From Sideroxydans sp. CL21 (GTDB taxonomy: Bacteria > Pseudomonadota > Gammaproteobacteria > Burkholderiales > Gallionellaceae): 64,000 nucleotides of DNA. The notes beneath the pieces are model-generated. The model was not told the origin of the DNA. It ran no database searches and saw only the letters and a program-made list of their open reading frames with translations. Below are positions 1-64,000 of the stretch, piece after piece. The position numbers and the translations under genes are program-made. Positions within the stretch are counted from its first letter, which is position 1. Each line of letters starts with the position of its first letter. The stretch is from positions 287,501 through 351,500 of the forward strand of contig NZ_LR699166.1 of assembly GCF_902459525.1 (NCBI RefSeq), written 5' to 3'.

Positions 1-2916
<2,916 letters not shown>

Positions 2917-3039
2917 ATAACATTAGGTTCAGTTGCAAGTAGTGTGAGTTTCGCAACAATCAGAACACATCTTTACTTCTTCCAAAATTACATCAGGCGC
3001 TGGAACGCTAAACCCGTTTCAGCGATTGATAACAGTTAT

Positions 3040-3154
3040 GTCTGACGACCATAGCAAGTTGGCCCCACTCCTTCCCATCTCGAACAGGACAGTGAAACGA
3101 CTTCGCGCCAATGATAGTGTGCGTCCGCATGTGAAAGTAGGTCATCGTCAGACT
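3040..3154 (+). rRNA. rrf: 5S ribosomal RNA
   Basis: The sequence shows the conserved 5S blocks CCATAGCAAGTTGG, CCCATCTCGAACAGGACAG and GAAAGTAGGTCATCGTCAG. Its ends pair (GTCTGACGA with TCGTCAGAC). It follows the 23S gene by about 120 bases, as expected for an rrn operon. Ends are accurate to within one or two bases. Confidence 0.95.
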
Positions 3155-3165
3155 CCTTACAAAGT

Positions 3166-3194
3166 AAAAAGCCCAACCTTGTGTTGGGCTTTTT
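3166..3194 (+). terminator. rho-independent terminator of rrn operon
   Basis: GCCCAAC/GTTGGGC forms a 7-bp stem with a 5-base loop, preceded by an A run and followed by TTTTT. It lies directly after 5S rRNA. A second GC-rich hairpin (GCCCGCTC/GAGCGGGC, 3253-3270) lacks a T run and sits in the leader of the next operon. Confidence 0.9.
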
Positions 3195-3344
3195 GCTTTG
3201 TGGGACGGATAACGATCGCAGTGACAAGTTGTCTCGTATAAATGCGTAATACGCCCGCTCACGAGCGGGCTGCGCCATTGGCATGTGCTAAAATTGTTGC
3301 AGCATAGTTCGTGCATTCTAAAAATAAATTAGTGGTTTTCCAAT

Positions 3345-4532
3345 TTGCAACCCTTAGTCATCAGTCATTTCACACTTGCGAATAGCCTGGGGCTTGGGCT
3401 GTCGGCAACCCTGGATGCTTTGCGCCTGCGCCGTTCCGGATTGATTCCATGTGCGTTCGAGGACGTCGATCTGGAGACTTATATCGCCAAGGTTACAGAA
3501 TTGGATGCTTGCCACATGCGCAGCGATCTGACGGCCTATGATTGCCGCAACAATCGTCTTGCCCAATTGTGTCTGGAGCAGGACGGATTCGCCGACATGA
3601 TCGAAATGGCCAAGAACAAATACACTGCAGGCCGTATCGGCGTGTTTCTAGGCACCAGCACTTCCGGAATTCTGCACACCGAATTGGCCTACCGTCGCCT
3701 GGATAACGGTGCACTGCCTGCTGATTTTCATTATGCAGAAACGCAGAACACCTACTCACTGGCGCGCTTCGTTTCACGCTATCTGGGCTTGAGCGGGCCT
3801 TCCTTCGTGGTGTCTTCGGCGTGTTCTTCGAGCGCCAAGGTGTTCGCCAACGCGGCACGCATGATGACGGCGGGTGTATGCGATGCAGCCGTAGTAGGAG
3901 GAGTCGACAGTTTGTGCCTGAGCACGCTTTACGGTTTCAATTCATTGGGACTGGTCTCGCGTTTTCCATGCCGGCCTTACGATGCGGAGCGTGACGGCAT
4001 TTCGGTCGGAGAAGGCGCGGGCTTCGTCCTGCTTGAGCGCGCAACGGTCGATAACTCGTCGAACGCGATGCGGCTGTTGGGCGTAGGTGAAAGTTCCGAC
4101 GCATACCACATGTCCACACCGCATCCGGAGGGGTTGGGGGCGAAGCTGGCGATGCAGAGGGCGCTCGCATCCGCGGGATTGCAAGTCAGCGACATCGACT
4201 ATATCAATCTGCACGGCACTGCGACCAAATCCAACGACGCCAGTGAAGGCAAGGCAGTCGCCGATGTGTTCGGCACTGGCGTGCCATGCAGTTCCACCAA
4301 GGGATGGACAGGTCATCAGTTGGGCGCTGCCGGGGTCACTGAAGCGATCATTGGCATGCTGGCGATCGAGCACGATTTTTTGCCGGGAAGCGTGAACACG
4401 CAGCAACTCGATCCCGCCATCACGATCAATTATCAGATCGAGAACCGCGAACAGAAAATCCAGCGGGTGCTGAGCAATTCCTTCGGATTCGGCGGTAGCA
4501 ATTGCAGTCTGGTGCTGGGAAAACAGCCATGA
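3345..4532 (+). CDS. beta-ketoacyl-ACP synthase, aryl polyene type
   Basis: This 395-residue FabB/FabF-type condensing enzyme would extend the polyene chain with malonyl units. The complete Cys-His-His triad is visible: Cys160 in SSACSSS, His290 in HGTAT and His324 in TGHQLGAAG. The reading frame opens with TTG at 3345, giving MQPLVISHFTLANSLG, which matches the usual N-terminus of this family; no ATG lies nearby. It is the first gene of the cluster and overlaps the next by ATGA. A role in aryl polyene synthesis follows from the neighbours (ACP, ketoreductase, two hotdog dehydratases, aryl ligase), not from this gene alone. Confidence 0.9.
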   Translation: MQPLVISHFTLANSLGLGLSATLDALRLRRSGLIPCAFEDVDLETYIAKVTELDACHMRSDLTAYDCRNNRLAQLCLEQDGFADMIEMAKNKYTAGRIGVFLGTSTSGILHTELAYRRLDNGALPADFHYAETQNTYSLARFVSRYLGLSGPSFVVSSACSSSAKVFANAARMMTAGVCDAAVVGGVDSLCLSTLYGFNSLGLVSRFPCRPYDAERDGISVGEGAGFVLLERATVDNSSNAMRLLGVGESSDAYHMSTPHPEGLGAKLAMQRALASAGLQVSDIDYINLHGTATKSNDASEGKAVADVFGTGVPCSSTKGWTGHQLGAAGVTEAIIGMLAIEHDFLPGSVNTQQLDPAITINYQIENREQKIQRVLSNSFGFGGSNCSLVLGKQP

Positions 4533-5326
4533 TGCGGATATTCATTGAAGGGGTCGGCTTGCTCGGCCCGGGCCTGGATGGCTGGTCAGTCGGCCGCACT
4601 GTGTTGGCAGGCAACGCGACCTATGTTGCCGCACCGACGAACCTGCGCACAAGCGATATGCTGCCTGCCGCGGAACGCCGTCGCGCGGGCGTTCCCATCA
4701 AACTGGCACTGGCCGTTGGACAAGAGGCGTTCCTGCATTCCGGAAGGGATCCGAGGATGGCGGCTACGGTATTCACTTCGTCAGGAGGCGATAACGACAA
4801 CGCGCATGCCATCAACGCCATTCTCGCGACTGCACCGCGCGAAGTGTCGCCGACACGGTTCCATAATTCCGTGCACAACGCAGCGGCAGGGTACTGGTGT
4901 GTCGCGGCAGACACACATGAGCCATCCACCAGTCTGTGCGCACACGATGCGAGTTTTGCGGCGGGTTTGCTGGAATCGGCCGCACAAGTGACGGTGGATG
5001 ATGCGGTCGTGGTGTTGATCGCGTACGACCATCCTTTCCCCGAGCCGCTGCATGCCGTGCGGCCCATCACTGCGGCATTCGGGATGGCATTGATATTGTC
5101 GCCCCGACAAACCGAAAAATCTATCGCCGCAATCGAGTTGGATTTTGCGTCAGGCAAAGTCGAAGAAACCACGATGCAAGACGCAGGGTTGGAAGCGCTG
5201 CGTAGCGGTGTTCCTGCCGCACGCGGACTGCCGCTGCTGGCTGCCATGGCCTGCAACAACGCCGCGCGAATCGACATCGCTTACTTCGACGACAACCACC
5301 TCAGCCTTCGCGTGACGCCATGCTAG
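4529..5326 (+). CDS. ketosynthase-like protein (N-terminal KS half, PF13723 type)
   Basis: This 265-residue protein resembles the short beta-ketoacyl synthase-like proteins of aryl polyene clusters. It has the blocks RFHNSVHNAAAGYWCVA and STSLCAHDASFAAGLLES but lacks the C-terminal half that carries the catalytic histidines. It therefore probably cannot condense alone and may act as a partner or chain-length subunit of the preceding ketosynthase. I chose ATG 4529, overlapping the upstream stop as ATGA; a second ATG follows at once. The next gene overlaps its end by 7 bases, so translation is probably coupled. Confidence 0.8.
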   Translation: MMRIFIEGVGLLGPGLDGWSVGRTVLAGNATYVAAPTNLRTSDMLPAAERRRAGVPIKLALAVGQEAFLHSGRDPRMAATVFTSSGGDNDNAHAINAILATAPREVSPTRFHNSVHNAAAGYWCVAADTHEPSTSLCAHDASFAAGLLESAAQVTVDDAVVVLIAYDHPFPEPLHAVRPITAAFGMALILSPRQTEKSIAAIELDFASGKVEETTMQDAGLEALRSGVPAARGLPLLAAMACNNAARIDIAYFDDNHLSLRVTPC

Positions 5327-5763
5327 CGGACAAAGCCGCGATTGTCGGCGTCATTCCACATGCCGGCAACATGTGCCTGCTCGACGGTGTGCTGGAATGC
5401 GACGCACAACTCATCCGCTGCATCAGTGGCACGCACCGCGATGCAGCCAACCCGATGCGTTCCGGCGACATGCTGCCTGCGTTGTGCGGCATCGAATACG
5501 CGGCGCAGGCAATGGCAGTGCATGGGGCATGGGATGCGGGGTTCGACCGGAAACCGCGGACGGGCTATCTGGTGGCACTGCGCGATGTCGCTTGTCACAC
5601 GATGCGTCTGGATAACCTGGGCGACGACCTCATCATCGAAGCGGAAAAAATGATGGGAGACGAAACGCGTGTCATCTACCGGTTCGACATTCAGGCAGGA
5701 AAGGAAAAGATCATGAGCGGACGCGCAACGGTGGTGCTGAACGCAGACAAGGTGGCGGAATGA
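5320..5763 (+). CDS. 3-hydroxyacyl-ACP dehydratase-like hotdog protein (ApeP type)
   Basis: This 147-residue hotdog-fold protein has the N-terminal block IPHAGNMCLLDGV and the helix CGIEYAAQAMAVHG that typify the larger dehydratase of aryl polyene clusters. It is expected to remove water from the 3-hydroxyacyl-ACP made by the adjacent ketoreductase, giving the conjugated double bonds. The conserved His of the IPHAG block is the probable catalytic residue. The ORF overlaps both neighbours (7 bases upstream, ATGA downstream), showing tight operon structure. Confidence 0.85.
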   Translation: MLADKAAIVGVIPHAGNMCLLDGVLECDAQLIRCISGTHRDAANPMRSGDMLPALCGIEYAAQAMAVHGAWDAGFDRKPRTGYLVALRDVACHTMRLDNLGDDLIIEAEKMMGDETRVIYRFDIQAGKEKIMSGRATVVLNADKVAE

Positions 5764-6479
5764 AGCGCGCACTGGTGACCGGCGGCAGCGGCAACATCGG
5801 CACCGAGATATGCCGCAAGCTGGCATCGCTTGGGTACCACGTCTATGTGCACGCCAACAATTCACTGCAGAAGGCGGAAGAAATTGTCGCCGAGATCAAG
5901 GATACAGGGGGTAGCGCCCAGGCGATCGCCTTCGATGTGGCAAATGCCGAACAGACCCAGAACGCTCTGCAAACGGTACTGGCGGAAGGCGCGATCCAGA
6001 TCCTGGTGAACAACGCCGGCATCCATGACGATGCGGTGATGCCGGGCATGAATGCGCAACAATGGGGGCGGGTGATCGATGTTTCGCTGAACGGCTTTTT
6101 CAACGTGACGCAACCCTTGCTGCTGCCGATGATAGGGAAACGCTGGGGGCGCATCATCAACATCTCGTCCGTTGCCGCTATTGTTGGCAATCGCGGGCAG
6201 ACCAACTACGCCGCCGCCAAGGCCGGATTGCACGGTGCGACAAAATCGCTGGCGCTTGAAGTCGCCAGCCGCGGAATCACCGTGAATGCCATTGCACCGG
6301 GCATCATCGAATCCGCGATGACCAAGCATGTGTTCGACAAGGATGCCATCAAACGTCTGGTCCCAGTCGGGCGCGCAGGCAAGCCGGAGGAAGTGGCCGA
6401 TCTGGTGGCGTTCATCGCGTCCGACAAGGCAGCTTACATCTCGGGTCAGATCATCTCCATCAACGGCGCAATGACTTAG
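5760..6479 (+). CDS. 3-oxoacyl-ACP reductase, SDR family (ApeQ/FabG-like)
   Basis: A classical short-chain dehydrogenase of 239 residues. It has the nucleotide-binding TGGSGNIG (residues 7-14), NNAG (84-87) and the catalytic set Asn111, Ser137, Tyr150 and Lys154. It would reduce the beta-keto group of the growing polyene on ACP, probably with NADPH. It lies between the dehydratase and ACP genes, which is the usual order in aryl polyene clusters. FabG of fatty acid synthesis is the alternative identity, but the context argues for the dedicated paralogue. Confidence 0.92.
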   Translation: MKRALVTGGSGNIGTEICRKLASLGYHVYVHANNSLQKAEEIVAEIKDTGGSAQAIAFDVANAEQTQNALQTVLAEGAIQILVNNAGIHDDAVMPGMNAQQWGRVIDVSLNGFFNVTQPLLLPMIGKRWGRIINISSVAAIVGNRGQTNYAAAKAGLHGATKSLALEVASRGITVNAIAPGIIESAMTKHVFDKDAIKRLVPVGRAGKPEEVADLVAFIASDKAAYISGQIISINGAMT

Positions 6480-6536
6480 AGCCCGTGTGGTGAATGGGGT
6501 AAAATGCGCGCGCTTGGATAAACGACAGGGAACATC

Positions 6537-6797
6537 ATGGCAGCAAGTGCGCAGGAAAAAGAGTTGGCACAACTCATCGTGACTTCGTTGAATCTGGAAA
6601 TCACGGCAGACGAAATCGAACCGGAGGCGCCGCTGTATGGCGACGGCCTGGGGCTGGACTCCATCGATATACTTGAACTGTCGCTGGCGATCTCCAAAAC
6701 GTACGGCGTGCAGCTCAAATCGGACGATGCCGACAACAACAGGATATTCAGTTCGCTGCGCAGCCTGAACCGGCACATTCAGCAGCGCCGCGCATAG
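6537..6797 (+). CDS. acyl carrier protein
   Basis: This small acidic 86-residue protein has the phosphopantetheine attachment motif GLGLDSIDIL, with Ser42 as the modified residue. It should carry the aryl starter and the polyene intermediates. It is the only ACP visible in the cluster, whereas many aryl polyene clusters have two; a second may lie elsewhere or may not be used. The gene ends 2 bases from the stop of a convergent methyltransferase gene. Confidence 0.93.
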   Translation: MAASAQEKELAQLIVTSLNLEITADEIEPEAPLYGDGLGLDSIDILELSLAISKTYGVQLKSDDADNNRIFSSLRSLNRHIQQRRA

Positions 6798-6799
6798 AT

Positions 6800-7567
6800 T
6801 TACAGAGGTTTGTCCGCCAGATAGGTCGAGAATATCCCGATATCGATATTGCGTCGCACATTCACGAACCCCGCGTTCGCCAGGGTGTTCAAGACCTTTT
6901 CCGGTACAGCGCAGGCTTCGATGGTATCCCAGTAATAGCGCCATAATTGCGAAGTGCCCTTGTCCTTGGCGACAAGTTTGGCCAGTGCAGGAACGATGTA
7001 TCTGCAATAAACCCTGAGCAATGCAGTACTCACTTTCCCTTTTGGCGGAGTAATCTCGAGGATGCAAACCTTGCCGCCCGGCTTCAGTACCCGGTGGAAC
7101 TCCGAGAATGCGACGGACATGTCCGACACATGGCGAAGCGCATAACCCATGCTGAGAAAATCGTAAGTCGCATTGGCCAACGGAATTTGCTCCGCTCGGC
7201 CTTCGACCACCGTGACGCCGTTCGGCAATCTGGCGCTGCGGATCATGCCGGGACTGGGATCGACGCCGGTGATCATGGTCGGGTCGCCGACAAGTTGCGC
7301 TGCCTGTTTCGCCACCAGGCCGGTGCCCATGCCGACATCCAGTACGCGCATGCCGGGCTGCAATCCGGCGAAAGCCAGCATCTTGCGGCGGTAGGATGAG
7401 CCGGTACCGAGCCCCAGGATGTTTTCGATGCGGTCGTAATCGGAAGCCGTTTTGTCGAACTGTTCGCCGACCCAGTTACGGCGGTCTGCTTCGCAGTCGT
7501 AGTATTCGGCAAGCGGGGGGTGCGGCGCGTGGACGATGGAGCCGGGCGGCTCGTTGACTCTGGTCAT
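6800..7567 (-). CDS. class I SAM-dependent methyltransferase (UbiE-like)
   Basis: A roughly 255-residue methyltransferase with the SAM-binding motif RVLDVGMGTG, the post-motif DPSPGM, and a UbiE/COQ5-like layout (RRKMLAFAGLQPG, HRVLKPGGK). It is encoded on the opposite strand inside the polyene operon and converges on the ACP gene. In the cluster context the substrate could be the aryl head group, as aryl polyenes are often methylated on the ring or hydroxyl. A role in quinone synthesis cannot be excluded. ATG 7567 is used; a GTG five codons upstream is possible. Confidence 0.8.
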   Translation of the reverse strand: MTRVNEPPGSIVHAPHPPLAEYYDCEADRRNWVGEQFDKTASDYDRIENILGLGTGSSYRRKMLAFAGLQPGMRVLDVGMGTGLVAKQAAQLVGDPTMITGVDPSPGMIRSARLPNGVTVVEGRAEQIPLANATYDFLSMGYALRHVSDMSVAFSEFHRVLKPGGKVCILEITPPKGKVSTALLRVYCRYIVPALAKLVAKDKGTSQLWRYYWDTIEACAVPEKVLNTLANAGFVNVRRNIDIGIFSTYLADKPL

Positions 7568-7841
7568 ATTCAGGGCTTGCACGCAGGATGATTATGGGTG
7601 AATGCTAACCGAATTTTCACCATGTTGCGCGTGAATAGCACGGGCATGGCGCCCAGCGTTCAGGGCAAAGGGACCTGTTTCGGGGTAGAATGGCGGTGCC
7701 GAAAGCAAAAGTTGTCTCGTGCGGCGCAAAAATGAATAATCAGTGCAAGAATGTGAACTCTTAACATCATTGTGTATTCCTCAAACCGACAATTCGAAAT
7801 TCGCGCATCCATGACGGTTGTGCATCTTCAGGTGAAGTGAC

Positions 7842-8498
7842 ATGGCACGTTTTGGCAAGTTTTTTCTCGTGCTGGTGTTTATCGGTTACCCCATATTGCT
7901 GCACACTTTCATCCTTAAGGAAGAAGTTGGAATGTGGCAGCTGATGTGCGTTTTCGCACCTATGCTGGCAGGAGCGGCATGGGTGGCATTACGCATGGTC
8001 GGGAAAATATGGTGGCCACTGGTGGTGGCGGTATTCGCCGCGGGGATTTATTTCATCGCGACCGGAAATTACGGACGTATCGGACTGCTGGCGGTGAACG
8101 GATTGTCGAGCGCCAGCCTCAATCTGTTTCTGCTCTGGTTGTTCGGCCGCACCCTGCTGCGTGGAAGCGAGCCGCTGATCTCGCAGATATCGCGTCATAT
8201 CAACGGGAAACTGGATCCCGGAGTCGCCGATTACACGCGCAATGTCACCATCGCCTGGTGCATTTTCTTCGCCCTTCAAGTGATCATTTCGCTGCTGCTG
8301 TATATCTACGCACCGATTGCCGCGTGGTCGTTCTTCATCAATGTATTGAATCTGCCGCTGCTGATCGCGATGTTCGTCGGAGAAAAAGCCTATCGGACGC
8401 TGCGCTTCCCCGATCACCCCAAAACTTCCATCCTGAAGGTGATCGAGGTGTACACCAAGAATTTTGCGGCACCCGGAAAAGCGGATAGCGGACGCTGA
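7842..8498 (+). CDS. integral membrane protein, COG4648 family (ApeG-like)
   Basis: This 218-residue protein has about six hydrophobic segments and the family-typical stretch RHINGKLDPGVADYTRNVTIAWC, seen in COG4648 proteins that accompany aryl polyene clusters. Biochemical function is unknown; a role in membrane localisation or transport of the pigment is inferred from constant association. A 275-base divergent region separates it from the methyltransferase gene, and it heads the second half of the operon. Confidence 0.82.
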   Translation: MARFGKFFLVLVFIGYPILLHTFILKEEVGMWQLMCVFAPMLAGAAWVALRMVGKIWWPLVVAVFAAGIYFIATGNYGRIGLLAVNGLSSASLNLFLLWLFGRTLLRGSEPLISQISRHINGKLDPGVADYTRNVTIAWCIFFALQVIISLLLYIYAPIAAWSFFINVLNLPLLIAMFVGEKAYRTLRFPDHPKTSILKVIEVYTKNFAAPGKADSGR

Positions 8499-8512
8499 GG
8501 TTTCAATCACTC

Positions 8513-9844
8513 ATGGCAGCAATCCCGCTTATCCGTTGCAACGACGCCAACAGCGTGTTCGCCTACTGTGCGGGGCAACCTGTCGGTGTTCCGCGATTCC
8601 TCCAAGATGTAGCGAGACTGGTGGAAGAACTTCCGGACAGAAGTCATATACTGAATCTGTGTAGCGACCGCTATCGCTTCATGGTCGGCTTTTCGGCAGC
8701 ATTGCTGCGCGGGCAGACCAGCCTGTTACCGCCGAACTACACCTCCAGTTTCGTCGAGCGACTGAGCCAGCGTTATCCCGACATGTATTGCCTGGCCGAC
8801 GGCGAAGCCGACTTCAATGGCGTCGAGACCATGCGCTATCCGGACTTGCCGGATCAGTATGTTGCGGAGCGAACCATCCCGGTCATTCCGGAAGAACAGT
8901 GCGCGGCATTGGTGTTCACCTCGGGTACCACTGGGCAGCCGGTCGCACACCCCAAATCGTGGGGCAGCCTGTGCAAAAGTGCCGTCGCGGAAGCGGCGAG
9001 TCTCGGCATCACGCCGAACTCGGGCATGGCGGTATTGGGTACTGTTCCCGCCCAGCACATGTACGGCCTGGAATCGTCCATGCTGTTGGCTGTGCAAAAC
9101 GGCCTGGCGCTGGTCGCCGAAAGGCCGTTCTATCCGGCAGACATACGCGAGCAACTGGCCGCGCTGCCGCGACCGCGCTGCCTGATCACCACGCCCGTCC
9201 ATCTGCGCAGCTTGCTGTCCGACGCGGTGAAGCTTCCTGCAGTCGAGTTCGTGCTGTGCGCCACCGCGCCTCTTGCACTGCAGCTGGCGAACGAGACCGA
9301 AGCGCGTTTTGCCGCGCCGCTATACGAGATCTACGGCTGCACCGAGGCGGGCCAGATTGCCAGCCGCCGCACGACGCAGGGCATGGCCTGGCATTTGCTG
9401 GCAGGCGTCGAGCTGAGGCAGGATGAGCAGGGAAGCCATGTGTACGGCGGGCATGTAGAGATCGAAGCGACATTGAGCGATGTGATTGACCGCAACGCCG
9501 ACGGCACGTTCACACTGCACGGGCGCACGGCAGATATGGTGAACATCGCGGGCAAGCGCACGTCGCTGGCCAGCCTCAATCACCATCTGAACGCGATACC
9601 GGGAGTGCAGGACGGCGTATTCTTCATGCCGGACGACAGTGACGGGGCGGTCAAACGCCCGCTGGCTCTGGTGGTCGCACCCGGGATGCGCACTGAAGAC
9701 ATTCTCAACGCTTTGCGCAAGAGCGTGGATGCGGTCTTCCTGCCGCGCCCCCTGTATTTCGTCGATGCGCTGCCGCGAAATTCAACCGGAAAAATAACTC
9801 GCGAAGCCCTCATGCAATTGATCGAAGCCAGCGCGAAGAGATGA
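8513..9844 (+). CDS. aryl-ACP/CoA ligase of the ANL superfamily (ApeH/XanA2-like)
   Basis: The 443-residue adenylating enzyme shows the P-loop FTSGTTGQP (135-143), YGCTEAG, GRTADMVNIAGKR, and the C-terminal catalytic lysine in PRNSTGK (Lys427). In aryl polyene pathways this enzyme activates the hydroxybenzoate starter and loads it on ACP. The chorismatase encoded at 15848 would supply that acid. It overlaps the next gene by ATGA. Substrate identity (3-HBA, 4-HBA or other) cannot be read from the sequence by eye. Confidence 0.88.
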   Translation: MAAIPLIRCNDANSVFAYCAGQPVGVPRFLQDVARLVEELPDRSHILNLCSDRYRFMVGFSAALLRGQTSLLPPNYTSSFVERLSQRYPDMYCLADGEADFNGVETMRYPDLPDQYVAERTIPVIPEEQCAALVFTSGTTGQPVAHPKSWGSLCKSAVAEAASLGITPNSGMAVLGTVPAQHMYGLESSMLLAVQNGLALVAERPFYPADIREQLAALPRPRCLITTPVHLRSLLSDAVKLPAVEFVLCATAPLALQLANETEARFAAPLYEIYGCTEAGQIASRRTTQGMAWHLLAGVELRQDEQGSHVYGGHVEIEATLSDVIDRNADGTFTLHGRTADMVNIAGKRTSLASLNHHLNAIPGVQDGVFFMPDDSDGAVKRPLALVVAPGMRTEDILNALRKSVDAVFLPRPLYFVDALPRNSTGKITREALMQLIEASAKR

Positions 9845-10137
9845 ACAAGCTGTCCCTGCATTTTGCCGCAGTCCATCCGACCGCAGCCGGACATTTCCCC
9901 GGCAATCCGATCATACCCGGTGCGCTGCTGCTGGCGGAAGTACTGCGCTGCATCGAGCAGGCGGAGGGGGCGCGATTCGTTTCATGCAACATCAATGCAG
10001 CGAAGTTCCTGCATCCGGTGCGACCGGGCGATACTGTCGCAATCGAGTATGACGTTTCGGCGCGGGGAGCGATAGAGTTTCAATGCGACGTCGCCGGAAT
10101 CAGGGTCTTGACGGGAGGCGTCGTTGCAAACGCCTGA
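9841..10137 (+). CDS. FabZ-like 3-hydroxyacyl-ACP dehydratase (ApeI type)
   Basis: This short 98-residue hotdog protein keeps the FabZ active-site block HFPGNPIIPG with the catalytic His18. It is the second dehydratase of the cluster; in described aryl polyene systems the two dehydratases act together. It overlaps the ligase gene upstream (ATGA) and the acyltransferase gene downstream by 14 bases. Confidence 0.88.
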   Translation: MNKLSLHFAAVHPTAAGHFPGNPIIPGALLLAEVLRCIEQAEGARFVSCNINAAKFLHPVRPGDTVAIEYDVSARGAIEFQCDVAGIRVLTGGVVANA

Positions 10138-11047
10138 TAAAATCGAAGGCAAGCCCCCATCCGGATGGATGGAGAAGCCGGAACGCAGCAATACGCTGGC
10201 CATACGCTTCATCGTGTGGATTGCGCTCACGCTGGGGCGCCGCGTCGCGCGCTTGTTCCTGTACCCGATCTGCCTCTACTTCTTCCTGTTCGCGGGTGAA
10301 GCGCGAGAGGCATCGAAGAAATATCTGCGCAAAGTCCTGGGACGCGAACCCCATGCGGGCGATGGTTTCAGGCATATCCACACTTTTGCTTCAACCGTAC
10401 TGGATCGGGTGTTTCTGCTCAACGACCGTTACGACAAGTTCGACGTGCACGCGCATTTGGACGCAGCGGCACAGGCAATGATAGCCGGTAAGCAGGGCTG
10501 CATCCTGCTGGGTGCGCATCTGGGCAGTTTCGAGATCACGCGCGCCTTTGCCGACGAAATCAAGGGGCCCCCAGTCAATGTCGTAATGTATGAAGAGAAC
10601 GCGCGCAAACTGAACTCGGTACTGAAAGCGATCAATCCCGACCAGGACCAAAAGATAATCGGACTGGGCAAAGTGGATTCCATGCTCAAGGTGCAACAGG
10701 CACTACAGCACGGTGAATTCATCGGAATCCTCGCCGACAGGGGGTTGGAGCATGATGAAGCCAGCGTGACCTGTGATTTTCTGGGTACCCCTGCCAAGTT
10801 TCCCGGCGGACCCCTGCGCATGGCGTATATGCTGAAGAGCCCGGTGTTGCTCATGGTCGGCGTGTATCGCGGGGGGAACCGTTATGATCTGTACTTCGAG
10901 GGTCTGGTGGATATGAGCAACGCTCAGGGGGCACCGCGCAGTGAGCTGATCCGCCGGGCGCAGCATCGATATGTCGAGCGCATCGAGCACTATTGCCGCA
11001 ACGCACCCTACAATTGGTTCAATTTCTACGACTTCTGGAAATCATGA
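10124..11047 (+). CDS. LpxL/HtrB-type lysophospholipid acyltransferase
   Basis: This 307-residue membrane-anchored acyltransferase has the H-x4-E motif HLGSFE (His132, Glu137) and an N-terminal hydrophobic segment. It is related to late lipid A acyltransferases and is a standard member of aryl polyene clusters, where it probably attaches the polyene to a lipid. The start is an unusual TTG at 10124, supported by a GGGAGG ribosome-binding site six bases upstream and lying inside the end of the dehydratase gene. Confidence 0.87.
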   Translation: MQTPDKIEGKPPSGWMEKPERSNTLAIRFIVWIALTLGRRVARLFLYPICLYFFLFAGEAREASKKYLRKVLGREPHAGDGFRHIHTFASTVLDRVFLLNDRYDKFDVHAHLDAAAQAMIAGKQGCILLGAHLGSFEITRAFADEIKGPPVNVVMYEENARKLNSVLKAINPDQDQKIIGLGKVDSMLKVQQALQHGEFIGILADRGLEHDEASVTCDFLGTPAKFPGGPLRMAYMLKSPVLLMVGVYRGGNRYDLYFEGLVDMSNAQGAPRSELIRRAQHRYVERIEHYCRNAPYNWFNFYDFWKS

Positions 11048-11637
11048 TGCGCTTTCTGATTTTGCTGCTTTGTCTTGCATCTGTCCCGGTGCATGCGGAA
11101 AATCGTCAGGCTCCGCCGGTGGTCGGGTGGGATTTGCCGCAACTGATGCAAGGTCTTGCGCAAAGACCGACCTCGCAAGGGAAATTCACCGAGCGTAAAT
11201 ACCTCAGCGTATTGAACCGGCCACTGGAATCATCCGGCACCCTGAAGTTCCAGGCTCCGGGTCATCTGGAAAAGCACACGCTTGTTCCCAAAGCAGAAGA
11301 TCTCGTGCTCGACCAGGGCGTGCTTACGATCGACAGCAAGGCGCATAACATCAAGCGCACACTGGTATTGCAGGAGTATCCGGCGGTATGGGCGTTCGTC
11401 GAAAGCATCCGTTCCACACTGGCGGGGGATCAGGCCACACTGGAACGCTTTTACACCATCGCGCTGGATGGCGATGAAACGAAATGGCGCATGCGGTTGC
11501 TGCCCATAGAGCAAAAAACGCGTGAAATGGTGCGCGAGATCGTTATCACGGGTCACGGCAACCGTGTCGCCGGCATCGAGATGCGTGAGTCCAACGGCGA
11601 TTATTCCAGCATGACAGTTGTCGACGAAGCGCAATGA
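11044..11637 (+). CDS. LolA-like outer membrane lipoprotein carrier protein
   Basis: The 197-residue product begins with a signal peptide (MRFLILLLCLASVPVHA) and continues with a LolA-like beta fold (SQGKFTERKYLSVLNRPLESSGTLKFQAPGHLEKHT). LolA-like proteins are constant in aryl polyene operons and are thought to ferry the lipid-linked pigment across the periplasm. The start overlaps the acyltransferase stop (ATGA) and the end overlaps the exporter gene (ATGA). Confidence 0.87.
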   Translation: MMRFLILLLCLASVPVHAENRQAPPVVGWDLPQLMQGLAQRPTSQGKFTERKYLSVLNRPLESSGTLKFQAPGHLEKHTLVPKAEDLVLDQGVLTIDSKAHNIKRTLVLQEYPAVWAFVESIRSTLAGDQATLERFYTIALDGDETKWRMRLLPIEQKTREMVREIVITGHGNRVAGIEMRESNGDYSSMTVVDEAQ

Positions 11638-13958
11638 AATTGCGCAGCCATCTCGCGGTAATAGTCTGGTCGCTGTTCATTGCTGCCTGCGTGCTCGTCA
11701 TCAGTCGCTCCCAATTTACTGCCGACATGTCGGCTTTTATGCCGCGCAATCCGACGCCCACGCAAAAGATCATGGTCGATCAGCTGCGCGACGGAGTGGT
11801 GTCGCGCCTGATCCTGGTCGGCGTGGAGGGTGCGCCGGCGCCGGTGCTGGCGCAGATCAGCAAAAGCATGGCGGCAATTTTGCGTACCTCGCCGACACTG
11901 GTCGCCGTGAACAATGGCGAACAAACCGGTATGGAAAAGGACTTCGACCTGCTGTGGCGCAACCGTTACCTACTTAGCGACGCAGTCACTCCACAACGTT
12001 TTGCGGCCGCCGGATTGAAAGAGAGCCTTTCAGGTTACCTGGATCTGTTGGGCACACCGATGAGCGGTATGGCGCAGCGTGCGCTGGCGAAGGACCCCAG
12101 CGGCGAGATGATCCACCTTCTGGAGCAACTGCAGGGTGAAACGCATCCGGCCATGCAGGATGGTGTCTGGTTCTCGCGCGACGGCGCGCGCGCCATGCTG
12201 CTGGCGAATACCAAAGGAGCGGGCAACGACATCGATGCGCAGGAGCGTGCCGTGCTGGCGATCCGGGGCGCGTTCGAGGACGCGCGCAAGGCGCTGCCGG
12301 CGGCCGCATCGGCGCAGGTGCGCATGACCGGCCCGGGCGTGTTTTCGGTGCAGTCGCGCGCTTCCATCCGCGACGATGCCTGGAGGCTTTCGCTGATCGC
12401 GACGGTGCTGGTTGCGAGCATGCTGCTGTTGCTCTACCGTTCTCCGCGCGTGCTGGTACTCGGGCTGCTCCCGGTAGCGAGCGGCGCGCTGGCGGGGGTG
12501 GCGGCGGTAAGCCTGGGCTTCGGCAGCGTGCACGGTATCACGCTGGGTTTCGGCGTCACGCTCATCGGCGAGGGAGTGGATTACGGCATCTACCTGTTTA
12601 CCCAGATTGAGCATAACGAAGCGCCGGAAAGCACCTTGCGCCGGATCTGGCCCACATTGCGGCTGGGCGTACTGACTTCCATTTGCGGTTTCAGCGCCAT
12701 GTTGTTCTCCGGTTTTACCGGGTTGGCACAACTCGGACTGTTCTCCATCGCCGGGCTGGTCGTGGCGGTGAGTACCACGCGCTGGGTACTGCCGCATCTG
12801 CTGCCGCAGGGTTTTTCCGTGCGCGCATCCACAGGCTTCAGCAACGCTTTGATGTCAGTAGTGCGGCAGGCACCGCGTGCGCGCATCATGTTGTTTGCCG
12901 TTATTGCGATTGCGGTGGTATTTCTTGCGGCCAAACGCGATGAATTGTGGAATGACAGCCTGGCCAGCATGAGCCCGGTGAAGAAAGAATCGCTGGCACT
13001 GGACGAGCAACTGCGCCATGACATGGGCGCGCCGGATGTACGCTACATGCTGGTACTGAACGGCAGCGATCAGGAAAGCGTATTGCGGCAGGGTGAAACG
13101 GTCGCGGGCGCAATGCACAAGCTGGTGGCGCAGGGCCTGCTGGATGGGTTTGATGCGCCTTTGCTTCCCAGCCATGCACTGCAACTGGCACGCCAGGCAG
13201 CCTTGCCCGATGCAGCCACGGCTCAATCCAATCTGGACAAGGCGTTGCACGATCTGCCGTTCCGCAGCTCGACCTTTGTGCCGTTCGCGCGGGAGATTGA
13301 AGCCGCAAAGCAACAACCCTTGCTTGATCGTGCTGCCTTTCAAGGCAGCAATCTCGGCTTGCAACTCGACACCTTCCTGGCACAGCGCGACGGGAAATGG
13401 TCGCTGATGTTGCCCTTGCGCGGCGTGAAGGATGTGCAAGGGATAGAGCAAGGCATTCGTCGCATGTCTGATATTTCTTTTGTGTTGCTCGACATGAAAA
13501 CGGAATCTGAACAGATGTTCCGCGACTACCGGCATGAGGCTGCAAAGAACGCCATGCTGGGTGCGCTGGCCATCGTTGTCCTGCTGATAGTCAGTCTGCG
13601 TTCGGTGCGCCGGGTAGTGGAAGTATCGCTGCCGCTGGTGGCTGCGGTCGTCCTGGTGACTGCCGGGCTGATACTCAGCGGGCACACGCTCTCCATATTC
13701 CATCTGATCGGATTGCTGCTGGCGGTGGCGGTCGGTTCCAATTATGCGTTGTTCTTTGATCAGCGCTGCACTTCCGCACAGGATCGCGAACGCACTGTCA
13801 CCTCACTGCTGTTCGCCAATGCGTCGACCGTGCTCGGCTTCGGCCTGCTGTCGTTTTCGCAATCGCCGGTGCTGAATGCCATTGGTTCCACGGTGGCAGC
13901 CGGTGCGGTGCTGAGCCTGATCTTTTCTGCCATCCTGATTGTCGGACGCGATGCATGA
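11634..13958 (+). CDS. MMPL/RND-family exporter
   Basis: At 774 residues the protein shows the twofold RND layout. Each half has one N-terminal helix, a large periplasmic loop, and a block of five helices, with the recognisable segments GEGVDYGIYLFTQIEH and GSNYALFFDQR. It is the predicted aryl polyene/lipid exporter, working with the LolA-like protein encoded immediately upstream. A GC-rich hairpin (TGCACC/GGTGCA) follows the stop codon without a T run. Confidence 0.9.
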   Translation: MKLRSHLAVIVWSLFIAACVLVISRSQFTADMSAFMPRNPTPTQKIMVDQLRDGVVSRLILVGVEGAPAPVLAQISKSMAAILRTSPTLVAVNNGEQTGMEKDFDLLWRNRYLLSDAVTPQRFAAAGLKESLSGYLDLLGTPMSGMAQRALAKDPSGEMIHLLEQLQGETHPAMQDGVWFSRDGARAMLLANTKGAGNDIDAQERAVLAIRGAFEDARKALPAAASAQVRMTGPGVFSVQSRASIRDDAWRLSLIATVLVASMLLLLYRSPRVLVLGLLPVASGALAGVAAVSLGFGSVHGITLGFGVTLIGEGVDYGIYLFTQIEHNEAPESTLRRIWPTLRLGVLTSICGFSAMLFSGFTGLAQLGLFSIAGLVVAVSTTRWVLPHLLPQGFSVRASTGFSNALMSVVRQAPRARIMLFAVIAIAVVFLAAKRDELWNDSLASMSPVKKESLALDEQLRHDMGAPDVRYMLVLNGSDQESVLRQGETVAGAMHKLVAQGLLDGFDAPLLPSHALQLARQAALPDAATAQSNLDKALHDLPFRSSTFVPFAREIEAAKQQPLLDRAAFQGSNLGLQLDTFLAQRDGKWSLMLPLRGVKDVQGIEQGIRRMSDISFVLLDMKTESEQMFRDYRHEAAKNAMLGALAIVVLLIVSLRSVRRVVEVSLPLVAAVVLVTAGLILSGHTLSIFHLIGLLLAVAVGSNYALFFDQRCTSAQDRERTVTSLLFANASTVLGFGLLSFSQSPVLNAIGSTVAAGAVLSLIFSAILIVGRDA

Positions 13959-14061
13959 CTGCACCATCGCCGGTTGCCCGGTGCATGGGGGTCGGTTAAG
14001 ATGCAAATTGATTTTTGCAGCTTGGTAACGCCGACCAGCGCGGTTAAACAGGGAGAATGAC

Positions 14062-14505
14062 ATGAAACATGCATATCTGATTCTCGCCTTATTTACCGTT
14101 GCGCTGGCGGGCGGATGCGCAAGCCAGCCGGCGAAAACGGAAACGCCTGAAAAGATTCCACCGGTCAGCAAACCTGCTCCCGCGAAGGAAAGCACCAGGA
14201 AAGAGGCGGCGAAGAAAGAGGTCGTCAAGAAAGAGGCGCCCGTAGAAGGCGAGATCGTAGGCAAGCCCGCTACCGACAGCAAGTTCGCCAAACTGAAGAT
14301 TGGCATGACCCTGAACCAGGTCGAGAAATTGATCGGCCCGTCGACCAAACAATCGACGCACCCGACCGGCAAAGCGTCCATCCCGTTTTATTTCGGCCCG
14401 GACCGCTGGATCATCCAGTACTCGTACAAGCACGAGGGTGTGTTGACGTTCAATTCCGGCGGAGATCAGGTGCTGACCCGCATCGAGGTCAACAAGGCCG
14501 AATAG
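14062..14505 (+). CDS. BamE/SmpA-like lipoprotein
   Basis: The 147-residue product has a lipoprotein signal ending in the lipobox LAGGC (Cys20), a Lys/Ala/Pro-rich linker (residues 25-75), and a C-terminal BamE-like domain (KLKIGMTLNQVEKLIGPS...). It would sit at the inner face of the outer membrane. Its specific partner is unknown. The small lipoprotein normally found beside the MMPL exporter in these clusters is a different family, so this may be a lineage-specific part. Confidence 0.75.
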   Translation: MKHAYLILALFTVALAGGCASQPAKTETPEKIPPVSKPAPAKESTRKEAAKKEVVKKEAPVEGEIVGKPATDSKFAKLKIGMTLNQVEKLIGPSTKQSTHPTGKASIPFYFGPDRWIIQYSYKHEGVLTFNSGGDQVLTRIEVNKAE

Positions 14506-14537
14506 GCCTGCACGCAGGGCAAGACAAGGAATCGTTC

Positions 14538-15848
14538 ATGGTTGAGCAAGAGAATTCGTGTGAAGTGCTGGTGATTGGAGGCGGTCCGGCCGGCTCTACT
14601 ATCGCAACGTTATTGGCGCAGCGCGGGCGTGACGTGCTGATGCTGGAAAAATCCAAACATCCGCGCTTCCATATTGGCGAATCGCTGTTGCCAATGAGTA
14701 TGCCGATGTTCGACCAACTCGGCGTGACCGAGAAAATCAAACGCATCGGCATGGTGAAGCTTGGGGCAGAGTTCGTCTCCCCATGGCATGGTGCGCCGGT
14801 GATGATCGACTTCAACGATGCCTGGGACAACACCTGGCCCAGCGCTTACCAAGTGCGCCGCGACGAATTCGACGAGATCCTGTTCATGAATGCGGCAGAC
14901 AAGGGCGCGCGAGTTATCCAAGAATGCAAGGTGACGGACATCAAGTTTCGTCCGGGTGAAGAAACACTGGTGAACGCCGTGAACAAAGACGGGCAGGCGC
15001 AACGAATTCGTGCCAGATTTGTGGTGGATGCCTCCGGACGCGAGACCTTCCTAGCCAATCATTTCGGCATGAAACACCGCAACAAAAAACACAACAGCGC
15101 GGCGATCTTCGGCCACTTCTCAGGGACGAAGCGTCTGGAGGGCGAAGTGGAGGGCAACATCAGCCTGTTCTGGTTCGATCACGGCTGGTTCTGGTTCATT
15201 CCCCTGGCCGACGGCAATACCAGTATTGGCGCGACTTGCTGGCCTTACTATATGAAGACGCGCAAGACCGATACCTCCCAGTTCCTGCTGGATACCATCG
15301 CTTTATGCCCGGCATTGGCCGAGCGCCTGAAGGATGCCAAACTGGTCTCGCCGGTCACGGCGACGGGCAATTTTTCCTATTTGTCGGAGCGTTCTTCGGG
15401 TGAGAACTACATTCTGTTGGGCGATGCTTTTGCCTTTATCGATCCCGTGTTTTCTTCCGGTGTGTTTCTGGCGATGAACAGTTCTTTCGTCGGTGCCGAT
15501 GCGGTGGAGACCTGTCTTGACAAGCCACGGGAAGCTGCACATGCATTGAAGGAGTTCGACAAGGCGATGATGCACGGGCCGAAAGTGTTTTCATGGTTCA
15601 TCTATCGCATCACCACGCCGGCGATGCGCGATCTGCTCATGTATCAGGGGGCCGAGAGCAGGATCAAAAAGGCGCTGATTTCGGTATTGATCGGAGATAT
15701 TTATGGCACGAAACGCTACGGATTCTGGTTGTTCATGTTCAAGGTGATGTATTACGGACTGACCCTGTCCAACCTGAAGGCCAGCATCGCTGCCTGGCGC
15801 AAGCGCAAGCGCTCCATTCGTGTCGTCGAGATGGGTGTGACAGGCTAA
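14538..15848 (+). CDS. FAD-dependent halogenase-like oxidoreductase
   Basis: This 436-residue flavoprotein has the Rossmann motif GGGPAG (14-19), FHIGESLLP, a lysine in the position of the catalytic Lys of flavin halogenases (Lys74 in GMVKLGAEF), and the halogenase signature WxWxIP as WFWFIP (217-222). Xanthomonadins, the plant-pathogen aryl polyenes, are brominated, and a halogenase-like gene is known from that cluster. Halogenation of the polyene here is therefore plausible. A non-halogenating geranylgeranyl-reductase-like activity is the alternative. The gene overlaps the chorismatase start by one base (TAATG). Confidence 0.8.
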   Translation: MVEQENSCEVLVIGGGPAGSTIATLLAQRGRDVLMLEKSKHPRFHIGESLLPMSMPMFDQLGVTEKIKRIGMVKLGAEFVSPWHGAPVMIDFNDAWDNTWPSAYQVRRDEFDEILFMNAADKGARVIQECKVTDIKFRPGEETLVNAVNKDGQAQRIRARFVVDASGRETFLANHFGMKHRNKKHNSAAIFGHFSGTKRLEGEVEGNISLFWFDHGWFWFIPLADGNTSIGATCWPYYMKTRKTDTSQFLLDTIALCPALAERLKDAKLVSPVTATGNFSYLSERSSGENYILLGDAFAFIDPVFSSGVFLAMNSSFVGADAVETCLDKPREAAHALKEFDKAMMHGPKVFSWFIYRITTPAMRDLLMYQGAESRIKKALISVLIGDIYGTKRYGFWLFMFKVMYYGLTLSNLKASIAAWRKRKRSIRVVEMGVTG

Positions 15849-16849
15849 TGCAAAGTACTGGCAATCAATTCGGACTGGCCTATCTCGATGCCAGCGAGGT
15901 TGGCATCTATCTGGACAATCACAGCGGCCATGTATTGAGCGTGATCAGCTTCGGCCGCGCGATCGCCCTGCCGGAGACGGCAAGTGCGCCGCTGTGGATC
16001 GACATCCCGGTGCTGGGCGGAAAGGACAGCAGCTTCGAAGTCTGGTCCAGCGATGCGCCGGTGGCGGCATGCGAGTATCAGGGCATGCGCGGCAGCAGCG
16101 ACGACAAAGTGCTGTTCGGCAGTGTGTCGCTGGAACAGCATGCCGGGGATACACTGGAAAAGCTGGCCGCGCAGGCGTACATGCAGATCTTCGGATTCAT
16201 CGATCATTTCGGCTATCGCAATCTGTTGCGCGTCTGGCATTACTTCCCGCATATTAACGATGACGAGAACGGCCTGGAGCGCTATCGCGGTTTCAATGTC
16301 GGCAGGCATGCTTCATTCGTCGCCAACGGGCGCAGCATAGGCGAAGAGGATGTCCCCGCGGCCAGCGCGCTGGGCAGCAACAGCGGTTCGCTGGTGATCT
16401 ATTTCATGGCATCCAGGTTGCCCGGCAAGGCGGTGGAGAATCCGCGCCAGGTCAGCGCCTATCACTATCCGCAGACGTTCGGCCCGAGCAGCCCGATCTT
16501 CGTGCGCGCCATGTCGGCGTCGCTGGGCGGGCAGTACTGCTTCTTCATCTCCGGCACCGCCAGCATCGTCGGCTATGAGACCTTGCACCAGGGCGATACG
16601 GAAAAACAGGTTGCCGAAACGCTGCTGAATATCCGCACCCTGTTGCAGCAGGCACCGCACTACGACCCCGCGCAGGGCCGCATGCTGCTCAAGGTCTACC
16701 TGCGCCATATCGAAGACTTGCCCATGGTGCGAGAGAAAGTGCAGGCCGAGTTCGGCACGGCATGCAGGGCCGTCTATCTTCATTCCAACATCTGCCGATC
16801 CGATCTGCTGGTGGAGATTGAGGGAGCCTACTTCAACGATGCGTCGTAG
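15848..16849 (+). CDS. chorismatase (FkbO/Hyg5/XanB2 family)
   Basis: The 333-residue protein carries the family blocks RVWHYFPHIN, LERYRGFNVGRH, ENPRQVSAYHYP and ISGTASIVGYET. Members cleave chorismate to hydroxybenzoates or dihydroxycyclohexadiene acids. XanB2 makes 3- and 4-hydroxybenzoate, the former being the xanthomonadin starter. Here it would feed the aryl-ACP ligase of the same operon directly from chorismate. The start is the ATG overlapping the previous stop. Which subtype of hydroxybenzoate it makes needs alignment of active-site residues. Confidence 0.88.
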   Translation: MQSTGNQFGLAYLDASEVGIYLDNHSGHVLSVISFGRAIALPETASAPLWIDIPVLGGKDSSFEVWSSDAPVAACEYQGMRGSSDDKVLFGSVSLEQHAGDTLEKLAAQAYMQIFGFIDHFGYRNLLRVWHYFPHINDDENGLERYRGFNVGRHASFVANGRSIGEEDVPAASALGSNSGSLVIYFMASRLPGKAVENPRQVSAYHYPQTFGPSSPIFVRAMSASLGGQYCFFISGTASIVGYETLHQGDTEKQVAETLLNIRTLLQQAPHYDPAQGRMLLKVYLRHIEDLPMVREKVQAEFGTACRAVYLHSNICRSDLLVEIEGAYFNDAS

Positions 16850-16867
16850 CGCACGGGTTTTGAGCAC

Positions 16868-17707
16868 ATGAAGAAACTGGCTCTGTCCACATCCGTTGTG
16901 TCGTCCCTGCTTTGCCTTTCCGTTGCCAGTGCGCAGACCGAACTCAAACCCCAGTGGGAAGCGGGCGCGGGTTTTGCCGCGATCGATTTCCCGATGTATC
17001 GGGGATCGAACGAACGCCGTTCCTACCTGCTTCCCATTCCGTATTTCGTCTATCGCGGCGATACCGTCCAAATCAACCGCGAACGGGTGCGGGGGCTGAT
17101 TTTCAAGCGCGACAGGGTGGAGATGGATATCAGCGTGAACGGTTCCGTACCTGCCAAGGGCGCCATCGCGCGACAAGGAATGCCCGATCTGGACCCGACG
17201 CTGGAGGTTGGCCCCTCGCTCAATGTCCACCTTTATTATTCCGAAGACAGAAAGAGCAACTTCGATATGCGCATGCCTGTGCGCGGGGCTGTCGCTTCCG
17301 ATTTCAAACATGTCCAGCCTGTGGGCTGGCTGTTCCAGCCGCAACTGGATGCTGACTTTCTCGATGTCGACCACAGCGGCTGGAACATCGGTCTGGTGGG
17401 CGGCCTGGTTTTTTCCGATCAGCGCTACAACCAGTATTTTTACAACGTCGCCCCGCAGTACGCGACTGCGGCGCGTCCGGCTTACGCGGTCGGCGGCGGG
17501 TATGCCGGCACGCAATGCATCTTCGCCTTTAACAAGCGCCGGCAGGACGGGCGCTGGATGGGCGGCTTCATGAAATGGGACAACCTGAACGGCGCGGTCT
17601 TTGCAGAAAGCCCGCTGGTCAAGACCAGGCAGTATTTCACTGTCGGTTTCGCGGTCACATGGACGCTCGACAAATCGGACAAGATGGTCGAAGTGCATAA
17701 CGACTGA
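16868..17707 (+). CDS. MipA/OmpV family outer membrane protein
   Basis: This 279-residue protein has a signal peptide (SLLCLSVASAQ) and beta-barrel-like alternation. It has the MipA block GAGFAAIDFPMYRGSNERRSYLLPIPYFVYRG at the N-terminus and ends in VTWTLDK. MipA proteins are outer membrane barrels; some scaffold murein enzymes. It begins 19 bases after the chorismatase gene and may give the exported pigment an outer membrane partner, which is an inference from position only. Confidence 0.82.
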   Translation: MKKLALSTSVVSSLLCLSVASAQTELKPQWEAGAGFAAIDFPMYRGSNERRSYLLPIPYFVYRGDTVQINRERVRGLIFKRDRVEMDISVNGSVPAKGAIARQGMPDLDPTLEVGPSLNVHLYYSEDRKSNFDMRMPVRGAVASDFKHVQPVGWLFQPQLDADFLDVDHSGWNIGLVGGLVFSDQRYNQYFYNVAPQYATAARPAYAVGGGYAGTQCIFAFNKRRQDGRWMGGFMKWDNLNGAVFAESPLVKTRQYFTVGFAVTWTLDKSDKMVEVHND

Positions 17708-17786
17708 TACGACGCCAGTCATGAAAACAACATGACCCTGTGCTACGCTTGGGGCAGAACAAAAAAAGATTCAGGGAAGCGACAAG

Positions 17787-18548
17787 GTGATGTGGGTCCG
17801 GCAACAATTGAAATCCCTGTACGAATACTTCGTGCTGTACGGGGGGCTGCTGTTCTTTGCGCTGCTCTGCCTGGCGTGGAGTCTGCCCGCCGGCATACTG
17901 CGCCATCTGATGCCGCGGCGCACGGGGGAACGTGTCGGGCAATACGCCATCATGGTCGCGTTCCGTATCTACTTGTCTGTGGTGCGTACCAGCGGTCTGG
18001 TGAAGTGCGACCTGACGGCGCTGGATAGCTTGCGCGGCGAGCCGCTCATCATCACCACCAATCATCCGGCACTGATCGACGTCGTGCTCATCGGTTCCCG
18101 CCTGCCGCGCATGGTGTGCGTGTTGAAGGCGAACCTGCTGGATAATCCGATGCTCGGGGGCGGCGCCCGCATGGCAGGCTATATTCGCAACGATTCCACC
18201 GGCAACCTGATACGCCGTGCGGCGATTGCCACGCGCGAAGGCAGCCAGCTGCTGATCTTTCCGGAAGGAACGCGCACCGTGACGGATCCGGTCAACCCGT
18301 TCAAGGGCGGGTTTGGTCTGGTCGCGAAAAAAGCAGGTGTGCCGATCCAGACCGCGTTCATCGAAGCCAGCAGCCCTTTTTTGGGAAAGCACTGGCCGTT
18401 ATGGAAGAAGCCGGATTTCCCGCTGGTGTATCGTGTGCGTCTAGGCGAACGCTTCGAGGCGACGGGGGATGTAAAGAAATTCGTTAACGATCTGGAAGAT
18501 TATTACCGCCGCGAAATGCGGGAACAAAAACTCGGAAAGCACGCATGA
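17787..18548 (+). CDS. 1-acyl-sn-glycerol-3-phosphate acyltransferase family protein (PlsC-like)
   Basis: The 253-residue acyltransferase has the H-x4-D motif HPALID (His93, Asp98) and FPEGTR (158-163), with an N-terminal membrane anchor. GTG 17787 lies 9 bases after AGGGA; ATG 17790 directly follows and is equally possible. It overlaps the glycosyltransferase start (ATGA). Together with the glycosyltransferase it corresponds to the acyltransferase/glycosyltransferase pair of aryl polyene clusters that builds the lipid or sugar anchor. Confidence 0.85.
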   Translation: MMWVRQQLKSLYEYFVLYGGLLFFALLCLAWSLPAGILRHLMPRRTGERVGQYAIMVAFRIYLSVVRTSGLVKCDLTALDSLRGEPLIITTNHPALIDVVLIGSRLPRMVCVLKANLLDNPMLGGGARMAGYIRNDSTGNLIRRAAIATREGSQLLIFPEGTRTVTDPVNPFKGGFGLVAKKAGVPIQTAFIEASSPFLGKHWPLWKKPDFPLVYRVRLGERFEATGDVKKFVNDLEDYYRREMREQKLGKHA

Positions 18549-19300
18549 GCATCACCTCAACCTCGCATCTTGTCCTTATCCCCAGCTACAACACCGGGCC
18601 TGCGTTGTATCCCACGGTACGTTCGGCGCGGGAACAATGGTCGCCGGTCTGGGTGGTGGTCGACGGCAGCACGGACGGCAGCGAAGTCGAGTTGCTTCGC
18701 ATGGCCGGGAGCGATCCCGGTTTGCGTGTGCTGGTGATGAAAGAGAATCACGGCAAAGGCGCGGCGGTGCTGCAAGGCTTGCGCGAGGCGACGCGCATGG
18801 GATACACGCATGTGCTGACCATGGATTCTGACGGGCAGCATCCTGCGGAGAAGATACCGGAATTCATGGCCGCATCCATGGCGGATGCCAATGCGCTGGT
18901 GCTGGGCGTGCCGGTTTTCGATGCCAGCGCTCCCGCATTGCGCGTGGGGGGGCGCAAGATATCCAACTGGTGGGCGAACCTGGAAACGCTGTGGCAGGGC
19001 ATAGGCGATTCGTTGTACGGGTTTCGCGTCTACCCGGCCCATTTGCTGATGGGCGTGATGGAAGAGAGTTACTGGATGCGCCACTTCGATTTCGATCCCG
19101 AGGCCGCGGTGCGGCTGTGCTGGTGCGGTGCGCGACCGGTCAATATTCCGGCGCCCGTCAAATACCTGCGGGCGGACGAAGGCGGAGTGTCGCACTTCAA
19201 TTACCTGCGCGACAATGTGCTACTGACCGGAATGCATATAAGGCTATTTGTGGGATTCATTATCCGCTTGCCCCTGTTGATCTGGCGCAAGTGGTCTTGA
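18545..19300 (+). CDS. family 2 glycosyltransferase
   Basis: The 251-residue protein has the GT-A features VVDGSTDGS (38-46) and the metal-binding MDSDGQH (93-99), and a hydrophobic C-terminus (LFVGFIIRLPLLIW) that should anchor it to the membrane. It is the last gene of the polyene operon. In related clusters this enzyme is fused to an acyltransferase; here the two are separate overlapping genes. The 385-base region downstream contains a weak hairpin (AGCCC/GGGCT near 19370-19384) and the c-di-GMP riboswitch. Confidence 0.85.
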   Translation: MSITSTSHLVLIPSYNTGPALYPTVRSAREQWSPVWVVVDGSTDGSEVELLRMAGSDPGLRVLVMKENHGKGAAVLQGLREATRMGYTHVLTMDSDGQHPAEKIPEFMAASMADANALVLGVPVFDASAPALRVGGRKISNWWANLETLWQGIGDSLYGFRVYPAHLLMGVMEESYWMRHFDFDPEAAVRLCWCGARPVNIPAPVKYLRADEGGVSHFNYLRDNVLLTGMHIRLFVGFIIRLPLLIWRKWS

Positions 19301-19489
19301 GGTATCAAGCTCACACTTGCGTCAAACCCGGATGCCGCTTGGGCTTGGCCGGACGACGGTGCGGGCAGGAGCCCTTTCGGGGCTTCCGGATCGATTGCCG
19401 AACCGGTAAATCGTTAAAGTCGGTTGCCAAATTGTCGATAAGCATAAGGATGCAGGGGAATTTTTCTTAAAAGTTTGATATAAAGCAGC

Positions 19490-19587
19490 CTGAATCAAGC
19501 AAAAGCAAACCTATTGAAAGATAGGGACGCAAAGTTACCGGTCTAAGGAACCGTCATGGTTCTACGACAGCGGGATTGCCGGTTGCC
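19490..19587 (+). promoter_or_regulatory. cyclic di-GMP-I (GEMM) riboswitch
   Basis: The conserved GEMM-I core is present in order. It has GCAAACC (19505-19511), a stem CCTAT/ATAGG capped by a GAAA tetraloop, GGGACGCAAAG (19523-19533), then ACCGGTCTAAGG, a variable hairpin GAACC/GGTTC, and TACGACAGCGGGATTGCCG (19563-19581). The base matching G20 of the V. cholerae Vc2 aptamer is G (19505), which fits c-di-GMP rather than the A-type cGAMP variants. No T-tract terminator follows. A palindrome CCGTTAACGG (19666-19675) abuts the GGGAGGGA ribosome-binding site of the next gene, so control is probably at translation initiation. A GGTTGCCAC/GTGGCATCC hairpin (19581-19610) overlaps the aptamer's 3' edge and could be the switching helix. 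Confidence 0.9.
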
Positions 19588-19684
19588 ACGACAGGTCTTC
19601 AGTGGCATCCGTTACTTCCTCGTGAACACCGATATATTTGCCGTCCCCGCAAGCCGATAACGAATCCGTTAACGGGAGGGAAGA

Positions 19685-21013
19685 ATGCAAATTCATATAA
19701 AAAACAGGGAAGTCGTGATACTCCTGGTCGTGTCCTTGATGGCATTCACGGCCAATCTGCCAGAGAGCGCGATCGGGCATCTGGTTGACCGGAACCTGTT
19801 GCTGGCCACATTGGCGGTGACAGTCTTTATCGCACTGTTCCGTTATCTGAAGTTGATGCTGTTCATCACGGTATCGGTATTGGCCATCGGCGCCAACCTG
19901 CCGGACCAGCTTGCCGCGCAACTGGGCATCAGCCGGCTCGCGATGATCGTGGCATCGGGCGTACTCGTCGTCATCGCCCTGCTTTACAAGTCGTACCATG
20001 CGCGTGCGCTCAACCGCAATGCGGATTATCGGGAAGATGTGGTCTGCTACCGGCATGACACCATTGATTCCAGAAATGATGTCATCACGGCCATTCTCAA
20101 GGGAGATGTAGCTGCGCTGCACCAACTGCTGCTTGCCGATGTTGAAATAAATTTCAGTCAGGATGGCCGCGTTCCGATCTATCTTGCGATAGAAAAGGGC
20201 TATGCCGATATCGTGCTTTTGCTGCTCTTTTATGGCGCCAAACCTCGGGTAAGGAACAAAGCCGGACAAACGCCTATCGAGTTTGCTTTACTGCACAATA
20301 AACCGCGTATTGCGAAGATCATTCATTACGCATCCAGGCAAAATCTTGCCGTGCAGAATCAGGCTGCGTTCCCGAATAAACAGAAGAAGACTGTCGTCCT
20401 GTTTGCCGACATTTGCGGAAGCACCGCCCTGTACGACAAGCTGGGAAATGAAACGGCCCTGAATGTGATCACGCGCACACTGAACATCCTGATACAGGAA
20501 GTCGCCACCCATAAAGGCACTCTGATCAAGACCATTGGCGACGAAATCATGTGCACATTTCCCAGTGTTGCCGTTGCGACCCAGGCCGCCTGTGCCATGC
20601 ATTTTGCGATCGATGCGAGGCGCCCGGGCGGCGAACAACCGATTCATGTACGTATCGGCTTCCATTACGGGGAAGTCATCCACAAGGCAAACGATGTGTT
20701 CGGGGATACCGTGAACGTTGCCGCCCGTGTGGCGGCGATCACGAGGGCGCGCCAGATCCTGACGACTCAGACAGTCGTCGATGCCTTGCCCTCCGGGTTT
20801 GCGGACAAGGTACGCCCCGTAACCCGCGCCGCATTTCACGGCGTGCAGGATTCCCTGGCCGTGTTTCAGGTTCTTTGGGAGCCGGACAATACACTAATGG
20901 GCAGGATCGGCGACTCGATATTCCGCAAGCAATATGTGGCCGACAACGACTCGTTCGTCAATATCCAGGCGCTAGACCACCAGTCACTACAGGCCGACCG
21001 TCAAGCGCAATGA
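19685..21013 (+). CDS. membrane-anchored ankyrin-repeat class III adenylate cyclase
   Basis: This 442-residue protein has three or four N-terminal transmembrane segments (about 10-100), ankyrin-like repeats (about 130-215), and a class III cyclase domain (about 235-400). Both metal-binding aspartates are visible (Asp242 in FADICGST and Asp286 in IKTIGDE). The purine-selecting pair is Lys282 and Asp337 (DVFGDTVN), the combination of ATP-using enzymes, and the transition-state Asn344 and Arg348 are kept. It should therefore make cAMP. It lies directly behind a c-di-GMP riboswitch with a strong GGGAGG site. Confidence 0.88.
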   Translation: MQIHIKNREVVILLVVSLMAFTANLPESAIGHLVDRNLLLATLAVTVFIALFRYLKLMLFITVSVLAIGANLPDQLAAQLGISRLAMIVASGVLVVIALLYKSYHARALNRNADYREDVVCYRHDTIDSRNDVITAILKGDVAALHQLLLADVEINFSQDGRVPIYLAIEKGYADIVLLLLFYGAKPRVRNKAGQTPIEFALLHNKPRIAKIIHYASRQNLAVQNQAAFPNKQKKTVVLFADICGSTALYDKLGNETALNVITRTLNILIQEVATHKGTLIKTIGDEIMCTFPSVAVATQAACAMHFAIDARRPGGEQPIHVRIGFHYGEVIHKANDVFGDTVNVAARVAAITRARQILTTQTVVDALPSGFADKVRPVTRAAFHGVQDSLAVFQVLWEPDNTLMGRIGDSIFRKQYVADNDSFVNIQALDHQSLQADRQAQ

Positions 21014-21021
21014 CAGGTCGA

Positions 21022-21927
21022 TCACTGTCGCTTCAATTGCGGCAGCGCTGCAGTGGTCAGGTATATACCCGAGAAGATCAGCACGATGCCGACGTAGTGA
21101 TAGGTCTGCGGGATCTCGTTCAGGAAAACCGCCGAGAGAATGGTGCCGAAGACCGGCATCAGGTGGATGAACAGGCTGGCCTTGCTGGCGCCGACCTCGC
21201 CGACCGCCCGGTTGTAAAAGACGTAGCCGAGGAAGCCGGGGAACAATCCGGTATAGGCAATGCCTGCCAGCGAGCCGGCGTTGAGTTTGATCGTCCTGCC
21301 CTGGATCATTTCCCACGCATAGGCCGGCGCAAGGGCGAGCAGGCCGACAACAGTGAAGGCGGCGAGCATCAGCATCGGATGAACGCCGCTCGGGCGCCAA
21401 TGCAGGCCGATGGTATAGAGCGCCCAGGTGAGTACCGCCACGAGCATCCACAGGTCACCGATATTCAGCGACAGTCCGGTCAGCGTGGCCAGATGGCCAT
21501 GGGAGACGATGGTCACCACGCCGGACAGCGAGAGCAGGACGCCGAACCATTCGACACCATGCAGCTGCTTCTTCAGGAAGGCCCAGGACAACGCGATGGT
21601 GACGACCGGGATAAAGGAATTGAGCAGTACGGCGTTGGTCGCCGTCGTGTATTGCAGGGCGATGTAGGCCAGTGTGTTGTAACTGCCGACCCCGAGCAAG
21701 CCGAGAACGAGAATGGCTTTCCAGCCCCGCTTGAGCTGCGGCCATTGGCTACGCAGATGGGGCAACGCCAGCGGCAGGGTGAACGCCAGCGCAATGGTCC
21801 AGCGCCAGAAGGCCAGCGAAAGCGGCGGCACGTCGCCGCGGATGGCGCGGCCTATCACCATATTGCCGGACCAGAAGAGGGTGGTCAGTATGAGCAGCAG
21901 GTAGGGGTGTTTGAAGCGCGAGAACAT
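21022..21927 (-). CDS. EamA/DMT-family transporter
   Basis: This 301-residue protein has ten predicted hydrophobic helices in two EamA repeats (LTTLFWSGNMVIGRAIRGDVPP and WALYTIGLHWRPSGVHP). The family exports metabolites and amino acids; the substrate cannot be inferred. It converges on the cyclase gene with only 8 bases between stops. The 280 bases upstream hold no gene but include an 8-bp inverted repeat CTTTTGCG/CGCAAAAG near 22163-22192. Confidence 0.87.
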   Translation of the reverse strand: MFSRFKHPYLLLILTTLFWSGNMVIGRAIRGDVPPLSLAFWRWTIALAFTLPLALPHLRSQWPQLKRGWKAILVLGLLGVGSYNTLAYIALQYTTATNAVLLNSFIPVVTIALSWAFLKKQLHGVEWFGVLLSLSGVVTIVSHGHLATLTGLSLNIGDLWMLVAVLTWALYTIGLHWRPSGVHPMLMLAAFTVVGLLALAPAYAWEMIQGRTIKLNAGSLAGIAYTGLFPGFLGYVFYNRAVGEVGASKASLFIHLMPVFGTILSAVFLNEIPQTYHYVGIVLIFSGIYLTTAALPQLKRQ

Positions 21928-22208
21928 GCGACCGTTTACGGTTGGAAAAATGCATTATGCATGAGGAATCGGTTTAAGCAATTGCAGGTGCAGACAAAAC
22001 ATTATTGGGAGCAGGACTGGAAACGCCGGGATAAATGATGATGTGTAGAAGCTCACACTTTATCTGAAACTGGCTGCCAGATTGTTGCAGTCTTTTTGCC
22101 GCCTAGCGTCCAAGTAATTGGAGATAGGAATGCCCGAATGCGGATGGTGGCAATTGGCAGAACCTTTTGCGACATTCCACGCTCCGCAAAAGCGGACGTC
22201 GATCTTTG

Positions 22209-25109
22209 CTAAATTTCATAGTTGGTTGGTGCTGGCCTCAATGACTGATCGAGTAAAGATTCAAATTGCCCAATCGGCACTGGTTTCCCAAACAGATACC
22301 CTTGGTAAAGCTTGCACCCATTTGCCAGTAGCAATTGCCGCTGAGCTACCGTTTCAACGCCTTCGGCAATGACCTCAAGATTCAGACTATGCGCCATGGC
22401 GATGATGGTGCGCACGATTGCCTGATCGCTATTATCCGACACTAGATCTCTAACGAATGACTGATCGATCTTAAGCTGATTAAGCGGCAAACGTTTGAGA
22501 TATTGCAACGACGAGAATCCAGTGCCGAAGTCGTCCAAAGCGAAGTGGATGCCAATCGCTTTCAGGGCATTCATGGTTGTTACGGTATCTTGAATATTCT
22601 CAAGCAGGATACTTTCCGTCGGTTCCAGTTTGAGCAGATTCGGATTGATGGCATGACTTTCCACCGCATCTTGTACCAGTTCCACGAAGTTAGGTCTTTG
22701 AAATTGTTTGGCACTTACATTGATGGACAATGTCAGGTGTCGGGTGAGTTCGTCCTGTTGCCAAACCTTGAGCTGGGCACAGGCGGAATCGAGTACCCAT
22801 TGTCCGATGGGCAATATCTGAAGCGTTTTTTCAGCCAGCGGGATGAATTCTCCGGGAGATATCAAACCCCGTTCAGGGTGTATCCAGCGAATCAATGCCT
22901 CGGCGCCGACAGGGCGATACAATTCATCCACTTGAATCTGGTAATGCAATTGAAACTGTTTCAGTTTAAGCGCTTGTTGCAACTCGGCTTCCAATTTAAC
23001 CTGATCGCTGATTGCCTGCTGCATTTCCACATCAAAGAAACGAAAGGTGTTGCGACCGGCAGCCTTTGCCTGATACATGGCTATGTCGGCTTGCTTTAAA
23101 ACTTCTTCCACTCCGTCCGTGTGTTTTCCAAACAGGGTGGCACCGATACTGGGAGTATTGTGGTATGCGTGGGTGTCGAATTGATATAGTCGGTTTAGAG
23201 TAAAAAGGATCTTATGGACGACAATTTCCGTTTTCGTTGCGGCTTCAAACTCCATTTCGCTTAAGTCTTCAAGCATCACAACGAACTCATCCCCTCCCAA
23301 TCGGGCAACGGTATCGCCATCGCGGACGCAAGTGGTCAAACGTTCGGCGACTTTCTGCAAAAGCAGATCTCCAACATTGTGCCCAAGAGTATCGTTGAGA
23401 GACTTGAAATTATCCAAGTCTATAAAGATGAGTGCGCCTTTCTTTTCGCTTCGCGCACTTGCAGCCAATGCTTGCTGTAGCCGGTCCAACAAAAGACGAC
23501 GATTGGGTAGGTGAGTAAGCTGATCGTAGAATGCGAGGAGCTGAATATTTTCTTCTGCTTTTTTGCGTGAAGTGATGTCGCGGCAGAATGCAACAAACTG
23601 GTTCGATTCCGGAATTAAAGAAATGGACACCTCAATACTAATTGCATGTCCATTCTTATGGCGGTGCTGTGTCTCAAATATATCGTAACCTTGTGCAGCG
23701 GCTGTAGCGATATACTTTTTAACTTCGTTGCCTGCTTGTTTCCCGGCTTCAAGTTGAGCGATATTCATGCCTTTTAGCTCATCCAATGCATATCCGCTGA
23801 TGTCGGAATATGCTTTATTGGCTTCAAGCAAAAATCCCATTGAGTCAACTATCAGGAAACCATCATGCGTGGTTTCCAGTACCGCTTTGTATTTTCTCAA
23901 GTCAGCATCCGCATGCTTGCGATCTGTTATGTCGCGGCAGATGCACAGAAATACTTGCTGCGCATCCAATTCGACGAGACGGGCATTGATTTCAACGGGG
24001 ATGACCGAACCATCTTTGCGAACTCGTGCAGATTCAAAAGTGGCAAGACCTGTTTTTGCTATCTGTTCAATTCTATACGGTATTTTTGGGCCATATTTGG
24101 AACTGCTAAATTGAACAAGGGGCTTACCTATGACTTCTTCTCTTGTGTAACCCAAGCGCTCATAATCCAGCCGATTGGCATCAACAATGCGGCCATCCAT
24201 TGATAGCAGCTCGATACCATCGTTGACTGAATCAAAAATGTAACTGAATTTATTTTTAGCCAGTTCCAGCAAGTTATATGGCTCTTCGATGACCTCGACA
24301 ACGACAGCGCGGTATATGAACAAGTAAGCGATTACCTTGTAAATATGCCCCAGCACGTTGTAGCCACCGGTCATTGTGGTATAGAGCGTGAAGAAGAACT
24401 CGCTCATCGCCAAGGTACACACTGCACCGAACATCAGAACCACTTTGAATGTCTGTGGCCTTCGCATCTTGGAATACAGGATTGCGGCGGTGGCCAGGTT
24501 GGTCAAAATAACGATGTATTCAACGTTTTTTTTGAATGGCGTCAGTCCTTGCCCCAGAATGAATGTGTCAGGAAACCAAGTTTGGTGATAAACCACGGCC
24601 CAATTTATGATCAATGTCAAAATTAATAATGAGCTGAAAATCAAGTAGCCGGATGCCTTCGAATGTAGCGGTTTCCATTCTCTGATGGATACAACGAGCA
24701 GAGCGGTAGCAGCCAGGATTCTTGCTGACAACCAAAAGTTCAGGTGTTTTTGCTGATCGTTCGGAGAGAAGAAATCGGGCATGCTGCCGTAGGACATTGT
24801 GTGAGAAAAATCGAGTACACCCACAGAAAAGAACGCACAGGCAAGCAATATAATATTCCCGGAAAGTAGCCTGCCTTTCGAATTCCAGCCGACTGCAAAT
24901 ACCATGATGGACACTATGATGGATACGGTCTCTAAAAGGGTATGCAGAGGAAGGTAATACGGGATGTCTTTAGAATGGGGCCAGGCTGGTAACATCCAGG
25001 CCAACAGTTGGATGAATACAAGAACCAGTAATATCTTTGCCATATTGAGCATGGCATTTCGATACTGGGGGTGAAGCCAAAAAAGACCAAGATTATCTAT
25101 TCGTTGCAT
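22209..25109 (-). CDS. MASE3-PAS-PAS-GGDEF-EAL signalling protein
   Basis: The protein, about 966 residues, has an N-terminal 7-TM sensor resembling MASE3, two PAS domains, a diguanylate cyclase domain with intact RLGGDEF and an upstream RxxD inhibitory site (RDGD), and an EAL phosphodiesterase domain with intact GAEALIRW and DDFGTGF. Both c-di-GMP synthesis and breakdown are possible; many such proteins have one dominant activity. It lies close to the c-di-GMP riboswitch-controlled cyclase. I used ATG 25109; a TTG eight codons upstream is possible. Confidence 0.9.
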   Translation of the reverse strand: MQRIDNLGLFWLHPQYRNAMLNMAKILLVLVFIQLLAWMLPAWPHSKDIPYYLPLHTLLETVSIIVSIMVFAVGWNSKGRLLSGNIILLACAFFSVGVLDFSHTMSYGSMPDFFSPNDQQKHLNFWLSARILAATALLVVSIREWKPLHSKASGYLIFSSLLILTLIINWAVVYHQTWFPDTFILGQGLTPFKKNVEYIVILTNLATAAILYSKMRRPQTFKVVLMFGAVCTLAMSEFFFTLYTTMTGGYNVLGHIYKVIAYLFIYRAVVVEVIEEPYNLLELAKNKFSYIFDSVNDGIELLSMDGRIVDANRLDYERLGYTREEVIGKPLVQFSSSKYGPKIPYRIEQIAKTGLATFESARVRKDGSVIPVEINARLVELDAQQVFLCICRDITDRKHADADLRKYKAVLETTHDGFLIVDSMGFLLEANKAYSDISGYALDELKGMNIAQLEAGKQAGNEVKKYIATAAAQGYDIFETQHRHKNGHAISIEVSISLIPESNQFVAFCRDITSRKKAEENIQLLAFYDQLTHLPNRRLLLDRLQQALAASARSEKKGALIFIDLDNFKSLNDTLGHNVGDLLLQKVAERLTTCVRDGDTVARLGGDEFVVMLEDLSEMEFEAATKTEIVVHKILFTLNRLYQFDTHAYHNTPSIGATLFGKHTDGVEEVLKQADIAMYQAKAAGRNTFRFFDVEMQQAISDQVKLEAELQQALKLKQFQLHYQIQVDELYRPVGAEALIRWIHPERGLISPGEFIPLAEKTLQILPIGQWVLDSACAQLKVWQQDELTRHLTLSINVSAKQFQRPNFVELVQDAVESHAINPNLLKLEPTESILLENIQDTVTTMNALKAIGIHFALDDFGTGFSSLQYLKRLPLNQLKIDQSFVRDLVSDNSDQAIVRTIIAMAHSLNLEVIAEGVETVAQRQLLLANGCKLYQGYLFGKPVPIGQFESLLDQSLRPAPTNYEI

Positions 25110-25133
25110 ATACCATAATTGTTTTAACTGCAA

Positions 25134-25681
25134 ACAAGATTATCACAAGCAAAATGCCATCATGAAACCTTCTCAATCGTCCAAGATTGGAAGGGAATCG
25201 TGAATGTCTCCGGATTCTGCCTGTTTATCGAAGTTTGCGCCAACGACTGCTTCTCTAACAGGGGTGGCTAGCTGAGCTGGAAAGGAGTTTGAGTTGAAGG
25301 GAACAAGCATGTCATGCGCTTTTGCCACTCTTGAATAACTCATAATCCGCTCAACCCGCTTCGCAGATAAAACGTATGCTCCCACCCCTTGGCGCAGCAA
25401 ACATCAGGTTTTCGTCCGACAACGGCAACCCCAAGCAAAAAATAGGATAGATCGAGATACGAATGGAGTCATTTCGACCGGTGTTCTGCAAGGCAGTCCG
25501 CGTCGCAGTGTGAGATATCACCGCGAGCCAGCCGCTCACTATTGTGTATTACAAGTACGCAGACAACATTGAAGCTGGAACGATGTTGTAGTTGGTTGCG
25601 AACAAGTTTGAATTGCAGCAGAAAAAGTGAACGAAGAGATATTCGAGTTTGGCAATTATTTCATCATTTTGCAGCGGGAAC
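25134..25681 (-). other. intergenic stretch with no recognisable gene
   Basis: About 550 bases lie between the GGDEF-EAL gene and BPH. Two short minus-strand open frames (about 62 and 75 codons, 25173-25539) overlap in different frames and resemble nothing I know. They could be remnants of a frameshifted gene. No RNA gene, repeat or clear promoter was seen. Confidence 0.4.
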
Positions 25682-26248
25682 TCAGTCCAGCTTCACCTTG
25701 TACAAGGTGACCGGAGCAGCACTGTTCTTGTCGAACGCGATTCCGGCATCCACACCGGCCTGGGCGATTTCCGCCGCGTCGTCGCAGCGCGCGTAGGCCT
25801 GGTGCATGGCGCCGAGCGAAAATTCATTGCCGGAGCCGATTGCCCAGTACTGGGTGTATTCGAACACTTCGCGCATCGAATAGATGGCGAAGATGCCGTG
25901 GGAGTTGGCGATCAGCGCGGTGATCTGGCTCGACTCGTAGGGATCTTCCTCGTCTTCCTTGGGGTTCAGGAAACATTCTTCCTTGAGGATCGGATGCAGC
26001 TTGCGGAACGTTTCGAAAATCGCGGCCTTGCTGTTAAGCTGTACGTCTGGTGTCTTGGCGAGCAGGCTGGACAATACCAGATGGTGCGCGGCGCTGCCGC
26101 ACACGCCGACATAGCTGTCGCCGATGCGCAGTATCTTGTCGTGCGAGGCGTCGTGCGAGGCGTGCAGACGGGTGTTGCCGAAGGTGGTCAGGGTATCTGC
26201 CGCGATGGCGACGTATCCGTTCTTTTTGACAGCGACGATGGTGGTCAT
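25682..26248 (-). CDS. betaproteobacterial proteasome homologue (BPH), Ntn-hydrolase
   Basis: This 188-residue protein starts MTTIVAVKKNG. After removal of Met1 the N-terminal Thr2 would be the nucleophile of the proteasome/HslV fold, with Asp18 (AADTLTTFG) and Lys38 (HDKIL) in the expected neighbourhood. It continues with VGVCGSAAHHLVLSSLL and YWAIGSGNEFSLGAM, typical of the BPH family, which forms double-ring tetradecamers. No ATPase partner gene is adjacent, unlike hslUV. The gene is divergent from pabB with 41 bases between the starts. Confidence 0.85.
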   Translation of the reverse strand: MTTIVAVKKNGYVAIAADTLTTFGNTRLHASHDASHDKILRIGDSYVGVCGSAAHHLVLSSLLAKTPDVQLNSKAAIFETFRKLHPILKEECFLNPKEDEEDPYESSQITALIANSHGIFAIYSMREVFEYTQYWAIGSGNEFSLGAMHQAYARCDDAAEIAQAGVDAGIAFDKNSAAPVTLYKVKLD

Positions 26249-26289
26249 GTGAAGTTTTCCTTATTGGTCCGTACACGATTTTATCATTG

Positions 26290-27681
26290 ATGCTGTATAG
26301 CTCCCCGCTCCCTTATCAAACCGATGCCGACGCCTACTTTGCGGCGATTCGCGATCTGCCATGGGCTGCATGGCTGGACAGCGGCGGAAGCGGGCGCTTT
26401 GACATCCTCGTCGCGCAGCCTGTTGCCACCCTTGTAACGACAGGCGCGCGGACAGAGATACGCGATGCTTCCGGTGTGCGCCGTTCGGAAAAGGATGTTT
26501 TCCTGCTGATACGTGAACTGCTGGGAGAGCCGATAACACCTGTGCCGGACATTCCTTTTGCCGGGGGTGTATTGGGATACTGGAGTTACGACCTCGCACG
26601 CCGTTATCACGTCATTCCGGAGATCGCTCAAGACGGCGAGCATTTGCCGGAGATGGCGGTCGGCATATACGACTGGGCGATTATTCTCGATCACTTCGAA
26701 CTGAATGCGCGGTTGGTGTCGCGACAGCGATACGCAGAAACTGCAAAAATATTGCCGCAGATTATGGAGCGGATTCAAGGGGCTGCTTTTTTCAACGCAA
26801 AGGAAGAGAAATCTTCTTTCAGGGTAGATGGAAAAATCGCTTCCAACTTTACGCAGACTACTTATCGAAACGCGTTCAATGCGGTGCAGAAATATCTGCA
26901 TGAGGGCGATTGCTACCAGGTCAATCTTGCACAACGCTATTCGGCGCAGGCATCGGGGGATGCCTACGCTGCATATCTTGAGCTGCGGAAATTAAGTCCC
27001 GCGCCGTATTCCGCGTTTCTGGATTGGCCGCAAGCCCGGATTTTATGCGCTTCCCCGGAACGCTTTCTGCAGGTGCAACAGGGTAGGGTGGAAACCAAGC
27101 CGATCAAAGGCACACGGGCACGCAATGCCGATAAGGTTGAAGATGCCCGACTGGCAGAAGAGCTGTATTGCCATCCCAAGGATCGTGCGGAAAACCTGAT
27201 GATCGTGGATCTTCTGCGCAACGACCTTGGCATAAGCTGCGAAACAGGTTCCATACGCGTACCGAAACTGTTCGAAGTGGAGAGTTTTGCCAACGTGCAT
27301 CACCTGGTCAGCACCGTGGAAGGCAAATTGAAAAAAGGGAACGATGCACTCGATGTGTTGAGTGGCTGTTTTCCCGGGGGCTCAATAACGGGAGCACCGA
27401 AACAACGCGCAATGGAGATCATCGAACAACTCGAGCCGCACCGGCGCGGGGTGTATTGCGGAACCATCGGCTATGTCGGATGCGACGGCAACATGGACAC
27501 CAACATCGTCATTCGAACATTGGTGTATTCGGACAATGAGATTCGCTGCTGGGCGGGAGGCGGCATCGTGGCCGATTCCGGGTGCGAGGCGGAGTATCAG
27601 GAAACGCTGGATAAAGCGGCTGCAATGCTGGAATTGCTGCAACGGTTTGGCGGACAGCTGGATGAACAAACGCCGGGCTGA
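26290..27681 (+). CDS. pabB: aminodeoxychorismate synthase component I
   Basis: The 463-residue protein has the chorismate-binding fold. It has the motifs YQVNLAQRY, PIKGTRAR, DLLRNDLG, SCFPGGSITGAPK (here SGCFPGGSITGAPKQRAMEII) and IRTLVYSDNEIRCWAGGGIVADS. It converts chorismate and glutamine-derived ammonia to aminodeoxychorismate for folate synthesis, with PabA as partner. ATG 26290 is used; a TTG codon precedes it. Anthranilate synthase TrpE is the nearest alternative, but the N-terminal YWSYDLAR pattern favours PabB. Confidence 0.92.
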   Translation: MLYSSPLPYQTDADAYFAAIRDLPWAAWLDSGGSGRFDILVAQPVATLVTTGARTEIRDASGVRRSEKDVFLLIRELLGEPITPVPDIPFAGGVLGYWSYDLARRYHVIPEIAQDGEHLPEMAVGIYDWAIILDHFELNARLVSRQRYAETAKILPQIMERIQGAAFFNAKEEKSSFRVDGKIASNFTQTTYRNAFNAVQKYLHEGDCYQVNLAQRYSAQASGDAYAAYLELRKLSPAPYSAFLDWPQARILCASPERFLQVQQGRVETKPIKGTRARNADKVEDARLAEELYCHPKDRAENLMIVDLLRNDLGISCETGSIRVPKLFEVESFANVHHLVSTVEGKLKKGNDALDVLSGCFPGGSITGAPKQRAMEIIEQLEPHRRGVYCGTIGYVGCDGNMDTNIVIRTLVYSDNEIRCWAGGGIVADSGCEAEYQETLDKAAAMLELLQRFGGQLDEQTPG

Positions 27682-27896
27682 TAAAGCAGAATATTTTCCC
27701 GGTGCCTGATTTTTTGCCTTTGTGGAATTGAGTGTGTATAAATGACTGCGTTCCCAACCGGGAACAGAAGCTCGCTGACTATGAGTTCATGGCGAGTGAT
27801 GCGGCCAATAAGTCGTTTGCTGGTTTCCTCCGGTTCGGGCAATTGCCAGCCGCAATTCCAAATTGCATCAAACAGGACTTCTTTCTTGGAGATAGC

Positions 27897-29294
27897 ATGG
27901 TGTATCGGCACTGTGTGGGTGCAACGACCTACCTTTTCAGTTCGCTCAAAGAAGTCATGGCCAAAGCCACTCCGGCGCGTTCGGGAGACTACCTGGGAGG
28001 GGTGGCTGCGGAAACTTATGCCGAGCGTATGGCTGCCAGAATGTGTTTGGCAGAAATACCACTCAAGCACTTTCTCGAAGAGTTGCTCATTCCCTATGAG
28101 GCCGATGAGGTGTCCCGGCTGATCATTGATAGCCATGATCAGCAGGCTTTTGCGGAAATAAGTCATCTCACCGTGGGTGATTTTCGCAACTGGTTGCTTT
28201 CAGACACGGCGGATCCGGTCACATTAAAACGGATAGCATCTGGCACCACTCCGGAAATGGCGGCAGCCGTTAGCAAGCTTATGCGCAATCAGGATTTGAT
28301 ACTGGTTGCCAAAAAGTGCGGGGTAGTCACGGCATTTCGGGACACGATCGGTTTGCCGGGCCATCTGTCGTCGCGCCTGCAACCCAACCATCCCACTGAT
28401 GATCTGCAGGGCATCGCTGCCTCCATGCTGGACGGGCTTCTGTATGGCGCAGGCGATGCAGTAATCGGGATCAATCCGGCTTCCGATAGCATTCCAACGC
28501 TCATGAATCTGTATTGCCTGGTAGATGAGGTAATCAACCAGTATGGCATTCCTACGCAGTCCTGCATCCTGACTCATGTCACCAACCAGATTAAGCTCAT
28601 TGAAAAGGGTGCGCCGGTGGACCTGGTCTTTCAATCCATTGCCGGCACAGAAAAAGCCAACAAGAGTTTCGGTATCAATCTGGCTATTTTGAGTGAGGCA
28701 CGACAAGCGGCACTCTCGCTTAACCGTGGCACAGTGGGTAATAACGTGATGTATTTTGAAACCGGTCAAGGCTCCGTACTTTCTGCCAGTGCCAATTTTG
28801 GAGTTGATCAGCAAACTTGTGAAGCCCGTGCCTATGCGGTTGCCCGTCATTTTTCCCCGTTGCTGACCAACACCGTGGTGGGCTTTATCGGTCCGGAATA
28901 TTTATACGACGGGAAACAGATAATTCGCGCAGGATTGGAGGATCACTTTTGCGGCAAACTGCTGGGAGTGCCGCTGGGTTGCGATGTGTGCTACACCAAC
29001 CACGCCGAGGCAGACCAGGATGATATGGATACATTGATGACCTTGCTCGCCAATGCGGGGGTGACTTTCATCATGGGCATCCCGGGTGCGGACGACATCA
29101 TGCTGAACTATCAAACGACTTCTTTCCATGACATACTTTATCTGCGCAAACTGCTCGGTTTGAAAGTCGCGCCGGAGTATGAAAATTGGCTGAAATCAAT
29201 GAATATCATGGACAGCAAAGGGCAGGTCCAGCCGGTAACTCAAGCCAACAGGATGTTGAAAAGCATGCCAAAGAATCTGTTGTCGGCCTCATGA
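27897..29294 (+). CDS. eutB: ethanolamine ammonia-lyase large subunit
   Basis: The 465-residue protein aligns by eye along the whole EutB family: RSGDYLGGVAAETYAERMAA, RLQPNHPTDDLQGIAA, ETGQGSVLSASANFGVDQQT, GPEYLYDGKQIIRAGLEDHF and GCDVCYTNHAEADQ. It splits ethanolamine to acetaldehyde and ammonia with adenosylcobalamin. ATG 27897 is chosen because it has TGGAGA upstream and begins at the normal family start; the frame stays open 55 codons further upstream without similarity. It overlaps eutC by ATGA. No eutA reactivase or microcompartment genes lie nearby. Confidence 0.95.
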   Translation: MVYRHCVGATTYLFSSLKEVMAKATPARSGDYLGGVAAETYAERMAARMCLAEIPLKHFLEELLIPYEADEVSRLIIDSHDQQAFAEISHLTVGDFRNWLLSDTADPVTLKRIASGTTPEMAAAVSKLMRNQDLILVAKKCGVVTAFRDTIGLPGHLSSRLQPNHPTDDLQGIAASMLDGLLYGAGDAVIGINPASDSIPTLMNLYCLVDEVINQYGIPTQSCILTHVTNQIKLIEKGAPVDLVFQSIAGTEKANKSFGINLAILSEARQAALSLNRGTVGNNVMYFETGQGSVLSASANFGVDQQTCEARAYAVARHFSPLLTNTVVGFIGPEYLYDGKQIIRAGLEDHFCGKLLGVPLGCDVCYTNHAEADQDDMDTLMTLLANAGVTFIMGIPGADDIMLNYQTTSFHDILYLRKLLGLKVAPEYENWLKSMNIMDSKGQVQPVTQANRMLKSMPKNLLSAS

Positions 29295-30064
29295 ACCAAT
29301 TGCCTGCAGACGATCCGTGGCAGGAATTGAAGCGATTCACCGGAGCTCGCATTGCTTTGGGGAGAGCGGGCAGCAGCCTTCCTACCAAAGCGGTGCTGGA
29401 CTTCGGTTTGTCTCACGCGATGGCCCGTGATGCCGTCCATCTGGCGCTTGATACGGATGCCATGGATGCGGGTATCCGGTCACTTGGATTTTCAACCATG
29501 CAATTGCATAGCAAGGCGCAGAATCGTCACACCTATTTGCTGAGACCGGATTTGGGCCGCAGACTGAACGATGAAAGCAAGCGGCATCTGCAGGCGTGCG
29601 AACGGCCGGGCGGTATCGACTTCATGATAGTGATTGGCGATGGCTTGTCATCGCTGGCTATTCAACGCCATGCGGTGCCACTGATGTCGGAGTTGCAGAA
29701 ATGCATCCCGGAATCATGGACTGTGGGGCCTGTCGCAATTGTTGAACAGGCGCGGGTTGCACTGGCGGATGAGGTTGGAGAAATTATGGGAGCGCGCATG
29801 GTTGCCATGCTGATCGGCGAACGCCCGGGATTGAGTTCGCCTGATAGTTTGGGCATTTATCTGACTTATTCGCCTAATGTAAATTGTAGCGACGCAGACC
29901 GCAATTGCATTTCAAACGTGCGTCCGGAGGGTTTGCAATACGCCATAGCTGCAAAAAAACTGATGTGGCTGGTGAAAACAGCCATGCAGCTGAAAGTTTC
30001 CGGTGTTGCATTGAATGACGAGAGTGAAATTCAAGAGCCAGCTGCCCAGAACTCACTTGAATAG
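29291..30064 (+). CDS. eutC: ethanolamine ammonia-lyase small subunit
   Basis: The 257-residue protein has EutC blocks ARIALGRAGSSLPTKAVLDF, LDFGLSHAMARDAVH, FMIVIGDGLSSLAIQRHA and GERPGLSSPDSLGIYLTYSPN. The ATG overlaps the eutB stop. It forms the active cobalamin-dependent lyase with EutB. Twenty bases after its stop begins the left end of the IS21-like element, so whatever originally followed in the operon has been separated. Confidence 0.95.
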   Translation: MNQLPADDPWQELKRFTGARIALGRAGSSLPTKAVLDFGLSHAMARDAVHLALDTDAMDAGIRSLGFSTMQLHSKAQNRHTYLLRPDLGRRLNDESKRHLQACERPGGIDFMIVIGDGLSSLAIQRHAVPLMSELQKCIPESWTVGPVAIVEQARVALADEVGEIMGARMVAMLIGERPGLSSPDSLGIYLTYSPNVNCSDADRNCISNVRPEGLQYAIAAKKLMWLVKTAMQLKVSGVALNDESEIQEPAAQNSLE

Positions 30065-30083
30065 ATATTTGAAACTTCAACCC

Positions 30084-30155
30084 TGAGTATTCCGGCCACT
30101 CGTGATCACCTGATTCGGTAGGACGTGATCAGCGATTCGGGTTTGATCTGATCAC
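30084..30155 (+). repeat. left end of IS21-like element with three 23-bp-spaced TGATCA repeats
   Basis: TGATCAC/G heptamers start at 30103, 30126 and 30149, exactly 23 bases apart, each followed by an ATTCGG- or ATCCG-like block. Such multiple terminal repeats are the transposase-binding sites of IS21-family elements. The following 300 bases (30156-30472) hold no recognisable gene. Confidence 0.75.
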
Positions 30156-30472
30156 TCAATCCGCCGATCATGAGCACCGGAAATTACGGTCGGCTGGTTT
30201 TTGGCATAAATGCAGCCGTAGAATGGGTAGCGATCTAGTCAAGATGACAGGCCCAGTTTCGCCAACAGCCATCGTGGCTGCTTCGCGGCAGGCAGAATGG
30301 CAACGTGAATTACCGCTGGGTGCCATCAGCGGAGCTTCGAATTGGGATAAGCAATGTCCGCTCCCTGCAACATTGCCGCCAGTCAAAATTGCGAGGAGAA
30401 TTCGGCAAATCACGGCCAAGAACCGGACGGTCGCGGGTGTCCTCCAATTTTGCAATAATTTAGGAATTGTAG

Positions 30473-31033
30473 ATGGAATGGCTATTTAATCTTGGCGTGA
30501 AATCTGGGTTCCCTCGGTACGTATCATTTGTTTGCTTAATACAAGCCAGTATCGTATTTGTGCCAGAATCAATATGGGAAGGATTCGGGATTAATGCAAT
30601 TTCATACATCCAGAATCTTCCAAATTTCGTGCAGCATTACGTGAATGAAGCGAGCTTCAAGAATTCCATGTTTGTATTTTGGACGTTGAGTCCTATTGCT
30701 TTTTCAATCAATTTTATGTTGTGGTTCACGCACATCAATTACCAAGGCTATGCGGCCTACTTGCAAAGAAGAGCGGCTAGATTGGAAACGCAAGGAAAGA
30801 CATCCGACTATTCGCTTATAGTTGGAGCATTGATATTTACTTTAGCTTACGTTTGGTACACAGGCATCAATCTGAAGCAGCCTTCTATATTGGGAAACTT
30901 CGTTCCAACAAAGGATCGGATTGCTATGTTTCTTGTTCACTGTAGCGCAGTCTCGTTGATACTTCCCTTATTTATTTCAGTGCTGATTACTGAGGTTCGT
31001 GCCAACCTGGAACACAATAAGACAGTCCGCTAA
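30473..31033 (+). CDS. membrane protein of unknown function (cargo of IS21-like element)
   Basis: The 186-residue product has four hydrophobic segments, roughly at 15-35, 62-85, 115-138 and 153-178. A basic loop (YLQRRAARLETQGKTSDY) lies between the second and third. I do not recognise a family. It is AT-richer than the flanking chromosomal genes and lies within the IS21-like ends, so it is probably transferred cargo. Confidence 0.6.
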   Translation: MEWLFNLGVKSGFPRYVSFVCLIQASIVFVPESIWEGFGINAISYIQNLPNFVQHYVNEASFKNSMFVFWTLSPIAFSINFMLWFTHINYQGYAAYLQRRAARLETQGKTSDYSLIVGALIFTLAYVWYTGINLKQPSILGNFVPTKDRIAMFLVHCSAVSLILPLFISVLITEVRANLEHNKTVR

Positions 31034-31146
31034 TGGGTGAGCAACGGTCATTGGCTGGAATGATAAACATGGGGCAGAATGCGGCCAATAAAAGACATGC
31101 TAAGCGGATCTATAAAGTCACAGAGATGTAGTACATAGGAGCCAAC

Positions 31147-31603
31147 ATGGAATCACAATTCGTTGCTAATGTCCGAGAATCCGCAGAGGAATCATTCAGC
31201 TCTGGTTTATATTGCGCAGAAAGTGTTTTGCTTGCACTTGCCAAAGCTCAGGGCGTGAATTCTGAATTGTTGCCAAAAATGGCGACTGCTTTTTGCAGCG
31301 GCATGGCACGCACCAGCGGAACTTGTGGCGCTCTCACTGGCGCGATTATGGGTGTTCCTTGCTCTTGGTCGATCAAAAGCAGATGACTCGGTAAAGCCGT
31401 CATATGACGCTACTCAGCGCCTTATTAAGGAATTTGAAAAGGAATTCGGAGCTCGTGACTGTCACGTTCTGCTAGGTTGTGACCTAAATACTCCGGAAGG
31501 ACAAGCAACGTTTCGCGATAATCGTTTGGGGCAACAACGTTGTTTTAAATATACCGGCAAGGCGGCTGAAATCTCCGCACGCATTATTTCAGAAACTAAA
31601 TGA
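31147..31603 (+). pseudogene. C_GCAxxG_C_C family protein, frameshifted
   Basis: The first part (31147 to about 31357) encodes SGLYCAESVLLALAKAQGV...FCSGMARTSGTCGALTGAIMGV, the cysteine-rich signature of C_GCAxxG_C_C proteins. The second part (about 31358-31603), in another frame, encodes LALGRSKADD...ECEFGARDCHVLLGCDL-type sequence with the remaining conserved cysteines. The two join perfectly if one base is removed in GTTCCTTG near 31357. The first frame otherwise ends at 31386. A real mutation or a sequencing error are both possible. Confidence 0.75.
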
Positions 31604-31691
31604 AAGTTGAGTGACTGAAGTTGAGCGCATTGCCGACACTGGCATAAGTAATACATGACAGACGCAAATCAGCCAGAAACGGTCATTCGAG

Positions 31692-31943
31692 ATGTACTTC
31701 CAATTAGGAACGGATACAGTCAATATGATAGGCGGCTTGGCAGGATTTCTAATCGAGATATTCATATTTTTTCTGGCCCCGATTCTATTTGTGGCATTTG
31801 CAACATTTTTGTATTTACTTCTTTGGGGCGTGATCGCTAATAATCAGCCTGACTTACTAAAGATGCGAAAAGCTTTTCTGTCTGGCTTTCTTCTTGAACT
31901 AATGGCCATAAGTTACTCTGTTGATTGTGTCTATTATATTTAG
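31692..31943 (+). CDS. small membrane protein, unknown
   Basis: The 83-residue product has a long hydrophobic stretch (GGLAGFLIEIFIFFLAPILFVAFATFLYLLLWGVI) that could form two transmembrane helices, then a short polar tail. No family is recognised and the ribosome-binding site is weak, so this is a tentative gene. It is the last open frame of the IS21-like cargo on this strand. Confidence 0.45.
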   Translation: MYFQLGTDTVNMIGGLAGFLIEIFIFFLAPILFVAFATFLYLLLWGVIANNQPDLLKMRKAFLSGFLLELMAISYSVDCVYYI

Positions 31944-32261
31944 GCCATCAAATTATTTTCCACCCATAATCATCCTGCTAATTCTCTTAAGCTCATCGAT
32001 TATCGGGGCTGGTGGCTTCCTATATTTCTTTTTTCGAGAAATCCCCAGATGGTGCCAATGGAAGACTTTGTGGGACTGGGTAACATGGCCGCCTCGATAA
32101 TTTGTGAAAATCAAATGACGGCTAAGTGTAAAGCGGTCGTTCAGATTCTCCACCTCAAAGGTCGGGTGCGGGTCGATTGCGGAATCCTGGGCCGGGTGTT
32201 AGCCTCACCGCAATACGTCGGCAATGCACTCACAGCTGTCAACTGCGCAGAATAATCAGAC

Positions 32262-32310
32262 TGAGAGATCACGTTGCCGGACTGAGTGATCAGATTCGAC
32301 GGAATACGCA
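32262..32310 (-). repeat. right end of IS21-like element
   Basis: Read on the minus strand, the sequence begins TGCGTATTCCG and contains TGATCACTCAGTCCGG and CGTGATCTCTCAG. It mirrors the left end with GATCA cores 21 bases apart. The 5-bp target repeat AACCC follows at 32311. Confidence 0.72.
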
Positions 32311-32386
32311 AACCCTGAATGCGGCAATTGGCCGGGCTTATTTCCGATATTCCCTTAAAGAAAGAAATTTTACTTTGCACACCAGA

Positions 32387-33424
32387 TTGAAAGAAAAATC
32401 CCTGCCCCCTCTTGCCGGTGTAATGATTTTTGCCTTCGTTGCCATAGCCGGGTTCGCCTATGTGAAATGGCTTCCTTATTATGCCAAGGCATTCTTTGCC
32501 CAGAGCCATCACGCCATAGGCGATTCGATTCTTTCTGGGAAATCCTCCTATGCCCCGCCCGCATCCTGGAATGCCGCAGCGGATTACGCCATGGCTTATG
32601 GCAAGGCAATCTGGCAGGCACTTGTTCTGGGGCTCGTTCTGGGTTCCGGCATTAAGGTGCTGTTGCCGAGTCGCTGGGTAAGTGCGGTGCTTGGACGCCT
32701 GGGTTTCAGAAGCGTCGCTTTGGGCAGCCTTTTCGCCATTCCCAGCATGATGTGCACCTGTTGCGCAGCACCCGTGGCCGCCGGTATGCGGCAAAGCCGC
32801 GCGTCGGTCGGCAGTGTGGTGTCCTGGTGGATATCGAACCCGGTGCTGAATCCGGCAACTCTGGTGTTCATGGGATTCGTGCTGGGATGGGGGTGGACTC
32901 TCTTCAGGATTGTGTTCGGCATTGCGATGGTGCTTGGGGTGGCTTATCTGGCAGAGCGTTATGCCGGGCCAGACGAAGTCGTTACCCTCGATCAGGATTT
33001 GACTCCTGAAGCCGAGTCTTCAAAACTCAGCCTGTTGGCTCGTTGGTCGCGGGAATTCATGACGCTTGCGATCAGACTCTTGCCCGAGTATCTCGTTCTT
33101 GTCCTTTTGCTGGGTGCCGCCAGGGCCTGGCTTTTCCCGGTGCTGGGTGCGCATGATGGCATCGGCTGGATCGTTGCGATGGCACTCGCCGGTACGCTGT
33201 TTGTCATCCCAACGGCGGGAGAGGTGCCCATTGTGCAGGCGATGTTTGCGTTGGGCATGGGCGCGGGACCTGCCGGAGCGCTCATCATGACGCTGCCTGC
33301 CGTCAGCCTGCCTTCGCTGGTCATGCTCGGTCGCGTCTTCAGTGTGCGAACCCGTCTCGTGATCGCCACCGGCGTTGCACTTTCAGGAATTGTTGGCGGT
33401 CTTGTCGCGATGATTGTGTTTTAA
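32387..33424 (+). CDS. ArsP/DUF318-type permease
   Basis: This polytopic protein of about 345 residues has the signature MMCTCCAAPVAAGMR and SWWISNPVLNPATLVFMGFVLGW, followed by a second half with PTAGEVPIVQAMFALGMGAGP. These are features of the ArsP_1/UPF0718 permeases, some of which export organoarsenicals; the substrate here is unknown. The start is uncertain: TTG 32387 gives a basic N-terminus before the first helix, while the next ATG (32423) lies inside it. The IS21-like element ends about 75 bases upstream and has replaced the native promoter region. Confidence 0.8.
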   Translation: MKEKSLPPLAGVMIFAFVAIAGFAYVKWLPYYAKAFFAQSHHAIGDSILSGKSSYAPPASWNAAADYAMAYGKAIWQALVLGLVLGSGIKVLLPSRWVSAVLGRLGFRSVALGSLFAIPSMMCTCCAAPVAAGMRQSRASVGSVVSWWISNPVLNPATLVFMGFVLGWGWTLFRIVFGIAMVLGVAYLAERYAGPDEVVTLDQDLTPEAESSKLSLLARWSREFMTLAIRLLPEYLVLVLLLGAARAWLFPVLGAHDGIGWIVAMALAGTLFVIPTAGEVPIVQAMFALGMGAGPAGALIMTLPAVSLPSLVMLGRVFSVRTRLVIATGVALSGIVGGLVAMIVF

Positions 33425-33451
33425 ATTTTGAACTGATTTAACGGAGGCATC

Positions 33452-33814
33452 GTGAAATACAATATCTCAAAGCAGCCGGACGGATTGGAAGTCAGGATTG
33501 CCGGAGTGGAGGGCAAAGAAAAACAGCTTTTAGAAGCAATTCAGGAATGCCAGGATGGTCGCTGTTCCTGTCCCACGCAGGAGTATCGAAAACTCGAATC
33601 TCTTCAAGTCGAGCAACTAAACGGGAAGATCAGCATCCGGCTGAGATCCAAAGCAGGGACCCAGTTCGATCAGCTTGAAATTGAACGGTGCCTGGAACAC
33701 ACCCAAAAGCAAGTCAAGTTGCAATATCGATCAATAGCAGGATGGGCGAACTCCAGATCTCCGCGCATCCCGCATGTCGCGCCGAGCCCAACAACCCGAT
33801 CCGCCAGCGAATGA
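33452..33814 (+). CDS. conserved hypothetical protein downstream of permease
   Basis: GTG 33452 is preceded by ACGGAGG at good spacing. The 120-residue product has a compact N-terminal part with CQDGRCSCPTQEY and ERCLEHTQK, which could bind a metal through cysteines, and a disordered Arg/Ser/Pro-rich tail after residue 95. I do not recognise the family. It begins 27 bases after the permease gene and is probably co-transcribed. Confidence 0.6.
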   Translation: MKYNISKQPDGLEVRIAGVEGKEKQLLEAIQECQDGRCSCPTQEYRKLESLQVEQLNGKISIRLRSKAGTQFDQLEIERCLEHTQKQVKLQYRSIAGWANSRSPRIPHVAPSPTTRSASE

Positions 33815-33915
33815 CGAACCACAACTGCGGATTTATCAGCGATTTCCACCTGTGGCCCGACGACACACAAGGACGCTCTGTCGGCAGTGGTCGGCCGAAT
33901 AAAGCGCGTCCTAAC

Positions 33916-34269
33916 TTACTTGGCCAAGCCAAGTACAAATTCGACCAATTCTTTAATTTCACCTTGTTTCTGGCCTGACGGGTCGGTAGGCGCCATTGCC
34001 ATAGAACCCCAGTTGCCTGAACCGCCTTGAGATACCTTCATCATCAGGCCTTCAACCAAAGGATATTCCTTGCCTTTGAATGAGTAAGTCTTTGCACCTT
34101 TGTATTTTTTGGAAATATCCATAAAAGCCGGACCGAGCAATTTTTTGTCAATTGCATGACAAGCGGTGCAGCTATTTTTTTTGGCCAGATCAGGCATGTC
34201 GGTCGCCATTGCGGTTCCGGCAACCATGAGTCCTGCTGCCACTGTCATGTTTACGATAATTGATTTCAT
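33916..34269 (-). CDS. class I monoheme cytochrome c (c-551 type)
   Basis: The 117-residue precursor has a signal peptide (MTVAAGLMVAGTAMA), the heme motif CTACH, and a distal methionine region near GNWGSMAMAPTDPSG. ATG 34269 follows GGAGAGATAGAGATT. The protein is a clear paralogue of the cytochrome at 39632 (shared MTVAA..MVAG.AMATDMP, CxACHAIDKK, KKYKG). As a periplasmic electron carrier it probably serves the NrfD/hexaheme module encoded upstream on the same strand. Confidence 0.9.
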   Translation of the reverse strand: MKSIIVNMTVAAGLMVAGTAMATDMPDLAKKNSCTACHAIDKKLLGPAFMDISKKYKGAKTYSFKGKEYPLVEGLMMKVSQGGSGNWGSMAMAPTDPSGQKQGEIKELVEFVLGLAK

Positions 34270-34505
34270 AATCTCTATCTCTCCGTTAATTTGAATATCA
34301 CATTTGTGTCTCAATGAACAATCGATACATTGACAATGTTTGAGACACAGCCTAACCAGATTTGCGCGGTCGCCTGAAAAACCAATCCGCGAGACCATTG
34401 TTAAAGTTGTCGCGGACAGGCCTTATCAAAAAACTGCAAAGCTTGCTTATTTACAAAAACAACCCGCCAATCACTGAATTGCACTTCAATAAATATTTCA
34501 GGCTA

Positions 34506-34892
34506 TCAATTGTCCTTTGCACCTTGATCCACCCATTTTTTGAGCAAATTGATGTTCTTCTTGGAGAGGCCGCCATCCATTCCCAAAGGCATCTTGATGG
34601 AAGCATGGGCACGCCCTTCGACAAGCTGAATCAGGACACTGGTAAAGCTGTCGCCCGGTTTGATAACCGACCCGAACTTGGTACCCTTCATCAGGCTCTT
34701 GTATGTGGTCATGTCTAGCCCGCTTGCCTCGTAACCTTTGCCTCCGGGTTGGTGGCAGCTCAAACAGTAGTCATGAAGTATTGGATGTATATCGGCCTTG
34801 AAGCCCACTTCTTCTTGTGCCTGCACCGGGAATGCAATAACCAGAAGCGATGCAACAAGGGCCAGGCTAGCTAAAAATATATCGTTTTTCAT
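34506..34892 (-). CDS. secreted cytochrome c-like protein (CLSCH)
   Basis: The 128-residue precursor has a signal peptide (LALVASLLVIAFPVQAQ) and a single heme motif CLSCH within IHPILHDYCLSCHQPGG. The C-terminal GGLSKKNINLLKKWVDQGAKDN resembles the planctomycete-type cytochrome c domain. ATG 34892 has GAGG seven bases upstream. It is encoded on the same strand after the NrfD gene and is probably another electron-transfer partner of that module. Confidence 0.85.
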   Translation of the reverse strand: MKNDIFLASLALVASLLVIAFPVQAQEEVGFKADIHPILHDYCLSCHQPGGKGYEASGLDMTTYKSLMKGTKFGSVIKPGDSFTSVLIQLVEGRAHASIKMPLGMDGGLSKKNINLLKKWVDQGAKDN

Positions 34893-34959
34893 ATAGCACC
34901 TCACAAAGTGAATATTTATAAATAAAAAACAAACAAAGCTACGAGTTACGCGTTACATG

Positions 34960-36183
34960 TCACACAACAGAATGCCGCTTGTTCAAAGAAATACCTGATG
35001 CCTGTTCAACGACGGTTTTGTTTTTCTCCCAGGGCGGCAACAATTTCGTTACCAGCCACAACATGACATAAGGACAAATTGAAATGATTCCAACGACGAA
35101 CAAACTTTCCCGACCGAACACTTCCGGGTAGAAGGTCAGCAACCCTTTCATGGTCTTGGACAATTCCTGTCCGCCTATCACCACGTTCCAGCGCATCGCC
35201 AGCACGCCAATCATGATGGATAACCCGCTCAGGAAGAGCCAGGTAACCAAACGCTTTCCATGCACATCAAAGACAAGCAATGCAGAAGTGACTGCCAGAA
35301 CGAACAGAGACATTGCCCATTGAATCGCCATGCCGGCCCAAATCGGCCCCATGATCAGCTGTCGTACGGTTTCGACACCTTCGCGGGCCTTGTAGAATAT
35401 TTCCAGCAATTCCAGGCCTTCAATCACCATCACGACGGTGATGGCAGTAAACAGGACGTACAACAACCCCCGCATGGTATCGTCGGCAATCTCTGTTTTG
35501 CGGACCTTGGACACGATCACATACAGCACGATCAACAGCCCGACTCCCGAACCCACTGCCGACAACAGGAAAATGACCGGCATCAGATCGGATGACCACC
35601 ATTCGCGCGTTTTCAGCGAGCCGAACACGAATCCAACGTACCCGTGCAGCCCGCATGCGCTGGGTATGCCTATCATCGACAGGATGCGGGCGAATTTATG
35701 ATCGATAGCCAGTGAGCGCGGTGATACATCATCCGATCCCAAAGTCAGCCAACCGTAAACTTTGCGCATAATGCCGGTTTTGCTCTTGGACATTGCGACG
35801 ATATCGGCACGGAAGGCGAACCAGGTTTCCAGCAGCAAAAGACACAGGTAAAACCCGGCAACATAGCCGAACGCCGCCATCGCGGAAGTCCAGTGCGGCG
35901 TTATTACCGCGTTGAACGCACGGGTAGGCTGCCCCAGGTGAAACAGCAGGGGAGTCGGCGCAAAGAACATAAAGCACAACGCGGTCAGCAGTGCGAACCT
36001 GGAGATCGGAGCGAAACTCTTAATGTTAAACACATGGTGAAGACTGGAAATTACAAACGCACCCGCGACCAGCCCGGTGATGTAGGGGTAAATTACGATG
36101 AGTTGGCTCCACGCAAAATCGGTTTCGTTTGGATAAACGTATCCGACATACGGAGTGACGTGCTCGAATACGTGTTCCATCAA
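34960..36183 (-). CDS. NrfD/PsrC-family quinone-interacting membrane subunit
   Basis: The 407-residue integral membrane protein has nine or ten hydrophobic helices. It shows the NrfD blocks PYITGLVAGAFVISSL, LFHLGQPTRAFN and GQELSKTMKGLLTFYPEVFGRE. These subunits exchange electrons with the quinone pool in polysulfide reductase, Qrc and alternative complex III. Its start overlaps the end of the Fe-S subunit gene by four bases. The neighbouring genes give an Fe-S protein and a hexaheme cytochrome but no molybdopterin catalytic subunit. Confidence 0.9.
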   Translation of the reverse strand: MMEHVFEHVTPYVGYVYPNETDFAWSQLIVIYPYITGLVAGAFVISSLHHVFNIKSFAPISRFALLTALCFMFFAPTPLLFHLGQPTRAFNAVITPHWTSAMAAFGYVAGFYLCLLLLETWFAFRADIVAMSKSKTGIMRKVYGWLTLGSDDVSPRSLAIDHKFARILSMIGIPSACGLHGYVGFVFGSLKTREWWSSDLMPVIFLLSAVGSGVGLLIVLYVIVSKVRKTEIADDTMRGLLYVLFTAITVVMVIEGLELLEIFYKAREGVETVRQLIMGPIWAGMAIQWAMSLFVLAVTSALLVFDVHGKRLVTWLFLSGLSIMIGVLAMRWNVVIGGQELSKTMKGLLTFYPEVFGRESLFVVGIISICPYVMLWLVTKLLPPWEKNKTVVEQASGISLNKRHSVV

Positions 36184-37103
36184 ACCACCTCCTTGTCTGT
36201 TCCCTTGTAAAACACGTTGGGTGCGTTACCCATTTCCGGCTTCAGCACTTGCACGTGGTTGTTGCGGATAAAAACACTGACCGCGCTTTCCGGGTCGTTG
36301 CGGTCGCCGAAAATACGTGAACCCGTCGGGCATACCTCGACGCATGCCGGGTTAAGCCCCTTGGTGATACGGTGGTAGCACCAATTGCATTTCTCGGCAG
36401 TACCCCTGGATTCATTGAAACTCCGGGCGCCATAGGGACATGCCTGCACGCAATACTGGCATCCGATGCAGTAGGTCGTGTCTATCAGCACCGGGCCGTC
36501 CTTGGATTTAAAGGTGGCGCCGGTCGGGCATACCTGTACGCACGACGGATGCTCACACTGGTTGCAAAGCTTGGCCACGAAAAACGCCTTGTCGACCTTG
36601 ACATTCCTGTAGCGGTCGTCAAACCGGAATTTCGTTTCCGAACCGGCATTTTCAATATTTTTCGGATCGGTCTGACTGTCTACCAATGCCGTATTCGAAC
36701 CTTCCAGATAGACATAGCGCTCAACCCAGGTTCGATGATGATTCGCGTCCATCTGCACACTGTTTTCCATTTTGCATGCTTCCATGCAACGCAAGCAGCC
36801 AATACAGCGCGTGGTATCAACGCCCATCGCCCATTGGTGGTCGTTCCAGTTGTATTCAGGAATTTTTGGCGGGTTGTTTACCGCCTCCTCATACTGTGCG
36901 TCATTCTGTTGGAACGCGTGCTTGCCGGTCTCCGCTTCTACCGCACCAATGGCTGCACCCGCGCCGATGAATGCGCCTGCGCAAGCCGCGCCCTTGCCCA
37001 GGAATCCCAAAAAATCCCGGCGCGACAAGGTACCGGCCTCCTCTTCCAATTTTGTATGATGAGTAGTCACTTTTTCCTCGCTCGGTAATTTGTTCATTTG
37101 CAA
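36180..37103 (-). CDS. periplasmic four-cluster ferredoxin subunit with Tat signal
   Basis: The 307-residue protein has a twin-arginine signal (SRRDFLGFLG, residues 27-36). Four cysteine clusters are visible (CIGCLRCMEAC, CNQCEHPSCVQVCPTGA, CIGCQYCVQACPYGA, and CNWCYHRITKGLNPACVEVCPTGS), as in DmsB/TtrB/QrcC subunits. It should bridge the hexaheme cytochrome and NrfD on the periplasmic side. The gene overlaps both neighbours by a few bases, so the three subunits are very likely made together. Confidence 0.92.
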   Translation of the reverse strand: MQMNKLPSEEKVTTHHTKLEEEAGTLSRRDFLGFLGKGAACAGAFIGAGAAIGAVEAETGKHAFQQNDAQYEEAVNNPPKIPEYNWNDHQWAMGVDTTRCIGCLRCMEACKMENSVQMDANHHRTWVERYVYLEGSNTALVDSQTDPKNIENAGSETKFRFDDRYRNVKVDKAFFVAKLCNQCEHPSCVQVCPTGATFKSKDGPVLIDTTYCIGCQYCVQACPYGARSFNESRGTAEKCNWCYHRITKGLNPACVEVCPTGSRIFGDRNDPESAVSVFIRNNHVQVLKPEMGNAPNVFYKGTDKEVV

Positions 37104-38269
37104 CTCACAGTGGCAAAATAAGCCGACAGGTTGTCTATATCCGAGTCAGACAATGCTTTGGCCACACTCGACATGACTGCGTGATTTCGACTGTCGTCCT
37201 TGAATGAATTCAGTGCCACGGTCAGATATGCGGCATTTTGACCGGCCAGATTCGGCCATGCCTGACTGGCGCTGATTCCCGCCGGACCTGTGCCGCGCAG
37301 ACCTCCGGCATTGTGGCAGGCCGCACATCCCGCCTCTGCCGCCTTGGCTTTGCCGAGTTCCGCCTTCGCCTTGTCTGCACCGGTGACGCCGCAGCTTGAT
37401 TTTGAAAAGTAGGCAGCTACATTCCGCATATCCGCATCGCTCAGACCCGCCGCCATGCCGCTCATCGTGTCGTTTTTGCGTGTGCCCGATTTGAATCCCT
37501 GAAGTGAGTTGTATAAATAATCGGCATGTTGACCTGCCAGGTTTGGCCATGCCGGATTAATGCTCATCCCGGAGTTGCCATGGCATGCTGCACAGGCTGC
37601 AGCCACAGACTTGCCTGCAGCCGCGTTCCCCGCCTTTACCGCGATCACGGGAAGAGCCTTGCCTGTTATTGGATCAACAGGCGGTCTGGGCAAATCTGCA
37701 AAATTGATTCTGGGGGAATGCGGATTGTGGCAACTGGTGCAGGGCTCTGCGCCGCCATGATTTTCAACCGCAATTTGGCGCTGCATTGTAGGGCGCGCCT
37801 CCAGCTTGTCGTGGCAGTTGAGACACAGGTTGCGCATATCGTTCGGAGACAGCATCAGGTTCCTGCCCGGTACATCTGCCGGATGATCGATATGCTTATG
37901 GGTGATCGTGGTTACCCTGTCCTCGATAGAAAGCGGCATCGCTTCTTTGGATGGGTGGTTGCCTGCGGGGCCGGTGTGACAAACTTCACAATTGACGCCA
38001 TTCTTGATGACAACGCCTTGAATGGCGCCATCTTTGGTTGCTTTGCGGTGGATGCCCCCAGTCCATACGGCATATGCCTCCTTGTGACATGACTGGCACG
38101 AAGCCGACCCCTGCAGCTTTGGAACTTTGGCAGCAATCTCCGCTACTGCATTGCCGCGATAATGTCCGTACTGATAAAACGAACCCGGTACAAGAAACTT
38201 TTTTGCCGAGAAAGCAACAATTGCAACAACCGCAATCAAAACGAGCAACCGTACTATATGTTTTGGCAT
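37094..38269 (-). CDS. hexaheme c-type cytochrome (tetraheme + two class I domains)
   Basis: The 391-residue protein has an N-terminal membrane anchor and six CxxCH motifs (residues 58, 94, 149, 177, 226 and 315). The first four lie in a cytochrome c554-like region. The last two lie in repeated cytochrome c4-type domains that share the pattern PAWPNLAGQxAxYL...SDxDxxNxxAYF. It heads the operon and overlaps the Fe-S gene by 10 bases. This fusion differs from QrcA and ActA, so the complex is not a standard one. A 7-bp hairpin CGGCGTT/AACGCCG lies 140 bases upstream. Confidence 0.9.
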   Translation of the reverse strand: MPKHIVRLLVLIAVVAIVAFSAKKFLVPGSFYQYGHYRGNAVAEIAAKVPKLQGSASCQSCHKEAYAVWTGGIHRKATKDGAIQGVVIKNGVNCEVCHTGPAGNHPSKEAMPLSIEDRVTTITHKHIDHPADVPGRNLMLSPNDMRNLCLNCHDKLEARPTMQRQIAVENHGGAEPCTSCHNPHSPRINFADLPRPPVDPITGKALPVIAVKAGNAAAGKSVAAACAACHGNSGMSINPAWPNLAGQHADYLYNSLQGFKSGTRKNDTMSGMAAGLSDADMRNVAAYFSKSSCGVTGADKAKAELGKAKAAEAGCAACHNAGGLRGTGPAGISASQAWPNLAGQNAAYLTVALNSFKDDSRNHAVMSSVAKALSDSDIDNLSAYFATVSCK

Positions 38270-39556
<1,287 letters not shown>

Positions 39557-39631
39557 TGTACACTCAGGGCATTGGGTACTGGAAAGCAGCAAGGGAAGTA
39601 AATTGTGTGGTTAAACTCAGAGGAGGTAGTA

Positions 39632-39949
39632 ATGAAACAAATATTCATAAACATGACAGTTGCAGCAGCGCTAATGGTTGCAGGTTCCGCAATGGCAACG
39701 GACATGCCGGCAGTGGGCAAGGCCAAATGCGGAGCCTGTCACGCCATAGATAAAAAAGTGGTTGGTCCGGCGTGGAATGACGTCGCCAAGAAGTACAAAG
39801 GTGATGCAAATGCGGCAAGCAAAATAGCAGCAAACATCACCAAGGGAGGCGAATTCGGCTGGAAGATGGGCAAAATGCTGCCCAAGGGAATGGGCGCCAC
39901 TGACGCAGAAATAAAAAGTCTTTCTGAATTTATTGCGGGACTGAAATAA
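39632..39949 (+). CDS. class I monoheme cytochrome c (c-551/c-552 type)
   Basis: The 105-residue precursor has a signal peptide (MTVAAALMVAGSAMA), the heme motif CGACH and the C-terminal MLPKGMGATDAEIKSLSEFIAGL with the distal Met. ATG 39632 has a strong AGAGGAGGT upstream. It is a paralogue of the cytochrome at 33916-34269. It probably carries electrons in the periplasm towards the terminal oxidases. Confidence 0.92.
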   Translation: MKQIFINMTVAAALMVAGSAMATDMPAVGKAKCGACHAIDKKVVGPAWNDVAKKYKGDANAASKIAANITKGGEFGWKMGKMLPKGMGATDAEIKSLSEFIAGLK

Positions 39950-40091
39950 TTCTTTTGTGGATATATGAACGCATCTGGAGCGTCGTGTCGAATCAATCGT
40001 TAACCCATGACGGGTTTTGGTTGGGCAGGATGCTCCAGTAGCAAATGCAACTGAAGCTATGCGATACGCAAATTATTTCAATCGGCCAATC

Positions 40092-40805
40092 TTAGGACAA
40101 ATTCGCCCCATGGTATTTACTATGCATATCCTGACTGGCTAATTGATAACCAAAACCGCGCAGCGTATGCAGCAATTTCTGCTGGAACGGTTTGTCGATA
40201 AGGTCTCGAAGCAAATGCATATGCGCCCGGAGCGAATCGCTGTCCGGACGGCCTTCTCCCCAAACAATATGCTGGATGTCGTCGCGATTGACTACATGGG
40301 GAGAGCGAGCCATCAGCATCTCCAATATTCTGTAGGAGATCGGCGGCAGATCGATAGTCTTGTCGCCGCGGCGTACGGAACAAGTGAATGGATCGAGACT
40401 GAGGTCTTCCACCACCATGGTTTTCTGTTTTTGAATATATTCGCCGGACCGCCGATGCAATACTCGCAAACGTAATTCCACTTCGCGCAATTCTGCGGGC
40501 TTGATCAGGTAATCGTCCGCGCCTGCCTCAAGTCCGGCGATCTTGTCGTCCAGCGAGTCGCGTCCCGTGATCATCAATATCGGCGTGGTCTTGCCGCCTT
40601 CTTCGCGCAACTTGCGGCATAGCGTTATGCCGTCCATTCCCGGCAACATCAGGTCAAGCACGACCGCATCGTATTGGTTGACCATTGCCAGATGCAATCC
40701 GGTAATGCCATCTCCGGCAGCATCCGGGATATGCCCCCTGGCCTCCAGGAAATCGAACATGTTGGAGGCGAGGTCGCAATTGTCTTCAATAATCAGTATG
40801 CGCAT
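40092..40805 (-). CDS. OmpR/PhoB-family response regulator
   Basis: The 237-residue protein has a receiver domain (acidic pair near residues 7-8, phospho-acceptor Asp51 in VVLDLMLPGMDG, Lys in LIKPAELRE) and a winged-helix DNA-binding domain (RILEMLMARSPHVVNRDDI...DSLRAHMHLLRDLIDKPF). No histidine kinase gene is adjacent. A copy of the 42-bp shared element lies about 110-155 bases upstream of its start, so it may be regulated with, or may regulate, the cytochrome module. Confidence 0.9.
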   Translation of the reverse strand: MRILIIEDNCDLASNMFDFLEARGHIPDAAGDGITGLHLAMVNQYDAVVLDLMLPGMDGITLCRKLREEGGKTTPILMITGRDSLDDKIAGLEAGADDYLIKPAELREVELRLRVLHRRSGEYIQKQKTMVVEDLSLDPFTCSVRRGDKTIDLPPISYRILEMLMARSPHVVNRDDIQHIVWGEGRPDSDSLRAHMHLLRDLIDKPFQQKLLHTLRGFGYQLASQDMHSKYHGANLS

Positions 40806-41175
40806 ATTTTTGAAATTTCACGACTATCGGTTCAATGACAATGCTGCATCCCACCTGCGACGCTGTTTTGTCGCGACCGAAACTGTTCGGGGATACAGAA
40901 CACGGATGTATGCAAAACTACAGCAGAGCGCTGGCTAAATATATACGCAGGAATACATATATAGCGGGAGGTGTGAGGCTATCGCCTTCCTGGTGTAGCC
41001 AGGGATCGTCAATGAAAAATGATTGTCACAATGTAAAAAAGCAATTGATGAACCGCGAGGCTTCGTATTTCAGTTGTGTTACTGCCTCTAACTTCTCAAC
41101 AGAACAAACAGAATGCCGGCATTCGGGGATATGAGGGCTGGCAAGTACAGCGCAAGTGCCAACCTACAAGAGCCG
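40806..41175. other. intergenic region between the two response regulator genes
   Basis: The 370 bases contain the second 42-bp shared element (40918-40959) and, shortly after, a hairpin around 40976-41006 (GGCTATC...TGGTGTAGCC). No gene is credible here; the short plus-strand frames show no family features. Confidence 0.5.
40918..40959. repeat. 42-bp shared element, copy 2
   Basis: The copy is identical over 24 bases to 38507-38530 and also matches at CTACAGCAG, with no gaps between. It sits upstream of the minus-strand OmpR-type regulator gene. The 16-base site TACGCAGGAATACATA resembles TACGCATAACTACGTA at 61442 upstream of ccoN. Confidence 0.65.
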
Positions 41176-41538
41176 TCATAGCAAGGTTTTCAGCAATGAA
41201 TCCAGTTTGGCAGGGGTGAATGGTTTTGTGATGTAGCCGTTGATGCCGAGGGCTGCGGCTGTTTCAACGTTGTCCCTGGTTGCTTCCGCCGTCACCATGA
41301 TGACGGGGATGTGCTTGAGCGCATCATCTTTTCGCATCTCAGCCAAAAGCTGGATGCCGGACATCCGGGGCATATTCCAGTCGGAAATAACCAGATCGTA
41401 GCGCAGCAGTTTCAATTTCCTGAGTGCAGTCTCTCCGTTCGGGACATCGGTCACCTCATAAGCACCCAGATCGTAAATCATCGTTTTAATGACGTATCGA
41501 ACGCTGGGTGAATCATCAACTACCAAAATGCGTTTCAA
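41176..41538 (-). CDS. CheY-like single-domain response regulator
   Basis: The 120-residue receiver domain has the acidic pair Asp8/Asp9, phospho-acceptor Asp53 (ISDWNMPRMSG), Thr83 and Lys105 (TKPF). It has no output domain, so it acts by protein contact. It lies 36 bases downstream of the thioesterase gene at the end of the spoT operon, away from any chemotaxis cluster; its partner kinase is not visible. Confidence 0.92.
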   Translation of the reverse strand: MKRILVVDDSPSVRYVIKTMIYDLGAYEVTDVPNGETALRKLKLLRYDLVISDWNMPRMSGIQLLAEMRKDDALKHIPVIMVTAEATRDNVETAAALGINGYITKPFTPAKLDSLLKTLL

Positions 41539-41574
41539 AATGAGCTGTCCTTCATGCGATGGTGGTCGGGCACG

Positions 41575-42003
41575 TCATGCGCCGCAGGGTTTCCGCTTTT
41601 CCCCGAGCTTGGCATCGAATTTTTCCCTGTTGATGATGAAGCGTTCATGTCGGCCTTTGGAGATCACCTCCACGCCGTCGTGAGCCTCGACCTGGAACAC
41701 GAGTCGCCTGCCGTCCACTTCGATCAATTCAACGGTCGCCGTCACTTCGAGGCCCGGCGGAGTGGCCGCCTGGTGGCTGACATTGATGTGTGTGCCGACA
41801 GTCTGCTCGACCGGCCAGTCGATATGGGGATTGAGACATTTGATGCAGGCCCATTCCAGAAAGCCGACCATGAAGCCGGTAGCGAACACTTCCGGCATCG
41901 CGAGGAACTCTTCCGCTTCCGGATAAAGCGCCGGAACAGTTTTTGAGGACGGTACGAGGAACTTGTGCTCGTATTTGAGCCCGGGCTTCAGGGTATTTTT
42001 CAT
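41575..42003 (-). CDS. FlK-like hotdog thioesterase
   Basis: The 142-residue protein resembles fluoroacetyl-CoA thioesterase FlK. The positions of its catalytic set are kept: Thr42 (EVFATGFM), Glu50 (GFLEWAC) and His77 (VSHQAATPPG), within the pattern VGTHINVSHQAATPPGLEVT. Most FlK relatives are thioesterases of unknown physiological substrate, and fluoroacetate resistance should not be assumed. ATG 42003 follows GGAGAG; the gene begins 20 bases after spoT. Confidence 0.82.
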   Translation of the reverse strand: MKNTLKPGLKYEHKFLVPSSKTVPALYPEAEEFLAMPEVFATGFMVGFLEWACIKCLNPHIDWPVEQTVGTHINVSHQAATPPGLEVTATVELIEVDGRRLVFQVEAHDGVEVISKGRHERFIINREKFDAKLGEKRKPCGA

Positions 42004-42023
42004 TATATCTCTCCTGGCAGAAT

Positions 42024-44156
42024 TTATGCCGGGATACTCTTCTCCCGGGTGATGCGTATCACTTCCTGGATCCTGCGCAGGCCGCGCATGACGCTGGCAA
42101 GATGCTGGCGGCTGTTCACCTGCAGGGTGAAGTAGAGCGCCGTGTATTCGCCCTCGTTGGTGAAGTGGACGTTCTCGATGTTGGATTCGGCATCGGCGAT
42201 GGCGGCGGCGACCTTGGCCAGCACGCCGCGCTGGTTGGCGACGATGAGCTTGATGCTGACCTCGAACAGTTTGTTGATGTTCTTGTCCCATACGACATCC
42301 ATCCATTCCTCGCTGCCGCTGCGTCCCTTGCGCAAGGTCGGGCAGTCGTGGGTGTGCACGATGAGCCCCTGTCCGCTCTTGATGACGCCAATGATGGGGT
42401 CGCCGGGAATGGGGCGGCAACACTTGGCGTATTGAACCGCCATGCCTTCGTTGCCAAGCAGAGTGATGATGCCGCTGCCGGAACCGACTTCCACCCGATT
42501 TCCCTCACCTTCGTTCATCCTCGCCAGTTGGCGCGCGATGACCATGTTCAGGCGGCGTCCCAGACCGATATCGGCAAATATTTCCTGTCTTGATTTGGCG
42601 CTGCTTTCTTTCAGCACGCGTTCCCAGCACACATCATCGATGTCTTGCAGCTTGAGTCCGAGCGAATTGAGCGCCTGGCCGAGCAGGCGTTCGCCGAGCT
42701 TGGCCGATTCGCCGAGGTGCATGGTCTTTAATGCGTGACGTATCTCGCCGCGCGCCTTGCTGGTAACGACATAACTCAGCCAGGCCGGGTTCGGGTGCGC
42801 GAGTGTGGCGGTGACGATCTCGACGCGGTCGCCGTTGCGCAACTCGGTGCGCAGCGGAACGAGCTCGGAATTCACCTTGGCCGCAACACAGCGGTTGCCG
42901 ATGTCGGTGTGCACGCTATAGGCGAAATCGACCGCGGTCGCGCCCCGCGGCAGCGCGTAGATCTTGCCTTTGGGAGAGAACACATACACCTCGTCCGGGA
43001 ACAGGTCGACCTTCAGGTGTTCCAGGAACTCGACCGAATCGCCGCTCTGTGCGAGGCTTTCCAGCAGGCTTTGCAGCCACTGGTGGGTCTTCTGGTGCAG
43101 GTCGTTGATTTGCGCTTCAGAAGATTTGTACAGCCAGTGCGAAGCCACGCCGCTTTCGGCCAGCTTGTTCATCTCGTGCGTGCGTATCTGTACCTCGATG
43201 GGCGTGCCGAACGGGCCGAATAGCGCGGTATGCAGCGATTGATAGCCGTTCCCCTTGGGGATGGCGATGTAGTCCTTGAACCTTCCGGGGAAGGGCTTGT
43301 ACAGGCTATGCAGCACGCCGAGCGCGAGATAGCACGAAGGGATATCCTCGACCAGGACCCGGAAGCCGTAGATGTCCAGCACCTGCGCGAAGGCCAGAGA
43401 TTTGGATTGCATCTTCTGGTAGATACCGTACAGATGCTTCTCGCGCCCGCGCACCTCGGCCTTGATATGGTTCTCGTCCAGGCGCTGGCGGATCGCTTCC
43501 AGTATCTTGCTGACCACCTCGCGCCGGTTGCCGCGCGCCACCTTGAGGGCTTTCGACAGCACCGCATAGCGGTTCGGGTACAGATATTTGAAACTGAGGT
43601 CTTCCAGCTCCTGGTACAAATTATTCAGGCCCAGACGGTTCGCAATGGGCGCATAGATATCCATCGTCTCGCGCGCGATACGCATGCTTTTCTCTTTGGA
43701 AACAGCACCCAGCGTACGCATATTGTGCAGACGATCGGCGAGCTTGATGAGGATGACTCGCACATCGCGCGCCATTGCCATCAGCATCTTGCGGAAATTT
43801 TCCGCCTGGGCATCCGCCACCGTGTCGAACTTGAGTTTGTCCAGTTTGCTCAGGCCGTCGACCAGTTCGGCCACGGGCTTGCCGAACTGCTCGGCGATCT
43901 GTTCGATGCTGATGTTGGTGTCTTCCGCCACGTCGTGCAGCAAGGCCGCGGTGATGGCCTGCGCGTCCAGATGCAGCGGCGTCAGGATACGCGCGACGGC
44001 GATGGGATGGGTGACGTAGGGGTCGCCCGACTGGCGCAACTGGCCCTGGTGTGCATCACGGCTGAAGGCGAGCGCAGACTCGATCTGCGCCACATCCTTA
44101 GGCTTCAGGTAGGCAGAGACCTCTTGGAGAAGAATTTCAGCATCTGTCTGTGGCAT
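42024..44156 (-). CDS. spoT: bifunctional (p)ppGpp synthetase/hydrolase
   Basis: The 710-residue RelA/SpoT homologue has an HD hydrolase domain with HDVAEDT and RLHNMRTL, a synthetase domain (YGFRVLVEDIPSCYLALGVLHSLYKPFPGRFKDYIAIPKGNGYQSLHT), a TGS domain (VYVFSPKGKIYALPRGATAVDFAYSVHTDIG) and a C-terminal ACT domain. With intact HD residues it should both make and destroy (p)ppGpp. The order gmk-rpoZ-spoT is the normal proteobacterial one. Confidence 0.96.
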   Translation of the reverse strand: MPQTDAEILLQEVSAYLKPKDVAQIESALAFSRDAHQGQLRQSGDPYVTHPIAVARILTPLHLDAQAITAALLHDVAEDTNISIEQIAEQFGKPVAELVDGLSKLDKLKFDTVADAQAENFRKMLMAMARDVRVILIKLADRLHNMRTLGAVSKEKSMRIARETMDIYAPIANRLGLNNLYQELEDLSFKYLYPNRYAVLSKALKVARGNRREVVSKILEAIRQRLDENHIKAEVRGREKHLYGIYQKMQSKSLAFAQVLDIYGFRVLVEDIPSCYLALGVLHSLYKPFPGRFKDYIAIPKGNGYQSLHTALFGPFGTPIEVQIRTHEMNKLAESGVASHWLYKSSEAQINDLHQKTHQWLQSLLESLAQSGDSVEFLEHLKVDLFPDEVYVFSPKGKIYALPRGATAVDFAYSVHTDIGNRCVAAKVNSELVPLRTELRNGDRVEIVTATLAHPNPAWLSYVVTSKARGEIRHALKTMHLGESAKLGERLLGQALNSLGLKLQDIDDVCWERVLKESSAKSRQEIFADIGLGRRLNMVIARQLARMNEGEGNRVEVGSGSGIITLLGNEGMAVQYAKCCRPIPGDPIIGVIKSGQGLIVHTHDCPTLRKGRSGSEEWMDVVWDKNINKLFEVSIKLIVANQRGVLAKVAAAIADAESNIENVHFTNEGEYTALYFTLQVNSRQHLASVMRGLRRIQEVIRITREKSIPA

Positions 44157-44204
44157 GAGTCATGTGACAAAGAAGCCGCCGGAAGAAAACCCGGCGGCGT
44201 GCGA

Positions 44205-44411
44205 TCAGGCCATGCCGCGATTCAGTATCTCGATCCCGACCTTGCCTTCACTGATCTCGCGCAGGGCGACAACAGTGGCTTTGTCCTTGCTGTTCTCCAC
44301 CAGGTAACCGGCGCCGTTCGCCAGTTGGCGCGCGCGATAGGCGGCAGCCAGTGTCAGCTCGAAACGGTTGGGGATGTACTTCATGCAGTCTTCGACGGTG
44401 ATGCGTGCCAT
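44205..44411 (-). CDS. rpoZ: DNA-directed RNA polymerase omega subunit
   Basis: The 68-residue protein begins [29 protein letters not shown], the standard betaproteobacterial omega sequence. It assists RNA polymerase assembly and forms part of a (p)ppGpp binding site, which fits its position between gmk and spoT. Confidence 0.96.
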
Positions 44412-44420
44412 GGTGTGCTC

Positions 44421-45032
44421 CTATTTGTGCAATTGATTGATGAGTGTTGCGTGACGAGTGAGTTGACTGTCGCGGTGCAGCCCGGAAGCGATGACCACTG
44501 CATCGAGTTGTTTCAAGGCCTCGTCCAGCTTGTCGTTGATAATAACATAGTCGAACTCGGCGACATGCGAGATGTCGTCCCGCGCCGCCTGCATGCGGCG
44601 GGCGATCACTTCGGCACTGTCCTGTCCGCGGCCCTGCAGGCGGGTCTCCAGGGCGGACAGGGATGGCGGCAGAATGAAGATGGAGATGACATGGGGCATC
44701 AGTCTGCGCACCTGTTCCGCGCCCTGCCAGTCAATCTCCAGCAGAATGTCTCGTTCCGAGGCAAGTTCTTTCTCTATCCACGATTGCGACGTGCCGTACA
44801 GATTGCCGTAAACCTCGGCACTTTCCAGAAAGTCGCCATGCTGCGCCATCTCCAGGAACCGTTCGCGGCTCACGAAGTGGTAGTCCTTGCCATCGATTTC
44901 GCCGGTGCGCGGCGCGCGCGTGGTGTAGGAGACCGACAGGGCGATATGCCTGTTGCTTTTGAGCAAGGCGCTGACCAGGCTGGTCTTGCCCGCCCCCGAG
45001 GGTGCGCTGACGATGAAAAGATTGCCGGACAT
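44421..45032 (-). CDS. gmk: guanylate kinase
   Basis: The 203-residue protein has the P-loop APSGAGKTS and the GMP-binding stretch SYTTRAPRTGEIDGKDYHFVS, plus ILLEIDWQGAEQVR. It phosphorylates GMP to GDP. It starts 18 bases downstream of the yicC-type gene and ends 9 bases before rpoZ. Confidence 0.97.
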   Translation of the reverse strand: MSGNLFIVSAPSGAGKTSLVSALLKSNRHIALSVSYTTRAPRTGEIDGKDYHFVSRERFLEMAQHGDFLESAEVYGNLYGTSQSWIEKELASERDILLEIDWQGAEQVRRLMPHVISIFILPPSLSALETRLQGRGQDSAEVIARRMQAARDDISHVAEFDYVIINDKLDEALKQLDAVVIASGLHRDSQLTRHATLINQLHK

Positions 45033-45049
45033 GCTGTTCTCCTGTTCCG

Positions 45050-45916
45050 TTATTCGATGTTCTGTACCTGTTCGCGCATCTGCTCAATCAGGATCTTGAT
45101 CTCCATCGCGCTGCGCGATACTTCCGCATCCACGGATTTCGAGCCGAGCGTGTTGGCTTCCCGGTGCAGTTCCTGCATCAGGAAATCCAGGCGTTTGCCG
45201 ACCGCACCGCCTTTTTCCAGCACGCGCTGCACCTCGGCGAGGTGGGTCTGCAGGCGCGAGAGTTCTTCGTCGACATCGATCTTGCTGGCGTAGAGCGTGA
45301 TCTCCTGCCGCACGCGTTCGTCGTCCTCGCTGCCCAGCGCTTCGAGCAGGCGCGCGCGCAACCTGGACTCATAAGCAACGATGGCGGCGGGAACGCGCGG
45401 GGCGACGGCTGCGCGCAGGGCCTCGATCTGGGATACGCGTTCCAGCAGGAAGGTTTTCAGTTTCTCTCCTTCGCGTTGCCGCGCGGCAGCGAATTCTTTC
45501 AACGCTTTCAGTAGCAATGTTTGCAGCGCTGCGTGCAGGGTTTCGGCCGAGAGGGCTGGGCTTTCCAGCACTCCGTTCCAGCGCAGCACATCATTCACGG
45601 AAAGTTCATGCGCATCCGGTAGTCTTTCGCGGATTTGGCTGCTCCACACCGATAGTTGCTGCACCATGACCTGATTCAGGCGGGCCGGCTCCTGTGCGGA
45701 CTGGCGCACGGCGAGGTTGATGCGGCATTCCACCTTGCCGCGGCTCATTTGCGCCGCGATGGACTCGCGCAAAACGGGTTCCTGTGCGCGCAACTCGTCC
45801 GGCATGCGCAATTGCAGGTCGAGATAGCGGTGGTTGACCGAGCGCAACTCAAGGGAAAGCGAACCGGAATCCAGTTCGGCGGCGACGGAGGCAAAACCGG
45901 TCATGCTGTAAATCAT
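45050..45916 (-). CDS. YicC/YloC family endoribonuclease-like protein
   Basis: The 288-residue protein starts MIYSMTGFASV and ends with the conserved block KRLDFLMQELHREANTLGSKSVDAEVSRSAMEIKILIEQMREQVQNIE. E. coli YicC is reported to act in RNA decay. It is the first gene of the yicC-gmk-rpoZ-spoT operon, and a 114-base divergent region separates it from the PP2C phosphatase gene. Confidence 0.94.
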   Translation of the reverse strand: MIYSMTGFASVAAELDSGSLSLELRSVNHRYLDLQLRMPDELRAQEPVLRESIAAQMSRGKVECRINLAVRQSAQEPARLNQVMVQQLSVWSSQIRERLPDAHELSVNDVLRWNGVLESPALSAETLHAALQTLLLKALKEFAAARQREGEKLKTFLLERVSQIEALRAAVAPRVPAAIVAYESRLRARLLEALGSEDDERVRQEITLYASKIDVDEELSRLQTHLAEVQRVLEKGGAVGKRLDFLMQELHREANTLGSKSVDAEVSRSAMEIKILIEQMREQVQNIE

Positions 45917-46030
45917 TGAAGTCTCCGGCGAAGTGGAAAAAACACGGGCTGAACGGCGCGCATTATATTACGATTGCACCTAGTCACAGACTCCCAAAGA
46001 ACATTGGGTGCACAAAAACACAGGGAGAAG

Positions 46031-46843
46031 ATGAAGTTCGCTGTTCACCAGGCCAACCACATCGGCGGTCGCAAGTACAACCAGGACCGTGTGGGATATG
46101 CCTATACCAATGAAGCGCTGTTGCTGGTGCTGGCAGACGGCATGGGCGGGCATCTGCATGGCGAAATCGCCGCGCAGATCGCCGTCCATTCCTTCATGCG
46201 CGCATTCGCCCGCCTTGAGCAGCCGCGCGTAAAGGAGCCGGAAGTGTTCCTGCGCGCCACCATGCGCGCCGGTCACGACGCCATATTCGACTACGTCCGC
46301 GCCGAAAAGCTCGACGGCAATCCCGGCACCACCTGTGTTGCCGCGCTGGTGCAGGATGGGCAGATCTGGTGGGCGCATGCGGGCGATTCGCGTTTCTATC
46401 TCTTGCGCGACAATGCGGTGACGAGTGTGACGCACGATCATTCCGTGGTACAGCAGTGGGCGGACTGGGGCATCATCAGCGCTGCTGAGATGAAGACGCA
46501 TCCCGACCGCAACAAGATCACCAACTGCCTGGGCGGGGTGGAAGACATGTTCTATGTCGATGTCTCCAAGCCGACTGCGACAGAGCCCGGCGACACCCTG
46601 CTGTTGTGCAGCGACGGCTTCTGGAGCCCGTTGACCGACGAGGAAATGGTGCAACTCTCGTCGGTTCAAACGTTGTCGGAAAGGCTGGACGAGCTGGTAG
46701 TTTCGGCGGTGTACCGCGAAGGCGCGCGTGCCGACAATACCACCGCGGTAGTGGCACGTTTGGGCGATGGCGAGGAGGAGCATGCCACCGACGTGCCCGT
46801 ATGCATCATGCTGAACGAACGGGACTTGCCGGGGAACTTCTGA
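46031..46843 (+). CDS. PP2C-family serine/threonine phosphatase
   Basis: The 270-residue protein has the metal-binding motifs NQDRVGYA, LADGMGGH, WWAHAGDSRFYLLRD, LCSDGFWSPL and ADNTTAVVAR, placing it in the stand-alone PPM family. It should remove phosphate from Ser/Thr with Mn or Mg. ATG 46031 has GGGAGAAG upstream. No kinase gene is adjacent; it heads the rph-rdgB-hemW gene run. Confidence 0.9.
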   Translation: MKFAVHQANHIGGRKYNQDRVGYAYTNEALLLVLADGMGGHLHGEIAAQIAVHSFMRAFARLEQPRVKEPEVFLRATMRAGHDAIFDYVRAEKLDGNPGTTCVAALVQDGQIWWAHAGDSRFYLLRDNAVTSVTHDHSVVQQWADWGIISAAEMKTHPDRNKITNCLGGVEDMFYVDVSKPTATEPGDTLLLCSDGFWSPLTDEEMVQLSSVQTLSERLDELVVSAVYREGARADNTTAVVARLGDGEEEHATDVPVCIMLNERDLPGNF

Positions 46844-46893
46844 GCAAGTCCGTTATAATCCGCGCTGTTCCCTAATTTTTCGAGGTCCCAGTC

Positions 46894-47610
46894 ATGCGTC
46901 CCAGCCAGCGTAAGCCGGATCAGCTGCGTGCTATCCGCATCACCCGCCATTACACCAAACATGCCGAAGGCTCTGTACTCATCGAGTGCGGCGACACCAA
47001 GGTCATTTGCACCGCCAGCGTCGAAGAGCGCGTGCCGCCGCACAAGAAGGGCAGCGGCGAAGGCTGGGTGACGGCGGAATACGGCATGCTGCCGCGTTCC
47101 ACCGGCGAGCGCATGCAGCGCGAAGCCGCGAAGGGCAAGCAATCCGGGCGCACGCAGGAGATCCAGCGCTTGATCGGACGCAGCCTGCGCGCCGTCGTGG
47201 ATCTGAAAAAGCTCGGTGAACGCACCATACAGATCGACTGCGACGTGATCCAGGCCGACGGCGGCACGCGTACCGCCAGCATCTCGGGCGCGTTCGTCGC
47301 GCTGCACGACGCGGTGAGCGGCCTGATGAGCAAAGGCCTGGTCAAAGAAACACCGCTGAAGGATTTCATTGCGGCCATTTCGGTCGGTATCTACCAGGGC
47401 ACCCCGGTGCTTGACCTCGACTATGTCGAAGACTCGGCCTGCGACACCGACATGAACGTGGTGATGCTGGGCAGCGGCCACTTTGTCGAAGTGCAGGGCA
47501 CGGCGGAAGGTCATCCCTTCTCGCGCGAGGAGATGGATACGCTGCTGGAACTGGCGAAACACGGCATCGGTCAGCTGGTCGAGATGCAGCAAAAAGCGTT
47601 GCAAGGCTGA
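46894..47610 (+). CDS. rph: ribonuclease PH
   Basis: The 238-residue protein starts [14 protein letters not shown] and has [38 protein letters not shown] and [19 protein letters not shown]. It trims tRNA 3' ends using phosphate. The 156 bases before rdgB contain three consecutive hairpins (see repeat at 47629). Confidence 0.97.
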
Positions 47611-47628
47611 CGTGAAGGGAATGCATGC

Positions 47629-47652
47629 GCCTTGCGAGAGCCGTCGCAAGGC
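47629..47652. repeat. REP-like palindrome between rph and rdgB
   Basis: GCCTTGCGA and TCGCAAGGC form a perfect 9-bp stem around GAGCCG. Two more hairpins follow at once: GGGCAT/ATGCCC and TTCAGG/CCTGAA. A similar palindromic unit (TGCGGGAGCAGTCGCAAAG) occurs inside the rdgB reading frame at about 48079-48097. Confidence 0.6.
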
Positions 47653-47766
47653 GATCTGCGGGCATTCCCCGTGGAGATGCCCGTCAATCGGCGATTCAGG
47701 GGCCCCCCGCCTGAAGATTGCCGTCGTCATTTGGCTAGCGGGCAGCATGGTATTGGATATTAGGCA

Positions 47767-48456
47767 ATGAAAAAACTGGTCATCGCATCGAACAATCCCG
47801 GCAAGTTGCGCGAATTCCAACACATGCTGGCTCCGCTCGGCATCGAAGTGTTGACGCAGGCGCAACTCGGCATCTCCGAAGCCGAAGAGCCGCACTGTAC
47901 GTTCGTCGAAAACGCGCTGGCGAAGGCGCGCCACGTCAGCCGTGAAAGCGGCCTGCCGGCACTGGCTGACGATTCCGGCATCTGCGTCGAAGCGCTGGGC
48001 GGAGCACCCGGCGTGATCTCCGCGCGCTATGCGGGAGACAAGCGCGACTGCGACACGTTACTGGCGGAGCCAGCCGCCTGCGGGAGCAGTCGCAAAGACG
48101 CCTCATCACTGACCCCTGAAGCTTTGCGCGAACTGGCGAGGCGGCAATCCGATGTGCGCAACAACGAGAAACTGCTGCGCGAGATGCAGGGCGTGGCCGA
48201 CCGCCGCGCGCATTATTACTGCGTGCTAGTGCTGGTGCGCCATGCCGACGATCCGCAACCGCTGATCGCCGAAGGCGAATGGCAGGGCGAAATATTCCAT
48301 GAGGAGCGCGGTGAGGGCGGCTTCGGCTACGATCCGATGTTCTGGCTGCCGCAGTTCGGCAAGACGGCGGCGGAACTGACGCACGACGAGAAGGCGCAGA
48401 TCAGCCATCGCGCCAAGGCGCTGCAGGTGCTGATGCAGCGCTTCCCGCGCGCATGA
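47767..48456 (+). CDS. rdgB: non-canonical purine NTP pyrophosphatase (RdgB/HAM1) with an internal insertion
   Basis: The 229-residue protein keeps SNNPGKLREF, FVENALAKARH, ADDSGICVEALGGAPGVISARYAG, GFGYDPMFW and AQISHRAKAL, so it should hydrolyse ITP, XTP and dITP. It is about 30 residues longer than usual. The extra segment (residues about 97-130, DTLLAEPAACGSSRKDASSLTPEALREL) lies between SARYAG and NNEKLL, where E. coli has a short loop. The inserted DNA contains a REP-like palindrome like the one upstream, so a repeat seems to have entered the gene in frame. It overlaps hemW by ATGA. Confidence 0.9.
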   Translation: MKKLVIASNNPGKLREFQHMLAPLGIEVLTQAQLGISEAEEPHCTFVENALAKARHVSRESGLPALADDSGICVEALGGAPGVISARYAGDKRDCDTLLAEPAACGSSRKDASSLTPEALRELARRQSDVRNNEKLLREMQGVADRRAHYYCVLVLVRHADDPQPLIAEGEWQGEIFHEERGEGGFGYDPMFWLPQFGKTAAELTHDEKAQISHRAKALQVLMQRFPRA

Positions 48457-49652
48457 GCGAGCAGCCGCTGCAACCGTTCGGCATCAAATCGCAGCCGGTA
48501 AATTTCAGGGCGCTGCCGCCGCTGTCGCTGTATATCCACATTCCTTGGTGCGTGCGCAAATGCCCGTATTGCGATTTCAATTCGCACGAGGCGCGCGGCC
48601 GAATGCCGGAGCGTGAATATGTCGCGGCGCTGGTGCGCGACCTGGAAATGGCACTGCCGCTGATTTGGGGGCGCAAGGTATATACCGTGTTCTTCGGCGG
48701 CGGCACGCCCAGTCTGCTGAGCGGGGAAAGCGTGACGGAGATTCTGCGCCAGGTACGCATGTTGCTGCCGCTCGATATCAACGCCGAGATCACGCTGGAA
48801 GCCAATCCCGGCACGGTGGAGGCGGACAAGTTTGCCGCGTTCCTCGAGGCGGGTGTGAACCGGCTGTCGCTTGGTATCCAGAGCTTCAACGACGCCCATC
48901 TGCAGGCGCTGGGTCGCATCCATTCCGCCGATGAAGCCAGACGCGCGATCGGGATTGCGCAGCAGCATTTCGACAACATCAACCTCGACCTGATGTATGC
49001 GCTGCCGAACCAGACTCAAGAACAGGCATTGCAGGACGTGCAGGCCGCGCTGCAATTCAAGCCGCAACATCTGTCCTGCTATCACCTGACGCTGGAACCG
49101 AACACACTTTTCGCGCACCATCCGCCACCGTTGCCGGACGACGATGCGAGCAGCGACATGCAGCAATCCATCGAAGCGCTGCTTGCCGCACACGGTTACG
49201 AACACTATGAGACTTCGGCGTTCGCGCAGCCCGGACGACGCTCGCGGCACAACCTGAACTACTGGCAGTTTGGCGATTATCTGGGCATCGGTGCGGGTGC
49301 CCACAGCAAGCTGAGTTTCCACGACAAGATATTGCGCCAGGCGCGTTACAAGCAGCCGCAAGCCTACATGGAGGCGGTAGCAAGCGGCCAGCCGGTGCAG
49401 GAAGCGCATGAGGTGTCGCATAACGATATCGCATTCGAGTTCATGATGAATGCGCTGCGTCTGAACGAAGGGTTCGACATTGCCCTGTTCACCGAACGCA
49501 CCAGTCTGCCGTTGTTCTCGATACGCCATGAGCTGGCCGAGGCAGAGCGGCGGGGATTGTTATTCCAGGACCACAAAAAAATCGCCCCGACAGAATCGGG
49601 GCGACGGTTTTTGAACGACTTGCTGCAGGTATTTCTGCGGGAAAGAAATTGA
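48453..49652 (+). CDS. hemW: HemW heme chaperone / radical SAM protein
   Basis: The 399-residue protein has the radical SAM cluster motif CVRKCPYCDFNSH (Cys residues near 33-40), VYTVFFGGGTPSLL, SLGIQSF, NLDLMYALPNQT and LGIGAGAHS. It resembles coproporphyrinogen III oxidase but the motif pattern is that of HemW, which handles heme for respiratory proteins. Near the 3' end (49582-49612) the coding DNA forms TCGCCCCGA/TCGGGGCGA followed by TTTTT, a terminator-like structure inside the gene. Confidence 0.94.
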   Translation: MSEQPLQPFGIKSQPVNFRALPPLSLYIHIPWCVRKCPYCDFNSHEARGRMPEREYVAALVRDLEMALPLIWGRKVYTVFFGGGTPSLLSGESVTEILRQVRMLLPLDINAEITLEANPGTVEADKFAAFLEAGVNRLSLGIQSFNDAHLQALGRIHSADEARRAIGIAQQHFDNINLDLMYALPNQTQEQALQDVQAALQFKPQHLSCYHLTLEPNTLFAHHPPPLPDDDASSDMQQSIEALLAAHGYEHYETSAFAQPGRRSRHNLNYWQFGDYLGIGAGAHSKLSFHDKILRQARYKQPQAYMEAVASGQPVQEAHEVSHNDIAFEFMMNALRLNEGFDIALFTERTSLPLFSIRHELAEAERRGLLFQDHKKIAPTESGRRFLNDLLQVFLRERN

Positions 49653-49653
49653 A

Positions 49654-49983
49654 TTAAATTCCCCTGCCCCTTGGATCGGGTATTTCATTGGGATTGAAGT
49701 CGTTCTCTTGATAACAGTGCCGCAAATAGGCAGCTTTCATATTGCCATCGAACTTCAGGTTCTTTGCATTTTGATTGCAAGTTGCTTCTTTTTCCCTTTG
49801 TCCGATTAACTCGGAGTTCTGGCGGGTAGCCACCTTTTTCAAACAAGATGTTGTGTAAGCTTGGCGTTCTTTGAAATTGGTGAACTTAGCGGCTGTGTTT
49901 GCGCAATCGTTGCCTTGATGTGCAAAAGCGGGAGATGCAATTGTGACAAGCAACAAACTCATTAGTGCGATGAAGTATTTCAT
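49654..49983 (-). CDS. small secreted PsiF-like repeat protein
   Basis: The 109-residue precursor has a signal peptide (LLLVTIASPAFA) and two Cys-pair repeats (C..TAAK...R.AYTTSCLKK and C..NAKN...KAAYLRHCYQE), similar to the PsiF repeat. Its role is unknown. It converges on hemW with one base between stops. An 83%-alike paralogue arrangement lies directly upstream at 50163 (same length, same cysteine pattern). Confidence 0.72.
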   Translation of the reverse strand: MKYFIALMSLLLVTIASPAFAHQGNDCANTAAKFTNFKERQAYTTSCLKKVATRQNSELIGQREKEATCNQNAKNLKFDGNMKAAYLRHCYQENDFNPNEIPDPRGRGI

Positions 49984-50058
49984 GTTGACTCCTTAGAGAG
50001 AGATTTGTAGAAAGAAAATTAACACTACAACTACAAATGTTATTCTAATGGAATTAAC

Positions 50059-50080
50059 GTAAAATTTACATAAATTTTAC
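50059..50080. promoter_or_regulatory. AT-rich palindrome upstream of PsiF-like gene
   Basis: GTAAAATTT and AAATTTTAC are perfect inverted arms around ACAT, about 75 bases upstream of the gene starting at 49983. A third partial copy (AAAATTTACAT) follows. It could be an operator. A separate GC-rich hairpin TCCCCTTGT/ACAAGGGGA (50129-50152) lies after the upstream paralogue and may end its transcript. Confidence 0.45.
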
Positions 50081-50162
50081 ACAAAATTTACATTTGTTCT
50101 CCAAGGCCACTTTGGGGTATCCGTACCCTCCCCTTGTCTGAAAACAAGGGGATGGTGCTGAA

Positions 50163-50480
50163 TTACATCTTCGGATGCGGATTTGACTTGTCAAAGTCGT
50201 TTTCCTTATAGCAGTGATTCAAATATTCTTCTTTTTTCTTGCCTTCAAGCTTCATGTTTTCGGCATTGGTATCGCAATGCTGTCTTTTGTCATGCAGGTC
50301 TTGCTCGTAGGATTTTTCTTCATCTACTTTTTTCAAACAGGACTTCATGAATTCTGCGCGTTTGGCTGTGTCCGTGATCGTGGCGGCTTGTTTATCGCAA
50401 TCGTTGGTCGATTCATGTGCAAAGGACGGAGTAGCGAAAGAGGCAAGCAACAAGCAGGTTAGTGCAATGAGGTTTTTCAT
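50163..50480 (-). CDS. small secreted PsiF-like repeat protein, paralogue
   Basis: The 105-residue precursor has a signal peptide (LLLASFATPSFAHE) and two repeats with paired cysteines (DCDKQAATITDTAKRAEFMKSCLKK; HCDTNAENMKLEGKKKEEYLNHCYKENDF). It is a tandem paralogue of the next gene. The protein is highly charged and probably periplasmic; function unknown. Confidence 0.72.
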   Translation of the reverse strand: MKNLIALTCLLLASFATPSFAHESTNDCDKQAATITDTAKRAEFMKSCLKKVDEEKSYEQDLHDKRQHCDTNAENMKLEGKKKEEYLNHCYKENDFDKSNPHPKM

Positions 50481-50580
50481 GTCAGCTCCTTGAATTGAAA
50501 TTATAAAAAGACAATTAACGGCGCAACGAAATCGTCACTGAAGCAATGAAGCAATTTAACGCATTTTTAACAGTATAGAC

Positions 50581-51282
50581 CTAATGGCTATTAATGGGTT
50601 TTTTGCGGAAAACAAGGTCCCAAACGCCATGTCCCAGTTTGAGTCCGCGCAATTCAAACTTGGTGAGGGGCCGATATGAAGGGCGCGGGGCGTAATCTGA
50701 CGCGGTATTTTGCAGCAACGGCTCGGCGCTCAATACTGCCAGCACCTGCTCGGCGTAATCCTGCCAGTCGGTGGCGACGTGGATATAGCCGCCGGGCTTG
50801 AGCTTCCTGACCAGTTGTGCGATGAACGGAGACTGGATCAGGCGGCGTTTGTTGTGGCGCGCCTTGTGCCAGGGGTCGGGGAAGAAGATATGGACGCCGT
50901 CCAAAGTATCGTCGCCAATCATGTCGCGCAGCACTTCCACTGCATCGTGCTGCATGATGCGGATATTCCTGAGTTGCCCGGCATCGATCAGTTTGAGCAG
51001 GTTGCCCACGCCGGGAGTATGTACTTCCAACGCCAGATAGTCGTTCTCGGGATGCGCCTGTGCGATGGTCGCCGTACTGTCGCCCATGCCGAAGCCGATC
51101 TCCAAAATGACCGGAGCAGTGCGACGGAAGGTTTGTACGAGGTCGAGCGGACGAGCAACGTAAGGGATTCCGTAACGCGGCTGCAGGTTGTCAATGGCGC
51201 GCTGTTGCGCGACGGAAACGCGGCCCTGACGCAGTACATAGCTGCGGATGTGGCGATTTTTAAGATCAGTATGGTCAGTCAT
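50581..51282 (-). CDS. trmB: tRNA (guanine-N7-)-methyltransferase
   Basis: The 233-residue protein has [29 protein letters not shown], the family-specific [18 protein letters not shown] and [12 protein letters not shown]. It makes m7G46 in tRNA variable loops. I chose ATG 51282 (MTDHTDLKN); the frame extends 10 codons upstream. A long hairpin (51298-51363) lies between thiG and this start. Confidence 0.95.
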
Positions 51283-51297
51283 GGGGAAAAAGGCCGT

Positions 51298-51363
51298 CCG
51301 CAGATTTTGCAAATTTCACAGATTTCATGAATTCTAATCTGCGTGAATTTGCAAAATCTGCGG
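51298..51363. repeat. long palindromic repeat between thiG and trmB
   Basis: CCGCAGATTTTGCAAATT is followed, after an 11-base loop and small bulges, by its inverted copy ending at 51363, giving an 18-bp perfect base plus an outer AGATT/AATCT part. The transcript would fold into a stable hairpin 15 bases before trmB. Related CGCAGATT repeats are scattered in other bacterial genomes, so this may be a dispersed palindromic element. Confidence 0.75.
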
Positions 51364-51371
51364 ATAAAGGG

Positions 51372-52166
51372 TTAGCTGCGTGTCGAAGAGATGATGCCCG
51401 CCGTTGGCGAACTCGGGCTGGCGCTATACAGCTTCTTAGGCATGCGTCCGGCGAGGAATGCCTCGCGTCCTGCTTCCACGCCCTTTTTCATGGCCGAGGC
51501 CATCAGCACGGGGTCTTTCGCTCCGGCGATGGCGGTGTTCATCAATACACCGTGGCAACCCAGTTCCATCGCGATGGCGGCATCGGAAGCCGTGCCCACG
51601 CCCGCATCCACGATCACCGGCACCTTTACGCGCTCCATGACGAGCTGCAGGTTCCACGGGTTGAGAATGCCCATGCCGGAGCCGATCAGCGAGGCCAGCG
51701 GCATGATGGCGACGCAGCCGATGTCTTCCAGTTGCTTGGCTACGATGGGGTCGTCCGAGGTGTAAACCATCACCTGAAAACCTTCCGCCACCAGCGTCTT
51801 TGCCGCGGCGATGGTTTCGATCACATTCGGGTACAGCGATTGCGGGTCGCCCAGCACTTCGAGCTTGACCAGACTGTGCCCGTCCAGCAGTTCGCGCGCC
51901 AGGCGCAGGGTGCGCACCGCATCGTCGGCGGTGTAGCAGCCTGCAGTGTTGGGCAGCAGAGTGTATTTCGACGGCGGCAAGATCTCCAGCAGGCTGGGTT
52001 CGTTCGGATTCTGGCCGATGTTGCTGCGGCGTATTGCGATCGTGATGATCTCAGCACCGCTGGCTTCGATTGCCGCTTTGGTCTCGGCAAAGTCCTTGTA
52101 TTTGCCGGTGCCGACCAGCAAGCGGGAAGAATAATTTTTACCGGCGATGACTAATTTATCGTTCAT
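51372..52166 (-). CDS. thiG: thiazole synthase
   Basis: The 264-residue protein starts [23 protein letters not shown] and has [38 protein letters not shown] and [22 protein letters not shown]. It forms the thiamine thiazole from DXP, a glycine-derived imine and ThiS thiocarboxylate. It lies after thiS on the same strand. Confidence 0.96.
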
Positions 52167-52243
52167 TTATGTTTTCCAGATGATTGCTTAGCTCTGCATG
52201 ACAGTCTGAGCAAATCGTCAGACAGTGCCAATTCAGCCGTTGT

Positions 52244-52447
52244 TTATCCACCGCCAACGGCGACGACGATCTCGAGTTTGTCACTCGCCGCCAACTGCCG
52301 GGTGGCGAAGGTGCTACGCGGCACGATCTCGCCATTGCGCTCCAGCGCGATGCGTTTGCCGGTAAGCCCCATCTCATCAATGAGGGCGGCAACGGTTGTG
52401 TTCTCTGGAAACTGGCGCGGTTCGCCATTGATGCTGACGGTGATCAC
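52244..52447 (-). CDS. thiS: sulfur carrier protein ThiS
   Basis: The 67-residue ubiquitin-like protein (MITVSINGEPRQFPENTTVAALIDEMG) ends in AVGGG, the C-terminal Gly-Gly on which the thiocarboxylate is formed. The start is GTG 52447. It lies just downstream of the truncated tRNA-Gly copy, whose promoter points towards it, so thiS may be read from a tRNA promoter. Confidence 0.92.
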   Translation of the reverse strand: MITVSINGEPRQFPENTTVAALIDEMGLTGKRIALERNGEIVPRSTFATRQLAASDKLEIVVAVGGG

Positions 52448-52491
52448 TTTTAATTTGGCGCTCAATTTTAAGATGCAATGAAGTTGATGTA

Positions 52492-52551
52492 GGGATCGAA
52501 CCCTCGTATGCAGCTTGGGAAGCTGCCGTTCTACCATTGAACTACACCCGC
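52492..52551 (-). pseudogene. truncated tRNA-Gly(CCC) copy
   Basis: The minus strand carries the D-arm, anticodon arm (CCC) and most of the T-arm of tRNA-Gly, identical to the complete copy at 54828. After GATCCC the sequence becomes TACATCAACTTCA instead of the acceptor strand CACCCGC plus CCA. The acceptor and T stems cannot close properly, so this copy should be inactive. The 14 bases beyond still resemble a decayed tRNA end (9 of 14 match). Confidence 0.88.
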
Positions 52552-52664
52552 GATACTCGATGATTTTACGCAGGTTACAGACAATACTCAAATCAACAGT
52601 GTCCTTACAGTGTGAAACAGTGCGGACTCCACCGTGGAGAATACTGTTCAAGGGTTGAGTTTGT
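52492..52664 (-). repeat. 173-bp inverted repeat, left arm (tRNA-Gly plus promoter)
   Basis: This arm is the reverse complement of 54715-54887, with one mismatch in 173 bases. It contains the tRNA promoter (minus strand -35 at 52586-52591, -10 at 52563-52568) and the first 60 bases of tRNA-Gly. Outside the arm the two copies diverge sharply. Confidence 0.95.
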
Positions 52665-52830
52665 TTCTACGGTGGTACGAATTTCGGGGCGATTGCAGTG
52701 ATTGTGGTGACGGTCTATACATTCTTTCATGTTGTGGATACCGAATTTGTCTGGCACGATCCAATTTCTGGATAACTGCTATCGGGTGGAGCGGACACCC
52801 ATTGATGGTCAGGTTTCTTAGGGAAAAACA

Positions 52831-53631
52831 ATGCGTATATTCCAATTCGTTTTATTAATACTTCTGGTCGCATTTTGCATAACAGCGAAAGCGGCTGATG
52901 TATTTTCAGATGGCCATAAAATTTATTTGGAAGGTGAAATTAGAAAAGGCGATGCTGAACGTTTTGCCGCTACATTAATAGAGATGGTAAAGACAGAACT
53001 TATTCCAAATTCTTTGTGGGTTAGTTCAAATGGAGGCGATATTAATGAGGCCATGAAATTGGTTTCTCTTATCAAAGGAACGCGCCTTCATGTCTTTGTA
53101 TCGAAGGGCAAAGTGTGTGCGAGTTCCTGCTTTTTTGTATACCTTGCGGGCATAGAACGCAATGCTCAAAATATTACAAATGATGATGGAACTTTATTGC
53201 CTCAGGAAAAGCGTGATAGATACTACGGGGGTGTAGGAATACATCGCCCATATTTTAAAGACCCATCAGGAAACATTGAATCCGAACATAACCAAATACT
53301 ACTGATGCATAAGGTTAAGTCATATTTGGAAGAAGAGGGTGTCTCCGAACATTTGATTGACACGATGATGACACACCCGTCAAATGATGTATATTGGCTT
53401 AACAGCAAAGATTTAGAAGATATTGGCGAGTACCCCCCAGATGTAGAAGAAGTCGCAATATCAAAGTGCAACTACATAAGAATGCAGAAAATGTATGAAC
53501 AAAAAATGAGCAAAGAACAATTTAGTATAATTTATATGTGCATTTTGGATAATGTTTTAGACAAATATGACCGCCCGCGATTTGATTATTTGGTTAAATT
53601 AAATACAGGTTGGAGACCTTGGAAAAAGTAA
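52831..53631 (+). CDS. secreted ClpP/crotonase-like periplasmic protein (COG3904 type)
   Basis: The 266-residue precursor has a signal peptide (FVLLILLVAFCITAKAA) and a ClpP-like core: SLWVSSNGGDINEAMKLVSLIK, then VFVSKGKVCASSCFFVYLAGIER, where the serine in CASSC is in the nucleophile position. A basic/aromatic C-terminus (LNTGWRPWKK) ends the protein. The biological role is unknown. The gene is strikingly AT-rich and lies inside the tRNA inverted repeat, so it is probably acquired. Confidence 0.7.
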   Translation: MRIFQFVLLILLVAFCITAKAADVFSDGHKIYLEGEIRKGDAERFAATLIEMVKTELIPNSLWVSSNGGDINEAMKLVSLIKGTRLHVFVSKGKVCASSCFFVYLAGIERNAQNITNDDGTLLPQEKRDRYYGGVGIHRPYFKDPSGNIESEHNQILLMHKVKSYLEEEGVSEHLIDTMMTHPSNDVYWLNSKDLEDIGEYPPDVEEVAISKCNYIRMQKMYEQKMSKEQFSIIYMCILDNVLDKYDRPRFDYLVKLNTGWRPWKK

Positions 53632-53735
53632 TCCACTAAGAGCATTCCAAAGCAATAAAAAAACATTCGGTTGTGAGGTTGCCAAATTTCATATCCAATT
53701 AAATTTCAATACTCCGGTATCAATGTGAGGTTCAA

Positions 53736-54020
53736 ATGAAAAAGTATTTACTGATTGCAATGCTTCTTTCCTCATCATATTCAATAACAGTATTTGCTCA
53801 ATGCAGAAGTTCTAATGTCTGCGATAACTATGGAAATAACTGTCGAGTTAAAGACATTTGCGATAACACACTAGACATTCCTTCAACAAAATTACCACTA
53901 ATCCAACCTTTACCTTCAACGGAACTAAAGCCATTGCCATCCTTAGAACTTCCACCTATTGGAACTTCAAAGTGCGAATACTTGCAAGTAAACGGTCGTT
54001 GGCAAAATATTTGTCACTAA
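53736..54020 (+). CDS. small secreted cysteine-containing protein
   Basis: The 94-residue precursor has a signal peptide (IAMLLSSSYSITVFAQ), then CRSSNVCDNYGNNCRVKDIC with four clustered cysteines, a Pro/Leu-rich repeat (LPLIQPLPSTELKPLPSLELPP) and a final CEYLQVNGRWQNICH. It is preceded by GAGG. Family unknown. It is AT-rich cargo like its neighbour. Confidence 0.6.
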   Translation: MKKYLLIAMLLSSSYSITVFAQCRSSNVCDNYGNNCRVKDICDNTLDIPSTKLPLIQPLPSTELKPLPSLELPPIGTSKCEYLQVNGRWQNICH

Positions 54021-54122
54021 TATCGATATATTGAGGGTAATTTAGAAATATAAACGTTCAAAGAAATTGCATGGAGTTACCGCAGTATTTAGGGAGTGAT
54101 AGGTGGATACCGAGGAAGCAAG

Positions 54123-54731
54123 TTGTTAGTCGAAGCTAGTCTTCTGAGGTCGAAGGAACTCCGCGTGTGGATTCATGAGCAAACCAATGAACTCATTTTG
54201 CCAAATTCTGAACGCATACGCATCGGTGCTGCTGCCCTCCATCTTGCACAAGAACACCACGATGCAATCATCACGTTAATTGACAAACTGCTTTACGGTT
54301 CAGCCTTTGCTCTCATAAGGGTACAGCTTGAAGCGTATGCTCATGGCCTTTGGCTATTGAATTTCGCAACAGACACCGAATTGCAGAACTTCATGAAAGG
54401 GACCTGCCCTAAATTAGAACAGATGATTAAGAAAATTGGTAATGCTCCGGAAACAGGAGGAGCATGGCTTAAGGTTAACAAGGAAACAAACTCGCCACAA
54501 TTTAACCAGCTCACACATGGTGGTGCATCTCAAGTCATCAGAAGAATCACAGAAGTCGGAATCGAATCTAGTTATCCAGATGATGAGCTTGCCAGGTTGC
54601 TTGATTTTTCGGTCGAGATAGAAATCCGTGTAGCTGCTGAGCTCTTTGCATTAGCAGATATGGAAACGTTACTGGCGGAATTGGAAAAACAGGCAACTGT
54701 TTTTCGCAACTCACACAAACTCAACCCTTGA
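54123..54731 (+). CDS. DUF6988-like protein
   Basis: The protein of about 202 residues has ERIRIGAAALHLAQEHHDAIITLIDKLLYGSAFALIRVQLEAYAHGLWLL and a later FNQLTHGGASQVIRR, the pattern of DUF6988-type alpha-helical proteins of unknown function, often on mobile DNA. TTG 54123 has GAGGAAG upstream; GTG 54096 is an alternative start. The stop codon lies inside the right inverted-repeat arm, so the last six residues are encoded by the repeat. Confidence 0.65.
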   Translation: MLVEASLLRSKELRVWIHEQTNELILPNSERIRIGAAALHLAQEHHDAIITLIDKLLYGSAFALIRVQLEAYAHGLWLLNFATDTELQNFMKGTCPKLEQMIKKIGNAPETGGAWLKVNKETNSPQFNQLTHGGASQVIRRITEVGIESSYPDDELARLLDFSVEIEIRVAAELFALADMETLLAELEKQATVFRNSHKLNP

Positions 54732-54887
54732 ACAGTATTCTCCACGGTGGAGTCCGCACTGTTTCACACTGTAAGGACACTGTTGATTTGAGTATTGTCT
54801 GTAACCTGCGTAAAATCATCAAGTATCGCGGGTGTAGTTCAATGGTAGAACGGCAGCTTCCCAAGCTGCATACGAGGGTTCGATCCC
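54715..54887 (+). repeat. 173-bp inverted repeat, right arm
   Basis: It matches the reverse complement of 52492-52664 with one mismatch. It begins at ACAAACTCAACCC in the end of the DUF6988-like gene and runs through the tRNA promoter into the T-arm of the intact tRNA-Gly. The 2050-bp loop between arms is AT-rich and carries three cargo genes. Confidence 0.95.
54788..54816 (+). promoter_or_regulatory. tRNA-Gly promoter
   Basis: TTGAGT (54788-54793) and TAAAAT (54811-54816) are separated by 17 bases, a good sigma-70 promoter, 12 bases before the tRNA. The same promoter is present in the left arm on the opposite strand, pointing at thiS. Confidence 0.7.
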
Positions 54888-54901
54888 CTTCACCCGCTCC
54901 A
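54828..54901 (+). tRNA. tRNA-Gly (anticodon CCC)
   Basis: The 74 bases fold into a complete cloverleaf: acceptor GCGGGTG/CACCCGC, anticodon stem CAGC/GCTG around TTCCCAA with anticodon CCC, T-arm GAGGG/CCCTT with TTCGATC, and an encoded CCA end. It closely resembles E. coli tRNA-Gly(CCC). Confidence 0.96.
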
Positions 54902-55060
54902 TTCGCATGGCCTCGTCAAGAAACCCGATTCCCATTCAGATGTGACGCTCCATTATTCCTTGCGCGCATGCTCGATCAGCGAAATTCACGTAGATAGTAC
55001 TGTTCGAAAGAACACATCGCCCAATGAAGCAGGCGCGATGATGACAGGTCCCAGTTATGC

Positions 55061-55498
55061 TCAGCGGATACGCCAGGAAGCATGGCAGCTTACGCAAGCA
55101 CTGGTCAGGTTGGGCAACAGAGCCAGTGCGCGGTCGCGTTCTCCCGCCTGTGCCGCCTTGGCAAATTCGCTGGCGGCGCGGTGGCCTTCCATGCCCAGCG
55201 CACGCATGGCTTGTGGCATATGCGGCCCCGGGCGTGCATCGAAAGGCTTGTCCCTGTTCCGGCCTTGGACGGAAAGACCGAGTTGTTGTTCGGCGACTGC
55301 ACCGGCTTCCTTGAACTTGTCTGTTGCGACCAGTCCGAGAATCTCGTTAAGCGCCACCAGATTGGCGAGCATCTCTTGTCGTAGCGTCTCCTGCGCTGGC
55401 GGCGGCAGGGTGGCCAGTTGGCGTTGGTCTTCAGCCATTAACGGGCCCGCCAGCAGCAAGCCAGCGAGCCACAGAGGGCGCAGACAGTCTGCTTTCAT
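55061..55498 (-). CDS. secreted c-type cytochrome with C-terminal CVSCH (cytochrome c' like)
   Basis: The 145-residue precursor has a signal peptide (LWLAGLLLAGPLMAE), a helical body and a heme motif CVSCH near the C-terminus (TSACVSCHASWRI), the class II arrangement of cytochrome c'. Cytochromes c' bind gases such as NO. The ATG overlaps the cydX stop (ATGA), so it is the last gene of the bd oxidase operon, an unusual partner for cydABX. Confidence 0.8.
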   Translation of the reverse strand: MKADCLRPLWLAGLLLAGPLMAEDQRQLATLPPPAQETLRQEMLANLVALNEILGLVATDKFKEAGAVAEQQLGLSVQGRNRDKPFDARPGPHMPQAMRALGMEGHRAASEFAKAAQAGERDRALALLPNLTSACVSCHASWRIR

Positions 55499-55581
55499 TC
55501 GTGAAACTCGTGCCAGAGCGCGTTGACTACGGCGAACAGTATGGCCATTGCAAGGCCCAACATCCAGGTGAAATACCACAT
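55495..55581 (-). CDS. cydX: cytochrome bd accessory subunit CydX
   Basis: This 28-residue open frame begins MWYFTWMLGLAMAILFAVVN and ends with WHEFHE, the typical CydX/YbgT single-helix peptide that stabilises cytochrome bd. It starts 16 bases after cydB, behind AAGGAGA, and its stop overlaps the start of the cytochrome c'-like gene. Confidence 0.93.
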   Translation of the reverse strand: MWYFTWMLGLAMAILFAVVNALWHEFHE

Positions 55582-55597
55582 GCGAATCTCCTTGAAT

Positions 55598-56737
55598 TTA
55601 ATAAGCGGAATGATCGTTAGTCTCGATGTAGGCGTTGGTGACCTTGCCCGCCATCATCTTGTATGCCCAACCGGTGTATGTGATGACGATGGGTGTGAAG
55701 ATCAGCGCGGCCCAGAACATCACTTCCAGGGTCAGGTGGCTGGAGACGCTGTCCCATACCGTCAGGCTGGAGCGCGGATCGCTGGACGAAGGCATGATGA
55801 AGGGAAACATGGCGACACCGGCAGTGCCGATGACGCCAAGTTCAGCGACACCGCTGGCGATGAAGGCCAGCACCGGCTTTTTCGCCCAGGCAAACAGCAG
55901 GGCCAGCAGGCCGCCGACGAAGGCAGCGCCCGGTACTGCCCAGAGTGCAGGATGCCTTGCAAAATTGTCCAGCCATGCGCCCGTCTGAATTTCGACTGTC
56001 TTGTCCAGCGGGTTGGGCAATGCGCCGGGATCAACCACCGAGGTGATGACATAGCCCGGCATATCCGAAGCAACCCAGATACCGGCAATGGTGAAGGCAG
56101 CCAGCATCACGGTGCCAAAGATCAGCGAAGCTTTTCTGGCGCGTGCGTAAACATCACCCTCGGTGCGTATCATCAGATAGTTCGCGCCGTGGAAAGTGAG
56201 CATGGACAGGCTTACGACGCCAGCCAACAGGGCGAACGGATTGAGCAGCCCCCAGAACGTGCCTGTGTAGACCGGCATCAGGTTGTCTTCGAAGTGAAAG
56301 GGGACGCCTTGCAGCAGGTTGCCGAACGCGACACCGAAGATCAGCGCGGGTACGCTGCCGCCGACGAACAGGCCCCAGTCCCAGGCGCTACGCCAGCGCG
56401 GATCGGCCACCTTGGAACGGTAGTCGAAGCCGACGGGACGGAAGAACAGCGCCCACAAGACTATCAGCATGGCCCAGTAGAAGCCCGAGAAGGCAGTCGC
56501 ATAGACGAGCGGCCAGGCGGCGAATATGGCGCCGCCGGCAGTGATGAACCAGACCTGGTTGCCGTCCCAATGCGGGCCGACGGTGTTGATGACGACGCGG
56601 CGTTCCACGTCGCTTTTGCCGACGAAAGGCAGCAGCGTGCCCACGCCCATGTCGTGGCCGTCCATGACTGCAAAGCCGAGCAGCAGCACGCCGACCAGCA
56701 GCCACCAGATGATTTTCAGGGTTTCATAATCGAGCAT
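55598..56737 (-). CDS. cydB: cytochrome bd ubiquinol oxidase subunit II
   Basis: The 379-residue membrane protein starts MLDYETLKIIWWLLVGVLLLGFAVMDGHDMGVGTLLPFVG. It has GNQVWFITAGGAIFAAWP and the C-terminal LTLEVMFWAALIFTPIVITYTGWAYKMM, as in CydB. ATG 56737 follows GAGGAAAAC, 10 bases after cydA. It pairs with CydA in the quinol oxidase. Confidence 0.96.
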   Translation of the reverse strand: MLDYETLKIIWWLLVGVLLLGFAVMDGHDMGVGTLLPFVGKSDVERRVVINTVGPHWDGNQVWFITAGGAIFAAWPLVYATAFSGFYWAMLIVLWALFFRPVGFDYRSKVADPRWRSAWDWGLFVGGSVPALIFGVAFGNLLQGVPFHFEDNLMPVYTGTFWGLLNPFALLAGVVSLSMLTFHGANYLMIRTEGDVYARARKASLIFGTVMLAAFTIAGIWVASDMPGYVITSVVDPGALPNPLDKTVEIQTGAWLDNFARHPALWAVPGAAFVGGLLALLFAWAKKPVLAFIASGVAELGVIGTAGVAMFPFIMPSSSDPRSSLTVWDSVSSHLTLEVMFWAALIFTPIVITYTGWAYKMMAGKVTNAYIETNDHSAY

Positions 56738-56747
56738 GATGTTTTCC

Positions 56748-58319
56748 TCACTGTGCGGATTTAAGGGCGGGCGCAGCTTCTCCCGCATAACGGCCGGTGC
56801 CCAGGCTGGATGGGCCGAGGCGTGCGTACTTGAACATCAGGTACAGCTCCACCACCAGCAGGCCGGTATAGAAAAACATGAAGCCGGCAAGCGAACCGTA
56901 CAGGCTGTTGACCGAAATGGTCGAAGTGGAAAGATTGGTCGGCAGGATGCCGAAGATGGTCCACGGCTGGCGGCCATATTCCGCCACGAACCAGCCCATC
57001 TCAGAGGCGATCCAGGGCAGTGGGATGAACCACAAGGCCCAGCGCAGCAACCAGCGTTTTTGCTGGAAGGTGTTCTTGGCCGAATACCAGAACGACAACG
57101 CAAACAGGGCAAAGAAGGAGAAACCCAGTGCCACCATGATGCGGAAGGTCCAGAACATGGGAGCGACCCTGGGGATGGAGTTGCGCGCTGCCTGCGCGAT
57201 CATTTCCGGCGTCGCCAGAGAGACATCGGCGGTGTATTTCTTCAGCAGCAATCCGTAGCCCAAATCGGCCTTGTGTTCTTCGAAGCGCGCTTTAGTCGCA
57301 TCGTCGGCGGTCTTGGCGCGCAACTGTTCGAGCGCCTTGACGGCGATGGTGCCGCTCTGGATGCGCTCGACGGCGCGTGCTTCGAGCTGGTCTATGCCGG
57401 GAATCTGTGTGTTCGCGGAGCGGGTGGCGATCAGGCCGAGGGCGTAGGGGATCTTGATCTCGGCCCTGTTCTCGCGTTTCTCATCGTCTGGAATTGCAAA
57501 CAGCGTAAAGGACGCCGGGGCTGGCTCGGTCTTCCACATGCCTTCCAGCGCAGCTAGTTTAGTCTGCTGGTGTTCGGTGACGGCATAGCCGGATTCGTCG
57601 CCCAACACGATCACGGACATGGCCGATGCAAAGCCGAACGCGGCCGCGATGCGGAACGAGCGCTTGGCGAATTCGATATCCCTGCCTTTCAGCATGTACC
57701 AGGCGCTGATGCCAAGCACGAACATGGAGCCGGTGACGTAACCGGCCGACACGGTGTGCACGAATTTGGCCTGCGCTGCCGGGTTGAACACCAGTTCCTT
57801 GAACGACGTCATTTCCATGCGCATGGTCACGTAGCTGAATTGCGAGCCGACCGGGTTCTGCATCCAGCCGTTAGCGATGAGGATCCATACCGCCGACAGG
57901 TTGGAGCCGATCGCCGTGAGATAGGTGATCAGCAGGTGCCTGCGTTTGGAAAGCTTGTTCCAGCCGAAGAAGAAGAGGCCGATGAAAGTGGATTCGAGGA
58001 AGAATGCCATCAGGCCTTCGATGGCCAGCGGCGCGCCGAAGATGTCGCCGACGTAGTGCGAGTAATAGGCCCAGTTGGTGCCGAACTGGAATTCCATGGT
58101 GATGCCGGTGGTGACGCCGAGTGCGAAATTGATGCCGAACAGCTTGCCCCAGAATTTGGTCATGTCCCGGTAGATCTCCTTGCCGGTCATGACGTACACC
58201 GTCTCCATGATGGCCAGCAGGAACGAAAGGCCGAGCGTCAGGGGGACGAACAGGAAATGGTAGAAGGCCGTGGCGGCGAATTGCAGCCGCGACAGGTCGA
58301 CGACTTCTTGGGTAATCAT
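56748..58319 (-). CDS. cydA: cytochrome bd ubiquinol oxidase subunit I
   Basis: The 523-residue protein has [23 protein letters not shown] with the b595 ligand His, the quinol-binding Q-loop region ([31 protein letters not shown]), and [13 protein letters not shown]. Its length fits the long-Q-loop class. bd oxidases are resistant to sulfide, cyanide and NO. The start overlaps the CydP gene by four bases. Confidence 0.97.
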
Positions 58320-58552
58320 TTGTGACTCTCCTCGTGAGGTTCAGTTGTGTTTGCTGGCAGCGGCGCGATCAGGGCGGCGGCAACGCGGTCCGGATTCATA
58401 CCCTCGGTCATGCCGTGTATCGACGGATGGCTGAAGAAGGCATACCAGAGACCGTAGAGCACCAGGAATTTGATCGCCAGAGCAACGGCGATCTCGCGGC
58501 GTAGCGTCTTTCTCGCGCCACCGGTGTTGCGTTTCAGCCGTGGCAGTTGCAT
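58316..58552 (-). CDS. cydP: cytochrome oxidase small subunit CydP
   Basis: The 78-residue protein has a basic N-terminus ([27 protein letters not shown]) with one transmembrane helix and the pattern of CydP, a small protein found upstream of cydAB in beta- and gammaproteobacteria. It overlaps both neighbours (19 bases into the NifX-like gene and 4 into cydA). Confidence 0.85.
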
Positions 58553-58950
58553 GTGTGACCTTGTCCGCTTGCGTGAACGTGCTCATCGCCGTCCGGATCG
58601 CCATGGTCGTGGTTGCAACCTTCGCTGGCTGGTTTCACTCGACCTGCGAGGAATGCCTCCACTGCCATGCCGGGATCGCTTTCTTCAGTAGCGACCACCA
58701 GCACGCCGCGTGCAGCCAGGTGCTGGATAAAGCCTGCTCCGGCACCGCCGGTGATCAGCACATTCATGCTGTCGAGGGGGTGTGCGGCGCGATGATCGAA
58801 GCCATGGATCGCCATGTCGGCATCAAAATCGAGTCGTTCAACTTCGCGGGAAGGTTCCTGTCCGTTGGCTTCGAAGACAATGAAGCGACGCGCACGTCCG
58901 GCGTGGCCAGTGACGGTGCGGTAATTCTGGCTGGTAACTGCTATACGCAT
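58534..58950 (-). CDS. NifX/NifB-type FeMo-cofactor-binding domain protein with His-rich tail
   Basis: The 138-residue protein begins MRIAVTSQNYRTVTGHAGRARRFIVFE and has VLITGGAGAGFIQHLAARGV, as in COG1433 (dinitrogenase cofactor-binding) proteins. These occur widely outside nitrogen fixation and bind iron-sulfur or molybdenum clusters. The tail [27 protein letters not shown] should bind metal. ATG 58950 has GGAGA. It is the first gene behind the sigma-54 promoter; its role in the bd operon is unknown. Confidence 0.85.
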   Translation of the reverse strand: MRIAVTSQNYRTVTGHAGRARRFIVFEANGQEPSREVERLDFDADMAIHGFDHRAAHPLDSMNVLITGGAGAGFIQHLAARGVLVVATEESDPGMAVEAFLAGRVKPASEGCNHDHGDPDGDEHVHASGQGHTCNCHG

Positions 58951-59080
58951 GAGATTCTCCTGACTGTTAGTTGGGAGGAAGCGACGGGCGTCGAAGCAGC
59001 GGGCAAGTACTGTTTGCGAGAGGAGTGCCCTCGGACTGTTTCTGGCAGCAAAGGCTACGCCGCTTCCATGCGCTCTGCAA

Positions 59081-59096
59081 TGCAAGGCGTGTGCCA
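59081..59096 (-). promoter_or_regulatory. sigma-54 promoter of the nifX-like/cyd operon
   Basis: On the minus strand the sequence TGGCACACGCCTTGCA matches the sigma-54 consensus exactly (TGGCAC, five bases, TTGCA). Transcription should start near 59069, about 120 bases before the NifX-like gene. Two activator-type palindromes lie about 135 and 156 bases upstream. Confidence 0.88.
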
Positions 59097-59196
59097 CGTT
59101 TGTCAGAAAAAATCTAACAGCCTAAGTTCGTTGCTGTTTTCAGATCTGCTTGCGGCGAAATGTCGCATGCGTGCGATGGAAATAAGCCAGATAATT

Positions 59197-59232
59197 CTGC
59201 CATGGTGGCAGGGATATCCGCCATCATGGCAG
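59197..59232. promoter_or_regulatory. paired activator-binding palindromes (CTGCCA-N3-TGGCAG)
   Basis: CTGCCATGGTGGCAG (59197-59211) and CCGCCATCATGGCAG (59218-59232) share the same 6-3-6 architecture, with centres 21 bases apart, so they face the same side of the helix. They lie between the regulator gene and the sigma-54 promoter, the classical position for an enhancer-binding protein. A third copy lies upstream of the regulator gene at 60571. Confidence 0.85.
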
Positions 59233-59238
59233 AGTGGA

Positions 59239-60540
59239 CTACTCTCCAAGTCGCTTCAGTTTCCGGTATAGCGTTCTTTCGCTGATACCGAGTTCAGCCG
59301 CCAGTTTTTTGCGGCTGCCGCGATGATGTGCGAGCCGAGTCTCCAAGGTCTGGCGTTCCAGTTCTTCCAGACTTGCGTATTTGCCGGTATTGTTTGCACG
59401 CAACGCGTGACCGGAGCGCACTTCCTCGGGCAAATGTATTGGCTGTATGGCTTCGCCATCGCATAACAGGCTGGCGCGCTCGATGATATTCCGCAATTCG
59501 CGCACATTGCCGGGGTAGTCGTAGTGGAGCAACAAATCAATGGCCTCCTCGGAAATTACCAGATTTCGGTCGGCCGCAACGCGTGACAAAAGAGACATCG
59601 CCAGCAGGGGAATATCGGAGGATCGTTCGCGCAAGGCAGGCAGTTCAACCGGAAATGTATTGAGCCGGAAGTAAAGATCTTGCCGAAAACTGCTGCTGGT
59701 CACCATTTCGCGCAGGTTGCGGTGTGTCGCCGAAACCAGACGGATATCTGCTTTGTGAGGTTCGGCAGAGCCAACGCGCCGATATGTGCCGGTTTCAAGC
59801 AGGCGCAAGAGCTTGACTTGCATGACCAGAGGAATGTCACCCACTTCATCGAGGAACAGTGTTCCGCCGCTGGCAGCCTCGATCAACCCTACGCTTCTGG
59901 TGTTGGCGCCTGTAAATGCACCGCGTTCGTGACCGAACAGTTCGCTTTCGAACAACGTTTCGGTCAGCCCCGAGCAATCAAGTGCAACGAAAGGTTTGCC
60001 AGCCCTGCGGCTTGCGTCGTGTATCGCCCTGGCTACGAGTTCCTTGCCGGTGCCTGACTCTCCCAGGAGCAGCACGGTGGCCTCCGAAGGCGCAACTCGC
60101 GCAACCATTTCCAGCATGTGTTGAAAGGCTGGCGCTCGCCCGACCAGTCCCTGTGCATCGGAAAGTCCACGGGCAACGGCAAGGGGCTCCATTTTCTCGA
60201 TGAAGTAAGCGATATCGCCCTTGGCGTCGCGTATGGGCGATAACTCGATGTTGACATAAGCCTCTCCCTGCGGAGTTTGGTGCAGGTGAAGTACACGTTC
60301 CCGTTGCCCTGAACGGAGGCTTTGCTGAAGCGGGCAGGTTTCGCCTGCCTGATCGCAGGGGACGCTGAAATGATGGGAAATATCGAAACAGGTGCGACCC
60401 GCATAAACCTGGTTTACGCCGAAGCTGCGCCGGTAGGCATTGTTTGCTGCCAGTACCCTGTATTGGCGATCGCACAGAATATGTGGCTCCGGGAGTGTTT
60501 CTATGAAGGATACAAGTTCGGGGAGTAGAGGAGATTTCAT
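59239..60540 (-). CDS. fisR: FisR-like sigma-54-dependent activator (sulfane-sulfur sensor)
   Basis: The 433-residue regulator has an N-terminal PAS-like sensor domain, an AAA+ domain with GESGTGKE and the sigma-54-contacting GAFTGA, and a Fis-type helix-turn-helix ([21 protein letters not shown]). The sensor domain has cysteines 51, 62 and 69. Their 11- and 7-residue spacing equals that of the three persulfide-reactive cysteines I recall from FisR of Cupriavidus (53, 64, 71). It lies upstream of and on the same strand as the cyd operon, with matching operators on both sides. Confidence 0.85.
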
Positions 60541-60570
60541 AATGCGGCAATTCCACTTGAGTGACAAACA

Positions 60571-60585
60571 CTGCTATGATGGCAG
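60571..60585. promoter_or_regulatory. activator palindrome upstream of fisR-like gene
   Basis: CTGCTATGATGGCAG has the same 6-3-6 form as the paired sites at 59197-59232, with outer bases extending the symmetry (CACTGC/GGCAGTG). It lies 31 bases before the regulator start and 60 before the divergent dioxygenase-like gene, so it could serve autoregulation. Confidence 0.75.
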
Positions 60586-60644
60586 TGCTGACACTACTAT
60601 GCAAGCGATGACAGCGAAGTAATTTTTGCAACCCATTGTATTTT

Positions 60645-61343
60645 ATGAGCCTTGTTTTCTGGTGCTGTGGCTCGAATCTTGCGTTGGAGATTACCTGTCT
60701 GCTTTTAAAGGTAAAGAATCCAATCGTGGTGTTCCGGCAAATCAGAAATGCTCCAACCGGTGCTTACAGTTATATCCTGGGTGATCGCAACAATCCGGTC
60801 TGCATAGTCGTGGATCCGGTTGCAGAAAGCCAGGATGTGCTGCTCGCGCTGATTGGCGATTCTGGACTGGATTTACATTTAATTTTGCTGACCCGTGCGC
60901 ATTCGACTACAGGCCAGAGCGCAGTCTCGCTGCGTAACCGAACTGGTGGAATCATTGTCGCCGGTTCGGGCTGCAAACACTTGGAAGCTGATTTGCAAGT
61001 GGCTCATGGCGCACACATGACGTTCGGTGATGAGGTCGTGCATGTCATTGGTACCCCCGGTAACACGCGAAGTAGCGTGTGCTACCGTTGGAGGGACAGG
61101 TTGTTTTCCGGTGATACCTTGCTCATTGGAAATTGTGGCAACACCAATATGCCTTGCGAAGATCCGGGAAGCCTGTTCGACAGTGTGACGACTCGACTGT
61201 TTACGATGCCGCCGGAAACGCTGGTTTATCCGGGGCTGGATGTAAATGGACGCACTGTATCCACCATAGCAGAGGAAAAGGTATCGAATCCATGTTTCAG
61301 TAACCGCAGCAGGGATTCCTTTGTGGCGCTAATGTCTTCTTAG
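60645..61343 (+). CDS. persulfide dioxygenase-like MBL-fold protein lacking metal ligands
   Basis: From about residue 28 the protein follows the ETHE1/persulfide dioxygenase pattern (VFRQIRNAPTGAYSYILGD...GTPGNTRSSVCYRWRDRLFSGDTLLIGNCG...LFTMPPETLVYPGLDVNGRTVSTIAEEK). The metal ligands are lost: HxHxDH is RAHSTT, GHT is GNT, and PGHD is PGLD; only the Asp of SGDTLL remains. It is unlikely to be an active dioxygenase. The conserved part begins near GTG 60726, so the true start may be there. It is divergent from the fisR-like gene. Confidence 0.8.
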   Translation: MSLVFWCCGSNLALEITCLLLKVKNPIVVFRQIRNAPTGAYSYILGDRNNPVCIVVDPVAESQDVLLALIGDSGLDLHLILLTRAHSTTGQSAVSLRNRTGGIIVAGSGCKHLEADLQVAHGAHMTFGDEVVHVIGTPGNTRSSVCYRWRDRLFSGDTLLIGNCGNTNMPCEDPGSLFDSVTTRLFTMPPETLVYPGLDVNGRTVSTIAEEKVSNPCFSNRSRDSFVALMSS

Positions 61344-61865
61344 CTGGTACCGAGCGGCACTAAACTTCGCAGCCCTTCCTAATTTATTGATCCAGATGGG
61401 CTGAGACGATTCGAAACTACATTTTTTACAAGGCTGAAATATACGCATAACTACGTACATTTATGTAAGTTGCCGAAGCAAGGCTATAACAATTTCTCCC
61501 CGATCAGTTTTCTTGGATTCATCGGCTTAAAATTTTGCCGGTTTCATTTTTTGAAAAATTCGGAATGGCTGTACATAAATTAACAGATGTTTGATGCATA
61601 TTTAACGCAAGCTTGACGCAGGCGGTTTTAACTGAGAGGATGCCGACTGGTCTGCATTTGGAGCGCTAACCCGATGAAACCACTCGGGTAATTTTGATTC
61701 AAAGCTGACTTTTGATTTGGATCGTTGCCGGTGGCTATACCGCTGTTAATTAGAAAGTTTATGAAAGCCGTAAGTATGCTGTAAGGGAAAGGTGCGCAAG
61801 ACACATCGCGGCTAAAAGGTGTGTTCTGCGCATTTATTGTTAACTTGCTCGAGGAGGAGACTACT
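61344..61865 (+). other. upstream region of ccoNO
   Basis: About 520 bases without a gene precede ccoN. They hold the palindrome TACGCATAACTACGTA (61442-61457) and an FNR/ANR-like box TTGATTTGGATCGT (61712-61725, eight of ten consensus positions), which lies about 40 bases before a plausible start near 61758 (-10-like TTAATT). Oxygen control of the cbb3 oxidase is therefore likely. Confidence 0.55.
61442..61457. promoter_or_regulatory. TACGCA-N4-TACGTA palindrome upstream of ccoN
   Basis: TACGCATAACTACGTA is an imperfect inverted repeat like those in the 42-bp elements at 38489 and 40918, and is preceded by a similar AAATA. It may bind a NarL/LuxR-type response regulator. Confidence 0.5.
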
Positions 61866-63298
61866 GTGGAAGCTACGCAAGCGACACCAGTAAAGTACGA
61901 TATGGAAGTCGTCCGATGGTTCACCATCGCGGCTGCCATTTATGCAGTCGTTGGGACGTTAGTCGGTGTGTATATCGCATCGGAATTGGCGTTCCCGTTT
62001 TTGAACTTTGATATCCCATACATCACGTTTGGACGCTTGCGTCCGCTACACACCAATGCGGTTATTTTCGCATTCGGTGGTTGCGTGTTGATGGCAACCG
62101 GCTTCTACATGGTGCAAAGAACCGGAGCCACAAAATTGTGGAGCAACGGCCTAGCATGGTTCACCTTCTGGGGCTGGAACCTGATCATTGTGTGTGCTGT
62201 GATCAGTCTGCCGATGGGGTGGTCGGAAGGCAAGGAATACGCTGAATTGCCATGGATCGTGGATATCATGATTGCGGTCGTGTGGTTGTCCTTCGGTCTG
62301 AACCATATCATGACCGTGGCGATCCGCAAGACTTCGCATATTTATGTCTCCAACTGGTTCACCATGGCCATGATTGTGATGATCACCTATCTGCATGTGG
62401 TCAACAGCTTGGCTATTCCTGTCAGCTTGACGAATTCCTATTCAATTTTCTCCGGCGTGCAGGATGCCATGGTGCAATGGTGGTGGGGCCACAATGCTGT
62501 GGGTTTCTACCTGACCGGCGGCTTCCTCGGCATCATGTATTATTTCGTTCCCAAGCAGTCGGGTCGTCCAGTGTTCTCCTATCGCTTGTCTGTGTTGCAC
62601 TTCTGGGCACTGACCTTTGGATACGTGTGGCTGGGCGCGCACCACTTGCAATACACCGCATTGCCTGACTGGACCGGCTCTTTGGGTGCCGCCGTCTCTC
62701 TGGCAATGATCATCCCGTCCTGGGGGGGGCGATGAACGGCATGATGACCTTGTCCGGTGCTTGGGATAAGTTGCGTACCGACTATATTTTGCGATTCCTG
62801 GTTGTTTCCCTTGCGTTCTACGCGATGTCAACGTTCGAAGGTCCGGTCATGTCCATCAAGACCGTTAACGCGCTGTCTCACTACACAGACTGGACCGTTG
62901 GTCACGTACACTCCGGTGCTTTGGGCTGGATGGCAATGGTTGCTTACGGCGCGATGTACCACATGGTGAAGAAACTGTGGGGTGTAGAAAAGATGTACTC
63001 CGACAGTCTGGTGAACGTCCACTTCTGGCTGGCGACCATCGGTACTGTGGTGTATGTCGTTGCGATGTGGGTCTCTGGCATCATGCAGGGTCTGATGTGG
63101 CGCGATTACGATGAGTACGGCACATTGACCTATACCTTTGTTGAGTCTGTCTCTGCGATGCATCCGTATTACGCGATGCGTGCAGCAGGTGGCCTGATCT
63201 TCAACATTGGTAGTTGGATTGCCCTGTTCAACATCGTGATGACCGTGCGTCAGGCGAGCGCTTTGCGCTCATCCGGCGCCGTTCCCGCTAAAGCATAA
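61866..63298 (+). pseudogene. ccoN: cbb3 cytochrome oxidase subunit I, frameshifted in a G8 tract
   Basis: The first 290 codons (GTG 61866 after GAGGAGGAG) encode CcoN through WWWGHNAVGFYLTGGFLGIMYYFVPK and [14 protein letters not shown], then stop at 62735. The rest (about 62732-63298, [38 protein letters not shown] and [13 protein letters not shown]) continues in another frame. The break is in TGGGGGGGGC at 62721-62730. One extra G restores [12 protein letters not shown], close to the usual SWGGMINGMMTL. A homopolymer sequencing error is likely, but a real phase-variable mutation is not excluded. Confidence 0.9.
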
Positions 63299-63308
63299 GG
63301 AGTGAGAC

Positions 63309-64000
63309 ATGTCTGATCACGACAAAATCTATTCGACCAAATTTCAGGACAATATTGAGCGTCACACAGTTCTGATGTTTGTGATGATTGCGATCGCTGT
63401 GGCGGTCGGCGGTATTGTGGAAATCGTCCCGTTATTTTATCTTCCCAATACCGCGATGAGCGGTGGGAACGGTACTTTCAACGGCACGGCCCACAAGGAT
63501 AAAGAGGGTAACGTTGTTCCGATGGATAAAATCGTCTGGAATCCCGCAACATCCGCCCACAAGACTCTGGAAGACTGGCAGCCCGGCGACGGTGTTCGTC
63601 CCTACAAGCCTCTGGAGTTGGCTGGACGCGCTGTTTATATTCGTGAAGGTTGCTATCTGTGTCACTCACAACAGATACGTCCATTCCGCGACGAAAAGGA
63701 CCGCTACGGTCACTATTCAATCGCGGAAGAGTCAATGTACGACCACACCTTCCAATGGGGTTCCAAACGTACCGGTCCTGATTTAGCTCGTGTCGGCGGC
63801 AAGTACTCGGATGAATGGCACCGCCGTCACCTGAGCTATCCGCGCGAAGTGGTGCCGGAATCCGTCATGCCGAACTTTTTCTGGTTGGAAAAGATGCCTG
63901 TGAATGTGACGGAGACCGTGCAAGCGATGAAGGTCATGACCATCATGCCGTTCAATCCGGTACCCAAGTCTATTTACACACCTGCCTATATTGACGGCGC
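63309..64000 (+). CDS. ccoO: cbb3 cytochrome oxidase subunit II, cut by window end
   Basis: The frame encodes [43 protein letters not shown] (membrane anchor), then [38 protein letters not shown] with the single heme motif CYLCH, as in CcoO. It starts 10 bases after ccoN. It passes electrons to CcoN. The gene runs off the window in frame. Confidence 0.94.

Follow-up and report, generated by a model that had tools for sequence, protein, structure and literature searches.

A FisR-family sigma-54 activator very probably wired to cytochrome bd genes in Sideroxydans sp. CL21

Introduction

In a 64,000-nt stretch of the Sideroxydans sp. CL21 genome (the window), a FisR-like regulator gene lies beside a cytochrome bd (cyd) operon, which raises the question of whether the regulator is wired to the oxidase genes and which signal it would serve. 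FisR of Cupriavidus pinatubonensis JMP134, the subject of work by Li and colleagues in 2017, is reportedly a sigma-54 activator with three sensor cysteines and adjacent pdo-sqr genes. According to reviews, FisR detects sulfane sulfur by means of cysteines (PMC9774590, PMC12170894, PMC8469610). Sulfide raises cydAB in several bacteria according to a further source, the available parts of which name no direct regulator (PMC7315123). The available parts of the open-licence literature hold no statement of FisR control of cyd, including PMC7315123, PMC9774590 and PMC8148161 as well as PMC12170894, PMC8469610, PMC11481527, PMC8788666, PMC10734462 and PMC12442390.

Results

The regulator has a FisR-type sensor

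The host genome is a single contig of 3,772,857 bases with one copy of rpoN. The regulator gene, described before as encoding three sensor cysteines with 11/7 spacing and a GAFTGA motif, is the following:

59239..60540, minus strand: FisR-family sigma-54 activator, 433 aa, with PAS_4, Sigma54_activat and HTH_8 domains (Pfam)

Translation of 59239-60540 bears that description out. Cysteines occur at positions 23, 51, 62, 69, 189 and 360, with C51, C62 and C69 forming C-x10-C-x6-C (11/7 spacing), and the protein combines a PAS-like sensor, an AAA+ domain with GAFTGA and a Fis-type HTH, as in the FisR family. The predicted alignability of the sensor with FisR also holds: cysteines 51, 62 and 69 match C53, C64 and C71 of the 52% identical Cupriavidus metallidurans CH34 homologue, which stands in for C. 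pinatubonensis FisR and adjoins a canonical persulfide dioxygenase (PDO) gene. We take C53/C64/C71 to be the FisR cysteine numbering; nothing relevant on these numbers was found in the literature. Seven other activators in the genome match the regulator, none of them across its sensor domain.

For comparison, a named-genome scan with sensor alignment supplied the best 80 of 567 relatives, a sample in which near relatives are over-represented. Together with the window, 20 of 25 further places from a near-relative search, 20 of the best-scoring places from a search matching 60 of 300 genomes and two plasmid-collection records, these make 123 loci; one of them (L119), apparently the same locus as L048, was dropped, leaving 122. 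The three-cysteine pattern is present in 122 of the 123 regulators read among the matches listed, the exception being a fragment without the sensor. Membership of the window sensor in the FisR family is thus supported at the level of sequence. Beside the three cysteines, all 122 sensors among the matches listed share H56, H85 and H87, and this Cys/His set is possibly a metal site.

A cyd operon lies downstream of the regulator

The minus-strand genes downstream of the regulator are:

58534..58950, minus strand: NifX-like protein (PF02579) with a His/Cys-rich tail
58316..58552, minus strand: cydP (NF045611, above cut-off)
56748..58319, minus strand: cydA (PF01654)
55598..56743, minus strand: cydB (TIGR00203, above cut-off)
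55495..55581, minus strand: cydX, 28 aa, read by translation
55061..55498, minus strand: cytochrome c'-like protein with CxxCH (PF01322 at 18.7 bits, below the 26.5-bit cut-off)

Family models and translations agree with the gene order given in the preliminary description (nifX-like-cydP-cydA-cydB-cydX-cytochrome c'), the cytochrome c' falling below the Pfam cut-off, and the CydA and CydB models together identify a cytochrome bd. The name cydX is given by resemblance to the CydX sequence type. The NifX-like protein recurs near FisR-family regulators in 28 of 122 loci among the matches listed; genes for a bacterial globin, YbgE and a DUF302 protein are further members of relatives' operons (L167:3157-3588, L167:5460-5744 and L152:3671-4105). 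Elsewhere in the window, ccoN is split at 62714-62735 by a frameshift in a G run, whereas ccoN of the near relative L044 is intact. The published description, as far as available, gives the CL21 assembly as PacBio reads in one contig of 3.77 Mbp (PMC6952672), and since it is described as PacBio only, the frameshift may be a sequencing error.

Operators and sigma-54 sites flank the regulator gene

The candidate control elements are:

59081..59096, minus strand: sigma-54 promoter TGGCACACGCCTTGCA (TGGCAC-N5-TTGCA), facing the nifX-like gene and cyd
59197..59211, unstranded: operator CTGCCATGGTGGCAG, an exact CTGCCA-N3-TGGCAG
59218..59232, unstranded: operator CCGCCATCATGGCAG, one mismatch, 21 bp start to start from CTGCCATGGTGGCAG
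60571..60585, unstranded: third operator CTGCTATGATGGCAG, one mismatch, upstream of the regulator and before the divergent gene
60668..60683, plus strand: weaker sigma-54-like site TGGCTCGAATCTTGCG, two mismatches, facing the divergent PDO-like gene

The perfect sigma-54 promoter proposed before the cyd operon is indeed a zero-mismatch -24/-12 match at 59096-59081, the sole one in the window, where matches with up to two mismatches occur at 14 places. The two operators claimed earlier form a pair 21 bp apart, but only one is exact, the copy at 59218 carrying one mismatch; the third, at 60571, was absent from that account. No other operator with at most one mismatch occurs in the 64 kb. Genome-wide such operators number 30 places, compared with 19 for a reversed control pattern, and an exact match occurs at one place. 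Isolated one-mismatch operators are thus near background, and the cluster of three around one gene stands out. The site TGGCTCGAATCTTGCG alone is at chance level, and similar sites occur in L044, L045 and L046. The window locus therefore has the adjacent sigma-54 promoter with upstream operators found in the FisR family.

The control elements are conserved in near relatives

The near relatives are seven same-genus genomes with regulators 87-92% identical to that of the window (one a fragment, one without the first 23 residues); gene contexts of relatives were read by tblastn. The preliminary description had made operator conservation in relatives a test of its proposal, and that conservation is found. 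All seven keep the promoter and, with at most one mismatch, the operator corresponding to CTGCCATGGTGGCAG at the same distance, and in five of the seven the second operator is present too, carrying up to two mismatches. An exact operator stands upstream of the regulator in all five whose DNA extends there. Matches to the nifX-like gene, cydP and cydA follow in unchanged order in 7/7. In each of the four near relatives with enough DNA (L044, L045, L048 and L049), the last gene of the cyd operon is SQR-like, and two of these four also have the cytochrome c'-like gene. Among near relatives, the regulator has dN/dS of 0.04-0.08 and cydA of 0.03-0.10.

Linkage to cyd recurs across the FisR family

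The wiring of regulator to cyd was sought in related genomes and recurs there. Among the matches listed, 60 of 122 FisR-family loci have cydA no more than 2.5 kb from the regulator, divergently in 52 and downstream in the same direction in 8; all 8 same-direction loci, which share the window's layout, belong to the window's clade. Six regulators among those closest to this clade (L121, L122, L050, L092, L133 and L184) are not cyd-linked. In three loci the oxidase is a distant bd type, 34-35% identical to the window CydA. On a quick regulator tree (117 regulators, 58 cyd-linked; L060, L119 and four short rows excluded), the linkage to cyd takes 25 changes, and at least 13 when counted by supported branches. 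Shuffling the linkage on the tree gave means of 39.4-39.5 changes, and 0 of 500 shuffles were as low as 25. The repeated association, seen in two gene arrangements and for two types of oxidase, points to a functional link.

Among the matches listed, 45 of the 60 regulator-to-cydA regions carry a sigma-54-like site facing cyd, either canonical or with TTGA[TC] at -12. Canonical sites account for 17 of the 60 (reverse strand 0, shuffled mean 0.53) and TTGA[TC] for 28 (reverse strand 1, shuffled 0.47), the latter pattern having been defined after looking and the 60 regions being mutually related. In intergenic regions of L123-L195 (e.g. L144, L160 and L176), TTGAT replaces TTGCA at -12. Under a stricter promoter score, 22 of 61 regions among the matches listed had a site facing cyd, compared with 3 reversed and 1.6 expected. 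Palindromic operators occur in 36 of the 60 regions (shuffled 0.47), again among the matches listed, and half-sites reach 4.6 per 160 nt versus 0.94. By pattern search of the same listed regions, neither sigma-54 form was found in 15 of 60 and the palindrome was not found in 24 of 60; both counts weigh against the wiring, as do the unlinked regulators near the window's clade.

A divergent PDO-like gene and an SQR-like remnant

The oxidase had been called the only visible target of the regulator, which does not hold, since a PDO-like gene, preceded by the operator CTGCTATGATGGCAG and the weaker site TGGCTCGAATCTTGCG, diverges from the regulator. This gene and an SQR-like remnant had both been missed:

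60726..61343, plus strand: PDO-like gene divergent from the regulator, of metallo-beta-lactamase fold, starting with GTG at 60726 or 60729
54979..55083, minus strand: C-terminal remnant of an SQR-like gene, 35 residues, 54% identity (E 8.1e-5) with L044 protein residues 347-381

The PDO-like gene is present in L044, L045 and L046, where it likewise follows an operator and a sigma-54-like site of the weaker kind. It was not found in L047 and L048, and the place falls past the contig end in two other near relatives.

By phmmer the PDO-like protein matches 9rhq (5e-48) and ETHE1 (1.9e-24), with homology along nearly its full length. We take the iron ligand set of persulfide dioxygenase to be 2-His-1-Asp, so that H, H and D would be expected at the three ligand columns of the alignment; the window protein has R, N and D. 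It thus resembles ETHE1-type persulfide dioxygenases along nearly its whole length (9rhq, 5e-48) and differs from them in two of these three presumed ligands and in HxHxDH, of which it lacks the DH, so the canonical iron site is absent.

This loss is shared by a larger group. Among 67 PDO-like proteins (66 matches in FisR loci plus the canonical PDO of this genome), 17 have the triad and DH, 21 the triad without DH, and 29 a broken triad. The 50 without DH (those of the window, L044, L045 and L046 and 46 more) form one side of a single branch with 98% SH-aLRT on a quick tree built without a mixture model and with long branches flagged. The iron triad is broken in 28-29 of the 50; in 25 of the broken triads the D is replaced by G and a Cys stands two positions earlier.

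Decay of the PDO-like gene to a pseudogene was considered and rejected. Pairs with dS below 1 have dN/dS of 0.10-0.20, and the value is 0.10-0.13 between two copies without all three ligands; several other pairs, with saturated dS, give no or unsafe values. By this measure the protein is under constraint.

A search with the L167 protein in 300 genomes of the order returned 36 places in 35 genomes, of which 30 were read. A rough motif reading finds HxHxDH in 26 of the 30, lost in L215 and unreadable in L202, L209 and L228 (the window's own); at L219, a canonical PDO copy adjoins a FisR homologue. The altered clade is seen mainly in FisR loci, also where it was looked for.

Of 18 rows with the SQR-like flavoprotein of near relatives and other loci (L044:579-1721 and 17 further rows, L119 included), all have the first redox cysteine, none has the second and 17 have the third, one row not covering that column. 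Seven rows of SQR-type matches, from Thauera, Azoarcus, Methyloversatilis, Ottowia and Rubrivivax loci, have the second and third cysteine columns filled, and these match the query weakly. Because the PDO-like ligands are changed and the second redox cysteine of the SQR-like protein is absent, part of the FisR module may carry out altered sulfur chemistry. At 52492-52664 and 54715-54887 lie the arms of a 173-nt inverted repeat (99% complementary), which overlap two tRNA-Gly copies and enclose 2 kb next to the remnant; this repeat probably marks a rearrangement that removed the SQR-like gene. What the window retains of the adjacent pdo/sqr genes of FisR systems is a PDO-like gene with changed ligands and this remnant.

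Sulfur genes accompany the regulator in relatives

Among the matches listed, SQR- or PDO-like matches, some of them weak, occur in 40 of the 60 cyd-linked loci. In L095, L096 and L101-L103 the gene after cydAB encodes a PDO that keeps the canonical motif, and L096 and L101-L103 have SQR-like matches further on. At the C. metallidurans locus, CTGCCAACTTGGCAG between regulator and PDO is the same operator as in the window; the promoter pattern search found no match there, and by eye TGGCACGGGTTTTGAG faces the PDO gene. A genomic link of FisR-family regulators to sulfide genes is supported by these arrangements.

A canonical PDO gene and two SQR-like genes of full length, all elsewhere in the CL21 genome, lack a linked operator and promoter: no operator with up to two mismatches was found at L112 and L117, and one lies 1.1 kb upstream at L113. 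These genes without paired sites speak against a broad sulfide regulon in CL21.

Discussion

The regulator is very probably wired to genes for a sulfide-resistant bd oxidase. At the level of DNA the FisR-cyd wiring is real and recurrent, and it would represent a variant of the FisR system with a bd oxidase as a main target. The FisR-like regulator and its sigma-54 wiring to cyd, as first described, are thus supported, while the oxidase is not the sole visible target. We consider it likely that the protein is a FisR-family activator of sulfide-tolerant respiration and sulfur-handling genes, in a system trimmed in this strain. It would bind the CTGCCA/TGGCAG operators on either side of its own gene; its three sensor cysteines would, by analogy with FisR, react with sulfane sulfur, and its ATPase would then open sigma-54 promoters. 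The strong promoter at 59096-59081 would drive nifX-like-cydPABX-cytochrome c' and the weaker site the divergent PDO-like gene, so that respiration could proceed through a sulfide-tolerant bd oxidase as reactive sulfur is dealt with. The SQR-like gene appears to have been cut away in this lineage and the PDO-like protein to have lost iron ligands; because of these two losses, the bd oxidase would be the main intact output.

The same DNA wiring could serve another signal, with the Cys/His-rich PAS domain binding a metal or reacting with NO, oxygen or general redox stress as a switch for NO or low-oxygen respiration. The three histidines invariant beside the cysteines in 122 of 122 listed sensors favour this, as do the cytochrome c' of the window and the bacterial globin in a relative's operon, which fit NO, and the resemblance of the window operator to what we take to be NorR-type sites. 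The repeated linkage to SQR- and PDO-like genes and the operator shared with the PDO-linked C. metallidurans locus speak against it, and we regard such a signal as unlikely, though deserving of some weight. By analogy with FisR, we infer that the regulator responds to sulfide or persulfide.

The loss of the SQR-like gene and of PDO-like ligands in this strain could also mean that the regulator is a relic of sulfide oxidation with minor control of cyd, which other promoters would mainly run. This is improbable given regulator dN/dS of 0.04-0.08 and the perfect promoter and operators kept in near relatives. That the operators and promoter are chance matches is barely credible: one-mismatch operators are common in the genome (30 versus 19 in the control), but conservation in near relatives, recurrence across loci and the shuffled and reverse-strand controls contradict it, and we reject this explanation.

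If a sulfane-sulfur-responsive activator does control these genes, the system would connect the sensing of sulfane sulfur with the selection of a terminal oxidase. Its known sensor family, operators and promoters make it directly testable here and in culturable Thauera, Azoarcus, Zoogloea, Methyloversatilis and Sphaerotilus. The analysis also brings to light a PDO-like clade without the canonical metal motif. More speculatively, and in our judgement doubtfully, the Betaproteobacterial FisR family could be a respiratory sulfur-stress module with the bd oxidase as recurrent partner and the PDO-derived protein as a persulfide-binding accessory (buffer or co-sensor), not an enzyme. Were this so, the window protein would be its clearest case, being ligand-poor, under purifying selection and back-to-back with the sensor.

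Like FisR of C. pinatubonensis JMP134 and Acinetobacter baumannii, the window regulator is a sigma-54 activator with three conserved sensor cysteines and a divergent or adjacent sigma-54 promoter; unlike in JMP134, its main adjacent operon is cydPABX and not pdo-sqr. In A. baumannii, sulfide induces cydAB, which is located away from FisR, and the available parts of that report make no statement of FisR control (PMC7315123). The same parts describe the sulfide-induced cytochrome bd of Escherichia coli and Mycobacterium tuberculosis as a sulfide-tolerant route (PMC7315123), a role in which the window oxidase would be alike, whereas the window differs from both in having a dedicated sigma-54 activator beside the operon.
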